DNA from: a bacterium
Lineage (GTDB): Bacteria > Desulfobacterota > Desulfobulbia > Desulfobulbales > Desulfobulbaceae
Direction of reading: 5' to 3'
Assembly: GCA_030538155.1 (NCBI GenBank)
Contig: JAUNUN010000004.1
Location: 1 to 64,000, forward strand
Length of the DNA stretch: 64,000 bases
Below, piece by piece: positions 1 to 64,000 of this stretch. The notes under the pieces are model-generated. The model was not told where the DNA came from. It did not search any database and was given only the letters and a program-made list of their open reading frames with translations. Position numbers and translations under genes: made by a program. How positions within the stretch are numbered: the stretch's first letter is position 1; each line of letters starts with the position of its first letter.

Positions 1-83
1 GTGCCAATGGCTATATCAGCCCCATGGTATTTGAGGCTCTCAAAAGTGCTTAACTTTGTGTCCACTCACAACGGGCAAGATCA
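1..83 (+). mobile_element. 3' end of an IS3-family insertion sequence (partial)
   Basis: The window opens inside an insertion sequence. Frame 3 gives the last residues of a transposase (..NGYISPMVFE..) followed by TAA, and about 30 bases later the sequence runs TGTCCACT..GGGCAAGATCA, which resembles the right terminal repeat of IS3-group elements ending in CA-3'. The element's left end lies outside the window, so target duplication and terminal-repeat symmetry cannot be checked. The right boundary at 83 is inferred from the CA terminus. It sits downstream of the alpha-2-macroglobulin gene and does not interrupt it. Confidence 0.6.
3..53 (+). CDS. IS3-family transposase OrfB, C-terminal fragment
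   Basis: Only the last 16 codons are present (reading ANGYISPMVFEALKSA then TAA); the gene continues to the left of the window. An NGYxSPxxFE-like end, just before a terminal repeat, is typical of the DDE integrase-type OrfB of IS3-family elements. Whether the transposase is intact cannot be judged. Confidence 0.55.
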   Translation, partial: ANGYISPMVFEALKSA

Positions 84-140
84 GTTTTTAAGCGTGCTCT
101 AAGTAGTGCACTTGCAAGTTGAATTCACCCATTGCAACAA

Positions 141-178
141 AAAGGGCGGGATAGGTTAATCAACGCATCCTGCCCTTT
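141..178 (-). terminator. Rho-independent terminator of the alpha-2-macroglobulin gene
   Basis: AAAGGGCGGGAT at 141-152 pairs with ATCCTGCCCTTT at 167-178 over 12 bp with a single G-U wobble and a 14-base loop. Read on the minus strand the stem runs into five T residues. It lies about 27 bases beyond the stop codon of the minus-strand gene. Confidence 0.75.
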
Positions 179-204
179 GTGCTTGCCGCTTTTCAAAACA
201 ATTC

Positions 205-3200
205 TTACCGCATACCACCCTCACTAACGGTGATGCTGCCGCCGTCGGTGAAGATGCCGTTGATGGCCGGGCGGTACATATCTTCGGCATAGAGGGAGGG
301 CCAGGCGTAGCGGCCCGGTGTCACCACCCGCACCCGGTAGAACAGGTTTTGGGATTTGCGCAGGTTCAGGGCCGCCACATAACGGTCTTCCCTGAATTCC
401 TGGTGAAGGATCTTGCGGTCGTCCATGATCTCCGCCACGTTCATGTCACCAATCATCAGTTGCTCTATACCCTCGCCCTGCACCAGGTTGAGGTTTTCTA
501 TTTCCAGCCCGGCCGGGATATGATCCACCACCAGGGCATTGGCAATGGGTGTTGAGCTGTCTACCCGCACATGAACGATCAGTGAGCTGCCGCTCTGGAG
601 TTGACCGCTGCTGACGGGCTTGCCATCGGCACTGTACAGGCTGCGCGAAAGAGCGATGGAACTGCCTTGACCGCTCGGCATCACCGTCGGACGGCCGCTG
701 AAGATCAGTTCGGCATAGAGAGGCCGATCTGCCTTATTGTGCAGACGCAGGCCTGCTGCCAGTTCTTCTGCGGTAAGCGGCAGGATCATGCTCTCCCGTG
801 CCTCCAGCTCCCGGCTGTCGCCGGACTTTTGCACCATGGCTTGCCATGGTGCTTTTTCAGCAGTTTTACCGCTAAAGACATTGCCGCCTGCCAGGAAGAC
901 AGCCATTTTCTCCTGGGTGCTGAGCCAGGCATTCTCTTTCAGCTCACCGGCCGCCACCACAAGCAGGGACTCCATCCCCGCAAGCTCAATACCGTGGCGT
1001 TTGAGAAGCGCATAGCCAAGGGCGTTGTCGCGCAGGTCACTGCCGTAATCCCCCCACCAGTAGCCCTGCAGACGCGGCTTCTGTAAACCTTCGCGGATGG
1101 CTGCCGTGCCCTTGTCGGCATCGCCCATCAGGTGCAGAGACAGGCCGAGTTGCACCAAAGACAGGCCCGAGGCGGCCGAACCACGCAGTTCATAGAGCTG
1201 GCGCAGGGTCGAAAGCGGGGCTCTGGCTTCGCGGGCCAGCACATAGCCGCCATAGGCCAGAACATTGAAACGGCCTGAACCGGCATAAAGCCAATCGCGC
1301 CAGTGGTCGTTCGGGTCGATCTGTACCGCTTCACCACTTATGCCGCTGATGCCTTCCTGCAGTTCCTTAAGCAGGAAATCCATGGCTTTTTTCTGCATGG
1401 CGGCAGGCATTTCAAAGCCCTGATCACGCGCATCCTGCATGAAGTTGGCCACATAGGCGCTCAACCAGTACTCGCTGTTCTGCGCAGTGCCCCACAGGCT
1501 GAAGCCGCCGTTGGCAGCCTGCTGCGCACTCAGGCGGCTAATGGCCTTGGCCACCATTTCATTGCGCTGGGCCAGGGTAAAGGGTTTGAGCCCCAACGAG
1601 CGGGCCTTGTCTTCATCTATAAAGAGATGCGGATAGGCGCTGCTGACGGTTTGCTCCGCACAGCCGTAAGGATAGGTGAGCAGGCCCTGCACCGCGCTGC
1701 GCACATCTAGGGGCGGCGTATCCGACAGGCTCAGATGCGCCTGCACCGAAGCCGGTATCAAGCCGCCCAGGGCGGCCTCGCGGATGGTGAAGGCCGCGCC
1801 GGAACGTACTTCATAAAATCTGCGTTGCTGCTGTTCGGGTGTGAGCGGCTGCACCTGCAGGCCAAAGCTGCGCTCCAGTTTGATCGGGCCGGCACCGCTT
1901 GTGCCCTCCACCTGCACCCGCAAATCGGCCAGACCAAGGAACTGTTTATCCGCCTGGATGTTGAATTTGAGGATGGATTTTTGTTGATCCGCCAAGGTCA
2001 GACGCCGCTCCGGATTGTGAACGAGCACCCCCGAGGTGGAGGGCAAGCGTACCGTGAGCACGGCGCGGCCGCCGGAGAGGTTGTGCAGATCAAGGGCCAG
2101 GGCCGCCTCATCGCCCACGCTGATAAAGCGCGGGGTGGAGAGTTCGGCCACCAGAGGAGCCGCGACCACCACTTCGCTTTCGGCTGAGCCATAGCTGTCT
2201 GCAGTGGCGGCCACGGCCATCAATCGCAAAGTGCCGTTAAAATCCGGCACCGGCAGGTTGACGGTGGCCTCTCCGTTGGCATCCAATTGTACCGGCCCGG
2301 AAAAGATATCCACCAGACGCACCTTTTTGGGCAGGCCCTTGGTGGTTTTGGGGGCCGCATCACCGCCGTAGCGCAGCTTGCCCTTCTTGCCCGCCATTTT
2401 TTCAATCAGGCGGCCGTAGATGTCGTGCAAGTCCGCACCGTAGCGCAACTGCCCGAAAAAGAAGGCAAATGGGTTTGGCGTGGCAAAATTGGTGATATTC
2501 AAGATACCCGCATCCACGGCCGAAAGGGTGAGCATGGCCTCTTGTCCTTTGGCCGCGGGCACCTTGACCCGCACCTGCATATCCTGTTCGGGCCGCATCG
2601 TGGCAGGCGCATCGAGTGTAAGCTGCAGGGCGCGGCTCTCGCGTTCAAGCGGCAGGGGCACGATGCCGAGCGCCCGCGCGGGCGTAACCCGGTCGCCCTC
2701 GCTGCCGGGCCGCAGCACCAGCACGGTTACGTACAGGTCATGACGCTGCCAGCTCGCATCTACCGGAATGCTTATCGAGGTACCGGCCGCAGGCATGAGC
2801 ATGCGCTTGGTCCACAGGGTGCGATCCCCTTCAACCGTAATCAGGGCCTGGCCGCCATGGGGCGGGGTGATGGTGAGAAGGGCCTGGTCGCGCCCCTCTT
2901 GGTAAGCCGGTTTGTCCAGCTTCAGGGCCACCCGATCGGGCCGAATGCCCCGCTCTTCGTCGCCCTTGGCGCTCCAGCCCGCATAGAAGCGGTACTTCAG
3001 GGTCCGGCTGTTTTCCGGATCAGTAATTTCCAGACGATAGCGGCCATACTCCACCGGCAGGGTCAGGCCGCCGCGCTGTCCGACGGCAATGCTGACAGAC
3101 GTGGTTGCCACCAGCTCATCGGTTTCGGTGAAGCCGGAATTCCAGCCGCGCTCATCATCAAAGCGCCAGTAGTAGTTGCGGTTTTCCCGGAAGAGCCGTA

Positions 3201-5367
3201 CCGGCAGGCTGGAAGCGGCCAAGAGTTGACCATCCAGCCCGGCCCGCACCACTTCGAACTGCACCGGCGCATTTTCGCGGGCATAGTCGCCCACAAAAAG
3301 CGGCCGCACACCCACCAGCACCTGGGCCGGCCACACAACCCGATCTAGGCTGCGCACCACGGGGCGGCCCCCACTTTCCAGGAGGCTGATGGTGGCATGC
3401 ACGTTCACCGGCGAATTGCGCCTGGCCGCAGGGGAGAGATCCACCTCCACGACACCCTTGCCCTCGGTATCCAGTTGCAACTCAGGCAATTCCTGGCGGA
3501 CATTGAGGGTATCCTCGTTGACATCGCCAAAGATAAAGCCCGGCAATACCTCCTCAAGCGGGTTGCTGTTGCGCTTGAACTGGACCACACCGATGAGGCG
3601 GTTACCAGCCGCAGGCGCACCGTACAGGTAGGTGCCGCCGGCATGCACAGCCAGTTTTTGCTCGGGATCAAGGTTTTCTTTGACCGCATCCAGCTCAAGC
3701 TTCATACGCTCGGGCAAGAACTCCTCCACGCCGAAACGGAACACCGTGGCAGGCACCCGATCTGCCGGGTCGGCGCGCAGTTCCAGCGACCAGAAGCCGG
3801 TGGGCGCATCCAGCGGCAGTTCAATAGTTTGCTGATAGTAACCGGGAAAGCGACCCGGTTGATCGGACTGACCGGACTGCCATGATGCGGTGAACTGCTT
3901 CTTGCCGTCCGGCCGTTTAAGAATGGCCTGCACCGGCAGCGGGCCGAGGGTCTGGCCATCGGCATCGCGGGCCAGAACAGAGACGTCGAAACGCTCGCCC
4001 GGCCGGTAGAGATCGCGGCCGGACCAGGCAAAGAGCCGCACCGGCTTGCCCGGCTCGCCGCTGATACTGAATTCGGACAGATCAAGGGCCGGTTCCTTAA
4101 GGGCAATCATGGCCACCTGGTTGCCGAGCTGGGCTCGGATAACCTTTGCACCCTGGGGCCGCACCGCAAAATGCGCCCTGCCCTCCTTGTCGCTCTGGCC
4201 GCGCGCCAGTTGCTTGCCCGCAGCATCCAGCCAGCGCACCTCCACCTGGGCCACGCCACGGCCGTTTAAAAGCGAGCTTAAGTATACATCCGCGCTTTTC
4301 GGAAACAGACGCGCATGCAGGCCCAGATCGCTGACATAAAAATAGCTGACCTGGTATTCGTAGCGGAAACGGCCCGGTTCGCTCATCACCGCCACGTATA
4401 CACCAGGCCGGCTCAGCTCTTTAACATCCTCCACCGGCAGGAAGGTAACGCTGCGGCGGTTGGCTTTTTGTTCGGTAGTAAAGCGGCCGCTGTACACGCT
4501 CTCGCTCAGTTCGTGCATGCGGTCAAGCGTCCAGTAGTCGATCGCGCCGCGCAAATCGGTGCGGTCATCGTTATAGCGGCTCTCGCCGTCATCCTCGCGG
4601 ATATCGGAAACCACCTTGCCCGGCGGCGAGCTGATGACGCGGTCGAGAAAGGTGGGCAATTTTTCTTCCCGCACCTTGAGAAACTGCACATCCACCTCGG
4701 GCACGTTGACGGTTACCACGGGCAGACCGCCATTCTGGCCGGCGGGCAGAACCATGCCCCGGCTGGCAAAGTAGTAGGCCGGAGTCACTGCGGCGGTGCG
4801 GATGAGGTAGGTTGCACCATTGGCGAGGGTGCGGCCGAGTTTGTCCGTCAGTTGCGAGGCAATCACCACCACATAGCGGCTTTCCGGGCTGATATGTGGG
4901 AAGTAGAGCAGGCGTGGATTGTCGCCCACCACCCAAGCCCCCTGCACCGGTTCTGCGCCGGGAAAATCACTGGTGCTGATTTTTTCGGCGGTCGCGGGTT
5001 TTGCTGGCCGGCTTTCGACTGCTTCGCCCTCCTCTTCCGTGACCGCACTTTTGACCTCGGCATCTTGCGGCAGGCGCAACACCTTGAGGTAGCGGTCATA
5101 GGAGGCGGTGCTGTCCAGCGGTTCGCTGAAGGTGAGCGCTAGGGCAGGCGAACCATCCAGATCGCGCTCCGCCGCATCCACCAGAGTGAAGGGGCCGGGT
5201 TTTACGGCGTGTGCGGCATTTACGGCCGATGTTGCCGTTGCCGCATTTGCTGCACTTGCCCCAGCCTTGGCTGAGGCAGATTGCGTACCCATGCCGCTCA
5301 AACTGAAGGCGACCAGGGCGCTGATTGCACAAAGCACCAGCGCGGCCAACATACTTTTTTTCAACAT
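205..5367 (-). CDS. Secreted bacterial alpha-2-macroglobulin (YfhM-like protease trap)
   Basis: A protein of about 1720 residues in the bacterial alpha-2-macroglobulin family: periplasmic or envelope protease traps that react covalently with attacking proteases through an internal thioester. The thioester motif CAEQ is present (Cys about residue 1236, within YGCAEQT), preceded by repeated MG-type beta domains and followed by the alpha-helical thioester-domain region and a C-terminal receptor-like domain. The length fits the family. The start is set at 5367 because AAGGAG lies 6 bases upstream of that ATG; an in-frame ATG at 5388 would put the ribosome site inside the gene. The N-terminus is a Sec signal peptide ending ..QSASA without a good lipobox, unlike the E. 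coli lipoprotein. The usual partner pbpC is not adjacent. Confidence 0.93.
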   Translation of the reverse strand: MLKKSMLAALVLCAISALVAFSLSGMGTQSASAKAGASAANAATATSAVNAAHAVKPGPFTLVDAAERDLDGSPALALTFSEPLDSTASYDRYLKVLRLPQDAEVKSAVTEEEGEAVESRPAKPATAEKISTSDFPGAEPVQGAWVVGDNPRLLYFPHISPESRYVVVIASQLTDKLGRTLANGATYLIRTAAVTPAYYFASRGMVLPAGQNGGLPVVTVNVPEVDVQFLKVREEKLPTFLDRVISSPPGKVVSDIREDDGESRYNDDRTDLRGAIDYWTLDRMHELSESVYSGRFTTEQKANRRSVTFLPVEDVKELSRPGVYVAVMSEPGRFRYEYQVSYFYVSDLGLHARLFPKSADVYLSSLLNGRGVAQVEVRWLDAAGKQLARGQSDKEGRAHFAVRPQGAKVIRAQLGNQVAMIALKEPALDLSEFSISGEPGKPVRLFAWSGRDLYRPGERFDVSVLARDADGQTLGPLPVQAILKRPDGKKQFTASWQSGQSDQPGRFPGYYQQTIELPLDAPTGFWSLELRADPADRVPATVFRFGVEEFLPERMKLELDAVKENLDPEQKLAVHAGGTYLYGAPAAGNRLIGVVQFKRNSNPLEEVLPGFIFGDVNEDTLNVRQELPELQLDTEGKGVVEVDLSPAARRNSPVNVHATISLLESGGRPVVRSLDRVVWPAQVLVGVRPLFVGDYARENAPVQFEVVRAGLDGQLLAASSLPVRLFRENRNYYWRFDDERGWNSGFTETDELVATTSVSIAVGQRGGLTLPVEYGRYRLEITDPENSRTLKYRFYAGWSAKGDEERGIRPDRVALKLDKPAYQEGRDQALLTITPPHGGQALITVEGDRTLWTKRMLMPAAGTSISIPVDASWQRHDLYVTVLVLRPGSEGDRVTPARALGIVPLPLERESRALQLTLDAPATMRPEQDMQVRVKVPAAKGQEAMLTLSAVDAGILNITNFATPNPFAFFFGQLRYGADLHDIYGRLIEKMAGKKGKLRYGGDAAPKTTKGLPKKVRLVDIFSGPVQLDANGEATVNLPVPDFNGTLRLMAVAATADSYGSAESEVVVAAPLVAELSTPRFISVGDEAALALDLHNLSGGRAVLTVRLPSTSGVLVHNPERRLTLADQQKSILKFNIQADKQFLGLADLRVQVEGTSGAGPIKLERSFGLQVQPLTPEQQQRRFYEVRSGAAFTIREAALGGLIPASVQAHLSLSDTPPLDVRSAVQGLLTYPYGCAEQTVSSAYPHLFIDEDKARSLGLKPFTLAQRNEMVAKAISRLSAQQAANGGFSLWGTAQNSEYWLSAYVANFMQDARDQGFEMPAAMQKKAMDFLLKELQEGISGISGEAVQIDPNDHWRDWLYAGSGRFNVLAYGGYVLAREARAPLSTLRQLYELRGSAASGLSLVQLGLSLHLMGDADKGTAAIREGLQKPRLQGYWWGDYGSDLRDNALGYALLKRHGIELAGMESLLVVAAGELKENAWLSTQEKMAVFLAGGNVFSGKTAEKAPWQAMVQKSGDSRELEARESMILPLTAEELAAGLRLHNKADRPLYAELIFSGRPTVMPSGQGSSIALSRSLYSADGKPVSSGQLQSGSSLIVHVRVDSSTPIANALVVDHIPAGLEIENLNLVQGEGIEQLMIGDMNVAEIMDDRKILHQEFREDRYVAALNLRKSQNLFYRVRVVTPGRYAWPSLYAEDMYRPAINGIFTDGGSITVSEGGMR

Positions 5368-5476
5368 ACGAAGCTCCTTAGGCAACATATCCCAGCTGCC
5401 CTGCAGGTGAAAACGACTGCACCCGATGGCCGGGCCTTATCCTCAATAACCCTCTATGATTACTGATTGTTTCAGG

Positions 5477-5719
5477 TTAACGAAGGTCTGATGTCTCATC
5501 TTCTACAACACTTCTCGCCTGCCGCCTTGCCAGCAGTTCCTGCACCTTGCGGCCGCAGCGCTTTCCTTTGCAGGGGCCCTGGCCAATGCCGGTCTGCAGG
5601 GCAATTTCCTCAAAACTTCCTGCACCCGCCTCGATGGCCTCGATAATGCGGATCAATTTGATACCCCGGCAGATGCAGCCGGGCCGCAGCTTGGCGCGCA
5701 GGCGCTCTTCGGCATCCAT
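5477..5719 (-). CDS. BFD-like [2Fe-2S] ferredoxin domain protein
   Basis: An 80-residue protein made almost entirely of a BFD-like (bacterioferritin-associated ferredoxin) domain. It has CICRG near residues 16-20 and GQGPCKGKRC near residues 46-55, giving the four cysteines (CxC...CxxxxC) that bind a [2Fe-2S] cluster in this family. It starts one base after the uvrC stop codon with GGAGG overlapping the end of uvrC, so the two are very probably translationally coupled. Stand-alone BFD domains usually accept or donate electrons for a partner; the partner here is unknown. The C-terminal tail (about residues 64-80) is polar and lacks recognisable features. Confidence 0.85.
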   Translation of the reverse strand: MDAEERLRAKLRPGCICRGIKLIRIIEAIEAGAGSFEEIALQTGIGQGPCKGKRCGRKVQELLARRQARSVVEDETSDLR

Positions 5720-5720
5720 A

Positions 5721-7601
5721 CTACACCTCCGGCTGCAGTTGTTCCTTGATGGCCTGCGCCAATTCCCGGCCTATGCCCGGCACTGCCGCCAAATCCTCAA
5801 GTTCTGCCTCCCGGATGCGGCGCACACTGCCGAAGCTCTTCAGTAACTGTTTTTTCCGTTGCGGGCCAATGCCCGGCACCTGGTCGAGCACGGAGTTGAA
5901 CTGAGCCTTGCCGCGCAAACGGCGATGGAAGCTGATGCCGAAACGGTGGGCCTCATCGCGGATGCGCATTAAATAGAGCAAAACCGGGGCATGGCCGGGC
6001 AGAAGGATGGCGTCCTTGCGGCCGGGCCTGAACAGCTTTTCGCCTTCATCCTCTTTCTCCTCGGCAATGGCCACTAGGTCTATCTCCTGCAACAAGTCGA
6101 AACGGGCCAGCACCTCAACCGCCACCTGGAGCTGCCCCTTGCCGCCATCTAAAAGAAGCATATCCGGCAGATTCTGTTCGGTCAGGCCCTTTCCCAGCCT
6201 CCGTTCCAGCACCTCGCGCATCATGGCGTAGTCGTCGGGCGTGTCCTTGCCGCGGATACGGTAGTGGCGGAAGCGGCGCGGCTCCTTTTCGCCATGTACA
6301 AAAGAGACGAGAGAACCCACCGCCTGCTTGCCCTGCAGGTTGGAGATATCCAGGCACTCGATCACCTCGGGCTCGCGGGCCAGCTTCAACTTGTGGCGCA
6401 GGCTCTGGGACAGGTTCTGCCAGGCCGCCTCTTTTTTGGCCTCTTCGGAAAAGAGCTGCTCGGCATTGGCGGCCGCCATCTGCATGAGCTGCATGCGCTT
6501 GCCCCGCTGCGGCCGCAACAGGGCCACCGGACCTTCGCGCAGTTCGGCCAGGCGCTCGGCAATGAGGTCTTCATCTTCAAGGCTACAGGGCAAAAGCAGC
6601 TCGCGCGGCGGCTGCCGCTGCACTGAATAGTACTGTAAGAGCATCTGGGAGAGCAGCGCACCATCTTCACCGATGGGATCTGCCAGAAAAAATTGCTGCG
6701 CGCCGGTGATCATGCCGCCGCGCACAAAGAGAATGGCAATGCCCACCGAGGCGTCCTGTCGGTGCAGGCCAAAGACATCCTGATCCAGGCTGTGCCCGGC
6801 AGCCACCATCTGGCGCTCGGTGGTGCTGTCCAGGGCCTGGAGCTGATCGCGGTACTGGGCCGCCTGCTCAAAGGCGAGCGCTGCCGAGGCCGTCTGCATG
6901 CGTTCTTCCAGGGCCTGGCGCACTCGGTCGGTCTTACCCTCCAAAATAGCCAACACCGCCTCCACCATGCGGCCGTATTCCTCCCGGCTCACCTTGCCGG
7001 CACAGGGCGCAAGGCAGCGGCCCATCTGGTAGTTCAGGCAGGGTCGCTCACGTCGGCGCATGGTGCGGCAGTGGCGCAGCGGGAACTGGGCATAGAGCAG
7101 TTGCAGGGTGGCACGCATAGCACCGGGCGCGGCATAGGGGCCGAAGTAGCGGTTGCCGTCGCGCAGGCGTTTACGGGTGACGCTTACCCTGGGCCAGTCA
7201 TCCTGGGTGCTGACTTTGATGAGGGGGTAATTTTTGTCATCCCGTAGGATGACGTTGTAGCGGGGACGGTGACGCTTGATCAGCGAGGCCTCGAGGATGA
7301 GCGCCTCCTTTTCCGTGGTGGTGAGGATAGTCTCCACTTTGCGCACATGCGAGAGCATGACCGCAGTTTTGGAGTGGGCCGAGCCGCTGTAGTGCGCGTA
7401 CTGGGCCAGGCGTTTGCGCAAATCCCGCGCCTTGCCCACGTAGAGCACCTCGCGACGGCCCAGCATCTGGTAGACGCCGGGCCCATGACTCACGGTGGCG
7501 AGAAAGGCAGAGGAAAGCGGTTTTTCCCGGTTCTTCGTCTCTGTGCCCTGCGCGACCTGCTCGCCGCCGGCCTGCTGTGTTTCGTCCTGCTCTTGCTGCA
7601 T
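5721..7601 (-). CDS. uvrC: UvrC, excinuclease ABC subunit C
   Basis: Nucleotide-excision repair nuclease that makes both incisions around a bulky lesion after UvrAB loading. It has the N-terminal GIY-YIG nuclease (GVYQML..LYVGKA, residues 42-58), the cysteine-rich segment, a UVR motif, the RNase H-like endonuclease domain, and C-terminal tandem HhH (VPGIGPQRKKQLL..VPGIGRELAQAI). Four cysteines at about 178, 188, 196 and 200 match the spacing of those reported to hold a [4Fe-4S] cluster in E. coli UvrC. The first 30 residues are a low-complexity extension beyond the usual start and no clear Shine-Dalgarno sequence precedes the ATG, so the true start may be a little downstream. uvrB lies 11 kb away. 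Confidence 0.96.
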   Translation of the reverse strand: MQQEQDETQQAGGEQVAQGTETKNREKPLSSAFLATVSHGPGVYQMLGRREVLYVGKARDLRKRLAQYAHYSGSAHSKTAVMLSHVRKVETILTTTEKEALILEASLIKRHRPRYNVILRDDKNYPLIKVSTQDDWPRVSVTRKRLRDGNRYFGPYAAPGAMRATLQLLYAQFPLRHCRTMRRRERPCLNYQMGRCLAPCAGKVSREEYGRMVEAVLAILEGKTDRVRQALEERMQTASAALAFEQAAQYRDQLQALDSTTERQMVAAGHSLDQDVFGLHRQDASVGIAILFVRGGMITGAQQFFLADPIGEDGALLSQMLLQYYSVQRQPPRELLLPCSLEDEDLIAERLAELREGPVALLRPQRGKRMQLMQMAAANAEQLFSEEAKKEAAWQNLSQSLRHKLKLAREPEVIECLDISNLQGKQAVGSLVSFVHGEKEPRRFRHYRIRGKDTPDDYAMMREVLERRLGKGLTEQNLPDMLLLDGGKGQLQVAVEVLARFDLLQEIDLVAIAEEKEDEGEKLFRPGRKDAILLPGHAPVLLYLMRIRDEAHRFGISFHRRLRGKAQFNSVLDQVPGIGPQRKKQLLKSFGSVRRIREAELEDLAAVPGIGRELAQAIKEQLQPEV

Positions 7602-7622
7602 CAGAAACGCATTAGAGCTGCA

Positions 7623-7970
7623 TCATGGCTTGATATAGGCGTAGCCGTCCTGCTGCAAGACAATGAGCTCAACCACGCCGGCCGGTATGATCACACAGCC
7701 GGGTACAAGTTCTGCGGCATTTACCCCGAACTTACTTAAGGCATTGCGGCAGGCCTTGAAGACCACCCGCTGCTCCTGCAGGCTGCGGATAGCATCGGCA
7801 TGGTTGTTGCCCTCCTGCCGCAGCATCTGCACGGCCGGGCCGTTAAAGAGCATGACCACATCAGAGTGATCGTCAGGAATGGCCTTGAGCAGGTTGGCGG
7901 CATTGTTGAGGCTGAGGCCGAAAATCTGGCCGTCATTGGCGTCCACATGAAAGACTGCGCGGTAAACCAT
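7623..7970 (-). CDS. DsrE-family sulfur-relay-like protein
   Basis: A 115-residue protein with the DsrE/DsrF-like fold signature: a central VVMLFNGPAVQML strand-loop, an RVVFKACRNAL segment with Cys74, and a VPGCVIIPAGVVELI end with Cys92. The family includes DsrEFH/TusBCD sulfur carriers but also many stand-alone members without known substrate. Cys74 is at the position where an active cysteine often sits in this group. It follows the double-ATPase gene after 17 bases and has a GGAGT ribosome site. Its role is unassigned; sulfur transfer is only a family-based guess. Confidence 0.8.
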   Translation of the reverse strand: MVYRAVFHVDANDGQIFGLSLNNAANLLKAIPDDHSDVVMLFNGPAVQMLRQEGNNHADAIRSLQEQRVVFKACRNALSKFGVNAAELVPGCVIIPAGVVELIVLQQDGYAYIKP

Positions 7971-7987
7971 GGTGTACTCCGTAGGGT

Positions 7988-9637
7988 TCAGGAAGAATGG
8001 AAGGCGGCGCTGAAAAGCCGCCGGGTATAGGCTTCTTGCGGCCGGCTAAAGACCTGATCCGCAGCGCCCTGCTCCACGATGCGGCCCTTCTGCATGACGG
8101 CCACCGTATCGGCAAGCGAGCGCACCACCCGCAGGTCGTGGGTGATGAAGATATAGGTGAGCTGGTAACGCTCCTGCAGATCCTTGAGCAGTTCCAGCAC
8201 CTGCTTCTGGATGGTGGTGTCGAGCGCGCTGGTGGGCTCATCTAAAATCAACAGCTTGGGCCGCAGGATAATGGCCCTGGCAATGGCGATGCGCTGGCGC
8301 TGGCCGCCCGAAAACTCGTGCGGGTAACGATGGGCAATGGCCGGATCAAGCTCGACGTCGCGCAGGGCCGCATGCACCAGGGCCAGACGTTCTTCCCGGC
8401 CGGCGGCGAGGCCGTGCACCTGCAAGCCCTCGCCGATGATCTGGGCCACGCTCAAACGCGGCGAGAGCGAGGAAAAGGGATCCTGCAAGATCACCTGCAA
8501 ATCGCGCCTGAGCGGCCTGAACTCGCCGGTGCTCAGGCGAGCGAGATCGTACTCCCGGTCTGCGCCATGGTAGAGCACCGTACCCTCGCAGGGAACCAGC
8601 CCCAAGATGCCCATGGCCAGGGTCGATTTGCCCGAGCCGGACTCACCCACCAGACCCAGGGTAGTGCCCCTGTTCAGACGCAGATTCACCTTGTTGACCG
8701 CAGTGAACAGCACCGGCTTGCGCTTCAGACCCTGCCAGGTACGGCCGACGGTGAAACGGCAGCTCAGATCTTGCAACTCCACCAAGGGCGGCCCACCCGG
8801 CCGCGACTGCTGCACCCCCCGTGGCACTGCCGCCAAAAGGTGGCGGGTGTATTCTTCCTGGGGATTGCTGAAAATATCCGTCACTGTGCCCTCTTCCACT
8901 ACCCGGCCCTGGTGCATGATCGACACCCGGTGCGCGATCTTCTCCACCATGGGCAGGTTATGGGTGATGAGCAAAACCGCCATGCCGAATTCCTGCTGCA
9001 GGTCGCGGATCAAGTCTAAGATCTGATCCTGAATAGTGACATCGAGCGCGGTGGTGGGCTCATCGGCAATGAGCAGCTCCGGTTCGCAGGCCAGGGCCAT
9101 GGCAATGAGGACACGCTGGCGTTGGCCGCCGGAGAGCTGGTGGGGAAAGCTATCCAGGCGGCGAGCCGCATCGTCGATGCCGGTGCGCTCCAGAAGCGAA
9201 ATGGCGCGTTCGCGGGCCTGGTTCTTATTCATTTTGCGGTGCAGGCGCAGGGGCTCCATCAACTGCTTGCCCACCGGATAGACCGGGTTGAGCGAGGTCA
9301 TGGGCTCCTGGAAGATCATAGCAATGCGGTTGCCGCGAATGGCCCGCATCTGGGCCTGACTTAAACTGGTCAGCTCCTGACCGGCAAAAACGATGGAGCC
9401 GCTGCTGCGTACCGTGGCGATTTCCTCTATCAGCCGCAGGATGGAGAGCGCAGTCACTGATTTGCCCGAGCCGGACTCGCCCACCAGGGCATGGGTCCGG
9501 CCGGGCAAAACCTCGAGCCGCACCTGGTCGAGCGCCTTGGCGGCAGCTTCGTTTTCACCGGCAAAGGCCAGGGAGAAATCGCGCACAGCCAGCAGCGGTT
9601 CCCGGCCGGGCTGGTATGGATTGGCATGGATCGACAT
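7988..9637 (-). CDS. YejF-like peptide ABC transporter, fused double ATPase
   Basis: A 549-residue protein with two complete ABC ATPase domains in tandem (Walker A GESGSGKS in each; signatures LSGGQRQR and FSGGQRQR; Walker B LLIADEP and LLILDEP), matching the YejF/DppD-DppF-type ATPase of oligopeptide or microcin-C-like importers. The open frame extends 100 codons further upstream, but that part has no family resemblance; the chosen ATG at 9637 begins MSIHANPYQ just before the first domain. No Shine-Dalgarno match is obvious. The usual permeases (yejB, yejE) and binding protein (yejA) are not in this window, so it is an orphan ATPase here. Confidence 0.88.
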   Translation of the reverse strand: MSIHANPYQPGREPLLAVRDFSLAFAGENEAAAKALDQVRLEVLPGRTHALVGESGSGKSVTALSILRLIEEIATVRSSGSIVFAGQELTSLSQAQMRAIRGNRIAMIFQEPMTSLNPVYPVGKQLMEPLRLHRKMNKNQARERAISLLERTGIDDAARRLDSFPHQLSGGQRQRVLIAMALACEPELLIADEPTTALDVTIQDQILDLIRDLQQEFGMAVLLITHNLPMVEKIAHRVSIMHQGRVVEEGTVTDIFSNPQEEYTRHLLAAVPRGVQQSRPGGPPLVELQDLSCRFTVGRTWQGLKRKPVLFTAVNKVNLRLNRGTTLGLVGESGSGKSTLAMGILGLVPCEGTVLYHGADREYDLARLSTGEFRPLRRDLQVILQDPFSSLSPRLSVAQIIGEGLQVHGLAAGREERLALVHAALRDVELDPAIAHRYPHEFSGGQRQRIAIARAIILRPKLLILDEPTSALDTTIQKQVLELLKDLQERYQLTYIFITHDLRVVRSLADTVAVMQKGRIVEQGAADQVFSRPQEAYTRRLFSAAFHSS

Positions 9638-9776
9638 GGTGCCCAATCTAACTCTTCGTTTTCCGGGCGGCAATAGGAAGATATTTTTTGCGGCGATGAG
9701 CAGGAAGCAAGCAGGAATATTGCATCGCAAAAGCACCATTTGACTGCCGGCCCAGACACCGGACCGGAACAATTTC

Positions 9777-9805
9777 TTGAAATAGGGCAACAGCTCTGGT
9801 TTATT
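9777..9805 (+). promoter_or_regulatory. Possible sigma-70 promoter of the amino-acid ABC operon
   Basis: TTGAAA (9777-9782) and TTTATT (9800-9805) are separated by 17 bases and face the transporter operon starting at 9955. The match at the -10 is only 4 of 6. The whole stretch 9638-9954 lies between divergent genes and holds no convincing gene; the open frames across it are antisense or upstream extensions. Confidence 0.25.
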
Positions 9806-9954
9806 GCGGCCATCTGCAAAGCATGCGCAACAGGCACTTTTACGGCGCGCCTGTACAGCCGACCCAATAGCTCCAGAGATACCCCTGAAATATCCCAGGA
9901 CACACTGCCGCTGCCTGCGCGCTGCGCACAACCCCACGAGCGCTCCTGCCTTCC

Positions 9955-10761
9955 ATGACCCCAGTCAAGCCTCAGCACAGCCTCCTCAAACCTGCCGCTC
10001 TGCGCGATTGCATCCTCTTTGTGCTCACCATGGCGGCCCTCCTTTGGCTGGTACTGCGGGGCGCGGAGCAGATGGGTTACAACTGGCACTGGCAGCGCAT
10101 CCCCGGCTATCTCTATACCTTTGAAAACGGCCGCTTTGCCGCAGGCCCGCTTCTGCAAGGCCTCGGTCTGACCCTGGTCATCACCTCGATGAGCATGGTT
10201 TGCGCAGGCCTGATTGGGCTCGCGGCAGCGCTTTTGCGCCTATCTTCCTCGCCGGTGGGACGCGGGTTGAGCCGGATCTACCTGGAGTTGATCCGCAACA
10301 CGCCGCTTCTGGTGCAGATCTTCTGCATGTACTTCATCCTGGCCCCCATTCTCGGCATCGGCCGCATGACCACTGCGGTGCTGGCTCTAAGCCTTTTTGA
10401 AGGGGCCTATGCCTCCGAGATTTTCCGGGCCGGTATCCAGTCCATCCATCGCGGCCAATGGGAGGCCTGCCACAGCTTGGGCCTGAACCGCCGGCAGGGA
10501 TACCGCTACGTGATTTTGCCCCAGGCCATTGCGCGTATCATGCCGCCCCTGACCAGTCAGGCCATTTCCCTGGTTAAGGATTCGGCCCTGGTGAGCACCA
10601 TTGCCGTGTACGAACTGACCATGCAGGGCCGGGCCATCATCGCCGAAACCTATCTGAGCTTTGAAATATGGACGGTGGTAGCGGCAATCTACCTGGTTCT
10701 CACCCTCAGCCTCTCGGCTGTGGCCGGCCTGCTCAGACAGCGCTTCAGCGCGGCGGCCTGA
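9955..10761 (+). CDS. Polar amino-acid ABC transporter permease (first)
   Basis: Inner-membrane permease of the HisMQ/GlnP/ArtQ type, 268 residues, with about five membrane segments and the EAA loop that contacts the ATPase ([21 protein letters not shown] region, residues 170-190). It heads a four-gene cluster: permease, ATPase, binding protein, second permease. The next gene starts one base after its stop. The two permeases of this cluster probably form a heterodimer. The substrate is a polar amino acid by family; which one cannot be read from the sequence. Confidence 0.92.
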
Positions 10762-10762
10762 G

Positions 10763-11530
10763 ATGACGGCAGAAGTGAAGCAGACGCCGCCACGGGAAGC
10801 CGCCGTGGTGCAGGTGCGCGACATCAGCAAAACTTTTGCGGGCGGTGTGCTGGCCCTGGATCATATTTCGCTTGAGGTGGACAAAGGCGAGGTACTGGTC
10901 ATTATCGGGCCCTCCGGTTCAGGCAAATCGACCCTCTTACGCTGCTTGAACGGGCTTGAGGCCATCGACTCGGGCAGCATTGTCATCAACGGCATTCCGC
11001 TCGACAAAAACGAGGCCAATCGTCTGGCCATTCGCCGGGAAGTGGGTATGGTCTTCCAATCCTTCAACCTCTTTCCGCACCTGAGCGTACTGGAAAACAT
11101 CAACCTGGCCCAGCAACTGGTGCAGAAAAAAAGCCTGGCCGAGGCCACGGCCGCTACCCAGACTCTCTTGGCCAAGGTCGGCATACCGGACAAGGCCGGC
11201 CGCCTGCCGGATGAACTTTCCGGTGGGCAGCAGCAGCGAGTGGCCATTGCCCGGGCTCTGGCGCTCAAGCCGAAGATCATGCTCTTTGATGAGGCCACCA
11301 GCGCCCTTGATCCGGAAATGATCGGCGAGGTTTTGGATGTGATGCGCAACTTGGCGGCTGAAGGCATGACCATGCTGGTGGTCACCCACGAGATGGGTTT
11401 TGCCCGCGAGGTCAGCGACCGGGTGCTCTTCATGGAAGAGGGACGCCTAGTGGAGGAAGCGCCGTCGGATCTCTTTTTCTCCCAGCCGCGCGAGACGCGC
11501 ACCAGGGAATTTCTCAGTCAGATTTTGTAA
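10763..11530 (+). CDS. Polar amino-acid ABC transporter ATP-binding protein (GlnQ/HisP type)
   Basis: Cytoplasmic ATPase of 255 residues with Walker [10 protein letters not shown] (49-57), signature LSGGQQQR, Walker [13 protein letters not shown] and the switch histidine in VVTHEMGFA. The typical GlnQ-family stretch [12 protein letters not shown] is present. It energises import through the flanking permeases. The start codon is one base past the preceding stop, so the two genes are coupled. Confidence 0.95.
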
Positions 11531-11543
11531 AGCGGCAAGGTGC

Positions 11544-11580
11544 AACCCGGCGGGCCGTATTGTAGCAGGTATGCCGGGTT
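11544..11580 (+). other. Intergenic hairpin inside the amino-acid ABC operon
   Basis: AACCCGGC (11544-11551) and GCCGGGTT (11573-11580) form a perfect 8-bp stem with a 21-base loop between the ATPase and binding-protein genes. There is no T run after it, so it is more likely an mRNA-stability or partial-attenuation structure than a full terminator. Such elements often set higher expression of the binding protein relative to the membrane parts, but that is inference here. Confidence 0.45.
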
Positions 11581-11613
11581 CCAATCCCAACAGCAACACG
11601 AGGAGGTGTGAAC

Positions 11614-12444
11614 ATGAAAAAACTACTGCTTGCCTGCATGACCCTGTGCGCGGGGTTTGTCCTGAGCCTGGCCGTTCAGGCCCAAGCCCAAGCCGGTGAA
11701 CTGCAAAAACAGCTCACTGGAGAAAGCGCCATTGAACAGATCAGTAAAAAGGGCGTGATCCGTGTAGGTCTGGATGTCTTTGTCCCTTGGGCCATGAAGG
11801 ACAAGAAAGGTGAACTGATCGGCCTTGAAGTGGATGTGGCTAAAAAACTGGCCGAAGATGCGGGCCTGAAGCTGGAGCTGGTGCCGACCGAGTGGTCCGG
11901 CATTATCCCGGCCCTGCTCACCGGCAAGTTTGATGTCATTATCGGCGGCATGACGGTCACTGCCGAGCGCAACATGAAGATCAACTTCACCAACCCCTAC
12001 TACTACACTGGCCAGGGCCTGCTCGCCAACAAGAAGATGGCAGCCGGCATGACCCTGGCCGATTTCAACAAACCGGAAGTGACGCTTGCCGCCCGCATGG
12101 GCTCCACTGCCGCGGTCACTGCGAAAAAAGTCTTCCCCAAGGCAACTCTGCGCCTCTTTGACACCGAGCCCGCAGCCGTGCAGGAGGTGCGCAACGGCCG
12201 AGTGCATGCCATGGTGGCAGGACAACCCCTGCCGGCCCAACAGGCCCTGGCCTCACCCGAGGTTTTGATTGCCTATCCTGACCAACTCTTACTGGAACCC
12301 ATTGCCATGGGCCTGCGCAAGGGCGATGTTGATACCCTCAACTTTCTCAACAACTGGATTGAGCAGGTGCAGGCCGGCGGCTGGATTAAGGAACGCTACG
12401 AGTACTGGTTTGAAGGGATGGAATGGCAGTCCCAGGTGCAGTAA
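11614..12444 (+). CDS. Periplasmic amino-acid-binding protein (SBP family 3)
   Basis: A 276-residue solute-binding protein with a Sec signal peptide (MKKLLLACMTLCAG... cleaved after AQA). The family-3 signature is present: GVIRVGLDVFVPWAMKDKKGELIGLEVDVAKKLA, a GKFDVIIGGMTVT hinge, and the second lobe AARMGSTAA. The start is set at ATG 11614, 7 bases after AGGAGG; a GTG at 11608 is too close to that site. It captures a polar amino acid in the periplasm for the two permeases of this cluster. Confidence 0.94.
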   Translation: MKKLLLACMTLCAGFVLSLAVQAQAQAGELQKQLTGESAIEQISKKGVIRVGLDVFVPWAMKDKKGELIGLEVDVAKKLAEDAGLKLELVPTEWSGIIPALLTGKFDVIIGGMTVTAERNMKINFTNPYYYTGQGLLANKKMAAGMTLADFNKPEVTLAARMGSTAAVTAKKVFPKATLRLFDTEPAAVQEVRNGRVHAMVAGQPLPAQQALASPEVLIAYPDQLLLEPIAMGLRKGDVDTLNFLNNWIEQVQAGGWIKERYEYWFEGMEWQSQVQ

Positions 12445-12474
12445 CAGCCTGCAAGACCGCAAGCGGTCGCCTTC

Positions 12475-13356
12475 GTGCGCATAAAACGCCTAGCCTTTAG
12501 CCGGCTTGACGGCCTGCTGCTCCTGCTTCTGGCCGGAGCAGCGGCCTTTCTCGGCTACCGCGTCGCAGTTGAGCTGAACTACCACTGGAACTGGGGAGCC
12601 ATTCCCCAGTTCCTTATCCGCTATGATGAAGAATCCAGGCGCTGGACCACCAATTACCTTGTAGAAGGGTTATTCACCACCCTGCGGCTCAGCCTCTGGG
12701 CAAGTGTGCTTGCGCTCATTGCCGGTTTTGCCGTGGCCCTGGCCCGGGTGAGCCAAAGCCTCTATCTGCGGCTTTTGGCCCGCAGCTTTATTGAGCTGAT
12801 GCGCAACCTGCCGCCCCTGGTGATCATTTTTCTGTTTTACTTCTTTCTGGCCGATCAGCTCATTCCTCTGACAGGAATCGCCCACATCGACATGGACAGC
12901 AGGCCTCTGCTGAGCAAGGTATGCACCCTGCTCTTTGCTCCGCCCGCCAATCTCACCCCCTTTCTTTCCGCACTGGTCACCCTGGCTGTATTTGAAACTG
13001 CCTATGTGGCTGAAATCGTACGCTCAGGTATTGAATCCATCCACAAAGGTCAGTGGGAGGCCTGCCATGCCCTGGGCCTGTCGCGCCGGCAGAGCCTGCG
13101 CTATGTCATCCTGCCGCAGTCGCTGCGTCGGGTCTTGCCGCCGCTCGCCGGACAACTGGTTTCACTCATCAAGGATTCCTCCATTGTCTCCGTCATTTCC
13201 ATCCAGGATCTCACCTATCAGGGCACCCAGCTCATGGCCTCGACCTACCTCACCTTCGAGGTCTGGCTGACTGTTGCCGCCATGTACTTGGCCCTCACCT
13301 TTCCCTGCTCCTACCTGGTTGAACGGCTGAACCGCCGCCTCAATCGGCTGCCCTGA
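12475..13356 (+). CDS. Polar amino-acid ABC transporter permease (second)
   Basis: A 293-residue HisMQ-family permease with an EAA loop (QWEACHALGLSRRQSLRYVILPQ region) almost identical in pattern to the first permease. It has an extra loop of roughly 35 residues after the third membrane segment (about residues 135-165), which makes it longer than its partner. The GTG start is preceded by a small hairpin (GACCG CAAG CGGTC at 12455-12468) rather than a clear ribosome site, so the start is less certain than the function. Confidence 0.9.
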   Translation: MRIKRLAFSRLDGLLLLLLAGAAAFLGYRVAVELNYHWNWGAIPQFLIRYDEESRRWTTNYLVEGLFTTLRLSLWASVLALIAGFAVALARVSQSLYLRLLARSFIELMRNLPPLVIIFLFYFFLADQLIPLTGIAHIDMDSRPLLSKVCTLLFAPPANLTPFLSALVTLAVFETAYVAEIVRSGIESIHKGQWEACHALGLSRRQSLRYVILPQSLRRVLPPLAGQLVSLIKDSSIVSVISIQDLTYQGTQLMASTYLTFEVWLTVAAMYLALTFPCSYLVERLNRRLNRLP

Positions 13357-13415
13357 TCTCCGCCGAAAAAGCGTCAATCTTGCATCCTCGTGCCGGACGC
13401 AGTATTTTGTAGTGT

Positions 13416-14885
13416 ATGGATCTGCTGCAAAAGGCCGCAGACAGCACTCTCCTCCTGGATTTCTCCATGTTTGCCGCTCAACTCTTCAAACGCATAGTCG
13501 TCTTGTGCATGCTGATCACAGCCCTGGGCTGGCCCTGCCAAATACAGGCCCTGACCATTGGCGAGGAACGCCTCATCGGTCAGAAAATTCTCTACTCGGT
13601 ACGCCGCGACCTGCGCATACTCGATGATCCGGATATCAGCCGGTACATCAACCGGCTGGGTGCACAGGTGCTCCAAGTGGTGGGGCCGCAGTATTTTGAT
13701 TACCGCTTCCATGTGGTCAAGAGCGAGCAATTCAACGCCTTTGCCGCCCCGGCCGGGATGGTGTTTTTCTACAGCGGCCTGATCGAGGCCATGCACAAGG
13801 AAGACGAACTGGTGAGCGTGCTCGCCCATGAAATCGGCCATGTGGCCAGCCGTCATCTGGCCCAGCGTCTGGACAAGGGCACCAAGGTGAGCACCGCCTC
13901 CTTGCTCCTTGGCCTTGCCGGACTGGCCTTGGGTGTGCCCGGTCTGTCCCAGGGGCTGCTCACCGGCTCCCTGGCTGCCGGGCAGGCCATCAACCTGCGT
14001 TACAGCCGGGAGGACGAGGAACAGGCAGATCGGCTTTCCTTTGGCTGGATGCTGGAGATGCAGCGCGATCCCGAGGCGATGAAAGACATGCTGCGCACCA
14101 TGCGCCGCATCACCCGTTATCGCATGGGCGATGTGCCCCAGTACCTGCTCACCCATCCCAACCCCGAGGCCAGGCTCAGCTATGTGGAATCGCTCTTGGA
14201 GTTGAAGGCCCAAAAGACGGCCGCCCCGGCCGTGAAGAAGACGGATAACTTCGCCTTTCTCCGCTTCCGCTACCGGGTGCTGAGTCAAACCACGGATCTA
14301 GACCGGCTGCGCCAGTACTGCACCATCACCCTGGCCCAGGACAAGGATGCAGACGTGCAGCGCATGGCCCGCTTCGGCCTGGCCCTGATCGAGGCGGAAA
14401 ACCGACGCTTTGACCAGGCTCTGGAGCACTTGGCCATTGTTCAGGAACAGTATCCGGCCGAAGATATCCTCAAGGTGGATCAGGCGGTGATTCTGCAGAG
14501 GGCGGGCCGCCTGAACGAGGCCAGGGCCATTCTTGAGCCGCAGGTGCGCCGCAACCCCAGCGACATCTACGGGCTCTTCCAGTTAGCCAAGGTTGAGGCG
14601 GCCACCGGCAACACGGCCCGGGCCGAGACCCTGCTGCAGCAGGTGGCCCAGGCCATGCCCGAGTATCCGCAGGTCTACTTTGAACTGGGCCGGATCGAGG
14701 CCAATCGAGGTGCTGATGGTGTGGGCATCTTTTACCTGGGCAAATACTATCTCTATCAGGGCGAGGAAGATTTGGCCGTGCAGAACCTGAAGCGGGCCAG
14801 AAGGGATACGGGCGTGCCCGAAAAAATGCGAGAGGAGGCCGGACAAATCCTTGCCGAACTGGAACACATCAACAAGGAAACCTGA
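13416..14885 (+). CDS. BepA-like M48 metalloprotease with TPR repeats
   Basis: Periplasmic zinc metalloprotease with a chaperone-like TPR tail. The zinc motif is HEIGH (residues 138-142) in LAHEIGHVASRH, with the downstream glutamate ligand in SREDEEQADRLSF. Residues from about 290 to the end form helical TPR-type repeats. The family member BepA assists outer-membrane protein assembly and LptD maturation. The first ATG is at 13416, but the in-frame ATG at 13467 gives a cleaner signal peptide (MFAAQLFKRIVVLCML..); a weak TTGCAT-N17-TATTTT element at 13380-13408 would place the transcript start at about 13415, also favouring the later start. It is followed 2 bases later by nikR. Confidence 0.9.
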   Translation: MDLLQKAADSTLLLDFSMFAAQLFKRIVVLCMLITALGWPCQIQALTIGEERLIGQKILYSVRRDLRILDDPDISRYINRLGAQVLQVVGPQYFDYRFHVVKSEQFNAFAAPAGMVFFYSGLIEAMHKEDELVSVLAHEIGHVASRHLAQRLDKGTKVSTASLLLGLAGLALGVPGLSQGLLTGSLAAGQAINLRYSREDEEQADRLSFGWMLEMQRDPEAMKDMLRTMRRITRYRMGDVPQYLLTHPNPEARLSYVESLLELKAQKTAAPAVKKTDNFAFLRFRYRVLSQTTDLDRLRQYCTITLAQDKDADVQRMARFGLALIEAENRRFDQALEHLAIVQEQYPAEDILKVDQAVILQRAGRLNEARAILEPQVRRNPSDIYGLFQLAKVEAATGNTARAETLLQQVAQAMPEYPQVYFELGRIEANRGADGVGIFYLGKYYLYQGEEDLAVQNLKRARRDTGVPEKMREEAGQILAELEHINKET

Positions 14886-14887
14886 TC

Positions 14888-15298
14888 ATGCTGAGAAGAT
14901 TTTCCGTTTCCCTGGAAGAAGAGCTTTTGGAGCAGTTTGACAGCTATATTCGTGAGCGGGGCTACGTCAACCGTTCAGAGGCGGTGCGCGACCTCATCCG
15001 CAAGGAGTTCATCAGCGAGGAATGGGAGCAGGACGGTGATGTGGCCGGAGTGGTTACCCTGGTGTACAACCACCACCAACCGCAGTTACAGGAAAAAATA
15101 ACCGAGATCCAGCACGACTACTATACCCTGATCACCTCAACCACCCATGTGCACATGGATCATCACAACTGCTTGGAAGTGATCATCGTCAAGGGCAAGG
15201 CCTCGCGCATCAGGGAGATGGCGGAAAAGGTGATCGCCATGCGCGGGGTGAAAAACGGCAACCTTACCATGACCAGCACCGGCCACGATCTGCACTAG
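14888..15298 (+). CDS. nikR: NikR-type nickel-responsive regulator
   Basis: A 136-residue ribbon-helix-helix repressor with a C-terminal ACT-like nickel domain. The DNA-binding strand reads RRFSVSLEEELLEQFD and the metal site is visible in THVHMDHHNCLEV: the H/H/C ligand pattern of NikR. Nickel binding in this family turns on operator binding to shut off nickel uptake genes. No nickel transporter lies in this window, so its target is elsewhere or it regulates its own neighbourhood. It starts 2 bases after the BepA-like gene with AAGGAAA upstream. Confidence 0.92.
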   Translation: MLRRFSVSLEEELLEQFDSYIRERGYVNRSEAVRDLIRKEFISEEWEQDGDVAGVVTLVYNHHQPQLQEKITEIQHDYYTLITSTTHVHMDHHNCLEVIIVKGKASRIREMAEKVIAMRGVKNGNLTMTSTGHDLH

Positions 15299-15360
15299 CC
15301 TGCATACTCTGCATAGCCTACAGTCAACTGCAGGAAAAGCGGCCGGGAAACAGGCTGCCC

Positions 15361-16743
15361 TTACCGTTTGCCTTTGTTTTTGCGCCAGCGGGGATGGTTG
15401 ATGTTGAATTTCTGGATTTTGTAATTCATGACCCTGGGGCTCACGCCAAGCTTCTGCGCCGCCTTCTTCTGCACCCAGTTGCACTCCCTGAGCGCACGCA
15501 GGACCAGGGCCCGTTCACTGTCTTCCAGTTCCGGAATTTTTTCGGCCCTGGCGGGGTCCATCGGCGTCAGTTCGCCGGGGCTTTGCAGGGAAAAGGGGGT
15601 AATGTGGTCACCCTCTTCCAGGATGACTGCCCGCTCGATCACATTGGCCAGCTGCAGGATGTTGCCGGGCCAGTGGTAGGCGGTCAAGAGGCGCATGGCT
15701 TCATCGGTAAAGTCGATGACGGGTTTGCACACATTGGCCGCTATTTTTGCCAGCAGTTTCCTGGCCAGAGGCGCAATGCAGTTGGGCCGATCCTTCAAGA
15801 GCGGCAGTTGCACCGGCAGCACATTAAGCCGGTAAAATAGGTCTTCGCGGAAATGGCCTTCGCTGATCCGGGCGGCCAGGCTCAGGTTGGTGGCGGCAAT
15901 GATACGAACATCACTATAAATGGTGCGGCTGCCGCCCAGGCGCTCGAAATTTTTCTCCTCAAGAAAGCGCAATAACTTCGCCTGAAGACCAGGGGTAATC
16001 TCGCCGATTTCATCGAGAAAAACCGTGCCCCCATCCGCCTGCTCCAGGCGGCCGATACGCTGTTTATCCGCCCCCGAAAAGGCCCCTGCCTCATGGCCGA
16101 AAAGTTCGCTTTCAAGCAGCTCATCCGGCATATTGGTGCAGTTAATTTTAATAAAAGGTCTGTCGCGCCGGGGTGAATTGAAGTGGATGGCGCCCGCAAG
16201 AAAACTTTTACCGGTGCCGGTTTTTCCGGTAAAGAGCATAGTGGAATCAAAGGCGGCAAACTTGCGCAAATTATCGACCAGTTGCCTGAAGGATGGGGTT
16301 TCGGCCACAACATCGTCGAATTTGTAGACCACATCCTGGGTACGGCGCAGGTAGGCGAGTTCGTTGACATGGCTTTTATCGGCCACCGCCTTTTCCACGG
16401 AACAGCGAATACGCTCGGGCAAATACGGGTCGGTGATAAAATCATAAGCCCCTTCGCGCATAGCCTCTACAATCAGGTCCACCTGGTCCGTGCTGCTGGT
16501 GATGATAACCGGTGTGAAAGGAATGTTTTGGCGGATCGACCTGAGCATGCTGAAGGTCGATCCGTTTTCCGGCTGCAGCTCCAGGATAATGACATCATAG
16601 TTTTCCCGGTCCAGCTTTAAACGAAAGGAGCCTGGATCATTTTCATAGGTTATACGGGAAGAATCAGCCAAGGCTGCTTCAATTTCGTGCTTGTTGCCTG
16701 GCTGCCAATTGTAGGCAAGAATATGAAAGCGCTGATTTTTCAT
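15361..16743 (-). CDS. Sigma-54-dependent activator with a degenerate receiver domain
   Basis: A 460-residue NtrC-family protein. Residues 1-125 fold like a receiver, but the phospho-acceptor aspartate is replaced by glutamate (IILELQP, E55) and the conserved switch lysine by aspartate (FITDPY, D105). The AAA+ domain has Walker A GKTGTGKS (173-180), Walker B GGTVFLDEIGE (239-249), and the sigma-54 contact loop as GAFSGA (220-225) instead of GAFTGA. The C-terminal HTH (QKKAAQKLGVSPRVMNYKIQK) resembles that of NifA/Fis-type activators. It probably works without phosphorylation or with another signal. No cognate kinase is adjacent. Confidence 0.92.
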   Translation of the reverse strand: MKNQRFHILAYNWQPGNKHEIEAALADSSRITYENDPGSFRLKLDRENYDVIILELQPENGSTFSMLRSIRQNIPFTPVIITSSTDQVDLIVEAMREGAYDFITDPYLPERIRCSVEKAVADKSHVNELAYLRRTQDVVYKFDDVVAETPSFRQLVDNLRKFAAFDSTMLFTGKTGTGKSFLAGAIHFNSPRRDRPFIKINCTNMPDELLESELFGHEAGAFSGADKQRIGRLEQADGGTVFLDEIGEITPGLQAKLLRFLEEKNFERLGGSRTIYSDVRIIAATNLSLAARISEGHFREDLFYRLNVLPVQLPLLKDRPNCIAPLARKLLAKIAANVCKPVIDFTDEAMRLLTAYHWPGNILQLANVIERAVILEEGDHITPFSLQSPGELTPMDPARAEKIPELEDSERALVLRALRECNWVQKKAAQKLGVSPRVMNYKIQKFNINHPRWRKNKGKR

Positions 16744-16863
16744 TGGCTAAGCTCAAAAGAATTGATAAAAATTTAAATACTTAGACTATTTTGCCCCAAC
16801 AGCATGGACGATACGTTGTGGTATATACAAAAAACAAAATATAATCCAATGTAAATTTTTTGT

Positions 16864-16892
16864 AAATTTTTTTTACTTTTTTACTGTATAAT
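16864..16892 (+). promoter_or_regulatory. Probable promoter of tadA in an AT-rich gap
   Basis: A perfect TATAAT sits at 16887-16892 in a strikingly AT-rich stretch (16744-16900) between the divergent sigma-54 regulator and tadA. The region 17 bases upstream (AAATTT at 16864) is a poor -35. The predicted transcript start near 16899 is almost at the TTG proposed as the tadA start, which would leave almost no leader. Confidence 0.4.
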
Positions 16893-16900
16893 AGCTTAAC

Positions 16901-17371
16901 TTGACAAGTCCCTTTTTACACATTGACAGTGTTCTCATGCGCCGCGCCCTGGCCATGGCGCAAAAGGCGGCAGCCGCAGGTGAAGTGCCGGTGGGTGCGG
17001 TGCTGGTGGACGGCAATGGCCGCATCCTGGCCGAGGCGGGCAATGCCTGCATTCAGGAGCACGACCCTTCCGGGCATGCCGAGATGGCCGCTATTCGCGC
17101 GGCCGCCGTCAAGATCGGCAACTATCGCCTGCCCGGTTGCAGGCTTTATGTCACCCTGGAGCCCTGCATCATGTGTGCAGGCGCCTGCATCCAGGCACGC
17201 CTTGCCGGCATTGTCTACGGCACAGCAGACCCCAAGGCCGGAGCTCTGGACTCCTGCTACCGCATCGGCAACGACGGCCTGCTCAACCATGACCTTACTG
17301 TACAGGGTGGTGTGCTGGCTGAAGAATGCTCAGCTTTACTGATCAATTTTTTCAAAGAACGCAGGAAGTAA
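16901..17371 (+). CDS. tadA: TadA, tRNA-specific adenosine deaminase
   Basis: Zinc-dependent deaminase that converts the wobble adenosine of tRNA-Arg(ACG) to inosine. The catalytic HAE (GHAEMAAIR) and PCxxC zinc motif (EPCIMCAGA) are intact, with the family's EVPVGAVLV strand. A TTG at 16901 gives 156 residues, normal for TadA; an ATG at 16937 would trim 12 residues and start exactly at the first helix (MRRALAMA). Neither has a Shine-Dalgarno sequence. The promoter's TATAAT ends 8 bases before the TTG, so initiation may be nearly leaderless. Confidence 0.93.
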   Translation: MTSPFLHIDSVLMRRALAMAQKAAAAGEVPVGAVLVDGNGRILAEAGNACIQEHDPSGHAEMAAIRAAAVKIGNYRLPGCRLYVTLEPCIMCAGACIQARLAGIVYGTADPKAGALDSCYRIGNDGLLNHDLTVQGGVLAEECSALLINFFKERRK

Positions 17372-17462
17372 CATTTCAAAAACGACTGGTACGATTTAGT
17401 AACAAATATACCTGATACGCTGCATTTTCACCAGCAATAAACGATACGATATTACATTACAG

Positions 17463-18119
17463 ATGATTACAAATCATATCTTAACAATCCTGAAACGACA
17501 CTGGTTCAATGATGAAATCTATGAACTGCATTGCAGTAAGCCAGACGGTTTTATCTTCCTTCCCGGTCAGTTCATTCATCTGCGTTACCTGGATATGGAA
17601 CGCGAGTACACCTTGATCTCGGCCCCGGATGAACCTGTCCTGCGCCTGCTCATCAAGCGCATGCCGGAAGGCCGTCTCAGTGTTGCCTTGGCGGAACTTG
17701 CTATTGGCAGTGAAATTGCTCTCAGCGCTGCCCAGGGTTATTTCTGCTACCAGCCCAGCGAACGGGAAGCATGCTTCATCGCCACCGGCACCGGCATCGC
17801 ACCTTTCATCGCCATGTGGGCCGGCGGTCTGAGCGGTTTCACCCTGCTGCACGGAGTAAGCCATCCTTCCGCCCTAGTCTACCGGCAAGAGCTGAGCGCA
17901 GCCGCCAAACGCTATGTGCCCTGCCTTTCATCCGCAGCGGCCATGGAGGGTGATCCCCCACCCTTCCGTGGTTATGTCGGTGCCTATGTGGAAACCATGC
18001 TGCCGGCGGACAACTACGATTTTTACCTCTGCGGCCGACGCAGCATGATCCATGACCTTACCCATCTGCTCGATGCCCGTTATCCGGACGCCCGTATCTA
18101 CAGCGAAGCCTATGACTGA
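17463..18119 (+). CDS. FAD/NAD(P)-binding oxidoreductase of the ferredoxin-reductase fold
   Basis: A 218-residue FNR-like protein: an FAD-binding barrel ending in REYTLISAP (flavin-contact motif), then an NAD(P)-binding domain with ATGTGIAPFIAM and a C-terminal YLCGRRSMIHDL segment. It lacks any ferredoxin or cluster domain, so it must hand electrons to a separate partner or use a small-molecule acceptor. It stands between tadA and uvrB with its own gaps (91 and 147 bases). The substrate is unknown. Confidence 0.85.
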   Translation: MITNHILTILKRHWFNDEIYELHCSKPDGFIFLPGQFIHLRYLDMEREYTLISAPDEPVLRLLIKRMPEGRLSVALAELAIGSEIALSAAQGYFCYQPSEREACFIATGTGIAPFIAMWAGGLSGFTLLHGVSHPSALVYRQELSAAAKRYVPCLSSAAAMEGDPPPFRGYVGAYVETMLPADNYDFYLCGRRSMIHDLTHLLDARYPDARIYSEAYD

Positions 18120-18167
18120 GCCGCCGCCCCACAACTAGGCCAGCCGGCTTGTTACATCCCCTAGATC

Positions 18168-18196
18168 TTTCCGCTTCCGCGGAAAATGAGTATAAT
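18168..18196 (+). promoter_or_regulatory. Hairpin plus TATAAT upstream of uvrB
   Basis: TTTCCGC (18168-18174) and GCGGAAA (18179-18185) form a perfect 7-bp dyad around TTCC, immediately followed by TATAAT at 18191-18196. The dyad occupies the -35 to spacer region of the presumed uvrB promoter, where a repressor could bind. It could instead be the end of the upstream oxidoreductase transcript, but no T run follows. Confidence 0.4.
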
Positions 18197-18266
18197 CTAT
18201 TGATGTTATTGTCTTGGCCTGTAACGGTGCAAACACCGCAACATCAAGACGCAAAAAACAACCTCC

Positions 18267-20336
18267 ATGCGCTGTTGGAATGCTGTGAATGCCCCCACCT
18301 ACGACGACTCCACCACTTTTTCCCTGGTTTCGAACTTCAGCCCTGCCGGTGACCAACCGGCCGCCATTGACCGGCTGGTGGCCAATATCGAGGCTGGAGT
18401 GCGGGATCAGGTGCTTCTGGGGGTAACCGGTTCGGGCAAGACTTTTACCATGGCCCAGGTGGTGGCCCACATTCAGCGCCCTACCCTGGTGCTTGCCCCG
18501 AACAAGACGCTCGCGGCTCAGCTTTTCAGCGAATTCCGCGAAATCTTTCCCCACAACGCGGTGGAATACTTTGTCTCCTATTATGATTACTATCAGCCCG
18601 AGGCCTATATCCCGTCCTCGGACACCTATATTGAAAAAGATTCCGCCATCAACGACGCCATCGACAAACTGCGCCACTCCGCCACTCGCTCGCTCCTCAC
18701 CCGGCGGGATGTGCTCATAGTGGCTTCGGTGTCGTGCATCTACGGCCTGGGCTCGCCGGATGAGTACAAGAACATGCACCTCTTTCTTGAGCGCGGGGCA
18801 GAGTACCCGATGGAGGAGGTACAACGCCGCCTGGCCTTCATGCTCTATGAACGCAACGATTTCTCCTTCCATCGCGGCACCTTCCGAGTGCGCGGCGATG
18901 TCATCGACATCTTTCCGGTGCACGAGGAAGAGCGCGCCCTGCGGGTGGAGTTTTTCGGCGACAGCATCGACAGCATCACCCTGATCGATCCGCTCAGGGG
19001 CGTGGTGCTGGAGGATCTGGAGCAGACGGCAGTGTTTCCGGGCAGCCACTTTGTCACCGGCCAGGACAACCTGGACAAGGCCATGCGCTCCATCCAGGAT
19101 GAGTTGCAACTGCGCCTGGCCGAACTCCATGCCGCAGGCCGCCTGGTTGAAGAGCAGCGCCTGGAACAGCGCACCATGTTTGATCTGGAAATGATTGCGG
19201 AGTTGGGTTACTGCAACGGCATCGAAAACTACAGCCGCCACCTGACGGGCAAGGAACCGGGCGCGCCGCCGCCCAACCTTTTGGACTATTTTCCGGATGA
19301 TTACCTGCTCATCATCGATGAATCGCATATTGCCGTGCCCCAGATCGGCGGCATGTACAACGGCGACCGCTCCCGCAAGCAGACCCTGGTCAACTTCGGC
19401 TTCCGCCTGCCCTCTGCCCTGGACAACCGGCCCCTGCGCTTTGACGAGTTTGAGGAACGTCGCCACCAGACCGTGTACGTCTCGGCCACGCCCGGCCCCT
19501 ATGAGCTGAAGCTGTCCGGCGAATATGTGGTGGAACAGTTGATTCGCCCCACCGGCCTTTTGGATCCGCGCATCGAGGTGCGGCCCGCCGGCACTCAGGT
19601 GGATGATCTGCTGGCGGAAATACGTCTGCGCGCCGACCGCAACGAGGCGGTGCTGGTCACCACCCTGACCAAGAGGATGGCCGAGGATCTGACCAAGTAC
19701 TACGAAGATTTGGGCGTGCGGGTGCGCTATCTGCATTCAGACATCAAAACCCTGGAGCGGGTGGAGCTGATCCGCGATCTGCGCAGGCGTCGCTACGACG
19801 TGCTCATCGGCATCAACCTCTTGCGGGAAGGGCTGGATATTCCGGAAGTTTCCCTGGTGGCCGTGCTGGATGCGGACAAGGAGGGTTTTCTCCGCTCCGA
19901 ACGCTCGCTCGTGCAGACCTGCGGTCGCGCGGCACGTAATGCCGAGGGCACGGTTATCCTCTATGCCGATAAAATCACGTCCTCCATGCAGTACACCATG
20001 GACGAGACCAACCGGCGGCGCAAGGTGCAGCAGGCGCATAACCGGAAAAACGGCATCACCCCGCAAACCGTCATCTCCGAGATCAAAGATTCCATGGCCC
20101 AGCACCTGCGCGCCTCGGGCTGGGTGCCTGCGGATGAGGCTGGAGCACAGCCCGGCCTTGTCTTTGAGACGGCGGAAACGCAGCATATCTATCACAGCGA
20201 GGAGGAGTTACGGCGGGATATCGAGACACTCGAAGAGAAGATGCGGGAAGCGGCGCAGCGTCTGGCCTTTGAAGAGGCGGCCGGTTACCGCGACCGGGTA
20301 CGTGAACTGAAAATGCTGGAGCTGGCCCTTGACTGA
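18267..20336 (+). CDS. uvrB: UvrB, excinuclease ABC subunit B
   Basis: Damage-verifying helicase of nucleotide-excision repair, 689 residues. Visible are Walker A GVTGSGKT (52-59), the beta-hairpin region [12 protein letters not shown] that clamps DNA, DESH box [10 protein letters not shown], helicase motifs V/VI ([11 protein letters not shown]-like and QTCGRAARN), and a C-terminal UVR motif ([22 protein letters not shown]) that binds UvrC. The start at ATG 18267 adds 6 residues before a GTG alternative at 18285; neither has a strong ribosome site. It overlaps the following acyltransferase gene by 8 bases. Confidence 0.97.
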
Positions 20337-21048
20337 TTTCCGGTACCGCCTGTCCCTACGCATCCTGCCCGGCCTGGCAGCCGGGCTCATGCGGCTGTGG
20401 TTTCGCACCTGCCCCCTCAAAATTCGCGGCAACGAGGAGATCCAGGCCTTGATCGCCGGCGGCGGCAAGGGCATCGCCGCCTTCTGGCACTACAGCTTTC
20501 TCTACAACTTCTACTATCTGCGCGATTACCCTGCCGCAGTCATGGTCAGCGCCAGTCGCGACGGTGAATATATTGCCCGGCTGGCGGAAAAATTCGGCCA
20601 CATCCCGGTGCGCGGCTCTTCCAATCGGCGCGGTTTCAGGGCCTTGCGGGAAATGCTGGCCGAACTCAAAAGAGGTATGAATGCAGGCATTGTGGCCGAC
20701 GGTTCCCAGGGGCCTGCCCGTAGGGCCCAGGCAGGCTGCATCCTCATGGCCAGTTCATCCGGCAAACCCATCTATCCCCTGGTCTGGGCGGCCAATCGCT
20801 ACCTCAGCTTCAAGAGCTGGGACAGAACCGTCTTGCCCCTGCCCTTTGCCACCATTGTCCTGCACCATGGCCCGGCCCTGCAGGTACCGCCGGATCTGGA
20901 CCCGGAAGGTATCGAGGTCTGGCGGCTGAAGCTGGAACAGGAACTCAATCGCCTCTACGATGCGGCCTGGAGAGAACTGGGCAAGGGGCCGCACGACCAG
21001 GATCGTATTCCCACAAAGACAGCGCAGCCATCTACGAAGAAGCAATGA
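20329..21048 (+). CDS. DUF374 lysophospholipid acyltransferase-family protein
   Basis: A 239-residue membrane-associated acyltransferase-like protein. The DUF374 pattern is visible: AFWHYSFL (catalytic HX-type segment), [25 protein letters not shown] and [15 protein letters not shown]. Family members are thought to acylate lipid A or phospholipid precursors at the inner membrane, but the substrate of DUF374 proteins is not settled. It overlaps uvrB by 8 bases and cbiA by 4, so it belongs to the same transcript. The C-terminal 20 residues are a polar tail. Confidence 0.85.
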
Positions 21049-22472
21049 AAAAAGATACGAACAGTATGGCCGAAAGCCCGCGTGGCCTGGTGATCGCCGG
21101 ACTCAGCGGCGGCTCCGGCAAGTCGGTGGCAGCGGTGGGCCTTTTGGCGGCACTGCGGGCGCGGGGGCTTAGCGTTCTGCCCTTCAAAAAGGGGCCGGAC
21201 TACATCGACGCGGGCTGGATGGCCAAGGCTGCGGGCAGACCCTGCTACAACCTCGATCCCTACCTCACCAGCCCGGAGCAGTTGCGCCACACCTTTTTCA
21301 GCCACCTGCATGCAGACAGCGATCTTGCCCTAGTGGAGGGTAACCGAGGTCTGTACGACGGCGTCAACGCCGGCGGCAGTTATTCAACAGCAGAGCTGGC
21401 CATTCTCCTGGATCTGCCGGTGCTCTTGGTAGTCAACTGCTCCAAGGCCACCCGCACCATCGCGGCTCTGGTGCTGGGCTGCCGCATGTTCGAGCCCAGG
21501 CTCTCCATTGCGGGCGTCATTCTCAACCAGGTGGCCACGGCCCGGCACGAGCGCATTATCAGGGAATCCCTGGCGCAAAGCGGCGACATCCCCGTGTTGG
21601 GCATCATCCCCCGCCTAGCTGCCGATATTTTCCCCATGCGTCATTTGGGGGTTACCCCGCACCAGGAATACAGCGGCTCGGAAGAGGCGGTGGCTGCCCT
21701 GGCTGAGATGGCGGCAAAGCATTTTGATCTGGACGCCATCCTGCGCCTGATGCCGACCATAGAGTTGCAAAAAATGTCGAAGCCGACCATACCACCCACT
21801 CCTCCCGGCCCGCAGGGGCTGCGCATCGGCGTGATGCGGGATGCCGCCTTCCAGTTCTACTACGAGGAAAATCTGGAGACCCTGCAGCATAACGGTGCAG
21901 AACTGGTACCAATCAACGCGCTCAGCGCCAATTGTCTGCCGGATGGGCTGCATGGCCTCTACATAGGCGGCGGCTTTCCCGAAACCAGCGCCCAGGCCCT
22001 GGCCGATAACCACCGCTTTCGCGAATCCCTGCGTGGGGCCATTGAGGCGGGCCTGCCGGTCTACGCCGAATGTGGCGGCCTCATCTATCTGGGCCGCTCG
22101 CTCCTGCTTGAGGGCAAGGAATATCCGCTCACCGGTATTTTCCCGGTCAGCTTCAGCTTGGCTGCCAAACCCCAGGCCCATGGTTATTCCATCCTCCGGG
22201 TGGAGGGAGAGAACAGCTTTTACGAGCCGGGCCTGCAGATCAAGGGCCACGAGTTCCGCTACTCCAAGGTGCAGCGATGGGACGGTAAGAGCAGTGAACT
22301 GGTGTTCAAGGTGGAGCGCGGCACCGGCTTTTGCGAGGGCCGGGATGGTCTGGTCTATAAAAACGTGCTGGCCCTCTACACCCATGTGCTGGCCGGCGGC
22401 ACGCCTGCCTGGGTGAACGGATTTATTCGGGCTGCAGCAGAACATCGCCGGAGAACTTCCAGCCAAGCCTGA
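21045..22472 (+). CDS. CbiA/DsrN-family a,c-diamide synthase
   Basis: ATP-dependent glutamine amidotransferase of 475 residues. The N-terminal dethiobiotin-synthetase-like domain has GLSGGSGKS and KKGPDYIDAGWM; the C-terminal class-I glutaminase domain has the nucleophile in AECGGL (Cys343) and the catalytic histidine in LYTHVL (His447). CbiA amidates cobyrinic acid in B12 synthesis; its relative DsrN makes siroamide for dissimilatory sulfite reductase. No other cobalamin gene is nearby, so either role is possible; DsrN is attractive in a sulfate reducer. It overlaps the upstream gene by ATGA. Confidence 0.88.
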   Translation: MKKDTNSMAESPRGLVIAGLSGGSGKSVAAVGLLAALRARGLSVLPFKKGPDYIDAGWMAKAAGRPCYNLDPYLTSPEQLRHTFFSHLHADSDLALVEGNRGLYDGVNAGGSYSTAELAILLDLPVLLVVNCSKATRTIAALVLGCRMFEPRLSIAGVILNQVATARHERIIRESLAQSGDIPVLGIIPRLAADIFPMRHLGVTPHQEYSGSEEAVAALAEMAAKHFDLDAILRLMPTIELQKMSKPTIPPTPPGPQGLRIGVMRDAAFQFYYEENLETLQHNGAELVPINALSANCLPDGLHGLYIGGGFPETSAQALADNHRFRESLRGAIEAGLPVYAECGGLIYLGRSLLLEGKEYPLTGIFPVSFSLAAKPQAHGYSILRVEGENSFYEPGLQIKGHEFRYSKVQRWDGKSSELVFKVERGTGFCEGRDGLVYKNVLALYTHVLAGGTPAWVNGFIRAAAEHRRRTSSQA

Positions 22473-22497
22473 TTTTTCTTCTTTGGGACACAATGAC

Positions 22498-24105
22498 ATG
22501 CAAGACCAAGAATTGACCAGCCAGTGCCCGCCCCTGGCCTTTTCGGGGCAGATGCGGGAACTGGATCGCCGCACCATCGAAGAGGTAGGCATACCGGGTT
22601 CGGTGCTGATGGAAAATGCCGGGCGCGCCACCGTGGATGCCATGGAGGCTCATTTCGGCCCGGTCTGCGGTAAGACGGTGCTTATTTTCGCAGGCCCCGG
22701 CAACAACGGCGGCGACGGCCTGGTCATTGCCCGCTGGGTGCATGGCCGTGGCGGCCGGCCCTTGGTATTGCTCATGGCCGAGCCGCACAATCTGCCCCCG
22801 GATGCAGCCCTGAACCGACATATTCTCCAGCGGCTTGCTCTCCCCTGCCGGATCATCCGTGCTGCCGCCGACCTGGACAATGCCCTGGATGACGCAGAAA
22901 AGGAATACTGCACAAGGCCCTTGCACAGCGTGGTGGATGCCCTCTTCGGCATTGGCCTGGCCAGGCCGCTTGAAGGTATTTACTTGCAAGCGCTGCGTGC
23001 CGTCAACAGCCTGACCCGCAAACAGGCCTGCCCGGTGGTGGCGGCAGACATCCCCTCCGGCCTCAACAGCGATACCGGCCAGGTGCTGGGAGAAGCAGTA
23101 CAGGCGAGCCTTACTGTCTGTTACGGCATGATGAAACCGGGGCATCTGCACCACGGCGGCGCGGTGGCCGGTATGGTGCAGGTGGCGGACATCGGTATTC
23201 CCAAAAAAATTGTGGCCGAAGCAGGGTTGACAGGCATCATCCTGGACCATTCCATTCGGCCTCTTTTGAACAGACGCCCGCTTGACGCCCACAAGGGCAG
23301 CAATGGCCATGTGCTCGTCCTTGCCGGTTCCACCGGCAAGACCGGCGCAGCCCTCCTGACAGCCCAGGGGGTTCTGCGCAGCGGGGCCGGCCTGGTCAGT
23401 TGCGCCATTGCCGCCAACCTCTTTCCCATCTTTGCGGGCGCGCTGCTGGAAGCCATGTATGCGCCGCTTGCAGCCTCATGCGACTGTCTCAACCATGCCG
23501 ATTATGCCGCTGTGGCCGAATTGTGCCGCCACAAGCAGGCCCTGGTCATCGGGCCGGGAATCGGCCTGGCGGATGAGACCACAGCCCTGGTGCTTAGGCT
23601 CTATCAGGAGCAGGAAATGCCCATGGTGGTGGATGCTGATGCCCTCACTATCCTGGCCGCCAATCGGGATATCCTTGCCAGACCAGGCGGGCCCCGCATC
23701 TTCACCCCGCATCCCGGCGAAATGGCACGCCTGCTCGACGAGCCCATTGCCGGCCTGCAGGCAGACCGCTTGGCTGCCGCGCAAAAGCTGTGCCGTCTTT
23801 GCAAACACAGTCCCCAGCCAATCGTTGCGGTCTTGAAAGGGGCAGGCACGGTGGTTGCCGCCTCGGATGGCCGCTGGGCCATCAACCGCAGCGGCAATGC
23901 GGGCATGGCCACCGGCGGCATGGGCGATGTGCTGGCAGGCATCATCGCCGGTCTGCTCGGCCAGGGCCACAGTCCCTGGCAGGCCGCCTGCGCGGGCGTG
24001 TGGTTGCACGGGGCGGCCGCCGATCTCTTGGCCAAAGAAAGAGCTTATGGCTACAGCGCCTCAGAGGTGGCCGCCGCCCTGCCCCGCCTTTTTACGCCCA
24101 CTTAA
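22498..24105 (+). CDS. nnr: Nnr, bifunctional NAD(P)H-hydrate epimerase/dehydratase
   Basis: Repairs hydrated NAD(P)H. The N-terminal YjeF_N epimerase domain (ENAGRATVDAM, FAGPGNNGGDGLVIAR) covers about residues 1-225; the C-terminal ribokinase-like ADP/ATP-dependent dehydratase domain follows, with HKGSNGHVLVLAGS, GPGIGLADET, FTPHPGEMARL and GNAGMATGGMGDVLAGIIAGLL. The ATG at 22498 is preferred over a TTG at 22483. It stands 25 bases after cbiA and 20 before the CBS gene. Confidence 0.94.
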   Translation: MQDQELTSQCPPLAFSGQMRELDRRTIEEVGIPGSVLMENAGRATVDAMEAHFGPVCGKTVLIFAGPGNNGGDGLVIARWVHGRGGRPLVLLMAEPHNLPPDAALNRHILQRLALPCRIIRAAADLDNALDDAEKEYCTRPLHSVVDALFGIGLARPLEGIYLQALRAVNSLTRKQACPVVAADIPSGLNSDTGQVLGEAVQASLTVCYGMMKPGHLHHGGAVAGMVQVADIGIPKKIVAEAGLTGIILDHSIRPLLNRRPLDAHKGSNGHVLVLAGSTGKTGAALLTAQGVLRSGAGLVSCAIAANLFPIFAGALLEAMYAPLAASCDCLNHADYAAVAELCRHKQALVIGPGIGLADETTALVLRLYQEQEMPMVVDADALTILAANRDILARPGGPRIFTPHPGEMARLLDEPIAGLQADRLAAAQKLCRLCKHSPQPIVAVLKGAGTVVAASDGRWAINRSGNAGMATGGMGDVLAGIIAGLLGQGHSPWQAACAGVWLHGAAADLLAKERAYGYSASEVAAALPRLFTPT

Positions 24106-24125
24106 AACAATTCCCAGGAGGAACC

Positions 24126-24581
24126 ATGCTCACTGCCAGAGATATTATGAACCCGGAAGTCATTACCGTGCGTGAGGATCAAAGCGTACGCGAACTGGCC
24201 GAACTGTTCCTGAACCGGCGCATCAGCGGCGCACCGGTGGTGGATGATCAGGGCCGCGTGACCGGTATCGTCACCGAGAGCGACCTCATCTTCACCAAGA
24301 AGAAGGTGCATCTGCCTAGGACTATCCCAATCCTGGACGCCTTTTTCTTTTTGGACAGTCCGGAGAAAATGGAAAAGGAGATGAAGAAGATATCGGGCGC
24401 GGCCGTGGGCGATATCTGCACCCGCAGCCCGATCACGGTGCAGCCGGGCAGCACCCTTGAGGAAGTGGCCACCATTATGGTGGAAAAGCAGGTGCATACC
24501 CTGCCCGTGCTGGAGGATGGCCGGCTGGTGGGGGTAATCGGCAAGACCGATATTATTCGCTCGATGGTGCAGCGAACTTGA
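24126..24581 (+). CDS. CBS-pair domain protein
   Basis: A 151-residue protein consisting of two CBS domains (MLTARDIMNPEVITVREDQ.. and VGDICTRSPITVQPGSTLEE..), joined by a charged linker with KEMKK. CBS pairs bind adenylates and act as energy or redox-state sensors, usually modulating a partner. The start at ATG 24126 is set by AGGAGG 5 bases upstream; the longer open frame to 23790 is nnr read out of frame. Its 3' end overlaps the convergent cyclase gene by 29 bases. Confidence 0.9.
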   Translation: MLTARDIMNPEVITVREDQSVRELAELFLNRRISGAPVVDDQGRVTGIVTESDLIFTKKKVHLPRTIPILDAFFFLDSPEKMEKEMKKISGAAVGDICTRSPITVQPGSTLEEVATIMVEKQVHTLPVLEDGRLVGVIGKTDIIRSMVQRT

Positions 24582-25884
24582 TTTGATCACCGTAGAGGTG
24601 CCAGCAGTTGCGTCCCTTCTTTTTGGCCGCGTACATGGCCTGATCCGCATGGCGCAAGAGTACATCGGCATCCTCGCTGTCATCAGGATAGATGGCGATG
24701 CCGATGCTGGCGCCGATGGAGCAGACCAGTTCCTTCACCTTGATCGGTTCGTTGAGCAGTTCAATGGCGCGCTCAGCCACCATGATGGCACCGTTCAAGG
24801 TGGCCGCGCTCTCCAGCAGGATGACAAATTCATCCCCACCCAAACGACAGACCGAATCTGAGGCGCGCATGGCCTTAGTCAGGCGTTTGCCCACCTGCAC
24901 CAAAACGATATCGCCTACCGCATGGCCGTGCTCATCGTTGATGGGTTTGAAGCGATCCAGGTCGATAAAGAGGAGAAAGAGCTTGCGCGACTGGCGCTTG
25001 GCCAGGGAAACCGCCTGGGGCAGGCGCTGGAGGAGGAAGTTGCGGTTGGGCAGATTGGTGAGGGCATCGTGGTTGGCCATGTGCCGGATGATCTGCGAAG
25101 CCTTCTGCTGCTCGGTGATATCCTGAAAGACCACCACCCCGCCGGTAAGCCGCTCTTCCTGCACAATGGGGGTGGTGCGCAGATCTGCGGGAAAGGTGGT
25201 GCCGTCCTTGCGCTCCATCCTGACTTCATCAAAACGTATAGCCCCGTCCTTTCTGCCTCCCGGCAAAAAGGGGCTGCAGCTCTCGCCAAAGGAGGCGCTG
25301 CCGGGCCGGGCGATACGAAAAACCTCCTGGCAGTCTTTACCCAAGACCTCTTCGGCGCTGTAACCCAGCATGCGTTGCCCAGCCAGATTCATGTAGCTGA
25401 TTCTGCCCTCCCGGTCGAGCCCGCTGATGCCGTTATCGGCCGAATCCAGAATCATCTCGTATTTTTTCGAGAGCAGGGTCATCTCCCGGCTGGCCCGGTG
25501 CGCCTTGAGGATATACTTGATGCGGTTGCGCAAAACCGGCCACATCAGTGGTTTGCGAACATAGTCCACCGCACCGGCACTGTAGACCTGGTCAACCTCC
25601 TCGTCATAGTCCATGGCGGTCATGATCAGGACCGGCGGCGGCTCGGGAAAGAGTTCCTGGATACGGGCGCAGACCATGTTGCCGTCCATGCCCGGCATGA
25701 CGATATCGAGAATGACCATGTCCACCGGCATGCGCTTGAGCGTTTCCAAGGCGCTGATGCCGTCTTCGGCCTCGACCACCCGAAAGCCCTCGCCTTCCAG
25801 AAACTGGCGCAGCAGGATGCGCACAATGACATCGTCATCGACAATGAGGATCAGCGAAGGAGTATCGTTATTTGGTGAGGTCAT
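24553..25884 (-). CDS. Response regulator with PAS and GGDEF domains (diguanylate cyclase)
   Basis: A 443-residue c-di-GMP-synthesising regulator: receiver (VDDD.., phospho-Asp60 in VILDIVMPG), a PAS domain (SADNGISGLDREGRISYMN..) with its C-cap GGVVVFQDITEQ, and a GGDEF domain with intact catalytic GGDEF and the inhibitory RxxD site five residues before it (RASDSVCRLGGDEF). Thus it is likely active and product-inhibited. It lies 62 bases downstream of the soluble hybrid kinase in the same direction, its obvious candidate phosphodonor. A perfect 13-bp palindrome (25898-25910) precedes its start. The gene ends 29 bases inside the convergent CBS gene. Confidence 0.93.
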   Translation of the reverse strand: MTSPNNDTPSLILIVDDDVIVRILLRQFLEGEGFRVVEAEDGISALETLKRMPVDMVILDIVMPGMDGNMVCARIQELFPEPPPVLIMTAMDYDEEVDQVYSAGAVDYVRKPLMWPVLRNRIKYILKAHRASREMTLLSKKYEMILDSADNGISGLDREGRISYMNLAGQRMLGYSAEEVLGKDCQEVFRIARPGSASFGESCSPFLPGGRKDGAIRFDEVRMERKDGTTFPADLRTTPIVQEERLTGGVVVFQDITEQQKASQIIRHMANHDALTNLPNRNFLLQRLPQAVSLAKRQSRKLFLLFIDLDRFKPINDEHGHAVGDIVLVQVGKRLTKAMRASDSVCRLGGDEFVILLESAATLNGAIMVAERAIELLNEPIKVKELVCSIGASIGIAIYPDDSEDADVLLRHADQAMYAAKKKGRNCWHLYGDQIKFAAPSSE

Positions 25885-25897
25885 GGCTCGTATCGCG

Positions 25898-25910
25898 TGT
25901 CATAATGACA
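25898..25910. promoter_or_regulatory. Palindrome upstream of the GGDEF regulator gene
   Basis: TGTCATAATGACA is a perfect 6-1-6 palindrome in the 62-base gap between the hybrid kinase and GGDEF regulator genes, ending 14 bases before the regulator's start codon. It could be an operator or simply a chance dyad. Confidence 0.3.
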
Positions 25911-25946
25911 ATTCCGGTTCGTGCAAATCTGTCGTCCAGCACCGAA

Positions 25947-27695
25947 TCAAGGTGCGCTTTGTGTCGGCATCGAAAAATATTCCCGGACTCTGCGGCCGGC
26001 TTCATCCACTTTCTGCAGCAATGCTCCTGCCTGTTCCACCTGGCCCATGCGGGCAAGGCGCTCCACTTTCAGGCAGAGGTTGCTGAGTTCCTCGGCGCCA
26101 AACTGGGCGCTGCTGCCCTTTAAAGTGTGGGCAATGCGGGTCATCCGGGCCGCATCACCCTCCTTGCAGGCCTCCGCCAGCTCTTGTGCGCGTTTTTCCA
26201 GGGATTCAAGGAAAATCTGCACCACGGCCTGAACATTGCCGATATTCTTGCGCAAACGCTCCAGCGTCTGGGCGTTCACTACTTGGCGCGATGCCGTCGG
26301 CCTAGCTTGACCCGCTTGACCCGTATCGGAATGGGACAGACCGGTCGCAGCCGCCGGACGAATGGCCGGCGTTTCCGATGTCCAGGTGGCGAGCACCTGG
26401 TGCAGGCGCTCGAAGTCCAGCGGCTTAACCAGATAATCCACCATGCCCGCCTCCCGGCTCTTGGTCTTGGCCGCATTCGTGCCGTCGGCAGTCAGGGCGA
26501 CGATGACCGGTATCTTTCTCTGCAGTTTTCTCGCTTCCGCCAACATGGTTCTGGTGGTGCAGTAACCGTCCATTTCAGGCATTTGGCAATCCATGAGCAC
26601 CAAGTCAAAATCCCGCTGCCTCCAGGCTGCCAGGGCCTCTGCCCCGCTGTCGACACAAACCACGTTCAGGCCGCCCTGCTCAAGCACTTCCCGCACCAGA
26701 AAACGGTTGGCTGCATCATCATCCACCACCAAGACGAAAGCCCGTTCTTGCCTGGCTACTTGCTGCTGTACCTGTCCGACGACAGGGTCATCTTGTCCCT
26801 TCGGTGCGGATACTGCCCCGGCAGCCTTGTCGCTTTCGGGTATCGGCAGCTCTGTTACCGCAGCAGCAGGGGCTTGCAATAATTTTAAGGCCGTGGTGAA
26901 CCAGAAAGTCGTTCCCTTGCCCGGCTGTGACTCCACCCCGATTTCCCCACCCATGAGTTCCACCAGGCGTGCGCAGATAGACAGACCCAGACCCGAGCCG
27001 CCATAACGTCTGGTCGACGAATTATCCACCTGGGTAAAGGGCTGAAACAGGGAGGGGATATCCTTTTCCTCGATGCCGATGCCCGTGTCCCGAACCTCAA
27101 AACGCAGCCTGCCGCCCTCGACGCAGCCTTCGGGCAAAACTCGGAGCAGGACTGTGCCCTTTTCAGTGAACTTGAGGGCATTGCCCAAAAGATTGATCAG
27201 CACCTGGCGCAGCCGGTGCACATCCCCCACGTACTGGTTACGGCGGATGGCGGGGTCAATGTCGCCGACCACGCCCACATTTTTTTCCTGGCCGGACAGG
27301 GTGTGGAGGGTGATGAGCTGGTTAATCTCTTCTTCCAGGTGAAAGGGTTCCTGGTACAGGGTCATCTTGTCGGCTTCGATGCGGCTGAAATCCAGCAGAT
27401 TATTCACCAGGATCATCAGGCTCTGGGCCGAGGTGTTGATGAGCCGCACATACTGCAACTGCCTGTCCTGCAGGTCGGTCTTGAGCAAGAGCCGGCTCAT
27501 GCCCACCACCGCGTTCATGGGCGTGCGGATTTCATGGCTGATCATGGCCAAAAAATCCGTCTTGGCCCTATTGGCCGATTCAGCCTGGGAGGCGATTTTC
27601 TCCAACCGGCTGTTGTCCCGCTTCAACTCATTGATCTGCCTCTGCAAACTGGTAATGGTTTCAAAGAAGGAGAAGCCGGGGTCTTGTTTTTTCAT
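25947..27695 (-). CDS. Soluble hybrid histidine kinase (HisKA-HATPase-REC-HPt)
   Basis: A 582-residue cytoplasmic kinase with no membrane segment. In order: a short coiled coil (residues 12-45), HisKA with [16 protein letters not shown] (His54), HATPase_c ([26 protein letters not shown]), a receiver ([25 protein letters not shown]) and an HPt domain ([11 protein letters not shown]). It has no recognisable sensor, so the signal may come through a bound partner via the coiled coil. Its ATG overlaps the stop of the helicase gene upstream by ATGA, and the GGDEF regulator follows 62 bases later. Confidence 0.93.
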
Positions 27696-30600
27696 GATGT
27701 GCCGGGAAAAAGGGAGAGCTGGCGCGCACCTGGCCGTATTTTTTTGTTGTGCTGTTCTATGTACGGCAGCGGGCTGACAAGCTCTGGGCTGAATTCAAAG
27801 AGAAAGGATGAAGGACTCCGCTCCGCCGAGGCAGTGCCCTGGGCCGCTATGCCGGCAAAGTTGCGCCGCATCTTGCACCAGGTGCAGTAGAGGCCTGTGC
27901 GCGCCCTGGTCATGCCCACGTAGAAGAGGCGGCGTTCTTCGGCAATATGCTCCTGCAGGGCCGGGCCTGCAAGGGCCTCGCGGGGACTGAGCGGTAAAAG
28001 CCCCTGCTCGCAGCCGCAGATAAAAACCACATCAAATTCAAGCCCCTTGGCCGCATGCAGGGTGGACATGGTCACTGCCTGGGCCTTTGGGTCGTAGAGT
28101 ACTGAATCGCTGTAGCGCTCAAGGTGGTCGGCAAAGCTGTCAAGCCCGGTAAAACTAAGGGCGTTTTGTCGCAGACGGCTGACGGCCGCCTCTTCAAGAT
28201 CAAAATTGTAATATTTTGCCAGCCCAGACATCAGTATATCGAAAAACGTATACAAAGGTAGAGTTTTTATTTGCCCGGCCATTTCAAAAAAGAGACGAAC
28301 AAAGGCGGCGCTTAAACGCGCTTCCGGCCCGCCCGTCAAGACCGGCACAAACCAGGCGGCACTATCAGCATTGGGATTGGATTGTCCCGACGGCAATCCC
28401 TGCCGCAGCAGGGTCTGCAGGCCTGCCAGCCGCTTCTCGCCGATGCCCGATTCTTGCCCGAGCAGAAACAAAAGCTCTTCCACCCCGGCCCGGCCGCTCA
28501 AAAGCATGAGCCAGTTGTAGAGCAGACGGCAACTGCCGCGCGTGTAATAGGCCTCCAGATCCACCTGCTGGAAGGGAATGCCGCGTTCAGCAAACACGCT
28601 CTGCACCACCTCTGACTGGCGCAAGTTCCGGTAGAGTACGGCGATATCGCCAAAGGAAACATTGGTTTCAGAACCGGCGGCCATACGCTCCAGACCCCGG
28701 TGCGAGAGGCCGCCCGTCTGGGCCTCGACCTGAGCGGCAATAAAGCGCGCCTCCTCAATGGGGCTGGCGCAGGACTGCATATGGAGCCGCGCCGGAATCG
28801 TTGTCATGGCCTCCATGGCGGCAGGCGGAACGGCATGTGCGATACTCTGCAGATTATGACGGATCACTGCGGAGGCCGCCTGCACGATGAGCGCACCATT
28901 ACGGTAATTTTGGCTGAGCACATGGAGTTCGGCGGTCAAATCCTGAACCAGACGGTAAAACCAGTGCGGGCTCGCGCCCCGGAAACCGTAGATGGCCTGA
29001 TCCGGATCGCCGATGCAAAATACCGGGTTGGTTGCTGCCAGGGCCGCTACCAGACCGTATTGCACCGCATTGACGTCTTGAAACTCGTCGACAAAAAGCA
29101 TACCGGCCATGCCCCGGAACCTGTCCGCCCATTCATCGCCTCGGCGCAGCAGTATGAGGGCCTGATAGCAGATGGCATCAAGGTCAATCAGGTTCTTCTG
29201 AGCAAGAACATCCACATAGTCCCGCGCCTGCTCGGGAAGCGTAGTCTCGCAGGCATTGAGCAAGGCCCGGCTGATATCCAGACTCGCCTGCTCGCGCTCC
29301 TGCCGGGAAAGCTGCGGATAGAGGCTGCTCAAGATGCCGCTGCGTTCCTCCGGGCCTGCCACGGCCAGATCCGGCTGCCTTGTTCTGAGCAACTGCAGGC
29401 AAAAGCCGTGGAAGGTGGCGATACGGCAAACCTCCTGGTGGCCCGGCTGCAGGTACAGGCGCCGGCGCAGTTCATCGGCAGCCTTGTTGGTAAAGGTGAT
29501 GACCGTACAGGGGCTCCGCCCCTCCTCAAGCATGCGCTTGACCCGGCTTACCAGGGTATGGGTTTTGCCGGTGCCCGGCCCGGCCTGCACCGCAATCACC
29601 GGAGCAGTACTCATGACTGCGGCCAACTGGGCCTCGTTGAGTCGGCCTGTTGCCGGCATAGGCTCGGCCGTCTGCAGGTCGGCTGCAGTGGGAAGAGTAG
29701 GGCAAGCTGCGGTTGCAGCAGCATTCTTGACCAAGGGTGCCGATTGAGCTTTGCGCGCTCGCGGCTTGGTCGCTTCTGCCTGCGGGAAAAGGCTCTGCTG
29801 CCCGATGAGTTGCGCCCTTTCGCCTTCGCTGAACACACGAATCACCCCGTAGACGCCGTCACTGCCCGGCTCACGAATCACCTTGCCGCTGCGCACCCGC
29901 TCAATGGCCTCGGCCAGAAGCGTGAGGCCCCGGCTGCGCATATCCTCAAGGGGTGCATCCAGAAGCAGGCCGAACTCCGAGCCGAAGGTCTTGATCAGGC
30001 GCACATAGGCTTGCATGACCTTCTTGCCGGCAGGGCCCACGCCCAGCAGTTCCGACACCATTTCAGTCAGTGGAATCAGGCTGTGTACCTTGGGCGAAAA
30101 GGCGGGATAAACCGGTTCTGTGCGATCCGCCAGTTCAAAGACCCGGTTGAGCACTCCCACGGTCAGGCCTTTGCCGCAAACCGGGCACAGCCCCTTCAGC
30201 TCACGGGTCTGCTGCGGATCAAGGTGCACGCCACACTTGCGGTGGCCATCGCTGTGATATTTCCCTTCCTCGGGAAAAAACTCCACCGTGGCCAAAAAGC
30301 GCTGGCGGCCGGCGGCATCTGCAGGCGCTTGCAGGGCCTGACGCAGGGAAAAATAATCCAGCCCGGTATCAAAAATATTGGCCTCACGACCCAGTTTTGC
30401 CGGGGAATGGCAGTCGGAGTTGGAAATAAGGGTGTACCTGTCCAGGGCGGAAACCAACCGGTTCATGGCCGGATCTGAGGACAGACCGGTTTCCAGGGCA
30501 AAGACATGTTCACTGAGATCGGCGAAACAGTCTTCCAGGCGATCAAAACCGGATTTGGAACCGAAAAGCGAAAACCAGGGCGTCCAGATATGGGCGGGCA

Positions 30601-31096
30601 CAAGAAAGCCGTCAGCCGCCTGTTCCAGCACGATTTCCAGCAGATCCCTGGAGTCGAGCCCCAGGATAGGGCGGCCGTCGGCATTGATATTACCCAAATT
30701 GGCCAGGGTGCTGTTGATGCGCCGCACCTCGTCAAAACCGGACGCATAGAGCAGGTTGTGCACCTTGCGCACCTTGCCGCCGCGCTTGTAGATGCAACTG
30801 ATTTCAGCGCTGAGGATAAAACGGATCTCTTCCGGGTGACGGCCCGGTTGCAGGCCCTCGGGCAGGAGGGCGGCATAGTCGTAGAGGGGATCGGGCCTGA
30901 GACGGAAAAGTCCCTCCTCTGCCGGAATCAGCTCCTCATGCAGATGGGCAAACCAGCCGGGATGGGTGAAATCGCCGGTGGCCACCACATCGATACCCTT
31001 GACCGCAGCCCAGGCCGCCAAGCTGCGCAGATGGCTGGCCTTGCTGGTTGCCCTGGAAAAGAGGGAGTGAATGTGGAGATCGGCGATGTAGCGCAT
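27692..31096 (-). CDS. EndoQ-like PHP endonuclease fused to a UvrD-type helicase
   Basis: A 1134-residue fusion. Residues 1-340 match the EndoQ/YqxK family of DNA-deamination endonucleases: PHP metal ligands in DLHIHS (6-11), H45 in GDFTHPGW, E98/H113 in AEISCIYKRGGKVRKVHNL, H169 in PAHIWTPW and D228/H230 in NSDCHSPAKLGRE, then a zinc-ribbon-like segment DGHRKCG..CPVCGK (H285, C288, C304, C307). After a low-complexity linker (about 430-480), residues 485-1134 form a complete SF1 helicase: Q motif with AGPGTGKT (505-512), DEFQD, GDPDQAIYGFRGA, NYRNG, TLHAAKGLEFD and VGMTRAR. EndoQ nicks 5' of uracil, hypoxanthine or abasic sites; the helicase would act on the nick. It starts 2 bases after nadD. 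Confidence 0.92.
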   Translation of the reverse strand: MRYIADLHIHSLFSRATSKASHLRSLAAWAAVKGIDVVATGDFTHPGWFAHLHEELIPAEEGLFRLRPDPLYDYAALLPEGLQPGRHPEEIRFILSAEISCIYKRGGKVRKVHNLLYASGFDEVRRINSTLANLGNINADGRPILGLDSRDLLEIVLEQAADGFLVPAHIWTPWFSLFGSKSGFDRLEDCFADLSEHVFALETGLSSDPAMNRLVSALDRYTLISNSDCHSPAKLGREANIFDTGLDYFSLRQALQAPADAAGRQRFLATVEFFPEEGKYHSDGHRKCGVHLDPQQTRELKGLCPVCGKGLTVGVLNRVFELADRTEPVYPAFSPKVHSLIPLTEMVSELLGVGPAGKKVMQAYVRLIKTFGSEFGLLLDAPLEDMRSRGLTLLAEAIERVRSGKVIREPGSDGVYGVIRVFSEGERAQLIGQQSLFPQAEATKPRARKAQSAPLVKNAAATAACPTLPTAADLQTAEPMPATGRLNEAQLAAVMSTAPVIAVQAGPGTGKTHTLVSRVKRMLEEGRSPCTVITFTNKAADELRRRLYLQPGHQEVCRIATFHGFCLQLLRTRQPDLAVAGPEERSGILSSLYPQLSRQEREQASLDISRALLNACETTLPEQARDYVDVLAQKNLIDLDAICYQALILLRRGDEWADRFRGMAGMLFVDEFQDVNAVQYGLVAALAATNPVFCIGDPDQAIYGFRGASPHWFYRLVQDLTAELHVLSQNYRNGALIVQAASAVIRHNLQSIAHAVPPAAMEAMTTIPARLHMQSCASPIEEARFIAAQVEAQTGGLSHRGLERMAAGSETNVSFGDIAVLYRNLRQSEVVQSVFAERGIPFQQVDLEAYYTRGSCRLLYNWLMLLSGRAGVEELLFLLGQESGIGEKRLAGLQTLLRQGLPSGQSNPNADSAAWFVPVLTGGPEARLSAAFVRLFFEMAGQIKTLPLYTFFDILMSGLAKYYNFDLEEAAVSRLRQNALSFTGLDSFADHLERYSDSVLYDPKAQAVTMSTLHAAKGLEFDVVFICGCEQGLLPLSPREALAGPALQEHIAEERRLFYVGMTRARTGLYCTWCKMRRNFAGIAAQGTASAERSPSSFLFEFSPELVSPLPYIEQHNKKIRPGARQLSLFPGTS

Positions 31097-31098
31097 CT

Positions 31099-31770
31099 TC
31101 AGGAGGAACCGCTATAGAGCCCGTGTGTATTGATATAGGCGGCTACTGCCTCCGGCAGGGGCAGAGCGGCGGGATCTTCGCCCCGGCGCAGGGCCTCTCG
31201 GATGGCGGTGGATGAATACGGCATATGAAAATCCAGCAACACATGGAGCATGCGGCCGGAATCCGTTCGCCATACATGGTCATGATGGTCATGGTCGGGC
31301 AGGGGTTGGTAGTCGCTTGGAAGCCGCGAGACGAAAAGCTCGATTTCCGCCTGTCGGGCCTGATCCCTGTTGACTACGATGAGATCGACCAGATCCAGCA
31401 GTTCCGTGGCCCGGTACCAGTTGGGCAGATCCGCCAGGGAATCCATGCCGATTATCAGAAAAAAGCGCTGCCCGCCGCAGTGCTGCATGATGGTTTCTAC
31501 CGTATGGATGGTATAGGAAGGGGCAGGCAGGTTCTCCTCGATGCGGGAACAGACAATGCGGCTGCAATCCGGGCAGGCGGCAAGGGCCAGTTCGATCATG
31601 GCGGCGCGCTGGGCAAAGGAAGCGCCGGGCCGGCGCTTGTGCGGCGGCTGGGGCGCGGGCACGATCATGAGGCTGTCCAAGGCAAAGGTATCCCGCACCC
31701 GGCGGGCCAGGGCCAAATGACCAGTGTGCACCGGGTCAAAGGTACCGCCGAATATGCCGATGGCTTGCAC
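31099..31770 (-). CDS. nadD: NadD, nicotinate-nucleotide adenylyltransferase
   Basis: Forms deamido-NAD from nicotinate mononucleotide and ATP. The nucleotidyltransferase signature GIFGGTFDPVHTGHL is at the N-terminus, with PPHKRR, the IIGMDSLADLPNWYRATELL segment, and a C-terminal SSTAIREALRRG substrate loop. At 223 residues it is of normal size. It lies between proA and the endonuclease-helicase gene with gaps of 25 and 2 bases, extending the obgE-proB-proA transcript. Confidence 0.95.
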   Translation of the reverse strand: MQAIGIFGGTFDPVHTGHLALARRVRDTFALDSLMIVPAPQPPHKRRPGASFAQRAAMIELALAACPDCSRIVCSRIEENLPAPSYTIHTVETIMQHCGGQRFFLIIGMDSLADLPNWYRATELLDLVDLIVVNRDQARQAEIELFVSRLPSDYQPLPDHDHHDHVWRTDSGRMLHVLLDFHMPYSSTAIREALRRGEDPAALPLPEAVAAYINTHGLYSGSS

Positions 31771-31795
31771 GGAACAGGCTCTCTCCAGCCGCGCC

Positions 31796-33061
31796 TCAGG
31801 CGCGGACTTCGCCGTTGCCCAGTACCACGAATTTGCGGGTGGTCAGTTCGTTCAAACCCATGGGGCCATAGGCATGCAGCTTTGAAGTGGAAATGCCGAT
31901 CTCCATACCCAAACCGAACTGGCCGCCATCGTTGAAACGGGTGGAAGCGTTGATCATCACCGCCGAGGCGTCCACTTCCTGGAGAAAACGCTGGGAATTG
32001 GCATAGGAGCGGGTAAGGATGGTCTCGGTATGGCGGGATCCATGGCATTCGATGTATTCCAGGGCTTCATCCAGGCTATCGACAATGCGCACCACCATGG
32101 TGAGATCAAGAAACTCACGGCCCCAATCTTCCTCTTCTGCGGCCTCAATCAAGGTGGAAATCTCCTGGCTGCGGACACAACCCAAGAGGCGTACGCCTTC
32201 CCGATGCAGGGCCATGGCGGCCCGGGGGAGAAATTCACCGGCAATGGCCTGGTGCACCAGCATGCCTTCCAGGGCATTGCAGGCGCTCGGCCGCTGGATC
32301 TTGGCATTGAGAACGATACCCTGGGCCATTTCCATGTCGGCGTTGACATCGATATAGGCGTGGCACACCCCCTTGTAGTGTTTCAAGACCGGAATGCGCG
32401 ACTTGGCCGTTACCGCACGAATCAGACCTTCCCCACCCCTGGGAATAACCAGATCAATGGATTCTTCCTGCTGCAGAAGCACATCGATGGCGCTGCGGTC
32501 GGTGGTGGGCACCACCTGGATGATATCCGGATTGATGCGATGGCGCTTCAACACCTCATGAAACACGGCTGCCAGGGCCAGGTTGGAGCGCAGGGCCTCG
32601 GAACCGCCCCGCAGGATCACCGCATTGCCGGATTTCAGGCAGAGCGCGGCCGCATCAATGGTCACATTGGGCCTGGACTCATAAATCATGCAGATCACGC
32701 CCAGGGGGATGCGCATGCGGCCCACGAGAATGCCGCTGGGACGGCGGCGCAGGTTCTCGATTTCTCCCACCGGATCGCTCAGGGTCGCCACTTCGCGCAG
32801 ACCGGTGACCATTTCCTGAATGACCGCATCACTTAAATGAAGACGGCTCAGCATGGCGCTGCCCATGCCACGCTCCTGTGCTGCAGCCATGTCCAGGTTG
32901 TTTTCCTGCTGAATCATTTCCCGTCCGGCCAGCAGGGCCTCTGCTGTTTCCAGCAACAGGGTATTTTTTAACTCTGCGCTCATGGACCGCAGGACACGCG
33001 AAGCCTGTTTCGTCCGCTGCGCCATGCTGATTATCTGTGTGCTGATGTCCGCCGTTTTCAT
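31796..33061 (-). CDS. proA: ProA, glutamate-5-semialdehyde dehydrogenase
   Basis: NADPH-dependent reductase of glutamyl-5-phosphate in proline synthesis, 421 residues. Family motifs are clear: IPLGVICMIYESRPNVTIDAAALCLKSGNAVILRGG, VPTTDRSA, IPRGGEGL and CNALEG with the catalytic cysteine. Ends FGLGMEIGISTSKLHAYGPMGLNELTTRKF, the usual ProA terminus. It follows proB after 28 bases. Confidence 0.97.
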   Translation of the reverse strand: MKTADISTQIISMAQRTKQASRVLRSMSAELKNTLLLETAEALLAGREMIQQENNLDMAAAQERGMGSAMLSRLHLSDAVIQEMVTGLREVATLSDPVGEIENLRRRPSGILVGRMRIPLGVICMIYESRPNVTIDAAALCLKSGNAVILRGGSEALRSNLALAAVFHEVLKRHRINPDIIQVVPTTDRSAIDVLLQQEESIDLVIPRGGEGLIRAVTAKSRIPVLKHYKGVCHAYIDVNADMEMAQGIVLNAKIQRPSACNALEGMLVHQAIAGEFLPRAAMALHREGVRLLGCVRSQEISTLIEAAEEEDWGREFLDLTMVVRIVDSLDEALEYIECHGSRHTETILTRSYANSQRFLQEVDASAVMINASTRFNDGGQFGLGMEIGISTSKLHAYGPMGLNELTTRKFVVLGNGEVRA

Positions 33062-33089
33062 TGCCGCTATTCCAAAAGTAGTAGACAGA

Positions 33090-35664
<2,575 letters not shown>

Positions 35665-35696
35665 CTGATTCCTCCTGTCTCTTCTTCAGCCGCAGA

Positions 35697-36008
35697 TTAT
35701 GCGGAGATGGTGTCAATGTTGAGCGCGGTGTAGAACTGCCGGTGGCCCTTCTTCACCTGATATCCCTTGCGGCGCTTCTTTTTGAAAACAATGATCTTTT
35801 TCTGACGGCCCTGCTCTACGATGGTGGCAACTACCTTTGCGCCCTCCACTACGGGACGGCCGATCTGGATGTTTTCACCATCAACCAGCAGGAGCACCTC
35901 ATCGAGCTCTACCGTGGCGCCTACTTCGCCTTCGAGTTTCTCCACCCGAAGCCGGTCGCCGGCTTCCACCTGGTATTGTTTGCCGCCGGTGCGGATAATT
36001 GCGTACAT
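35697..36008 (-). CDS. rplU: Ribosomal protein L21
   Basis: A 103-residue large-subunit protein (MYAIIRTGGKQYQVEAGDRL.., ending KGHRQFYTALNIDTISA). The ATG at 36008 is 5-8 bases after AGAGGAGG; the longer open frame to 36092 runs into the promoter and is discounted. It heads the rplU-rpmA-obgE-proB-proA-nadD series. Confidence 0.97.
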   Translation of the reverse strand: MYAIIRTGGKQYQVEAGDRLRVEKLEGEVGATVELDEVLLLVDGENIQIGRPVVEGAKVVATIVEQGRQKKIIVFKKKRRKGYQVKKGHRQFYTALNIDTISA

Positions 36009-36060
36009 GTGTGTGTGCCTCCTCTTGCACAAAACCCTTAAAACATAAATGCGCAATACG

Positions 36061-36106
36061 ATAATAGACCCTATTTTCAAGCATACTGTCAAGGCTTAAT
36101 TGTCAA
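36061..36106 (-). promoter_or_regulatory. Promoter of rplU, with two TTGACA boxes
   Basis: On the minus strand TTGACA (36092-36087) is followed after 18-20 bases by TCTATTAT, a good -35/-10 pair for rplU. A second TTGACA lies 14 bases further upstream (36106-36101), possibly a tandem promoter. The transcript leader to the ATG would be about 50 bases. Confidence 0.55.
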
Positions 36107-36181
36107 TCCAAAGCCGAAGCACGAAAGCGTCTACACTCTTTCCCTGTAAATTTCACAGCAAGGGCCCTACTCCGCTTTTCC

Positions 36182-36210
36182 TTGTCTCCATGGAGAAGTG
36201 CGGATACAAT
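36182..36210 (+). promoter_or_regulatory. Rubredoxin promoter with a 12-bp palindrome in its spacer
   Basis: TTGTCT (36182-36187) and TACAAT (36205-36210) are exactly 17 bases apart and point toward the rubredoxin gene. The palindrome TCTCCATGGAGA (36185-36196) overlaps the -35 and the spacer, a typical repressor position. Confidence 0.5.
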
Positions 36211-36312
36211 AGCAGCGTACTGATACCACACCAAGGCTGGCCGGCAGCGTCAGCCCAAATGCACCTTGAAAGAAAAGGCGCTACTCATCCCCTTGAACCG
36301 AGGAGACACGCT

Positions 36313-36471
36313 GTGCAAAAAATGGAATGCCCCTGCGGCTACATCTACGACCCGGCCGAAGGCGACTATGACAACCAGATCGATCCCGGCACCGCCTTTG
36401 CCAACCTTCCCGATGACTGGGTCTGCCCGAAGTGCGGTGCAGAGAAGGAGTTCTTTTACCCGGTTGATTAA
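36313..36471 (+). CDS. Rubredoxin with a shortened first cysteine motif
   Basis: A 52-residue one-iron electron carrier. The body is typical ([38 protein letters not shown]), but the first iron-binding knuckle reads ECPCGY, i.e. CxCG in place of the canonical CxxCG. The nucleotide sequence TGC CCC TGC GGC shows no room for a missing codon unless the assembly lacks 3 bases. The GTG start at 36313 lies 6 bases after AGGAGA. In sulfate reducers rubredoxin serves oxygen and superoxide detoxification; no such partner gene is adjacent. Confidence 0.9.
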
Positions 36472-36483
36472 TTCCTGCCAAGT

Positions 36484-36541
36484 CCTTCCGCTGCCGCTCA
36501 ACCCTGCCCTATTCCTATTCCTGAAGCCATGCAGCGGAAGG
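36484..36541 (+). terminator. Long-loop hairpin downstream of rubredoxin
   Basis: CCTTCCGCTGC (36484-36494) is perfectly complementary to GCAGCGGAAGG (36531-36541), an 11-bp stem with a 36-base loop, followed after 4 bases by TTTT. A second small dyad, GGATCG/CGATCC, lies at 36561-36581. This probably ends or attenuates the rubredoxin transcript before the Mla operon. Confidence 0.4.
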
Positions 36542-36628
36542 CGCGTTTTGTTCCGGTGCCGGATCGTGCCATGCCCGATCCTGCCGCCGCCCAGCCCGGA
36601 TACGTCCTTCATACCGCTTTTTCCCACT

Positions 36629-37753
36629 ATGCCTTCTTCAGTTGCACCGGCCTATACCCTTGAACAGACCGGCTCGGGCAGCCTCCACATCCATTTGCAG
36701 GGTGACTGGACGCTCAACAGCCCGGTGCCGGCACTGGATGAACTCGCGCAGGCACTGAATTCTGCCATCGCCACGCTCGTGGTCAACGGCGCGGAACTGG
36801 GGAAATGGGATACCCGGCTTTTGCTCTTTTTGCAGCAGGTGACGGCCCTAGCGCACGAGCATTCGCTCACACTTGAAGAAAAAGCCCTGCCCGCAGGCGC
36901 GCTGCGCCTCTTGCGACTCTCTCGTCAGGCCGATGGCAAGGGGCCGGGCAGCCACGGCGAACAGGGTCCGTTCCTGCACCGCGTCGGCACAAGGGCCTTG
37001 GCTCTGTATAAAAGTGCTGCCGGTATGGCCACCTTTACCGGCGAAATCGTGCTGGAGATCCTGCGGCTCTTTACCGGCAAGTCTCCTTTCCGTATGCGGG
37101 ACTTTCTCTACTTTATCCAGGCCTGTGGGGTGGAATCGCTGCCCATCGTTACCCTGATTGCGGTTTTGGTGGGCGTGATCCTCTCCTTTGTCGGGGCGGT
37201 GCAGTTACAGATGTTCGGCGCGGAGATCTATATCGCCAACCTGGTCGGACTGGGCATGGTGCTGGAGATGGGTGCATTGATGAGCGGCATCATTATCGCG
37301 GGCCGCATCGGTGCGGCCTATGCGGCCCAGCTCGGTACCATGCAGACCAATGAGGAGATCGACGCTCTGCGCACCATGGGTATCTCTCCCACAGGCTTTC
37401 TGGTGCTGCCGCGACTCTTTGCCCTGGCCTTGATGATGCCGCTTCTGTGCGTTTACGCAGATGTGATGGGCATCCTCGGCGGGGCCTTTATCGGCTACAC
37501 CGTACTTGATTTATCCTTAAGCGAATTTCTCAACCAGGCCATCAAATCGGTCAACCTCTACCACTGTTTCCAGGGTGTGGCCAAGAGCGCAGTCTTCGGC
37601 GTGCTCATCGGCTTTGCCGGATGTCTGCGCGGCATGGAATGCGGCCGCAGCGCCATGGCCGTGGGCGAGGCCACCACTTCGGCCGTGGTCACCTCGATCG
37701 TGTTCATCGTTATTTCCGACTCCATCCTCACCATCATCTTCAACGTGCTGTAG
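36629..37753 (+). CDS. MlaE-family lipid ABC permease with N-terminal STAS domain
   Basis: A 374-residue inner-membrane permease of the Mla phospholipid transport system. Residues 1-100 look like a STAS domain (HIHLQGDWTLNSPVPALDEL..), which in E. coli is the separate protein MlaB. The permease part follows, with several membrane helices and the family stretch AQLGTMQTNEEIDALRTMGISP. The ATG at 36629 lacks an obvious ribosome site; the longer frame to 36266 overlaps the rubredoxin gene and is rejected. It is 6 bases before the ATPase gene. Confidence 0.9.
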   Translation: MPSSVAPAYTLEQTGSGSLHIHLQGDWTLNSPVPALDELAQALNSAIATLVVNGAELGKWDTRLLLFLQQVTALAHEHSLTLEEKALPAGALRLLRLSRQADGKGPGSHGEQGPFLHRVGTRALALYKSAAGMATFTGEIVLEILRLFTGKSPFRMRDFLYFIQACGVESLPIVTLIAVLVGVILSFVGAVQLQMFGAEIYIANLVGLGMVLEMGALMSGIIIAGRIGAAYAAQLGTMQTNEEIDALRTMGISPTGFLVLPRLFALALMMPLLCVYADVMGILGGAFIGYTVLDLSLSEFLNQAIKSVNLYHCFQGVAKSAVFGVLIGFAGCLRGMECGRSAMAVGEATTSAVVTSIVFIVISDSILTIIFNVL

Positions 37754-37759
37754 GAGCAA

Positions 37760-38533
37760 ATGGACGAAAAAGCGGCGATCACCGTCAGGGACCTGACCAT
37801 GGCCTACGGCTCTTTTGTGCTCCAGCGAGATCTGAATTTTACGGTGGAGAAAGGGGATATTTTTGTCATCATGGGCGGCAGCGGCTGCGGTAAATCCACC
37901 CTGCTCAAGCACCTGACCGGGCTCAAGGAACCGGCCGCAGGCAGGGTCTTCTACGGCGAAGAGGATTTCTGGCAACTGGATGCCGAGGGCCGCGACCGCA
38001 TCATCCGCAGAAGCGGCATTCTCTACCAGGCAGGCGCCTTGTGGAGTTCCATGACCTTGGCGGAAAATGTGGCCATCCCCATTACCACCTATACCCGGCT
38101 CGACGCTAAATCCGTGCGGGAGCTGGTCTCCTTCAAGCTTTCTTTGGTTGGTCTGGCAGGTTTTGAAGAATTTTACCCGTCGGAGATATCCGGCGGCATG
38201 CGTAAGCGCGCAGCCCTTGCCCGGGCCATTGCCCTGGATCCGGAATTTCTCTTTTTTGACGAACCATCAGCCGGGCTTGACCCTATCAGCGCCCGCAACC
38301 TGGACGACCTTATCCTGGAGCTGAAAGAGAGCCTGGGCGCGACCGTGGTGATCGTCACCCACGAACTGGCCTCCATCTACGCCATTGCCAACAACTCAGT
38401 TTTTCTGGACAGCGAGAGTAAGACCATGCTGGCGAGCGGCGATCCGAAACGCCTGCTCAAGGAAAGCGACAACGACACACTCATCCGCTTCCTCACCAGG
38501 GGGAGCGGCAACAGGGAGATACGAAACATTTGA
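37760..38533 (+). CDS. MlaF-like lipid ABC transporter ATPase
   Basis: A 257-residue ATPase with Walker A GGSGCGKST, signature ISGGMRKRAALARAIAL (characteristic of MlaF/Ttg2A rather than import ATPases), Walker B FLFFDEPSAGLDP and switch VTHELAS. It powers lipid movement through the STAS-MlaE permease. TAGGAGC lies upstream of the ATG. Its stop overlaps the TTG start of mlaD. Confidence 0.94.
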   Translation: MDEKAAITVRDLTMAYGSFVLQRDLNFTVEKGDIFVIMGGSGCGKSTLLKHLTGLKEPAAGRVFYGEEDFWQLDAEGRDRIIRRSGILYQAGALWSSMTLAENVAIPITTYTRLDAKSVRELVSFKLSLVGLAGFEEFYPSEISGGMRKRAALARAIALDPEFLFFDEPSAGLDPISARNLDDLILELKESLGATVVIVTHELASIYAIANNSVFLDSESKTMLASGDPKRLLKESDNDTLIRFLTRGSGNREIRNI

Positions 38534-39531
38534 GCAAAAAAGCCAATCCCACCCTTATCGGCGCCTTTGTCCTCATCGCCCTGGCTGTGACCGTGGCAGC
38601 CATCATGGTCTTGGGCAAATTCAGCTTCAAGGACGATACGGTCCGCTGCGTCGCTTATTTTTCCGGCTCCATGCACGGGCTGGATGTGGGCGCGCCGGTG
38701 GCCTTCCGAGGCGTAGCCATCGGCCGGGTGAGCAGTATCCAGCTCGACTATGACGATGCCCAGGGTACCTTTGTCATTCCGGTCTACATGGATCTGCAAC
38801 AGCAGATTCACCCCGAGGGGGGTCGCAGCCGCGATGCCGATAAGATGCGCGAGAGCCTGGAAGAGTTGATCAACCGCGGCCTCAGGGCACAGATGCGCTC
38901 CAGCAGCCTGCTCACCGGCAAGCAGTATGTAGAACTGTTTTTGAACCCCGGTTCCGAGCCGGTTCTGCACGGTGCGCCGCAATATATTCTGGAAATACCG
39001 ACACTTGCCTCCGGGCTTGACAAAATCACGGAGAAACTGGAAAGTTTGCCGCTTGAAGAAATCCTCAATAAGGTGGCAGTCTCTCTAGACACCCTCAACA
39101 CTGTAATCAGCTCCGAGCGCGCAGGCGCAACAATCGAGTCTCTGACCGCCTCGGTCAAGCAGCTTGAATCCATTCTCACCGGGGTGAACGAAAACCTGCC
39201 GCAGCTGATGGCTGAAATCAACCAGGGTATAACGGATTTTTCCGTGACCATGAAAGAGGCCAGGGGCTTTATCGAGGGCGCACACCAGGAACTCAAGCCG
39301 GCGACTGCCGATCTGCACAAGCTCATGGCCAATTTGCAGACCAGCAGCGACAGACTGAGCGGCACCCTGGCCAACCTCGAACGCCTGACCGCAAGCGACT
39401 CCGATGTCAGCTATCAGCTCCGCGATACCATGCATGAGATGGAACGGGCGGCCGGCTCCGTCCGCGAGCTGACCGACTACCTGCGCCAGAATCCCAACTC
39501 GGTGCTCTTCGGCAAGAGCAAGGAGAAATGA
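38530..39531 (+). CDS. MlaD-family MCE-domain lipid-binding protein
   Basis: A 333-residue protein with one N-terminal membrane anchor (LIGAFVLIALAVTVAAIMVLG) and an MCE domain (VRCVAYFSGSMHGLDVGAPVAFRGVAIGRVSS), then a long helical C-terminal part (about residues 150-320) that probably forms a periplasmic stalk. MCE rings carry lipid between membranes. The TTG start overlaps the mlaF stop codon by 4 bases, so translation is coupled. Confidence 0.92.
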   Translation: MSKKANPTLIGAFVLIALAVTVAAIMVLGKFSFKDDTVRCVAYFSGSMHGLDVGAPVAFRGVAIGRVSSIQLDYDDAQGTFVIPVYMDLQQQIHPEGGRSRDADKMRESLEELINRGLRAQMRSSSLLTGKQYVELFLNPGSEPVLHGAPQYILEIPTLASGLDKITEKLESLPLEEILNKVAVSLDTLNTVISSERAGATIESLTASVKQLESILTGVNENLPQLMAEINQGITDFSVTMKEARGFIEGAHQELKPATADLHKLMANLQTSSDRLSGTLANLERLTASDSDVSYQLRDTMHEMERAAGSVRELTDYLRQNPNSVLFGKSKEK

Positions 39532-40196
39532 TGTCCGGAACTCCTCACGGCCTTTCACGCATACAAAGCGCACTGCTGCAGCCGCTTCTGCCGGCGCTTG
39601 TCCTGCTCATGTCCATCATGCTCAGCGGCTGTATCAGCAAACCAGCGCCCACCACGGTCTATGCGCTGGAGCCCTTGGCAACTTCCAGCCCGGTGATCAG
39701 CAAAGGCATTACCCTTCCGGGCATGATCATGGTGATGCCGGTTCGACTGCCGCCGCATTTGCGGCAAAAAAGCATCGTGGTGGAAGAGGCGGGCGCCGGG
39801 CCGAAGATGCTGGCAGGTCACCTCTGGGCCGGGCCGCTTGATGAGCAGATCAGCGCCAATCTGGTGGCCAGCCTGCAAACCCTGCTGGCAAGCCCCAATG
39901 TGGCGCTCTATCCTGGGCCGCGCTACAGCAGGGCCATGTACCAGGTGGAAACGGAGATTATCCGTTTCAGCGGCGACAGCCGCACCTTTACCCTGCGGGC
40001 GGTCACCACCATCAGCGATCCGAACGAGCGCCGCATGCTCTCCAGAACAGCCTTCACCGAGACGTTTCCCATCGAAGGCGAAGGTTACAGCGCCTATGTG
40101 GCTGCCGCCTCCAAGGTTTTGGCCCATTTAAGCGCAGATATCGCCGCCGCCCTCACAGACCTGCTCAAGCCGGCATCCGGCACAAACAACTCCTGA
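39528..40196 (+). CDS. ABC-associated outer-membrane lipoprotein (PqiC/YmbA-like)
   Basis: A 222-residue lipoprotein with lipobox LSGC (Cys35) followed by SKPAPTTVYALEPL, the opening of the ABC-type transport auxiliary lipoprotein family that accompanies MCE systems. Later parts (MVMPVRLPPHLRQKSIV, WAGPLDEQISANL) fit that family. It presumably anchors the Mla-type bridge at the outer membrane. It overlaps mlaD by 4 bases (ATGA). Confidence 0.88.
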   Translation: MMSGTPHGLSRIQSALLQPLLPALVLLMSIMLSGCISKPAPTTVYALEPLATSSPVISKGITLPGMIMVMPVRLPPHLRQKSIVVEEAGAGPKMLAGHLWAGPLDEQISANLVASLQTLLASPNVALYPGPRYSRAMYQVETEIIRFSGDSRTFTLRAVTTISDPNERRMLSRTAFTETFPIEGEGYSAYVAAASKVLAHLSADIAAALTDLLKPASGTNNS

Positions 40197-40239
40197 GGGC
40201 AAACAACCTCCGCTGACTTTTAAAAAACATAAAAAAACC

Positions 40240-41064
40240 ATGCACCTTCAACTACTCCCTCGTCTGCTTACCGCCACCTTCCTGCTGCTCTTTTTTACCG
40301 GCTGCAGTTCGCTGCCCCTGCCCTTCAGCAAAACCATCAACCCGGACAACCTGCCGAAAACCATTCGGGTGGGGCTGGCTACGGACGCACCGCCGCTCTC
40401 CTACCGAGATAAGAGCAAGGCCGTACGCGGTCTTGATCCACAGCTCGCATCCGGACTCAAAGGCTATACCGATCTCGAGGTGCTCTATGTGCCCCTGCCA
40501 CGCAAGCAACTCTTGGAAGCATTGAAAAACAACCAGGTGGATGTAGTGATGGCGGGCTTAAACGCATCTGAGGCCAAACGTCAGGGCCTGGCCGCCACCA
40601 AGGGGTATCTGCAGACCGGGCTTGCACCGCTGATGCTTTTAGGCGAGCAGAAACGGCTGGCAGGCGCTGATGGACTTAAGGCGGCAGATCTGCGCATCGG
40701 CACGGTGCTGGGCAGTTCAGGGCCTGCCTATGTGCGTTCACACAAGATAAAGGGCACGCACCAGATTTTCGCCTCCATGCAGGCCGGGGTGGACGCCCTC
40801 TTGCGCAAACGCATCGATGTGCTCATCCACGACATGCCCGCGATCTTCCACTACGCCTCCCTGCATATCGAGCAGGGGCTGACGCCCGGTACCACTCCGC
40901 TTACCAGGGAAGAGATTGTCTGGGCACTGCGGTCCGAAGATAGAGATCTGCGCCTGCTTATGGATGCCTACCTGCAGGGGAAAAATGAGGACGGCTCCCT
41001 GGCCGCCCTCATTACCCGCTCCCTGCCCTTTTACAGTGAAACCGATCTGTTCTCGGAAAAATAG
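40240..41064 (+). CDS. Solute-binding lipoprotein (SBP family 3)
   Basis: A 274-residue periplasmic binding protein anchored as a lipoprotein (FFTGC, Cys22). Family-3 features: PKTIRVGLATDAPPLSYRDKSKAVRGLDPQLA, NNQVDVVMAGLNASEAKRQ, and the second-lobe ADLRIGTVLGSSG. No permease or ATPase accompanies it; it follows the Mla-type operon after 43 bases with no clear ribosome site. It could feed a distant importer or act as a sensor. Convergent with mltG 9 bases later. Confidence 0.85.
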   Translation: MHLQLLPRLLTATFLLLFFTGCSSLPLPFSKTINPDNLPKTIRVGLATDAPPLSYRDKSKAVRGLDPQLASGLKGYTDLEVLYVPLPRKQLLEALKNNQVDVVMAGLNASEAKRQGLAATKGYLQTGLAPLMLLGEQKRLAGADGLKAADLRIGTVLGSSGPAYVRSHKIKGTHQIFASMQAGVDALLRKRIDVLIHDMPAIFHYASLHIEQGLTPGTTPLTREEIVWALRSEDRDLRLLMDAYLQGKNEDGSLAALITRSLPFYSETDLFSEK

Positions 41065-41073
41065 CGGCGACAA

Positions 41074-42210
41074 TCACTGCAGCGCACCCTGTCCGGCTTG
41101 TTCTGATGCGGGTGCAGGTGAAGATGGAGGCGGCACTGCGGATGCCGGTGGCTGGTCAGCCGGGTTAGGTGCTGCCTTGGTCTGAGTCTGAGTCTGCGGC
41201 TTCTTGCCCCCGCGCTGGTAGAGTTGCACTGCCCGATTGTGCTCGGCTAGGGTTTTCGAGAAGACGTGTGAGCCGTCATTTCTGGAGACAAAGTAGAGGG
41301 CATCCGAACTTGCCGGTTTGAGCACCGCCTCAAGGGCCGCCCTGCCCGGACTGCAGATAGGCCCCGGCGGCAGGCCGGGGATCACGTAGGTATTGTGACT
41401 GCTGGGAGCACGCAAGTCGGATTTGCGCAGATTGCCGCTAAAGCGCTCTCCCATGCCGTAGATGACCGTGGGGTCTGATTGCAACGGCATGCCCAGCTTG
41501 AGCCGGTTGAGGAAGACCCGTGCAATGAGCGGCCGCTCCACAGCCTGGCCGGTTTCCTTTTCCACCACCGAGGCCAAGGTCAGCACCTCGTGCCGGCTGA
41601 GATCTGTTACGGCACTGTCCAATGAAGCCCACACCCTCTGAAAGCTCCGTACCATCCGGCGGATCAACTCCTCTTCGCCCATGCCCCGCACCATGAGATA
41701 GGTATCCGGAAACAGATAGCCTTCAAGGCTTGCTGTTTCGAGCTTCAGGCTGCGGATAAAGGCCGGATCACGCGCCAGACGCAGAAACTCGGCGGAATCC
41801 ACCCAGCCGCCCCGGGCAAAGACTGCGGCAATCTCCTCCAGCTTAAGCCCCTCGACAATGGTCACCGGATGGCGCAACACCTCGCCTCGGACAATCTTCT
41901 CCAAAACCTGCGGCGGGGTCAGGCCGGGGGCAAAACTGTACTCACCGGCCTGCAGCCTTGGCCCCAAGCCGCTTAGGCGCAGATAGACCAGGTAGCGGAC
42001 ATCGTTTTGCAGTACCCTCTTTTCCGCCAGCAGGGCACCTATCCGGCGCACACCCGCGCCCTTGGGAATGAGCACAGTGGTTTCTGCCAAAAGCGGCGCA
42101 GGGGTACGGCAGTAGTGCCGGAACCACAACCCTGCAATGGCGGCTGCACCGGCCACGAGGATGAGGGCTCCTGCCAGCAGACGAAGCCATATTTTTTTAG
42201 ATACGAGCAT
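41074..42210 (-). CDS. mltG: MltG, endolytic murein transglycosylase
   Basis: Inner-membrane lytic transglycosylase that trims nascent glycan strands. An N-terminal membrane helix (WLRLLAGALILVAGAAAIAGLWF) precedes a LysM-like region and the YceG domain with the catalytic glutamate in LTLASVVEKETG, then LQSDPTVIYG and NTYVIPGLPPGPICSPG. The last 45 residues are a Q/T/P/A-rich tail. The ATG at 42210 is preferred over a TTG at 42219, which would sit against the GAGG site. The lon terminator's T run ends directly at that ribosome site. Confidence 0.93.
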   Translation of the reverse strand: MLVSKKIWLRLLAGALILVAGAAAIAGLWFRHYCRTPAPLLAETTVLIPKGAGVRRIGALLAEKRVLQNDVRYLVYLRLSGLGPRLQAGEYSFAPGLTPPQVLEKIVRGEVLRHPVTIVEGLKLEEIAAVFARGGWVDSAEFLRLARDPAFIRSLKLETASLEGYLFPDTYLMVRGMGEEELIRRMVRSFQRVWASLDSAVTDLSRHEVLTLASVVEKETGQAVERPLIARVFLNRLKLGMPLQSDPTVIYGMGERFSGNLRKSDLRAPSSHNTYVIPGLPPGPICSPGRAALEAVLKPASSDALYFVSRNDGSHVFSKTLAEHNRAVQLYQRGGKKPQTQTQTKAAPNPADQPPASAVPPPSSPAPASEQAGQGALQ

Positions 42211-42225
42211 GCCCAGCAAGACCTC

Positions 42226-42266
42226 AAAAAAAGGCTCCCTGTACCAAAGCTATGGAACAGGGAGCC
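42226..42266 (-). terminator. Strong rho-independent terminator of lon
   Basis: GGCTCCCTGT (42233-42242) and ACAGGGAGCC (42257-42266) form a perfect 10-bp stem with a 14-base loop; on the minus strand it runs straight into seven T residues (42232-42226). It lies 39 bases beyond the lon stop codon and directly abuts the mltG ribosome-binding site. Confidence 0.9.
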
Positions 42267-42304
42267 ATATAATGAATGAGTGAATGAGTGTATTATACCG
42301 GCCT

Positions 42305-44755
42305 TCAATCAGGCGCTTTTTCCTGAACGCCGCCCGTCTTAGCCGGGCGCTTCTTGCGCGGCGGTTCCGGGCTTGTGCCCAGGGCATGGGCAATGACCTC
42401 GTCCATGTGCCGCACCGGGTGGAAGGTTATTTTCTTGCGCAGTTCTTCCGGAATCTCCACCAGATCCTTCTGATTGTCCTCGGGAATGAGAATGGTGGTG
42501 ATGCCGGCCCGCAATGCCGCCAAGGACTTGTCCTTGAGGCCACCGATGGGCAGCACCCGGCCGCGCAGGGTCACCTCGCCGGTCATGGCCAGGCTGCTTT
42601 TCACCGCCTTGCCGCTGATGGCGGAGAAGAGCGCCGTGGTCATGGTGATGCCGGCAGAAGGCCCGTCCTTGGGAATGGCGCCTGCAGGCACGTGGATATG
42701 GATATCCACACTGTCGAAATAATCCTCGGCCACACCGAGGGATGCGGCCCGGCTGCGGCAATAACTCAGGGCTGCCTGGGCCGATTCCTTCATCACCTCA
42801 CCCAGTTGGCCGGTAAGCAGAAGCTTGCCCTTGCCCGGTAAAATGGAGGTCTCGATCTGGAGCAGTTCGCCGCCCACCTCGGTCCAAGCAAGACCAACGA
42901 CCAAGCCGGGTTGCCCACTGGTATCCACCTCGCTTTCCGGCAGGAACTTGGGCGGACCCAGGTATTTTTCCAGCATCTTGTCTGAAACCACGTAAGGTCC
43001 CTTGCCGCCCTCAGCCACGCGCCGGGCAATCTTACGGCAGACCTTGCCAAGTGCCCGTTCCAGATTACGCACCCCGGCCTCGTGGGTGTACTCACGGATA
43101 ATACGCTGCAGGATGCTGTCTTCAAGCCGCACCTGGCTCGGCCGAATGCCCGAGGCCTCGACCTGACGAGGCAAGAGGTATTTGCGGGCAATAGCCATCT
43201 TCTCTTCCAGGGTATACCCGGAGAGTTGAATCACCTCCATGCGGTCTAGAAGCGGGCCCGGAATGGTGTCGGAACGATTGGCCGTGGTGATAAACATCAC
43301 CTTTGAGAGGTCAAAGGGCAGGTTCATGTAGTGATCCGAAAAGGTGCCGTTCTGTTCCGGATCCAACACTTCCAAAAGGGCCGAAGAGGGATCGCCGCGA
43401 TAGTCCTCGCCCACCTTATCGATTTCATCCAGCATGAAGACCGGATTATTGGTCTCCACCGTTTTCAAACCCTGGAGGATGCGGCCCGGCATGGCCCCGA
43501 TATAGGTGCGGCGGTGGCCGCGGATTTCCGCCTCGTCGCGCATGCCGCCCAGGGAAAGGCGGTAAAACTTGCGACCCATGGCGCGGGCAATGGCCTGGCC
43601 AAGCGAAGTTTTACCCACACCCGGCGGGCCCACAAAGCAGATGATCGGCCCCTTGGTGTTCTGGTTGAGCTTGCGCACTGCCAAAAATTCGAGGATGCGA
43701 TCCTTGATTTCCTCCAGACCGTGGTGATCTTCATCCAGCACCTGTGCCGCCACCTTGAGATCCAGCATGTCTTCGGAAGACTGCTTCCAGGGCAGGTCCA
43801 GAAACCAGTCGATATAGGTGCGGATGATGTTGGCCTCGGATGCATCCGGGTGCATCATTTCCAGGCGCTTGAGCTGCTTTCTCGCCTCTTTCTTGGCGTA
43901 TTTCGGCATCCGTTTCTTGCGCAGTTGCCGCGCCAGTTCCTCGATTTCCTGGGAATAGCCGTCATCATCGCCCAACTCCCGGCGCAGGGCCTGAATCTGC
44001 TCGCGCAGGAAGTACTCGCGCTGGCTGCGCGACATCTCTTCTTTGGCATCCGACTGGATCTTGGCCTGAACTGTAGAAACTTCCAGCTCCTTGTTGAGCA
44101 GTTCAGCCACCAGTTCCAGCCGTTCAAGCGGATCGATCGTCTCAAGAATCCTTTGTGATTCCGAGGCCTTAAGACGCAGATTTGAGCCAACCAGATCGGC
44201 CAGACGGCCCGACTCCTCGATGTTGTTGATGATCATCATCAGATCAGCGGAGAGGTGCCCGCGTAAAGACATGATCTTTTCCATCTGCTCGCGCACCGTG
44301 CGCATGAGCGCCTCGGTCTTGACGGAAATGTCCCCTGCCTCGGGCTCTTCGATCAGATCAAGCTCCACCCGGTAAGAGGGTCGTTCCTGCAGCACTTTAC
44401 GGATGCGCGCCTTGGACAGGGCCTGCACCAGCACCTTGAGGCGGCCATCGGGCAGTTTGAGGGTGCGCATGATCATAGCCACCATGCCTACCTCGTAAAG
44501 GTCATCGCTGCGCGGATCATCCTGGGTTGGGTCTTTCTGGGTCACCAGCATGAGCAGCTTCTGCCCGGCCAAGGCCTCGTTCACCGCCTCAACCGAACTG
44601 GAACGTCCCACAAAAAGCGGAATGATCATGTAGTTGAAGACAACCACATCCCGCACCGCCATCAGGGGCAGCACCTCTGGTATTTCGAGGTCCTGCGGCG
44701 CTTCTCCTATCTCAGCCGGGTTGTGCAACCGGCTATCATCAAAATCCACACGCAT
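42305..44755 (-). CDS. lon: Lon ATP-dependent protease
   Basis: An 816-residue AAA+ protease that degrades misfolded and regulatory proteins in the cytoplasm. It has the N-terminal LON substrate domain ([23 protein letters not shown]), AAA+ module ([23 protein letters not shown]) and a C-terminal serine-lysine protease domain: Ser700 in [11 protein letters not shown] and Lys743 in GGLKDK, 43 residues apart as in E. coli Lon. The C-terminus carries a basic tail. A strong terminator follows. Confidence 0.97.
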
Positions 44756-44944
44756 CTCCTTGGTGCTGATTCAGCACGCGCTTCCATCTCAGGCAAAAAA
44801 CTGTTAAAAATATTCGGACAAAGGTAAACATACCATACCCGAAGTCAAGCAAAGGGACCGGCGGCAGCCGCGCTTTTTGCTTGTAGTCCGCACCGGGCCA
44901 CACTATCGTGCGACCGCAGCAGCCGGTATCTCAGTATCTATCTC

Positions 44945-44964
44945 ACTATCTTATACTATCTTAT
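44945..44964 (+). repeat. Two-copy 10-bp tandem repeat abutting a start codon
   Basis: ACTATCTTAT occurs twice head to tail, then AT and the ATG at 44967. Looser copies of TATCT extend back to about 44927. The second copy contains or abuts a -10-like TATACT (44952-44957). Copy-number change would alter the spacing between promoter and start. Confidence 0.8.
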
Positions 44965-44966
44965 AT

Positions 44967-45779
44967 ATGGAGGCCCCATTGCTCAGCCCAGCGACCTATT
45001 TCGATCTCAGCGCGTGCAGCCATGCCGCCCTGTTTCATGGATGCAGCCATGTATGGCAGGCGCTCTCAGGGCTGAAGGACTATGTCCGCAACGAACTCCG
45101 GCAAGAAGGCCTGATCCTGCCCAAGGGTTCGGGCATCCCCTTAAGCGGCCACCTTGTTGTCCATGCAGGCCGTATACTCGCAGGCGATGAGTGGGAAATC
45201 AGCTCCGGCAGCATTGCCAGGGGCGAACTCACGGTTGAAGGTAAAGAAGGCGTGCTTCAAGGCGCATCGGTCATCATGGCCGGAGCCGTGCTCATGGGTG
45301 AGGGCATCCGCATCGGCAAGGGCGTTTTGGTGGAACCGGGCGCGCTCATCAAGGGCCCTGCCCTGATCGGCGACTTGAGCGAAATCCGCCAGACCGCCTA
45401 CTTGCGCGGCTACTGCGTCATCGGCAGGCGCGCGGTGGTCGGCCATGCTACCGAGGTCAAGCATTCGGTTTTTCTGGACGATGCCAAGGCCGGGCACTTT
45501 GCCTACCTGGGCGATTCAATCTTGGGCCACGACGTCAATCTGGGCGCAGGCACCAAGTGCGCCAACCTGCGTTTTCTTCCCGGCAATGTCATGGTGGATA
45601 CAGCAAACGGTCGGGTGGACAGCGGCCTGCGCAAGTTCGGCGCCATCCTGGGCGACCGGGTGCAGACCGGCTGCAACTCCGTCACCAACCCCGGCACGGT
45701 GATGGGGCCGAATTGCCTATTGATGCCGAATGCTACCGCAGCATCTGGAGTACATCCTGCCAAAAGCCTGCTGCGCTAG
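44967..45779 (+). CDS. Left-handed beta-helix acyltransferase-like protein
   Basis: A protein of about 270 residues built on hexapeptide repeats (GEGIRIGKGVLVEPGALIKGPALIG..; GRRAVVGHATEVKHSVFLDD; LGHDVNLGAGTKCANLRF), resembling the C-terminal acetyltransferase half of GlmU-type sugar-phosphate enzymes, without the pyrophosphorylase half. The conserved histidine of such transferases could be in GHATEVKHS. There is no ribosome site; a -10-like TATACT lies 9 bases upstream, suggesting a nearly leaderless mRNA, or else a start further upstream. It overlaps the convergent membrane-protein gene by 47 bases. Confidence 0.85.
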   Translation: MEAPLLSPATYFDLSACSHAALFHGCSHVWQALSGLKDYVRNELRQEGLILPKGSGIPLSGHLVVHAGRILAGDEWEISSGSIARGELTVEGKEGVLQGASVIMAGAVLMGEGIRIGKGVLVEPGALIKGPALIGDLSEIRQTAYLRGYCVIGRRAVVGHATEVKHSVFLDDAKAGHFAYLGDSILGHDVNLGAGTKCANLRFLPGNVMVDTANGRVDSGLRKFGAILGDRVQTGCNSVTNPGTVMGPNCLLMPNATAASGVHPAKSLLR

Positions 45780-46110
45780 TTGCGCCTTCCTTGTAGGGAT
45801 CGCCGCCGCCGTGCTCGTAAAGGGCGAAGAAAAAGGCAAAGAGGATCCCCATGGTAAAGAAGATACGCAGGATGCGCGTCCAGTGCGGTCGTACCCGTTC
45901 ACGGCTTATACGGCGGTACAGGTACAGGAGCAGATAGGTAAAACCGATGGCGTAGGGCGCGGTCAGAAGCATCTGGGCCAGGGTGCCGGAAAAGATGGCC
46001 GCACTGTTCGCGCCCAAACGCAGATGAAAAAGCACATAGGCCAGCCCGGTAAGTACGAGCACAACCGTGTTGCGCAGTGATGTTTCTTGCTTGCCGCTCT
46101 CTTGCGCCAT
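45733..46110 (-). CDS. Small membrane protein of unknown function
   Basis: A 125-residue protein with about three membrane segments (TVVLVLTGLAYVLFHLRL, LLTAPYAIGFTYLLLYLY, ILRIFFTMGILFAFFFALY) and a short charged tail. I recognise no family. It is transcribed divergently from the 46130 gene, only 19 bases apart, and converges with the beta-helix gene, overlapping it at the 3' end by 47 bases. No clear ribosome site precedes the ATG. Confidence 0.65.
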   Translation of the reverse strand: MAQESGKQETSLRNTVVLVLTGLAYVLFHLRLGANSAAIFSGTLAQMLLTAPYAIGFTYLLLYLYRRISRERVRPHWTRILRIFFTMGILFAFFFALYEHGGGDPYKEGATSAAGFWQDVLQMLR

Positions 46111-46129
46111 AACGAATCAGGAGTGTGAT

Positions 46130-47296
46130 ATGTTGCCCGCAGCCTGCATAGTCCCGGAAAGCTCCGCCAGGCCCGGCTGGGTCTTTCCCCTTGTAGCGCT
46201 TTTCTCGCCCCTTGTCTATCTCTGCCCGGTGCCGGAAATAAGCCCCCAAGAGACGGGGCCGGTCGGCCTTGTCCAGGATGGACGGCTTATAGCCCTGTGT
46301 CCGCCCATGCCGACAGCCGCAGCGGAAAAGCTGCGCCACCTTGCCCGCTCGCTTGCAGGCAGCGGAGCAGTGCAACACGGCGAGCAGCTCAAGCAACTCA
46401 TTCTGGAGAGCCTGAGCACAGAGAGCAACCAGGAGGCGCAGGAGGCAAGCTCCGCCCTGCGCCGGCAGTTGCGCACAGGAATTCAAAACAGCGCAGGCGG
46501 TGCAGACACTGCGCCAGAGGCCGGTCTGCTCTGGCAGGAACGGCTGCTCCTGCTTTTGGCCGACCGGGCCGAACGCGAACAGGAGGAGCTGGCAGCCGCC
46601 ATAAGCCGCATCAGCAGGCAGCACCAGGAGCTTCTTTCCTCATTGAGCGACAAGGGAGACAGCCCGGAAGATGTGCTGCAAGGTCTGGTGCCGCCGGAAG
46701 CTCTCACCAGCCATACTACCTGGCAGCCCAAACGCCTGCAGGCCTGGGTCCGCCTCCTGGTCCAAACCACCTTGCCCCGACAGGATATGTGGTATATCAC
46801 CCGGCAAAAGGGCCTTGCGGAACAAATAATGGAGCAGCACCAGCTCTGCGCGCAGGGAGAGACTCAACAGGCCTGCCAGGCCTATCACTTACCCGATCTG
46901 TTGCTGCCGGCCTGCCCGCAGGAGGAAAACTCGGAGCGCCCAGTCCTTCTTGTTTCCCTGGAGCAGGATTGCCCTGATTTACTGGCCGCCTTCTCGGGGC
47001 TGCAAGCCCTTGCCCTTGGTGCAACAGCGGACGAGTTGCCGGAGGCGGCCAAGCGCTTTGCCGAAGCCGCAGCGGTCTGGAACGCCATGGTCTCTGCGGC
47101 AACTCCAGCAGTTCCAGCAACTGCAGCACATTCCGGCCTCTCACGCCTGCAACTCAGCATTCTGCCGGGTGCGAGCTTCTTGCAGCGGCTGCAGAACAGC
47201 CTTGCCTGCCCCCCTGCATCAGCAAAGGATGCAAGCAGCGTTACAGATACAGGCCAAGGCCTCTGCCTCTTTGGCCTGATGCTGAGCGACGCTTAG
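46130..47296 (+). CDS. Hypothetical protein, helical middle region
   Basis: A protein of 388 residues that I do not recognise. The ATG at 46130 has CAGGAG 6 bases upstream; a longer frame from 46067 is discounted. Residues 70-165 are alanine/glutamine/glutamate-rich and strongly helical, with possible coiled coil (AEREQEELAAAISRISRQHQELLSSL). No signal peptide, membrane segment or catalytic motif is apparent. The C-terminal half is rich in A, L, Q and short repeats such as ATPAVPATAA. Shared promoter region with the divergent membrane protein. Confidence 0.7.
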   Translation: MLPAACIVPESSARPGWVFPLVALFSPLVYLCPVPEISPQETGPVGLVQDGRLIALCPPMPTAAAEKLRHLARSLAGSGAVQHGEQLKQLILESLSTESNQEAQEASSALRRQLRTGIQNSAGGADTAPEAGLLWQERLLLLLADRAEREQEELAAAISRISRQHQELLSSLSDKGDSPEDVLQGLVPPEALTSHTTWQPKRLQAWVRLLVQTTLPRQDMWYITRQKGLAEQIMEQHQLCAQGETQQACQAYHLPDLLLPACPQEENSERPVLLVSLEQDCPDLLAAFSGLQALALGATADELPEAAKRFAEAAAVWNAMVSAATPAVPATAAHSGLSRLQLSILPGASFLQRLQNSLACPPASAKDASSVTDTGQGLCLFGLMLSDA

Positions 47297-47339
47297 CAAT
47301 TCCAGGCCGGATCAAAGATGGTATCAAGGAGGCGAGGTA

Positions 47340-47382
47340 AATGCGATGCAGGCGTGCATCGAGGTACGTCCTGCATCGCATT
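47340..47382. repeat. Perfect 13-bp inverted repeat between convergent genes
   Basis: AATGCGATGCAGG (47340-47352) is exactly complementary to CCTGCATCGCATT (47370-47382), with a 17-base loop whose CGT/ACG edges can extend the stem. No T run follows on either strand. It lies between the end of the hypothetical gene (47296) and the end of the stress-protein gene (47451). Confidence 0.85.
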
Positions 47383-47412
47383 ATCCGAAGCCGACGAAGC
47401 CGCCATAGATAG
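47341..47412 (+). CDS. Possible arginine-rich 23-residue small ORF
   Basis: ATG at 47341 is preceded 8 bases upstream by AAGGAGG (47326-47332), one of the better ribosome sites in the window. It encodes 23 residues with ten arginines and two histidines (starting MRCRRASRYV) and stops at TAG. The start codon lies inside the 5' arm of the 13-bp inverted repeat, so folding would hide it. It may be a leader peptide, a toxin-like basic peptide, or chance; nothing else supports translation. Confidence 0.3.
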   Translation: MRCRRASRYVLHRIIRSRRSRHR

Positions 47413-47450
47413 AGCTTTGATATGGAGTGGAGGAAGTGGAATAAGCCGTA

Positions 47451-47933
47451 TCAGGGCTTGACTTCTCCCCGGTCCCGATAGGGGTTGATGGTCAGCACCG
47501 CGCATGCCGCAGTCTTGACCACCTTTTCGGCCACACTGCCGAACATGATGCGCTCCAGCCCCTTGTAGCCATGGGTACCCATGACGATGAGCTGGATGCC
47601 TTTCTGGGCCGCATACTTCACCACTTCTTCACCGACATCGCCTGCCAGCACCTTGCTGGTCACGCTGGTGACGCCTGCATCCAGACAGAGCCGGCGGTGC
47701 TCGGCTATAAAGGCATCCATCTGCTGCTGGGCCGAGGCATACAACTCCTCCTCCAGGTTGGGTAGGTTGACCGGCGGCACGAAAAAGCCGCTGTAGTCCT
47801 CAAAGTTCTGCACCACAAAAACCAGATGCAGTTCAGCCTTGAAGGTGCCCGCCACATAGGCCGCAGCCTTGAGAATAGTTGCCGCGTTATCGGAAAAATC
47901 AATGGGGGTCAGGACGCTGGTGATCGGTTGCAT
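47451..47933 (-). CDS. Universal stress protein (UspA family)
   Basis: A 160-residue Rossmann-like protein with the ATP-binding Usp signature (IVMGTHGYKGLERIMFGSVAEKVV: G-2x-G-9x-GS) and the N-terminal VLTPIDFSDNAATILKAA. The ATG at 47933 follows GGGAGG; the longer frame upstream is non-coding. Usp proteins accumulate under starvation and stress; the exact role is unknown. It is monocistronic as far as can be seen. Confidence 0.93.
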   Translation of the reverse strand: MQPITSVLTPIDFSDNAATILKAAAYVAGTFKAELHLVFVVQNFEDYSGFFVPPVNLPNLEEELYASAQQQMDAFIAEHRRLCLDAGVTSVTSKVLAGDVGEEVVKYAAQKGIQLIVMGTHGYKGLERIMFGSVAEKVVKTAACAVLTINPYRDRGEVKP

Positions 47934-48247
47934 AGGAAACCTCCCTGGTGGGTAGAGGATCAAGAGGTAATACTGATATACACCATAACACAAAGTGAAC
48001 AGTTGCGGAAGGCACGAGTATGCTGTTCCGGTGTAGGGCAAGGGCATTACGGTGAGAAGGGTACGAACAGATCAGCCGACGGCTCAATCCCCTTCTGTGC
48101 CGATAACACACAGCACTCCTTTGGCCTATCTTCTGCTGTACAGAGCTTTCAAACGCTGCAGTAGCTTGGCCCGCATTTCCCGTCGGCAGCAATCTGCGTA
48201 TTAATCAGCCTGTTGAGCACATCGAGCAGCGCCTTTCCTGTGTGCAA
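47934..48247. other. 314-base gap without a convincing gene
   Basis: The gap between the stress-protein start and the end of the 48248 gene holds the stress gene's ribosome site and presumably its promoter. The only coding-like trace is an in-frame continuation of 34 codons past the 48248 gene's stop codon (to 48152), reading ..GKALLDVLNRLIN.. No hairpin with a T run was found. Confidence 0.6.
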
Positions 48248-48841
48248 TCAACTGAAAATCCGCTCGCTCTCCTGGCGGTGCAGATCTGCCAAGGCCTTTT
48301 CCATGCGCTCAAGGACATCCAGAAGATCGGTCATATCGCCTTGTATCTGCGGCACCAGCGCCTTGCCGAAGACGAGTTCGGCCCGGCTCAGTTGACTGTT
48401 GCAGAGCAAATACGAGGTCTTGTCCTGATACCTGTTTCTAACCAGGGCGGCATAGCTTGTCCCTTGTGCGGATAGAAGCGAGAGGTAGTGCTCGGTGAGG
48501 AGTTGCATCCAGTCTTGGTAAAGAGGTTTGGCTTGCTCCGGGATGTTCGTACCTGCCGCCTCCACAAGAGCGCCTATATCCACCTGTTTGCCGGTCTCTT
48601 CAGCCGCCACGGCTGCTTCAAGGGCACGGCGGCGGGAGATGAGGTAATGTCTTGCGAAATCCTTCAGGCCATTGGAATACTGCTTGAGTTTCCAGGCGTA
48701 AAAAACAAAAAAAATCGGGATAAGGATCATCCAGATCGGTGGAGTTGGTTTGTCCAGCACAGCCAGGGCCAGGCGATTGGCCAGGGCCTCTTCGTGGGCT
48801 AGAATCTGCTCTTGTTTTTTTGCCAGGCTCTGTGCACTCAT
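48248..48841 (-). CDS. Membrane-anchored protein of unknown function
   Basis: A 197-residue protein with one membrane segment (PIWMILIPIFFVFYAWKL, about residues 35-52) following a polar N-terminus, then a long mostly helical cytoplasmic part. I recognise no family. AGGA lies upstream of the ATG. In frame after its TGA stop the reading frame continues for 34 sense codons. It follows the NtrC-type regulator gene after 79 bases on the same strand and may be its last operon member. Confidence 0.75.
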   Translation of the reverse strand: MSAQSLAKKQEQILAHEEALANRLALAVLDKPTPPIWMILIPIFFVFYAWKLKQYSNGLKDFARHYLISRRRALEAAVAAEETGKQVDIGALVEAAGTNIPEQAKPLYQDWMQLLTEHYLSLLSAQGTSYAALVRNRYQDKTSYLLCNSQLSRAELVFGKALVPQIQGDMTDLLDVLERMEKALADLHRQESERIFS

Positions 48842-48920
48842 AAAAATTCCTGTTCCGTGCGTGTGGTTGGTGCGTGAGTTGGTGCGCGTAGTTGCCTTGT
48901 GGTTCTCTTGCCCTTATTGG

Positions 48921-50375
48921 TCAGCGGTACTGGTCGGCCTGCACCCCAAGCCGGGAGAGGATTTTTTGCAGGGCCACCCGAGACAGGCCGGAAATCCGTG
49001 CAGCCTCGGAGATATTGCCCTGGGTTGTACTGAGCAGCTTTTTGACATAACGCCTGGTGAAGGTGTCGATTACCTGGGCCTTGGCCTCTTTGTAGTCAAG
49101 CGGCAAAGGGCCGCCCTCACCGCTGTGCAAAGCTTGAGGGATATCTTCACTATGCCCGGGAATGACCATGGCCACAAGATCCATGTCGATCCGGTTCTCG
49201 TTACAAAAGACCGACAAACGCCGCACGATGTTCTGCAGTTCCCGCACGTTGCCCGGCCAGGGTCGCCGGCTCAGCCACTGCAAGACCTCCGCATCCATCT
49301 CCTTTTCCGTCTCCCCGCTTTCCCGGCAGGCAGAACGCAGCATGTGCATGGCCAGCATGGGGACATCCTCAAGGCGCTCCCGCAGGGGCGGCATGGTCAG
49401 GGAAAGGACGTTCAAACGGTAGAACAGGTCTTCACGAAAGGAGCGTTCCTGCATAGCCGCAGCCAGATCCCGGTTGGTCGAGGCGATAACGCGGACATCG
49501 ACTTTGATCGCCCTGTTCGCGCCGAGGGGCCGCACTTCGCCGCTTTGCAGGCAGCGTAGGAGCTTGGCCTGCACCGGCAGGCCGATATCGCCGATCTCGT
49601 CCAGGTGCAGGGTGCCGCCGTCGGCTGCGACAAAGAGACCCTTGTGGTCGCGGTCTGCGCCGGTAAAGGCCCCGCGCACATAGCCGAACAGCTCGCTTTC
49701 CAGGAGGTTCTCGGGAATGGAGGGGCAATCCACAGTCATAAAGGGCTTTTCCGCCCGCGGCCCCAAACGGTGGATCAGCTTGGCGGCCAGTTCCTTGCCG
49801 GTGCCGGATTCACCCTTGATCAAGACCGTGTACTCCGACTGCGCGATGGCGGCGATGGTCTTGCGCACCCCTTGCATTTCCTTGCCGGCACCCACCAGCT
49901 CATCCTGACTGTTCCGGCGGATGACGATCTGCCTAAGCCGGTTGTTTTCTTCGAGCAGCCGGGCCCGTTCCAGGCCTTTGCGGATCACCCGAAAAAGCTG
50001 GCCGGGCTCGACAGGTTTGCTCAAAAAGTCGTAAGCCCCTGCCTGCAGTGCCTGCACGGCCAGCTCAATGGTGCCGAAACCGCTGAGCACCACAATACCG
50101 AGGCCGGACTGCTGCTCCAGGGCCTCGTTGATCAGTTGCATGCCGCCCATCCCAGGCATGCGCAGATCAGTGACCATCAGCTGCGGGCGGATTTCCGCCA
50201 AAATAGCCAGGGCCTTGCTGCCACTGTCGGCAGTGTGTATGCGCAGCTCCGGAAAATCCCCCTGAATAAGCCGAGACAGGCCACGGGTGAAATCCTGCTC
50301 ATCATCGACAATAAGCAGCACCGGCTCTTCGACAGCAGGGCTGCTCGTGGTGAAGGTGGTATCTTGCTCAGGCAT
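48921..50375 (-). CDS. NtrC-type sigma-54-dependent response regulator
   Basis: A 484-residue activator: receiver with phospho-Asp70 (LMVTDLRMPGMGG), AAA+ domain with GESGTGKE, GAFTGA and GGTLHLDEIGD all intact, and a Fis-type HTH at the C-terminus (ISEAARISGLSRVALQKIL). Its start overlaps the stop of the haem-c kinase gene by one base (TGATG), so they are a matched two-component pair. It is the best candidate activator of the sigma-54-like promoter ahead of the COG2855 transporter gene 55 kb into the window, on the same strand upstream. Confidence 0.95.
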   Translation of the reverse strand: MPEQDTTFTTSSPAVEEPVLLIVDDEQDFTRGLSRLIQGDFPELRIHTADSGSKALAILAEIRPQLMVTDLRMPGMGGMQLINEALEQQSGLGIVVLSGFGTIELAVQALQAGAYDFLSKPVEPGQLFRVIRKGLERARLLEENNRLRQIVIRRNSQDELVGAGKEMQGVRKTIAAIAQSEYTVLIKGESGTGKELAAKLIHRLGPRAEKPFMTVDCPSIPENLLESELFGYVRGAFTGADRDHKGLFVAADGGTLHLDEIGDIGLPVQAKLLRCLQSGEVRPLGANRAIKVDVRVIASTNRDLAAAMQERSFREDLFYRLNVLSLTMPPLRERLEDVPMLAMHMLRSACRESGETEKEMDAEVLQWLSRRPWPGNVRELQNIVRRLSVFCNENRIDMDLVAMVIPGHSEDIPQALHSGEGGPLPLDYKEAKAQVIDTFTRRYVKKLLSTTQGNISEAARISGLSRVALQKILSRLGVQADQYR

Positions 50376-52801
50376 CAGGACCAGTCCTGCTGCACACGGG
50401 GCAGAATAATGGTAAAGCCGGCACCGTCCAGTTCTTTGGATCGTCCGATTTCAATGCAGCCTCCCACGTCGTTGACAATGCCATAGCTGATGGTCAGGCC
50501 AAGGCCGGTTCCGGCTCCGATATCCTTGGTGGTGAAAAAGGGATCAAAGAGCTGGGACACATCGCTGCCGGGAATGCCTGGGCCGTTGTCGGCCACTTCG
50601 ATGGCGATCATGGCTTTGTTACCAGCCGCAACCGTGATGCAGATCTCCCCTGTTTCTTCGCTGACCGCGTCAAGGGCGTTGATGATCAGGTTGCTCAGGA
50701 CCTGCTCCAATTCGCCGATGCCGAGGCGCACCAAAAGGCCGGGCTCTTGGTGCCGCACCGCAATGCGCACCCCCTTTTGCGCCGCCTGCACCGAAAAGAC
50801 CTCGCTCACCGACTGCGCCACTTGGCCGGCATCGGCAATGCCGGAGCCGACGGCCTTGGGTCGGGCAAAGTTGAGCAGGTCGCGCAAAACCCGCTGGGCC
50901 TGATGGGTGTGGCGTTCGATCACCTGCAGATCATCGAGCTGCTGCGGATCGCTGATGGCCTGCCGCAAGAGGTCGGTATAGCAGCGGATAACCCCGAGCG
51001 GATTATTGATCTCGTGGGCCAGGCCGGCGGTGAATCTACCCACGCCGGCCATTTTTTCCGTGCGCAAGAGCTGTGCTTGCAAATGTCCTTCCATGGTTGT
51101 TTCCCGCAAGAATACCACCACATGGGCCACACTGCCGGACTGATCCTGCACAGGGTACAAAGAGATGGAAAACGAGCGTCTGTTGAGCAGACTGAGTTCG
51201 CGGAAATCGGCAATACCGCTTGCGCGCACGTAGCGAAGCGGGCACAGCCCGGAGCTGAGATTGAAAAAGGGAGCCAGGATATTGCCGTCGCTGCGGGTGC
51301 CGCCGCTCAGTTCGCTGGTGAGTTTTTTGGCCGCTACATTGACGGTCAGGGCGGAACAGGAGCTGTCCATCAGAACAAGCGGATCGGAGATACCCTCGAC
51401 AATGGTTTCAAGGATATTCATCTGCCTGGCCAGACCATCCAGGGCAGAGATGTTTTCGGCAACAATGCCAAGCTGCCGCCCCAGGGCCTGCAGGAGCTTG
51501 AGGTCGTGTTCCGTGGCTTTTTCTTCATCCGGCCAGTCGAGGAACAACAGGCCTTCCGCATAACCGGCACTGGAGCCGACCGGAATAAAGACCGTGGCCC
51601 CCTGGCGCCGGGCAGTGCCGCTGGTGAGGATTTCAACAAAATCCGCCGGTTTTTTCGGCAGTGCCGCGCCTTCGGGCCACACATAGGCATCTGTTGAGGC
51701 CATGGTGCAGAGATAGGCGATACGCCGGGCGCCGAAACGCCGGCACACCTGGGGCAAAGTCCGACGCCAGAGTTCCGGGCGAGACCGGCTTTTTGCCATA
51801 TCCTGCAGCAGGGAAACAAAGAGTTGCACATCTGCCCGCCGGGCCTGGGTTTCCCAGGAAAGCGCGGCGGTGCGTTCTTCCACCATGCGGCGCAAATTGT
51901 CGGCATAGTCCTGCAACTGCCTGCGCGCTTCAAAGAGATGCTCGCCCATGGTCTCGATACCGCCGACCAGTTTGCTGATTTCGTCTTGGTCTTCAAACTG
52001 CTGCAGGGCCGCGCGTTCCTCCCCGCTGGCATGCCGGTGGAAGACCGCGCTCAAGTGGCTGAGATTGTTCACCACCAGAACGCGGAATAAAACATGGGTG
52101 GCAAAGAAGATGAGCAGGACGCTGGCGGCGAAAAAAGCAAAATAGGTGAGCATGGACTGCCGCATGCCGCCGGCGACCTGCGCCATTGAAGTGGCGACAA
52201 AATCCAGACCGGCAATACTGTCCTCTTTTTTACCAAAACCTCTCATGCCGTAAATTTTGATCAGGTCCGGCGGCGCATCCTCCGGCCTGCCGTGGCAGTA
52301 GAGGCAGGACTGTTCAAAGCGCACGGGCCGCGCCATGATGTAGTGACGTTCACCCTCGATAGAATGGTAGCCTTGCCAGATTTGCCGCGAGGGGTCTTCC
52401 TGGAAATAGCCGATCAACTGCCGCTCAAGCTCGTTTGCCTCATAATCCGGATTGCGCGCGCCAACGGCGACCCGGCGAAAGAGACTGCCCTTGTTCGGGG
52501 CCGAGGAGGGAGACATGATCTCTCGGGAGATATAGGAAGAGGACATGGCCTCAATAATGAACGTGGCTGGGAAACGTTCGTACATGGCGGGGCGCAGGGT
52601 TTTGCGCACATAGCCCTGGATGCCTTCCAGGTGGGTGAAGAAAAGGCGGGCCTTGTCTTCCACCTCGCGCTCCACGGCACTGCGGAGATGAAAATAGGCG
52701 ACAACCGAGAAGATCGAGCCAAGCACCAAGGCGGCCAAGCACAGACCGATGAAGAACCTGGTCTGCAGGCTGTGTGCTTTGGGCAGGTGCATGATGTGCA
52801 T
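50375..52801 (-). CDS. Sensor histidine kinase with periplasmic haem-c domain
   Basis: An 808-residue membrane kinase. Membrane helices at about 16-37 and 217-240 bracket a periplasmic domain of the DUF3365/Tll0287-like type containing a single c-type haem motif CLYCH (166-170). Then HAMP (240-300), a coiled coil, a GAF-like region (330-450), a PAS-like region (460-570), HisKA with GRFTAGLAHEINNPLG (His596) and HATPase_c with NLIINALDAV, DNGPGIPG and GTGLGLTI. Such haem domains sense redox state, NO or similar ligands; which is unknown here. Upstream gap of 153 bases to the small membrane protein gene. Confidence 0.93.
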   Translation of the reverse strand: MHIMHLPKAHSLQTRFFIGLCLAALVLGSIFSVVAYFHLRSAVEREVEDKARLFFTHLEGIQGYVRKTLRPAMYERFPATFIIEAMSSSYISREIMSPSSAPNKGSLFRRVAVGARNPDYEANELERQLIGYFQEDPSRQIWQGYHSIEGERHYIMARPVRFEQSCLYCHGRPEDAPPDLIKIYGMRGFGKKEDSIAGLDFVATSMAQVAGGMRQSMLTYFAFFAASVLLIFFATHVLFRVLVVNNLSHLSAVFHRHASGEERAALQQFEDQDEISKLVGGIETMGEHLFEARRQLQDYADNLRRMVEERTAALSWETQARRADVQLFVSLLQDMAKSRSRPELWRRTLPQVCRRFGARRIAYLCTMASTDAYVWPEGAALPKKPADFVEILTSGTARRQGATVFIPVGSSAGYAEGLLFLDWPDEEKATEHDLKLLQALGRQLGIVAENISALDGLARQMNILETIVEGISDPLVLMDSSCSALTVNVAAKKLTSELSGGTRSDGNILAPFFNLSSGLCPLRYVRASGIADFRELSLLNRRSFSISLYPVQDQSGSVAHVVVFLRETTMEGHLQAQLLRTEKMAGVGRFTAGLAHEINNPLGVIRCYTDLLRQAISDPQQLDDLQVIERHTHQAQRVLRDLLNFARPKAVGSGIADAGQVAQSVSEVFSVQAAQKGVRIAVRHQEPGLLVRLGIGELEQVLSNLIINALDAVSEETGEICITVAAGNKAMIAIEVADNGPGIPGSDVSQLFDPFFTTKDIGAGTGLGLTISYGIVNDVGGCIEIGRSKELDGAGFTIILPRVQQDWS

Positions 52802-52954
52802 GGCGCGTGGGAAACTTGGGCGCTGGGTGGGGTCAGCGCTTTATGTGATGTAAATTCCTGTTATTACTTGCGACATCCGCGTTTACACATACTTTTTACG
52901 CTCCTTATTTTTGCGCGCCTTATGCCATGGCGAAAAGGGCCGATAAACCGCTAC

Positions 52955-53191
52955 TCACCGGGAATCCAGGGCAGCCCTCAAGTAGCGCTCCGATTCCACC
53001 ACTTGGGCGACATCGGTATAGTAGTAGCGGCTGGGGTCGATATTCTCCTCTTCAAGGAGCACGGACATGCGCTTGAGAATATCGACCGACTGCGTCAGCC
53101 GGGGCAGCGCGCCGTAGATCACGGCAAAGGTGAGCGTAAGGGCAAGAGCAAAGGAACCTAGGCGTCTGGACAAATCAAAGGAGAGCTTCAT
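52955..53191 (-). CDS. Small single-span membrane protein next to the COG2855 transporter
   Basis: A 78-residue protein: basic N-terminus (MKLSFDLSRRLG), one hydrophobic segment (SFALALTLTFAVIYGAL, about 13-29) and an acidic/polar helical remainder with IDPSRYYYTDVAQVVESERYLRAAL. GAGG lies 5 bases upstream of the ATG. It follows the transporter gene after 63 bases, in which GGGAGG/CCTCCC (53211-53227) forms a short hairpin. I recognise no family; position and topology suggest an accessory subunit of the transporter or a signal link to the kinase downstream. Confidence 0.7.
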   Translation of the reverse strand: MKLSFDLSRRLGSFALALTLTFAVIYGALPRLTQSVDILKRMSVLLEEENIDPSRYYYTDVAQVVESERYLRAALDSR

Positions 53192-53254
53192 GGTGCCTCA
53201 ATGGAACCGAGGGAGGGCAAGCCTCCCCCGGTGAAGAAATTGCACGTGTTTCAC

Positions 53255-55000
53255 TTAGATTGATGCGGTGATTTCCGGAAACACGATATAGAACATGAGA
53301 TAGGCCATGGCCAGGGTCAGCACGAGGTTGAAACTCTGGCCGCAGACATACAGGATGACCGGTTTTCCTCCCTTGAAGTAGACCGCCAGTTCACGGAAGT
53401 TGGTGGACAGGCCGATGGCGGCAAAGGAGATGGCAAAGAACCAGTCGCGCAGCAGGCGGGTGCCGCCGCGTACAGCGCCGTGTTCCACCATGGCGGAACT
53501 CATTTCCTTACTCAAGCCGGCATCCAGGATGGAGAAGAGGATCGAGGCCGCGAGGAAACCGAGGACGAACTTCGGAAAACGGTGCCAGATCTCGGATGCC
53601 TTGACCTCGGTATCGGCCGCAGTGCGCTCAACCCGCATGGTCCAGTACAGGGCCACACAAAAGGCTGTGACCCCGATCATGACGTTCTGGATCATTTTGA
53701 TGGTGGCTGCCACGTACATGGCCTTTTGGCCGAGGAAAGCACCGGCCGCAGCCACTGCCCCGGTGGAGTCGATGGTGCCGCCGATCCAGGCTCCGCCGAG
53801 CACTTCCGGCATGCCCACTGCCTTGATGAAGGCGGGCATGCCAATCATCATGATGGCAGTGAAGACCAGAGACATACCGATAGAAAGGGTCAGCTCTTCT
53901 TTCTTGGCCCGGCAGGCAGCGGCAGTGGCGATAGCAGCCGAAGTGCCGCAGACCGACATGTCGGCGGAAATGACGATGTTCAGGGTCTTGGAGGGCATTT
54001 TCAGAACGGTTTGACCAAAGATAAAGGTACAGATCAATACCGTCGGGGTGACCACCCAGGCCACGAAGATGCCGGGAATGCCGATGGCCAGAATTTTACC
54101 GAACAGGACCTCTGCACCGAGCAGAACCAGACCGGTCTTGATAAAAAATTCAACCTGGCAGGCAGGAAGCACCCATCTCGGGGTGCCGATGGTATTGGCG
54201 ATCAGCATGCCCAAGAGGATACCCCAAGCCTCGGCGCCAAAGCCGTATTGCTTGGAGATTGCGTGGTTGCCGAAAAGATAGGCAAACACGGTTACCAAGA
54301 AGACGATGGTAAAGCCCTTGGCAAAGGCGGTGAAGTTTTGGCCCATCAGTTTGATGCCCGCGCCGAAGGCGAGGATACAGAAGATACAGGTGCCGATCAG
54401 GGTCGGGAAGAGGTTGAACGGCTTGTTGGAAGCCTTGCTGCGTGCTGATGCCTCTTTTTTCTTTGCAGCCTGCCATTCGGAAATTTTGACCGAGGCCTCG
54501 GTATTGAGCACGCTGTTCTGGAACTGCACTCCCGCGGCAGCGGTTTCTGCCTGCTGCGCGGCGCTCAGGGCGGCAGCGGAGGCCAGTTTGGCTTCGTCAT
54601 AGGCGGGCTGAGCCTTTGCATTCATGGCCTCTGCCTGGGCCTTGGTGCGGACAAAAGCGTCCATGGGGTTATTCTGCCAACTGCCGGGCCGACTGGTCCA
54701 GTGGGTCGCAAAAGCGCCAAAAGGAGAGCGGCTGGCCCGCAGACCGGTTTTATCGCTTTCGGCATTGTGCCAAGCAATGGTTTTGAATGGGGCCTTGGCC
54801 TCTTCAACCTGCTGTATCTGATTGGCAGCATCTACTTTGGCGGCAAACTCATTTTTAGGTCCAAAGCCGAAATAGGCGATAAGGCAGACGGCGATAATGC
54901 TGAAAGCGAGCCAAATTGCCAGATAATCTTCCCTGGTCCATAAATCCGACCATTTACTTTGTGCTCTGTCGACAACAATGTCGGTCTCTGGTTGCGCCAT
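53255..55000 (-). CDS. COG2855 (YeiH-type) putative sulfate exporter with inserted coiled coil
   Basis: A 581-residue membrane protein. From about residue 205 it matches the YeiH/Cons_hypoth698 family: many membrane helices, GFGAEAWGILLGMLIANTIGTP, VLLGAEVLFG, ISADMSVCGTSAAIATAAA and GGTIDSTGAVAAAGAFLG. Before it come one membrane helix (about 27-48) and a 150-residue alanine-rich helical segment (50-200) not found in E. coli YeiH. The start at 55000 follows AGGAGG by 7 bases; an ATG at 55006 is too close. Family members are labelled putative sulfate exporters; the substrate is not proven. A sigma-54-like promoter lies 85 bases upstream. Confidence 0.9.
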   Translation of the reverse strand: MAQPETDIVVDRAQSKWSDLWTREDYLAIWLAFSIIAVCLIAYFGFGPKNEFAAKVDAANQIQQVEEAKAPFKTIAWHNAESDKTGLRASRSPFGAFATHWTSRPGSWQNNPMDAFVRTKAQAEAMNAKAQPAYDEAKLASAAALSAAQQAETAAAGVQFQNSVLNTEASVKISEWQAAKKKEASARSKASNKPFNLFPTLIGTCIFCILAFGAGIKLMGQNFTAFAKGFTIVFLVTVFAYLFGNHAISKQYGFGAEAWGILLGMLIANTIGTPRWVLPACQVEFFIKTGLVLLGAEVLFGKILAIGIPGIFVAWVVTPTVLICTFIFGQTVLKMPSKTLNIVISADMSVCGTSAAIATAAACRAKKEELTLSIGMSLVFTAIMMIGMPAFIKAVGMPEVLGGAWIGGTIDSTGAVAAAGAFLGQKAMYVAATIKMIQNVMIGVTAFCVALYWTMRVERTAADTEVKASEIWHRFPKFVLGFLAASILFSILDAGLSKEMSSAMVEHGAVRGGTRLLRDWFFAISFAAIGLSTNFRELAVYFKGGKPVILYVCGQSFNLVLTLAMAYLMFYIVFPEITASI

Positions 55001-55084
55001 GGGCATTCCTCCTGTGGGGATTGTAGAAAATATTTCTGTTTTTCCATTCATGCAGGCCAAGCATGCACTCTATTAAAAATATCT

Positions 55085-55100
55085 ATCAATTTCCGTGCCA
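55085..55100 (-). promoter_or_regulatory. Sigma-54-like promoter of the COG2855 transporter gene
   Basis: On the minus strand the sequence reads TGGCAC-N5-TTGAT (55100-55085), matching the sigma-54 consensus TGGCAC-N5-TTGCW except for A in place of the -12 C. The predicted transcript start near 55074 leaves a 74-base leader. The stretch 55001-55600 between this gene and macA otherwise holds no convincing gene. Confidence 0.5.
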
Positions 55101-55193
55101 GGTACCACTTTGCTAAGGAGGTCAAAAAAAACACAATGAAAACAGGCTGATAAAAAATCGATATCCATCAACCTACCAGGGAAAGGGCTGGCA

Positions 55194-55211
55194 TGTAAAC
55201 TCATGTTTGCA
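55194..55211. promoter_or_regulatory. Possible activator site upstream of the sigma-54-like promoter
   Basis: TGTAAAC-TCAT-GTTTGCA is a dyad with one mismatch in each arm pair of seven, centred roughly 130 bases upstream of the predicted transcript start, the usual distance for NtrC-type activator binding. Confidence 0.35.
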
Positions 55212-55461
55212 CCTGGGTACCGGCCGCAGTTGGCACCGTTGCCGAGAGTTTCGGCTTGTTTCCAGCACAGCAGGTGCCGGGCAGGAAGGGAAACAATGGG
55301 GCAAAATGCCCAATAAAATGGGCATTGGGAACCGAAACAAAGCAGCATGGCGGGCGCAAACGGGCCTTTCCTGCTCTATCCTGAAAAACAGCTCTAGCTC
55401 CAGTCTCTTCGGCCTTGTGCAGGGCAGCGCCCAAAAGAGCCGTACCAACAAACAGCCGCTA

Positions 55462-55490
55462 TTGACGCCGCCGATTATCCCATATACAGT
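55462..55490 (+). promoter_or_regulatory. Probable sigma-70 promoter of the MacAB operon
   Basis: TTGACG (55462-55467) and TACAGT (55485-55490) are 17 bases apart and face the efflux operon. The leader to the macA start at 55601 would be about 100 bases. Confidence 0.45.
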
Positions 55491-55600
55491 ATTCGCCTTC
55501 TTTGCTGCGGATGCAGCACTCCGCGAGCAGGCAGAATGTCCGACGCCTCTGTAGCGCTTTAGCCTACCCCTTTTGCCACAACTCTCAGCTCTCCCATAGC

Positions 55601-56827
55601 ATGGTTCAACAGACATCCTCCCTGCGGCCAAGAAGGCTCTGGATTTTGCCGCTTATTGCCGTCGGTATGGCCGTCGTCCTTGCCGGCTGGTGGTGGCTGC
55701 AGCAGTCTGCCCCCAAGGCATCGCCTTGGCTCAGCGTTCCGGTTACCAGGCAGAACATAGCAGACACGGTTCAGGCCACCGGCACTATACGAGCCGCCAA
55801 ACTGGTGAATGTGGGCACCCAAGCCACCGGCCAGGTGCAAGCCCTACATGTGCGCGTAGGCGATAGAGTGCAAGCGGGCGAGCTTATTGCCGAAATTGAT
55901 GCCACTACCCAAAATAATACCCTACGCGACGAAATCGCCTCGCAACAGTCCATCATGGCCCAGCAGAAAGCCCGGCAGGCCGCTCTGGATTATGCCCGCC
56001 AGAACCTGAAGCGGCAGCAAAGCATGTACGCCAAGGATGCGGGCTCGCTGGCCGAGCTGCAGGCCGCACAAAACGCCCTGGCTGCCGCCGAGGCCGAACT
56101 GCGCATTAATGCCACCCAGTTGCAGCAGGCGGCCATAAAAATAGAAACCGCCCGCGCTAACCTGGGCTATACCCGCATTGTTGCGCCTATGGCAGGTACG
56201 GTGGTGGCCCTGATTACTGAAGAAGGGCAGACCGTGAACTCTGCCATGTCTACCCCGACGATCGTCAAACTGGCGCAACTGGATACCGTGCTGATTGAGG
56301 CGCAGATTTCCGAGGCAGATGTTACCCGGCTAAAGCCCGGCATGCCGGCCTATTTCACCCTTTTGGGCGATCCCCATACCCGCTACCCCACAGAGCTGCA
56401 CTCCGTAGACCTGATTCCTGCTGATCAGGTCCGAGAAAGCAGCAGCGCCGGCCCGGCCCCGACCAGCCAGGGGGGTGCAATCTACTATAATGGCCGGCTC
56501 CATGCCGACAATACGGCGGGCACATTGCGAGTGGCCATGACTGCGCAGGTGGTGATTACCGTAGCCGGCCTAAATAATGTCCTGGTCGTGCCTGCCGCCG
56601 CCCTGGGCACAAGGGCCGCTGATGGCCGCTATGCTGTACGTGTGCTGGAAGAGGGCCGCAAAGGGGAGGAGCTGATACACAAAAAAGTGCGCATCGGCCT
56701 GAATAACCGGGTATATGCCCAGGTGCTGGAGGGCCTGCAGGAGGGCGAACAGGTGGTTGTCGGCAAGGTGCAGACAGACCAGGATATGACGGCCTGGACC
56801 GGCAGCGACGCAGGAGCAGCCCCATGA
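55601..56827 (+). CDS. MacA-like periplasmic adaptor of an ABC efflux pump
   Basis: A 408-residue membrane-fusion protein: one N-terminal anchor (LWILPLIAVGMAVVLAGWWWL), a barrel/lipoyl half-motif (VGTQATGQVQALHVRVGDRVQAGELIAEID), a helical hairpin of about 100 residues, the second lipoyl half (GYTRIVAPMAGTVVALITEEGQTV) and beta-barrel/membrane-proximal domains. It links MacB to the outer-membrane channel. The ATG at 55601 is preferred over longer upstream frames. It overlaps macB by 4 bases. Confidence 0.92.
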   Translation: MVQQTSSLRPRRLWILPLIAVGMAVVLAGWWWLQQSAPKASPWLSVPVTRQNIADTVQATGTIRAAKLVNVGTQATGQVQALHVRVGDRVQAGELIAEIDATTQNNTLRDEIASQQSIMAQQKARQAALDYARQNLKRQQSMYAKDAGSLAELQAAQNALAAAEAELRINATQLQQAAIKIETARANLGYTRIVAPMAGTVVALITEEGQTVNSAMSTPTIVKLAQLDTVLIEAQISEADVTRLKPGMPAYFTLLGDPHTRYPTELHSVDLIPADQVRESSSAGPAPTSQGGAIYYNGRLHADNTAGTLRVAMTAQVVITVAGLNNVLVVPAAALGTRAADGRYAVRVLEEGRKGEELIHKKVRIGLNNRVYAQVLEGLQEGEQVVVGKVQTDQDMTAWTGSDAGAAP

Positions 56828-58809
56828 ATACAGTCGATGCCCCTGCTCCTGGCCCGGTGTTTCTGGAGTTGCGCGGGGTCTGCAAACAGTTTCAATCTGG
56901 CGGAGAACAGGTCTTGGTGCTGGATAAGGTCAACCTGCGCATCAATGCCGGAGAAATGGTAGCCATTATCGGGCCATCCGGGTCGGGCAAATCCACTTTA
57001 ATGAACCTGATCGGCTGCTTGGATCAACCCAGCAGCGGCAGCTATCACATTTTGGGCGTCAATACCAGTACTATGCCACCCAACGAGCTGGCCCGACTCA
57101 GGCGGGAACATTTTGGCTTTGTCTTTCAGCGCTACCACCTGATCACGGGCCTGACTGCCCAAGAAAATGTTGAAATACCGGCAATATATACAGGGGAACC
57201 CGGTAAAAGCCGACGTAAACGCTCCCGCGCTCTTTTAGCGCGGCTGGGCCTGCAGGAACGGCTGCACTACAAACCGGGGCAGCTTTCCGGCGGACAGCAG
57301 CAGCGGGTGTGCATTGCCCGGGCGCTCATGAACGGTGGGGCCATCATCCTTGCCGATGAGCCTACCGGAGCGCTGGACAGCGCCACCGGCCTGGAGGTTA
57401 TGCGCATTTTGCGCGAGCTGCACCAGGCCGGCCACACCATCATCCTTGTTACCCACGATGCCCAGGTGGCGGCTCATGCAGGCCGTATTATTGAAATTGC
57501 CGACGGACGTATCCTGCGCGACAGCGGCGCTCAAGCCCAGGTCCGCACCGGGAGCGCAGCGCCCGCAATCCCGTACCGTCAGCTCCAGCAAAACAGCATA
57601 CTCGCCTGGTGCGCCCGTCTGGGCGAGGGAATGCGCATGGCCTGGACAGCCATGCGCACCCATCGCATGCGCACCCTGCTCACCATGCTGGGCATTGTTA
57701 TTGGTATTGTTTCCGTGGCCTTGGTCAATGCTTTGGGTGAGGGTTCCAAACAGCAAATCCTGGCCGATATCAGTGCCCTGGGCACCAGTACCATAGATAT
57801 TTATCCGGGCACTGGTTTTGGCGACCGGCGAGCCGACGTTACCCCAGGCTTTACCCTGGAGGATGCAGAGGCTCTGGCCGCACTTCCTTTTGTAGACAGC
57901 GTCACCCCGCAAACGCAGTTCAATACTACAGTACGACGCGGCAACACCGAAAAAAACGTAACAGCCCATGGCGTGGGCGAGCAGTTTTTCCGCGTACACG
58001 GCTACCGTTTTGCCGCCGGCGCGGGATTTGATACAATCAGCACCCACCAACTGGCCCAAGAGGCCGTGGTGGATGCCAACACCCGCAAGGCCCTCTTTAG
58101 TCCCAGCGAAAACCCCATTGGCCAGACCATAGTGTTAGGCACGGTACCGGTGCGGATTATTGGCGTAACCAGCCAGAGAAAAGGCTCTTTTGCCACAAAC
58201 GAAGGCAATGTGGTGTGGCTGCCCTATACCACCGTCCTGGCCCGTTTTTCCGGCAATAGCACCAGGCTGCAAAGCATGGGCGTACGCGTTGCCGATACCG
58301 CCGCCATGCAAGACGCTGAAAACGAGCTGAGTACCCTGCTGCTTATCCGGCGCGGCAGCAAGAATTTTTTTACATACAACAGCGACAGCATCCGGGCCAC
58401 GATTGAAAAAACAACCCTTATCCTGCAACTGATGATTTCTTCTATCGCGGTTATTTCGCTGCTTGTCGGCGGTATTGGCGTTATGAATATCATGCTGGTC
58501 AGCGTAAGTGAACGCACACCGGAAATAGGCATTCGTATGGCGGTGGGGGCCAGACAAGGTGATATTTTGCAACAATTTATAATAGAGGCCATGCTGGTCT
58601 GTCTGGCAGGAGGGCTTGCCGGGATCGCCCTGGCCATGGGGATAGGTCTGCTTATTACTCTTTTTGTGCAGCAGTTCCAGTTGATCTTTTCCGTGCAGGC
58701 CGTGAGCCTGGCTGTGCTCTGCTCCAGCCTTATCGGTCTGATTTTCGGCCTGTGGCCCGCTCGCAATGCCGCCCGCCTCAACCCGGTAGATGCGCTGGCG
58801 AACCAGTAA
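56824..58809 (+). CDS. MacB-like ABC efflux transporter
   Basis: A 661-residue fusion of an ABC ATPase (Walker [11 protein letters not shown]-loop FGFVFQRYHLI, signature [19 protein letters not shown]) and a type-VII ABC permease: membrane helix near 285, a large periplasmic MacB_PCD domain (about 300-510) and three C-terminal helices with the FtsX-like GIGVMNIMLVSVSERTPEIG stretch. MacB drives export of macrolides, toxins or peptides across the outer membrane with a TolC-type channel. Substrate unknown. It begins with ATGA overlap to macA. Confidence 0.95.
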   Translation: MNTVDAPAPGPVFLELRGVCKQFQSGGEQVLVLDKVNLRINAGEMVAIIGPSGSGKSTLMNLIGCLDQPSSGSYHILGVNTSTMPPNELARLRREHFGFVFQRYHLITGLTAQENVEIPAIYTGEPGKSRRKRSRALLARLGLQERLHYKPGQLSGGQQQRVCIARALMNGGAIILADEPTGALDSATGLEVMRILRELHQAGHTIILVTHDAQVAAHAGRIIEIADGRILRDSGAQAQVRTGSAAPAIPYRQLQQNSILAWCARLGEGMRMAWTAMRTHRMRTLLTMLGIVIGIVSVALVNALGEGSKQQILADISALGTSTIDIYPGTGFGDRRADVTPGFTLEDAEALAALPFVDSVTPQTQFNTTVRRGNTEKNVTAHGVGEQFFRVHGYRFAAGAGFDTISTHQLAQEAVVDANTRKALFSPSENPIGQTIVLGTVPVRIIGVTSQRKGSFATNEGNVVWLPYTTVLARFSGNSTRLQSMGVRVADTAAMQDAENELSTLLLIRRGSKNFFTYNSDSIRATIEKTTLILQLMISSIAVISLLVGGIGVMNIMLVSVSERTPEIGIRMAVGARQGDILQQFIIEAMLVCLAGGLAGIALAMGIGLLITLFVQQFQLIFSVQAVSLAVLCSSLIGLIFGLWPARNAARLNPVDALANQ

Positions 58810-58863
58810 CCAAGCTGGCCACAACCCTGCCTCATGCCTCATGTTTCCAGGTCCTGCATATCT

Positions 58864-60315
58864 ATGTCCTTTCCATATCACCTAGGCATCCTGCTGTGCG
58901 GTCTGCTGCTGTCCGCCTGCCTGCATCAACCGGTACCTACCCAACCCCTGCCCCTGCAAACGCCTACAGCCTGGCAACATACTGCTCGGGCTGCGCCCGC
59001 ATCGGCCCAATCGCTCCAGGAGAACCCGCCCTATGCCAGGGCCTGGTGGCCGCAATACGGGCAGGAACCGCTTAATCAAGCCGTACAATTGGCGCTGACC
59101 CAACAGGGCAATGTACAGGCTGCAGCCCTGCGGGTACGCAACGCCCTCTTGCGTACAGAGACGCAAACAGCCAACCTGTGGCCCCTGCCTTCAGGCTCGC
59201 TCAGCACAGGCTATAACCGCAGCCTCACCGGCAACGGGACCAGCAGCCGTTCGGCCGGCGCTTCCGTAGGGGCTGACTGGGAAATCGATTTATGGGGCAA
59301 ATTGCGGCAGCAGCGGGATATGAGTCAGTGGGAGCAAGAAGCCACCATGCAGGATCACACTGCAGCCATTCTTACCCTGGCTGCCAATGTGGTACGCCAG
59401 TACTGGCAACTGGCCGCAATCAACCAACGCCTGCATATTAACCGCCAAAGCCTGGATCATAGCCGGAAAACCCTGCAATTTGTGACCATACAGCACGACG
59501 CCGGTGCAGCAGCCGGCCTGGAAGTGGCCCAGGCCCGCCAGAATCTTCAGGCCCAGGAGATGGCCCTTATTGGCCTGCAACAACAACGGCAGGAGGCCCG
59601 CCACACCTTGGCGCTCTTGCTGGGAATAACTCCGAGCAACCTGCCCCGCTCCTTTGAGCCGGACAATCTACCGCAGGACGCCGCAGGACGCCCCCACATT
59701 AACCCCGGTCTGCCGGCTCAAGTGCTCAGCCAGCGGCCGGACCTCGCTGCTGCCGAGCTGCGCCTGCGGGCAACTCTGGCAAATGTACAGGTGCAGCAGC
59801 GCACCCTGTATCCGGCACTGAGCCTGTCCGGCACCCTCAGCAGCGGTGGCAGCGCCCTGGCCAAAATTTTGCAAAACCCGGCAGCCGCCCTCAGTGCCGG
59901 CCTGTCTTTACCCTTTCTGGATGTGGGGGCTCTGCGACGCAACCCTCGCATTGCAAAAAATGAATATGAAGAGGCCTGTATCGGCTTTCGGCAAAATTTG
60001 CTGCAAGCCATTGTCGAAGTGGAAAACGGCCTGTCTGCAGAGCAGAGCCTGGCAGAAAACCAGCAGCGGCAGGTAGAGATACTGGCCCAGTTACGCCACA
60101 TAGAAAATCTGGCCGAAGTGCGCTACCGTGCCGGGCAAACAGAGCTGCGCCACTGGCTGGATGCCCAAGAAGCCGGCCGTCAGGCTGAACTGGCCCTGGC
60201 AGATGTTCACCTGAACCGGCTGCTGACCCAGAGCAATCTGTTTCAGGCACTGGGCTGGGGCGCACCCGCCTTTGCGGATACGGCCATACCTGCACTCAGG
60301 GACGAGCTGCAGTAA
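58864..60315 (+). CDS. Outer-membrane efflux lipoprotein (NodT/TolC family)
   Basis: A 483-residue outer-membrane channel with lipobox LLSAC near residue 19 and two OEP repeats; typical pieces are WWPQYGQEPLNQAVQLAL, DWEIDLWGKLRQQRD, LSQRPDLAAAELRLRA and RYRAGQTELRHWLDAQ. It completes the tripartite efflux pump with MacA and MacB. The ATG at 58864 gives a clean lipoprotein signal; an earlier ATG at 58834 adds ten residues. It starts 54 bases after macB. Confidence 0.91.
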   Translation: MSFPYHLGILLCGLLLSACLHQPVPTQPLPLQTPTAWQHTARAAPASAQSLQENPPYARAWWPQYGQEPLNQAVQLALTQQGNVQAAALRVRNALLRTETQTANLWPLPSGSLSTGYNRSLTGNGTSSRSAGASVGADWEIDLWGKLRQQRDMSQWEQEATMQDHTAAILTLAANVVRQYWQLAAINQRLHINRQSLDHSRKTLQFVTIQHDAGAAAGLEVAQARQNLQAQEMALIGLQQQRQEARHTLALLLGITPSNLPRSFEPDNLPQDAAGRPHINPGLPAQVLSQRPDLAAAELRLRATLANVQVQQRTLYPALSLSGTLSSGGSALAKILQNPAAALSAGLSLPFLDVGALRRNPRIAKNEYEEACIGFRQNLLQAIVEVENGLSAEQSLAENQQRQVEILAQLRHIENLAEVRYRAGQTELRHWLDAQEAGRQAELALADVHLNRLLTQSNLFQALGWGAPAFADTAIPALRDELQ

Positions 60316-60603
60316 AACAGCAAACCGGGCGATTTCTCCGCCTGTAGAAGTAGCCGCATTCTAAAAACGCGCTACAATACCTCGGTTGAAGGACTAGAAA
60401 AATTTTAAATGTGCACAGTGTATCCGGACCGGAGACTTGCTGTTCGCACTATCGCTGCAACAGTCCTCGCCCGGAAACCGCTGGTTTTGCCCTGGCCGCT
60501 GACTTTGTCCCGGCCCTATCTTCCAGCAGTCAGCGTATTGAATATTTTTTGCAACTCACATAGTAAGCAACCTAATCAACCTAACTAAGCAACTGGAACC
60601 TCT
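60316..60603. other. 288-base gap before the radical SAM gene
   Basis: No gene is evident. One frame ends ..TRYNTSVEGLEKF just before TAA at about 60407, which reads like the tail of a lost gene but has no start or length. A weak TTGAAT-N17-TAGTAA at 60538-60566 may be the promoter of the radical SAM gene. No T-run terminator for the efflux operon was found. Confidence 0.5.
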
Positions 60604-61656
60604 ATGGAATTTATCCCCAAATGGATCGCCTGGGAAATCACCCGCCGCTGCAACTTCGGCTGTGTGCACTGCCGTTCTTCTTCAGAGATGGAGGTGCAGG
60701 GTCATCCGGATTTCAGCTTTAGCGAGGCCAAACGCATCCTGGCTGACATCCACAGCTATGCCGACCCGGTGGTAGTGCTCTCCGGCGGCGAGCCGCTTTT
60801 GCGTGAAGATGTCTTTGACATTGCCGCCCACGGCACGGAACTGGGACTGCGCATGTGCCTGGCCACCAACGGTTCTTTGGTGACGCCCGAGGTGTGCCGC
60901 AACATGCTGGCAAGCGGCATCAAAATGGTGTCCTTAAGCCTTGATGGGGCCAGTGCTGCCGTGCATGACGACTTCCGCCGTCAACCCGGCGCTTTCGAAG
61001 GGGTGATGCAGGCCATCTCTCTTTTTAAGAAGCACGGCATCCCCTTTCTGGTCAACTCCTCCTTCACCAAGCGCAACCAAAAAGAGGCGGCCAAGCTCTA
61101 CCCGTTGGTGAAAGAACTGGGCGCAACCGCCTGGTATCTCTTTATGATAGTACCCACCGGCCGGGGCGAGGAAATTATGAGCGAGCTCATCCCGCCTGGT
61201 GACTACGAGGCCATGCTCAACTGGCATTATGATATAGAAAAAGAAGAAGACGAGCTGCTCATGCGGCCCACCTGCGCACCCCAGTATTACCGGCTGGTCT
61301 TGCAACGATCCAAGGCCGAAGGCGAGAGTTTCAAGCGCCGCAGCCTGTCTTTTTCCACCGGCGGGTCCAAGGGTTGCCTGGCAGGCCAACTCATCTGCCT
61401 GATCGATGTGGACGGCAATGTTTTGCCCTGCAGTTATTTCCCCAAGGCTGCCGGCAACCTGCGCAAGCAGAGCTTCAAGGAGATCTGGGAAAATGCGCCG
61501 CTCTTCCATGAAATGCGTGATTTCAAGAGCTACAAGGGCAACTGCGGCCACTGCGAATACCTAAACGTTTGCGGCGGCTGCCGCGCCAGGGCCTATGCCA
61601 TGAGCGGCGACTACCTGGCGGCCGAACCCTTTTGTTCCTACCAACCCCGGCGTTGA
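60604..61656 (+). CDS. AhbD-like radical SAM/SPASM heme-synthesis enzyme
   Basis: A 350-residue radical SAM protein: the SAM cluster motif CNFGCVHC (Cys16, 20, 23) within IAWEITRRC, the [10 protein letters not shown] loop, and a C-terminal SPASM-like domain ([24 protein letters not shown].., then [31 protein letters not shown]). This pattern belongs to the AhbC/AhbD/NirJ group; AhbD, which decarboxylates coproheme to heme b in the siroheme-dependent pathway, fits best. AhbC or NirJ cannot be excluded without alignment. hemE follows 66 bases downstream. Confidence 0.87.
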
Positions 61657-61688
61657 CAGGTAATCTCACTCTCAGGTAGACTACCTGA
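61653..61688 (+). promoter_or_regulatory. hemE promoter overlapping a 17-bp palindrome
   Basis: TTGACA (61653-61658) and TAGACT (61677-61682) are 18 bases apart. The perfect palindrome TCAGGTAGACTACCTGA (61672-61688) covers the -10, and an extra CAGGTA half-site lies at 61657-61662. This arrangement suits a repressor of hemE. Confidence 0.5.
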
Positions 61689-61722
61689 TGTTTTCTTTAT
61701 TCAATAATTCTCCGGGTACGGC

Positions 61723-62751
61723 ATGAACACAACTTTTCTTGAAGCGTGCAGAGGCAAAAAGACCAGCCATGTTCCGGTCTGGTTTATGCGCCAGGCCGGC
61801 AGATACCTGCCTGACTATCAGCGGGTGCGCAGCCGGCGCACCTTTCTGGAACTGTGCAAGAATCCGGAACTGGCCACTGAAGTCACCCTGCAGCCGATTG
61901 ATATTTTTGGCTTTGATGCGGCCATCCTCTTCTCCGACATCCTCATTCCCATGGAGGCCATGGGCCTGCCCCTGGAATTCCACGACGGCAGAGGGCCGAT
62001 CTTTCCGGAACCGGTGCGCGATCAAAAGGCGGCAGAGGCCCTGCGGGTGCCCGATACCGAGGCGGACATGCCCTTTGTTTTGGAGACCATCCGCCTTTTG
62101 CGGCGCGAACTCAAGGTGCCGCTCATCGGTTTTGCCGGTGCACCCTTTACCCTGGCCACCTATGTGATTGAAGGCGGCAGTTCCAAGAACTTCGTTGCCA
62201 CCAAGGGCATGATGTTCCACGAGCCGGAACTGTACCGCAGCATCCTCGACAAGATCACCGCCTGCACCAGCAGCTACCTCATTGCCCAGGCCAAGGCCGG
62301 GGCCCAGGCCCTGCAGCTCTTCGATTCCTGGGCAGGCGCGCTGGCCCCCTGCGACTACGAGCGCTTTGCCCTGCCCTATGTGCAAACCATTCTGGCCGAT
62401 CTCAGGCAGCACACCGATATTCCGCTCATCTACTTTGCCAATAACGGCGCGACCCTGCTGCCCTACACATCCACCCTGGATGCCGATGTGCTGGGCATAG
62501 ACTGGCGCATCCCCCTGGCTGACGCCATTCGCCGGGCCGGGCCGCATGCGGTTCAGGGCAATCTCGATCCCCTGGCGCTCTTTCTTCCCAAAGAAGATCT
62601 GGAGGCGCGCATTGCCGCCATGCTGGCCGACGCGAGCGAAGCCCGCGGCTACATCTTCAACCTAGGCCACGGCGTTGTTCCGGAGACCGATCCGGATCAG
62701 GTCAAAATTGCCGTAGATGCCGTGCACCGCTTCAGCAGCCAAGGCAACTGA
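61723..62751 (+). CDS. hemE: HemE, uroporphyrinogen decarboxylase
   Basis: Converts uroporphyrinogen III to coproporphyrinogen III, 342 residues. The signature PVWFMRQAGRYLPDYQ is at residues 18-33, with FSDILIPMEAMGLPLEF, GFAGAPFTLATYVIEGG, FDSWAGALAP and the C-terminal FNLGHGVVPETDP. It is the classical enzyme, although its neighbour belongs to the siroheme-dependent route, in which HemE is not required. It precedes an HD-domain gene by 15 bases. Confidence 0.97.
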   Translation: MNTTFLEACRGKKTSHVPVWFMRQAGRYLPDYQRVRSRRTFLELCKNPELATEVTLQPIDIFGFDAAILFSDILIPMEAMGLPLEFHDGRGPIFPEPVRDQKAAEALRVPDTEADMPFVLETIRLLRRELKVPLIGFAGAPFTLATYVIEGGSSKNFVATKGMMFHEPELYRSILDKITACTSSYLIAQAKAGAQALQLFDSWAGALAPCDYERFALPYVQTILADLRQHTDIPLIYFANNGATLLPYTSTLDADVLGIDWRIPLADAIRRAGPHAVQGNLDPLALFLPKEDLEARIAAMLADASEARGYIFNLGHGVVPETDPDQVKIAVDAVHRFSSQGN

Positions 62752-62766
62752 AAAGAGGCACGACCG

Positions 62767-63339
62767 GTGGAGGAGGAGCCCCGCATACCCGGACTGGCAG
62801 AGTGCCTGCAACTGATGCAGGACCATGCCATGCTCGCCAATATCCGCCGCCATTCGCTGGTGGTGGCCAGGCTTGCCATACAACTCCTGCAGGGCTTAAG
62901 CGACATGCAGCCTGGAAAACCGCAGGCCGGCATGGAACTGGTGCTGGCCGGCGCGCTCCTGCACGACATTGCCAAGACCCCCTGCCTCAACACCAAGTGC
63001 GACCATGCCAAAATCGGGGCCGATATCTGCCTTAAGGAAGGTTATCCCGAAGTGGCGGCCGTGGTGGGCCAGCATGTGCGCCTGTCTGTTTTTGATGTGG
63101 CCGGCTACGAGGCAGGCCGTTTCTCCGCCCTTGAGCTGGTGCACTACGCCGACAAACGGGTACGCCACCACACCGTGGTTTCCTTGGACGAACGGCTCGA
63201 CTACATCCTTGAGCGCTACGGCGACAACAACCCGGAGCGCTGCCAGGCCATAGAACTACACTTCCAGCAATGCGCCCGTTTAGAGCGCCTGCTCTTCCGC
63301 TGGCTGCCTTTCCCTCCCCAGGAACTGGGCATCAGTTAA
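62767..63339 (+). CDS. HD-domain phosphohydrolase-like protein
   Basis: A 190-residue protein with the HD metal site: His29 (RRHSLVVARLA), His66-Asp67 (ALLHDIAK) and a later histidine/aspartate pair (VVGQHVRL..VHYADKRVRHH). Members cleave nucleotides or phosphodiester bonds; the substrate is unknown. The GTG start follows AGAGG. It is 15 bases after hemE and 29 before the PAS protein gene. Confidence 0.85.
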   Translation: MEEEPRIPGLAECLQLMQDHAMLANIRRHSLVVARLAIQLLQGLSDMQPGKPQAGMELVLAGALLHDIAKTPCLNTKCDHAKIGADICLKEGYPEVAAVVGQHVRLSVFDVAGYEAGRFSALELVHYADKRVRHHTVVSLDERLDYILERYGDNNPERCQAIELHFQQCARLERLLFRWLPFPPQELGIS

Positions 63340-63368
63340 TCATCAGCTCCCCCTTTGCTCCCTTGCCC

Positions 63369-63725
63369 ATGCAATCCGGCGTCACGCTTTTCGACTGGAT
63401 CTACCACTATCCTCTTGCGGTCAGCGTCTGCGACCGCAAGGGGATTATCATCGCCATGAACCGTCTGGCGGAAGAAAATTTCAAAGCCTGGGGCGGTAGA
63501 GCCCTTCTCGGCAAAAGCCTGTTCGACTGCCACCCGGAGGCAGCCAATGCCGTCATCCGGCGCATGCTTGAAGAAGAAAGCGCCAACACCTACTACACAA
63601 GCAATAAAGGCCGGCGCAAACTGGTGCATCAATGCCCTTGGTACAACAGCAACGGCGAGTTTGCAGGCCTGGTGGAAACGATTGTTCCCATGCCCGCCGA
63701 GGCGTCCACCTTTGAGCGCGGTTGA
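63369..63725 (+). CDS. Single PAS-domain protein
   Basis: A 118-residue protein that is little more than one PAS domain (WIYHYPLAVSVCDRKGIIIAMNRLAEENFKAWGG.., then ..CPWYNSNGEFAGLVETIVPM). It has no output domain, so it may sense a ligand and act through a partner. No clear ribosome site; the ATG at 63369 is the first that leaves the PAS fold intact, a longer frame reaching back into the HD gene. Confidence 0.75.
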   Translation: MQSGVTLFDWIYHYPLAVSVCDRKGIIIAMNRLAEENFKAWGGRALLGKSLFDCHPEAANAVIRRMLEEESANTYYTSNKGRRKLVHQCPWYNSNGEFAGLVETIVPMPAEASTFERG

Positions 63726-63770
63726 TCCACCTTCTCCGCTTCTTTCACCCTAAATTTCGAGGCAAGACCT

Positions 63771-64000
63771 ATGCAGATATCCTTTCATGGCGCAGCCAGA
63801 AACGTTACCGGTTCCTGCCACCTGGTCGAATGCGCCGGCAAGCGCATCCTCATCGACTGCGGCATTTATCAGGGCAGCCGCAGCATGGATGAAGAGAACA
63901 GCAACGACTTCGGCTTTGACCCGACCGGCATTGATTTTCTCATCCTCACCCATGCCCACCTCGACCACTGCGGTCGCATCCCGCTTCTGACCAAACGCGG
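63771..64000 (+). CDS. Beta-CASP metallo-beta-lactamase-fold hydrolase (5' part)
   Basis: Only the first 76 codons are inside the window. The start MQISFHGAARNVTGSCHLVECAG and the metal motif HAHLDHCGR match RNA-processing beta-CASP nucleases of the Ysh1/MBL-fold exonuclease group. The gene continues past the right edge, so the catalytic C-terminal part cannot be checked. Confidence 0.8.
   Translation, partial: MQISFHGAARNVTGSCHLVECAGKRILIDCGIYQGSRSMDEENSNDFGFDPTGIDFLILTHAHLDHCGRIPLLTKR

Follow-up and report, generated by a model that had tools for sequence, protein, structure and literature searches.

GlpA-type dehydrogenases are flavoenzymes of which a BFD domain forms part, and BFD domains of this kind end in C-x4-C. 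Bfd proper is thought to promote the release of iron from bacterioferritin (excerpt of PMC7762939). On the side of DNA repair, the title of Silva et al. 2020, as given in citing papers, calls the [4Fe-4S] cluster of UvrC O2-sensitive, and a passage in a paper citing Silva et al. 2020 states that the cluster loop participates in complexes of UvrC with double-stranded DNA. In the open-access literature, none of the titles and abstract openings among the matches listed links UvrC with a BFD protein.

The window, by which we mean the whole stretch of 64,000 nucleotides analysed, derives from a member of the Desulfobulbaceae and carries uvrC, which encodes a DNA-repair nuclease, with a small BFD-type gene behind it. 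The features of the locus are as follows.

205 to 5388, minus strand: large bacterial alpha-2-macroglobulin gene, directly behind the pair (profile match).
5477 to 5719, minus strand: gene of a stand-alone BFD-type protein of 80 amino acids (profile match and alignment A1).
5721 to 7601, minus strand: uvrC, 626 amino acids, with GIY-YIG, UVR, RNase H and helix-hairpin-helix domains (domain and equivalog profiles).
5724 to 5730, minus strand: GGAGGTG, resembling a Shine-Dalgarno site of the BFD gene, within the last uvrC codons (read from the sequence).
7002 to 7070, minus strand: UvrC cysteines 178, 188, 196 and 200, candidate [4Fe-4S] loop (alignment with E. coli K-12 UvrC).
7623 to 7970, minus strand: DsrE/DsrF-family gene upstream of uvrC, between it and an ABC transporter gene (Pfam profile).

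The uvrC product scores 561 bits with TIGR00194 (cut-off 285) and has all four domain types, and is thus a full UvrC. Its cysteines C178, C188, C196 and C200 have aligned counterparts in E. coli UvrC, four cysteines which we take to be the ligands of the E. coli cluster. The preliminary description had placed these cysteines at the reported spacing; this holds for the second and third intervals, which are equal in the two proteins, while the first is C-x9-C in the window and C-x11-C in E. coli. As that description also had it, the BFD gene begins one base after uvrC and its putative ribosome site is inside uvrC. The uvrC stop TAG is at 5723-5721, the BFD start ATG at 5719-5717 and the ribosome-site-like GGAGGTG at 5730-5724.

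The 80 amino acid open reading frame matches the Fer2_BFD profile (PF04324) with 38.4 bits, above the curated cut-off of 26. Its cysteines 15, 17, 50 and 55, arranged as CxC-x32-C-x4-C, point to a [2Fe-2S] cluster, and of 84 members of the family whose sequences were read 83 have all four. The BFD gene of G023 (L160) is linked to uvrC and has the third cluster cysteine replaced, which makes it a possible natural test of the need for the cluster. The small protein gave two AlphaFold models of low confidence (mean pLDDT 66 and 68), and structure searches with the first of them listed no BFD protein, so that the assignment to the BFD family rests on the sequence profile.

With the window BFD protein as query, relatives were detected in 25 of 55 near genomes, and an alignment of 22 of its relatives (A1) served as profile query for a wider survey. 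At E 0.001 it matched in 100 of 257 genomes of the order, 78 of them scoring above 57 bits and the next one 38; across the phylum (395 genomes) eight genomes outside the order exceeded 57 bits, the next reaching 45. Holders of the gene are here the 86 genomes with an A1 score above 57 bits (78 in the order and 8 outside), which are distributed over the families f1 (39), f12 (32, together 71), f4 (6) and f15 (1) and the eight genomes outside the order. The survey covers one phylum plus E. coli K-12 and a single contig search with the window protein, which returned one locus, belonging to the Desulfobulbales. Plasmid records gave no match to the BFD protein.

In 66 of the 71 holders of f1 and f12 the BFD gene lies on the same strand at most 700 nt behind uvrC, measured between profile ends (35 of 39 holders in f1, 31 of 32 in f12). 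The preliminary description had left it to a count in relatives whether the pair reaches beyond this genome, and among the 257 genomes it does. Counted over all genomes with a UvrC match in the two families (61 in f1 and 84 in f12, tallied by eye), the linked pair is present in 66 of 145, many surveyed genomes being incomplete and absence in any single one therefore uncertain. Within f12 it is confined to two genera, g23 (15/16) and g31 (16/17). Five holders are unlinked (G073, G025, G001, G027 and G119). The genes of G073 and G025 are found at contig ends, consistent with an assembly break, which on present evidence leaves three of 71 holders with the genes apart: one alpha-amylase-family gene intervenes in G001, about 7 kb on the same strand separates the two in G027, and in G119 they are on different contigs. 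G027 (L091) is a one-contig genome in which the uvrC match itself is in two pieces, about 7 kb from the BFD gene.

Outside f1 and f12 none of the 15 homologues (six in f4, one in f15, eight outside the order) was found beside uvrC. In 13 of them BFD gene and uvrC are on separate contigs, some of which are short, so that single cases may reflect an assembly break, but the longer ones show no uvrC nearby; in the other two UvrC was not detected. The BFD protein family as such is therefore not specific to UvrC. Stand-alone relatives outside the order have recurring surroundings without uvrC, shared by L103 and L100 (G298, G333) and by L104 and L106 (G513, G551), the latter two having the BFD relative near threonine synthase (Pfam on L104, the others by the start of the sequence).

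To describe the junction between the two genes 73 loci were read, comprising 63 measurable junctions, 2 fusions and 8 loci whose stretch lacks a BFD gene behind uvrC; the linked G081 was outside this set. The genes overlap in 32 of the 63 junctions and are separated by 0-10 nt in 20, by 11-100 nt in 9 and by over 100 nt in 2, with the BFD gene counted from the start codon closest to the edge of the profile match, by which single values may shift a few codons. The flanking genes vary. Of the 38 f1 loci, 26 have the ABC transporter gene of the window upstream of uvrC, and several of the rest are truncated; no f12 locus has it next to uvrC, and six f12 loci have ABC matches well upstream. In G127 the pair is flanked by genes for ThiC and a homocysteine methyltransferase, with a short open reading frame between the latter and the BFD gene. 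The DsrE-family gene was considered as part of the unit and rejected; among the loci read it is beside uvrC only in the genera g1 and g2, and it probably falls outside the uvrC-BFD unit. The alpha-2-macroglobulin gene is kept behind the pair in G012, and is also found behind uvrC in G021, which has no BFD gene. Downstream of the BFD gene of G014 (L162, 5101-5664) is a gene for an NADPH-dependent FMN reductase, a possible electron source, and L090 (G001) has a similar FMN reductase gene, judged by its like first residues.

In two genomes, G178 (L110) and G112 (L111), no stop codon separates the UvrC and BFD parts, and one open frame carries GIY-YIG, UVR, both RNase H domains, helix-hairpin-helix and Fer2_BFD by Pfam, with BFD as the C-terminal domain behind the helix-hairpin-helix. 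The two belong to different genera and have different linkers; in the tree they fall on distinct branches, surrounded by relatives whose pair is unfused. Of the 106 UvrCs whose end could be read, they are the only ones with tails of more than 50 residues beyond the end of the window UvrC, the next longest being 38. An ATG near the old BFD start is retained in both, and either genome may still produce the BFD protein in free form. Each fusion is known from one assembly (that of G178 is 59% complete), and for either alone a sequencing error is possible. The association of the BFD gene with uvrC is more than chance, with 66 linked among 71 holders and two fusions among the 66. The coupling to uvrC proposed in the preliminary description is thus well supported by linkage in two families, changing flanks, overlapping or near-touching starts and two fusions. 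The persistence of the pair amid changing flanks, together with the tight junctions and the fusions, argues for work with UvrC, and we consider a functional partnership of the two proteins highly probable.

A quick tree of 101 UvrC sequences places f1 and f12 in one group (SH-aLRT 90). The label LINKED, given to 61 f1/f12 holders including the unlinked exceptions G001, G025 and G119, changes 13 times on this tree, as against 31.7 in shuffles. One old uvrC-BFD arrangement with repeated loss is the simplest reading, transfer being possible, and there have apparently been several losses of the BFD gene. G016 (L045) has a decayed BFD remnant just behind uvrC, and a tblastn check of the 25 partner-less f1/f12 genomes gave, besides this remnant, one weak distant match in G008 and nothing in the others, including G015 with just 107 nt of sequence behind uvrC. 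G021, closely related to the window genome, lacks the BFD gene, and about 0.1 kb separates its uvrC from the macroglobulin gene. Constraint on the BFD gene shows in its pN/pS of 0.04-0.38 in ten close pairs; the UvrC values are 0.08-0.18, and in seven of the ten UvrC is the more constrained of the two.

The four-cysteine motif is found in 101 of 101 UvrCs, 65 of 65 from BFD holders and 36 of 36 from genomes without the partner (25 from f1 and f12, 11 from elsewhere in the order), so that retention of the site does not depend on the partner. A scan of 88 f1 and f12 UvrC rows for residues that track the partner (0.57, as against at most 0.46 in 30 within-family label shuffles, which ignore descent) was set aside, the sites being scattered and confounded by descent.

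By inference from these sequence comparisons, the BFD protein may be a dedicated electron or cluster partner of UvrC, as was first suggested in the preliminary description. Our overall explanation, to which we would give a probability of roughly 0.47, is a dedicated UvrC accessory in sulfur-metabolising bacteria of two related families of Desulfobulbales which reduces or maintains the [4Fe-4S] cluster of UvrC. UvrC and the BFD protein would be made together, and the free BFD protein would sit on or near UvrC, as in the fusions. It would carry a [2Fe-2S] cluster and give electrons to the oxygen-sensitive [4Fe-4S] loop of UvrC; this supply would keep the UvrC cluster reduced, or restore it once oxidised, and thereby allow UvrC to bind and cut DNA. 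Since relatives live without the BFD gene, the protein would be a helper and not a requirement. Given a partnership with UvrC, we lean slightly towards redox or cluster-maintenance chemistry as its content.

The same linkage and fusions would also suit a redox or iron sensor: bound to UvrC, the [2Fe-2S] protein would turn incision by UvrC or its affinity for DNA on or off according to the supply of oxygen or iron, leaving the cluster of UvrC itself untouched. A place near DNA would fit the mostly basic character of the family (calculated pI above 7 in 20 of 22 aligned members), and UvrC retains its cluster site where no BFD partner is present. We nevertheless regard a sensor as rather unlikely, since the protein of 80 amino acids shows neither a sensor domain nor a second set of ligands, and BFD domains of known function other than Bfd carry electrons. 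The same is reported for Bfd, a BFD protein of known function (excerpt of PMC7762939).

A general small ferredoxin could, alternatively, travel on the uvrC transcript as a bystander and work elsewhere in the cell. Homologues in other surroundings outside f1 and f12, as near threonine synthase, would agree with this, as would the fact that the BFD gene can vanish while uvrC stays. It is, however, difficult to reconcile with a pair that persists as its flanks change, mostly at tight distances and with two fusions, and with genes that are apart in just G001, G027 and G119 among 71 holders, and we hold it to be improbable.

Help in building or inserting the [4Fe-4S] cluster of UvrC, in the manner of the BFD domain of NifU, is a quite improbable role in our estimate. 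The only other Fer2_BFD match in the genome is NifU, upstream of an open reading frame for a NifS-type cysteine desulfurase (by eye), and through the coupling a loading factor would reach UvrC while it is being made. However, a simple cluster-supplying or loading role would sit poorly with the UvrC cysteines kept in all 36 partner-less proteins, and uvrC of E. coli does without such a neighbour.

That the protein is a true bacterioferritin-associated ferredoxin releasing stored iron, as its closest solved relatives by profile (Bfd chains, 29 bits) and weak bacterioferritin-model matches in 9 of 55 relatives might suggest, is extremely improbable, and bacterioferritin as its partner was rejected: the window genome (G000) lacks any match to TIGR00754 at E 0.001 and 0 of the 55 relatives exceed the cut-off of this model, a strict one that just 2 of 14 control genomes exceed, and the last cysteine pair is C-x4-C (C50-x4-C55) where Bfd has C-x2-C.

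The role of iron-sulfur clusters in DNA-repair enzymes is an open question. Were the UvrC accessory real, it would be a lineage-specific natural redox partner of UvrC, for which the fusions offer ready-made complexes and the partner-less relatives controls, and the effect of electron supply to the cluster on damage binding or incision would be directly testable. More tentatively, nucleotide excision repair in these bacteria may have a further component, a [2Fe-2S] redox subunit dedicated to UvrC and in some cases part of the UvrC chain, which would control or protect the [4Fe-4S] cluster and tie repair to the redox state of the cell.

Set beside known systems, UvrC of the window resembles the [4Fe-4S] UvrC of E. 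coli (Silva et al. 2020, title) in its four aligned cysteines and differs from it in a first interval two residues shorter and in the gene that follows, which in E. coli K-12 is pgsA, with no BFD-like ferredoxin behind uvrC. Like Bfd (PDB 4e6k, 6e6q, 6e6r, 6e6s), the BFD protein is small and stand-alone, with a profile match spanning CxC and the third cysteine; the aligned Bfd chains, however, have C-G-K-C as second pair where the window protein has its C-x4-C end, and the family described here is mostly basic, linked to uvrC and present in a genome without a bacterioferritin match. The BFD domain of NifU belongs to the same Pfam family, and NifU is present in the window genome, but NifU is a three-domain scaffold whereas the BFD domain of the window is on its own. 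The GlpA-type dehydrogenases (TIGR03377) give a weak match over their BFD part (E 0.005), and in contrast to these enzymes the domain is found here either alone or on UvrC.
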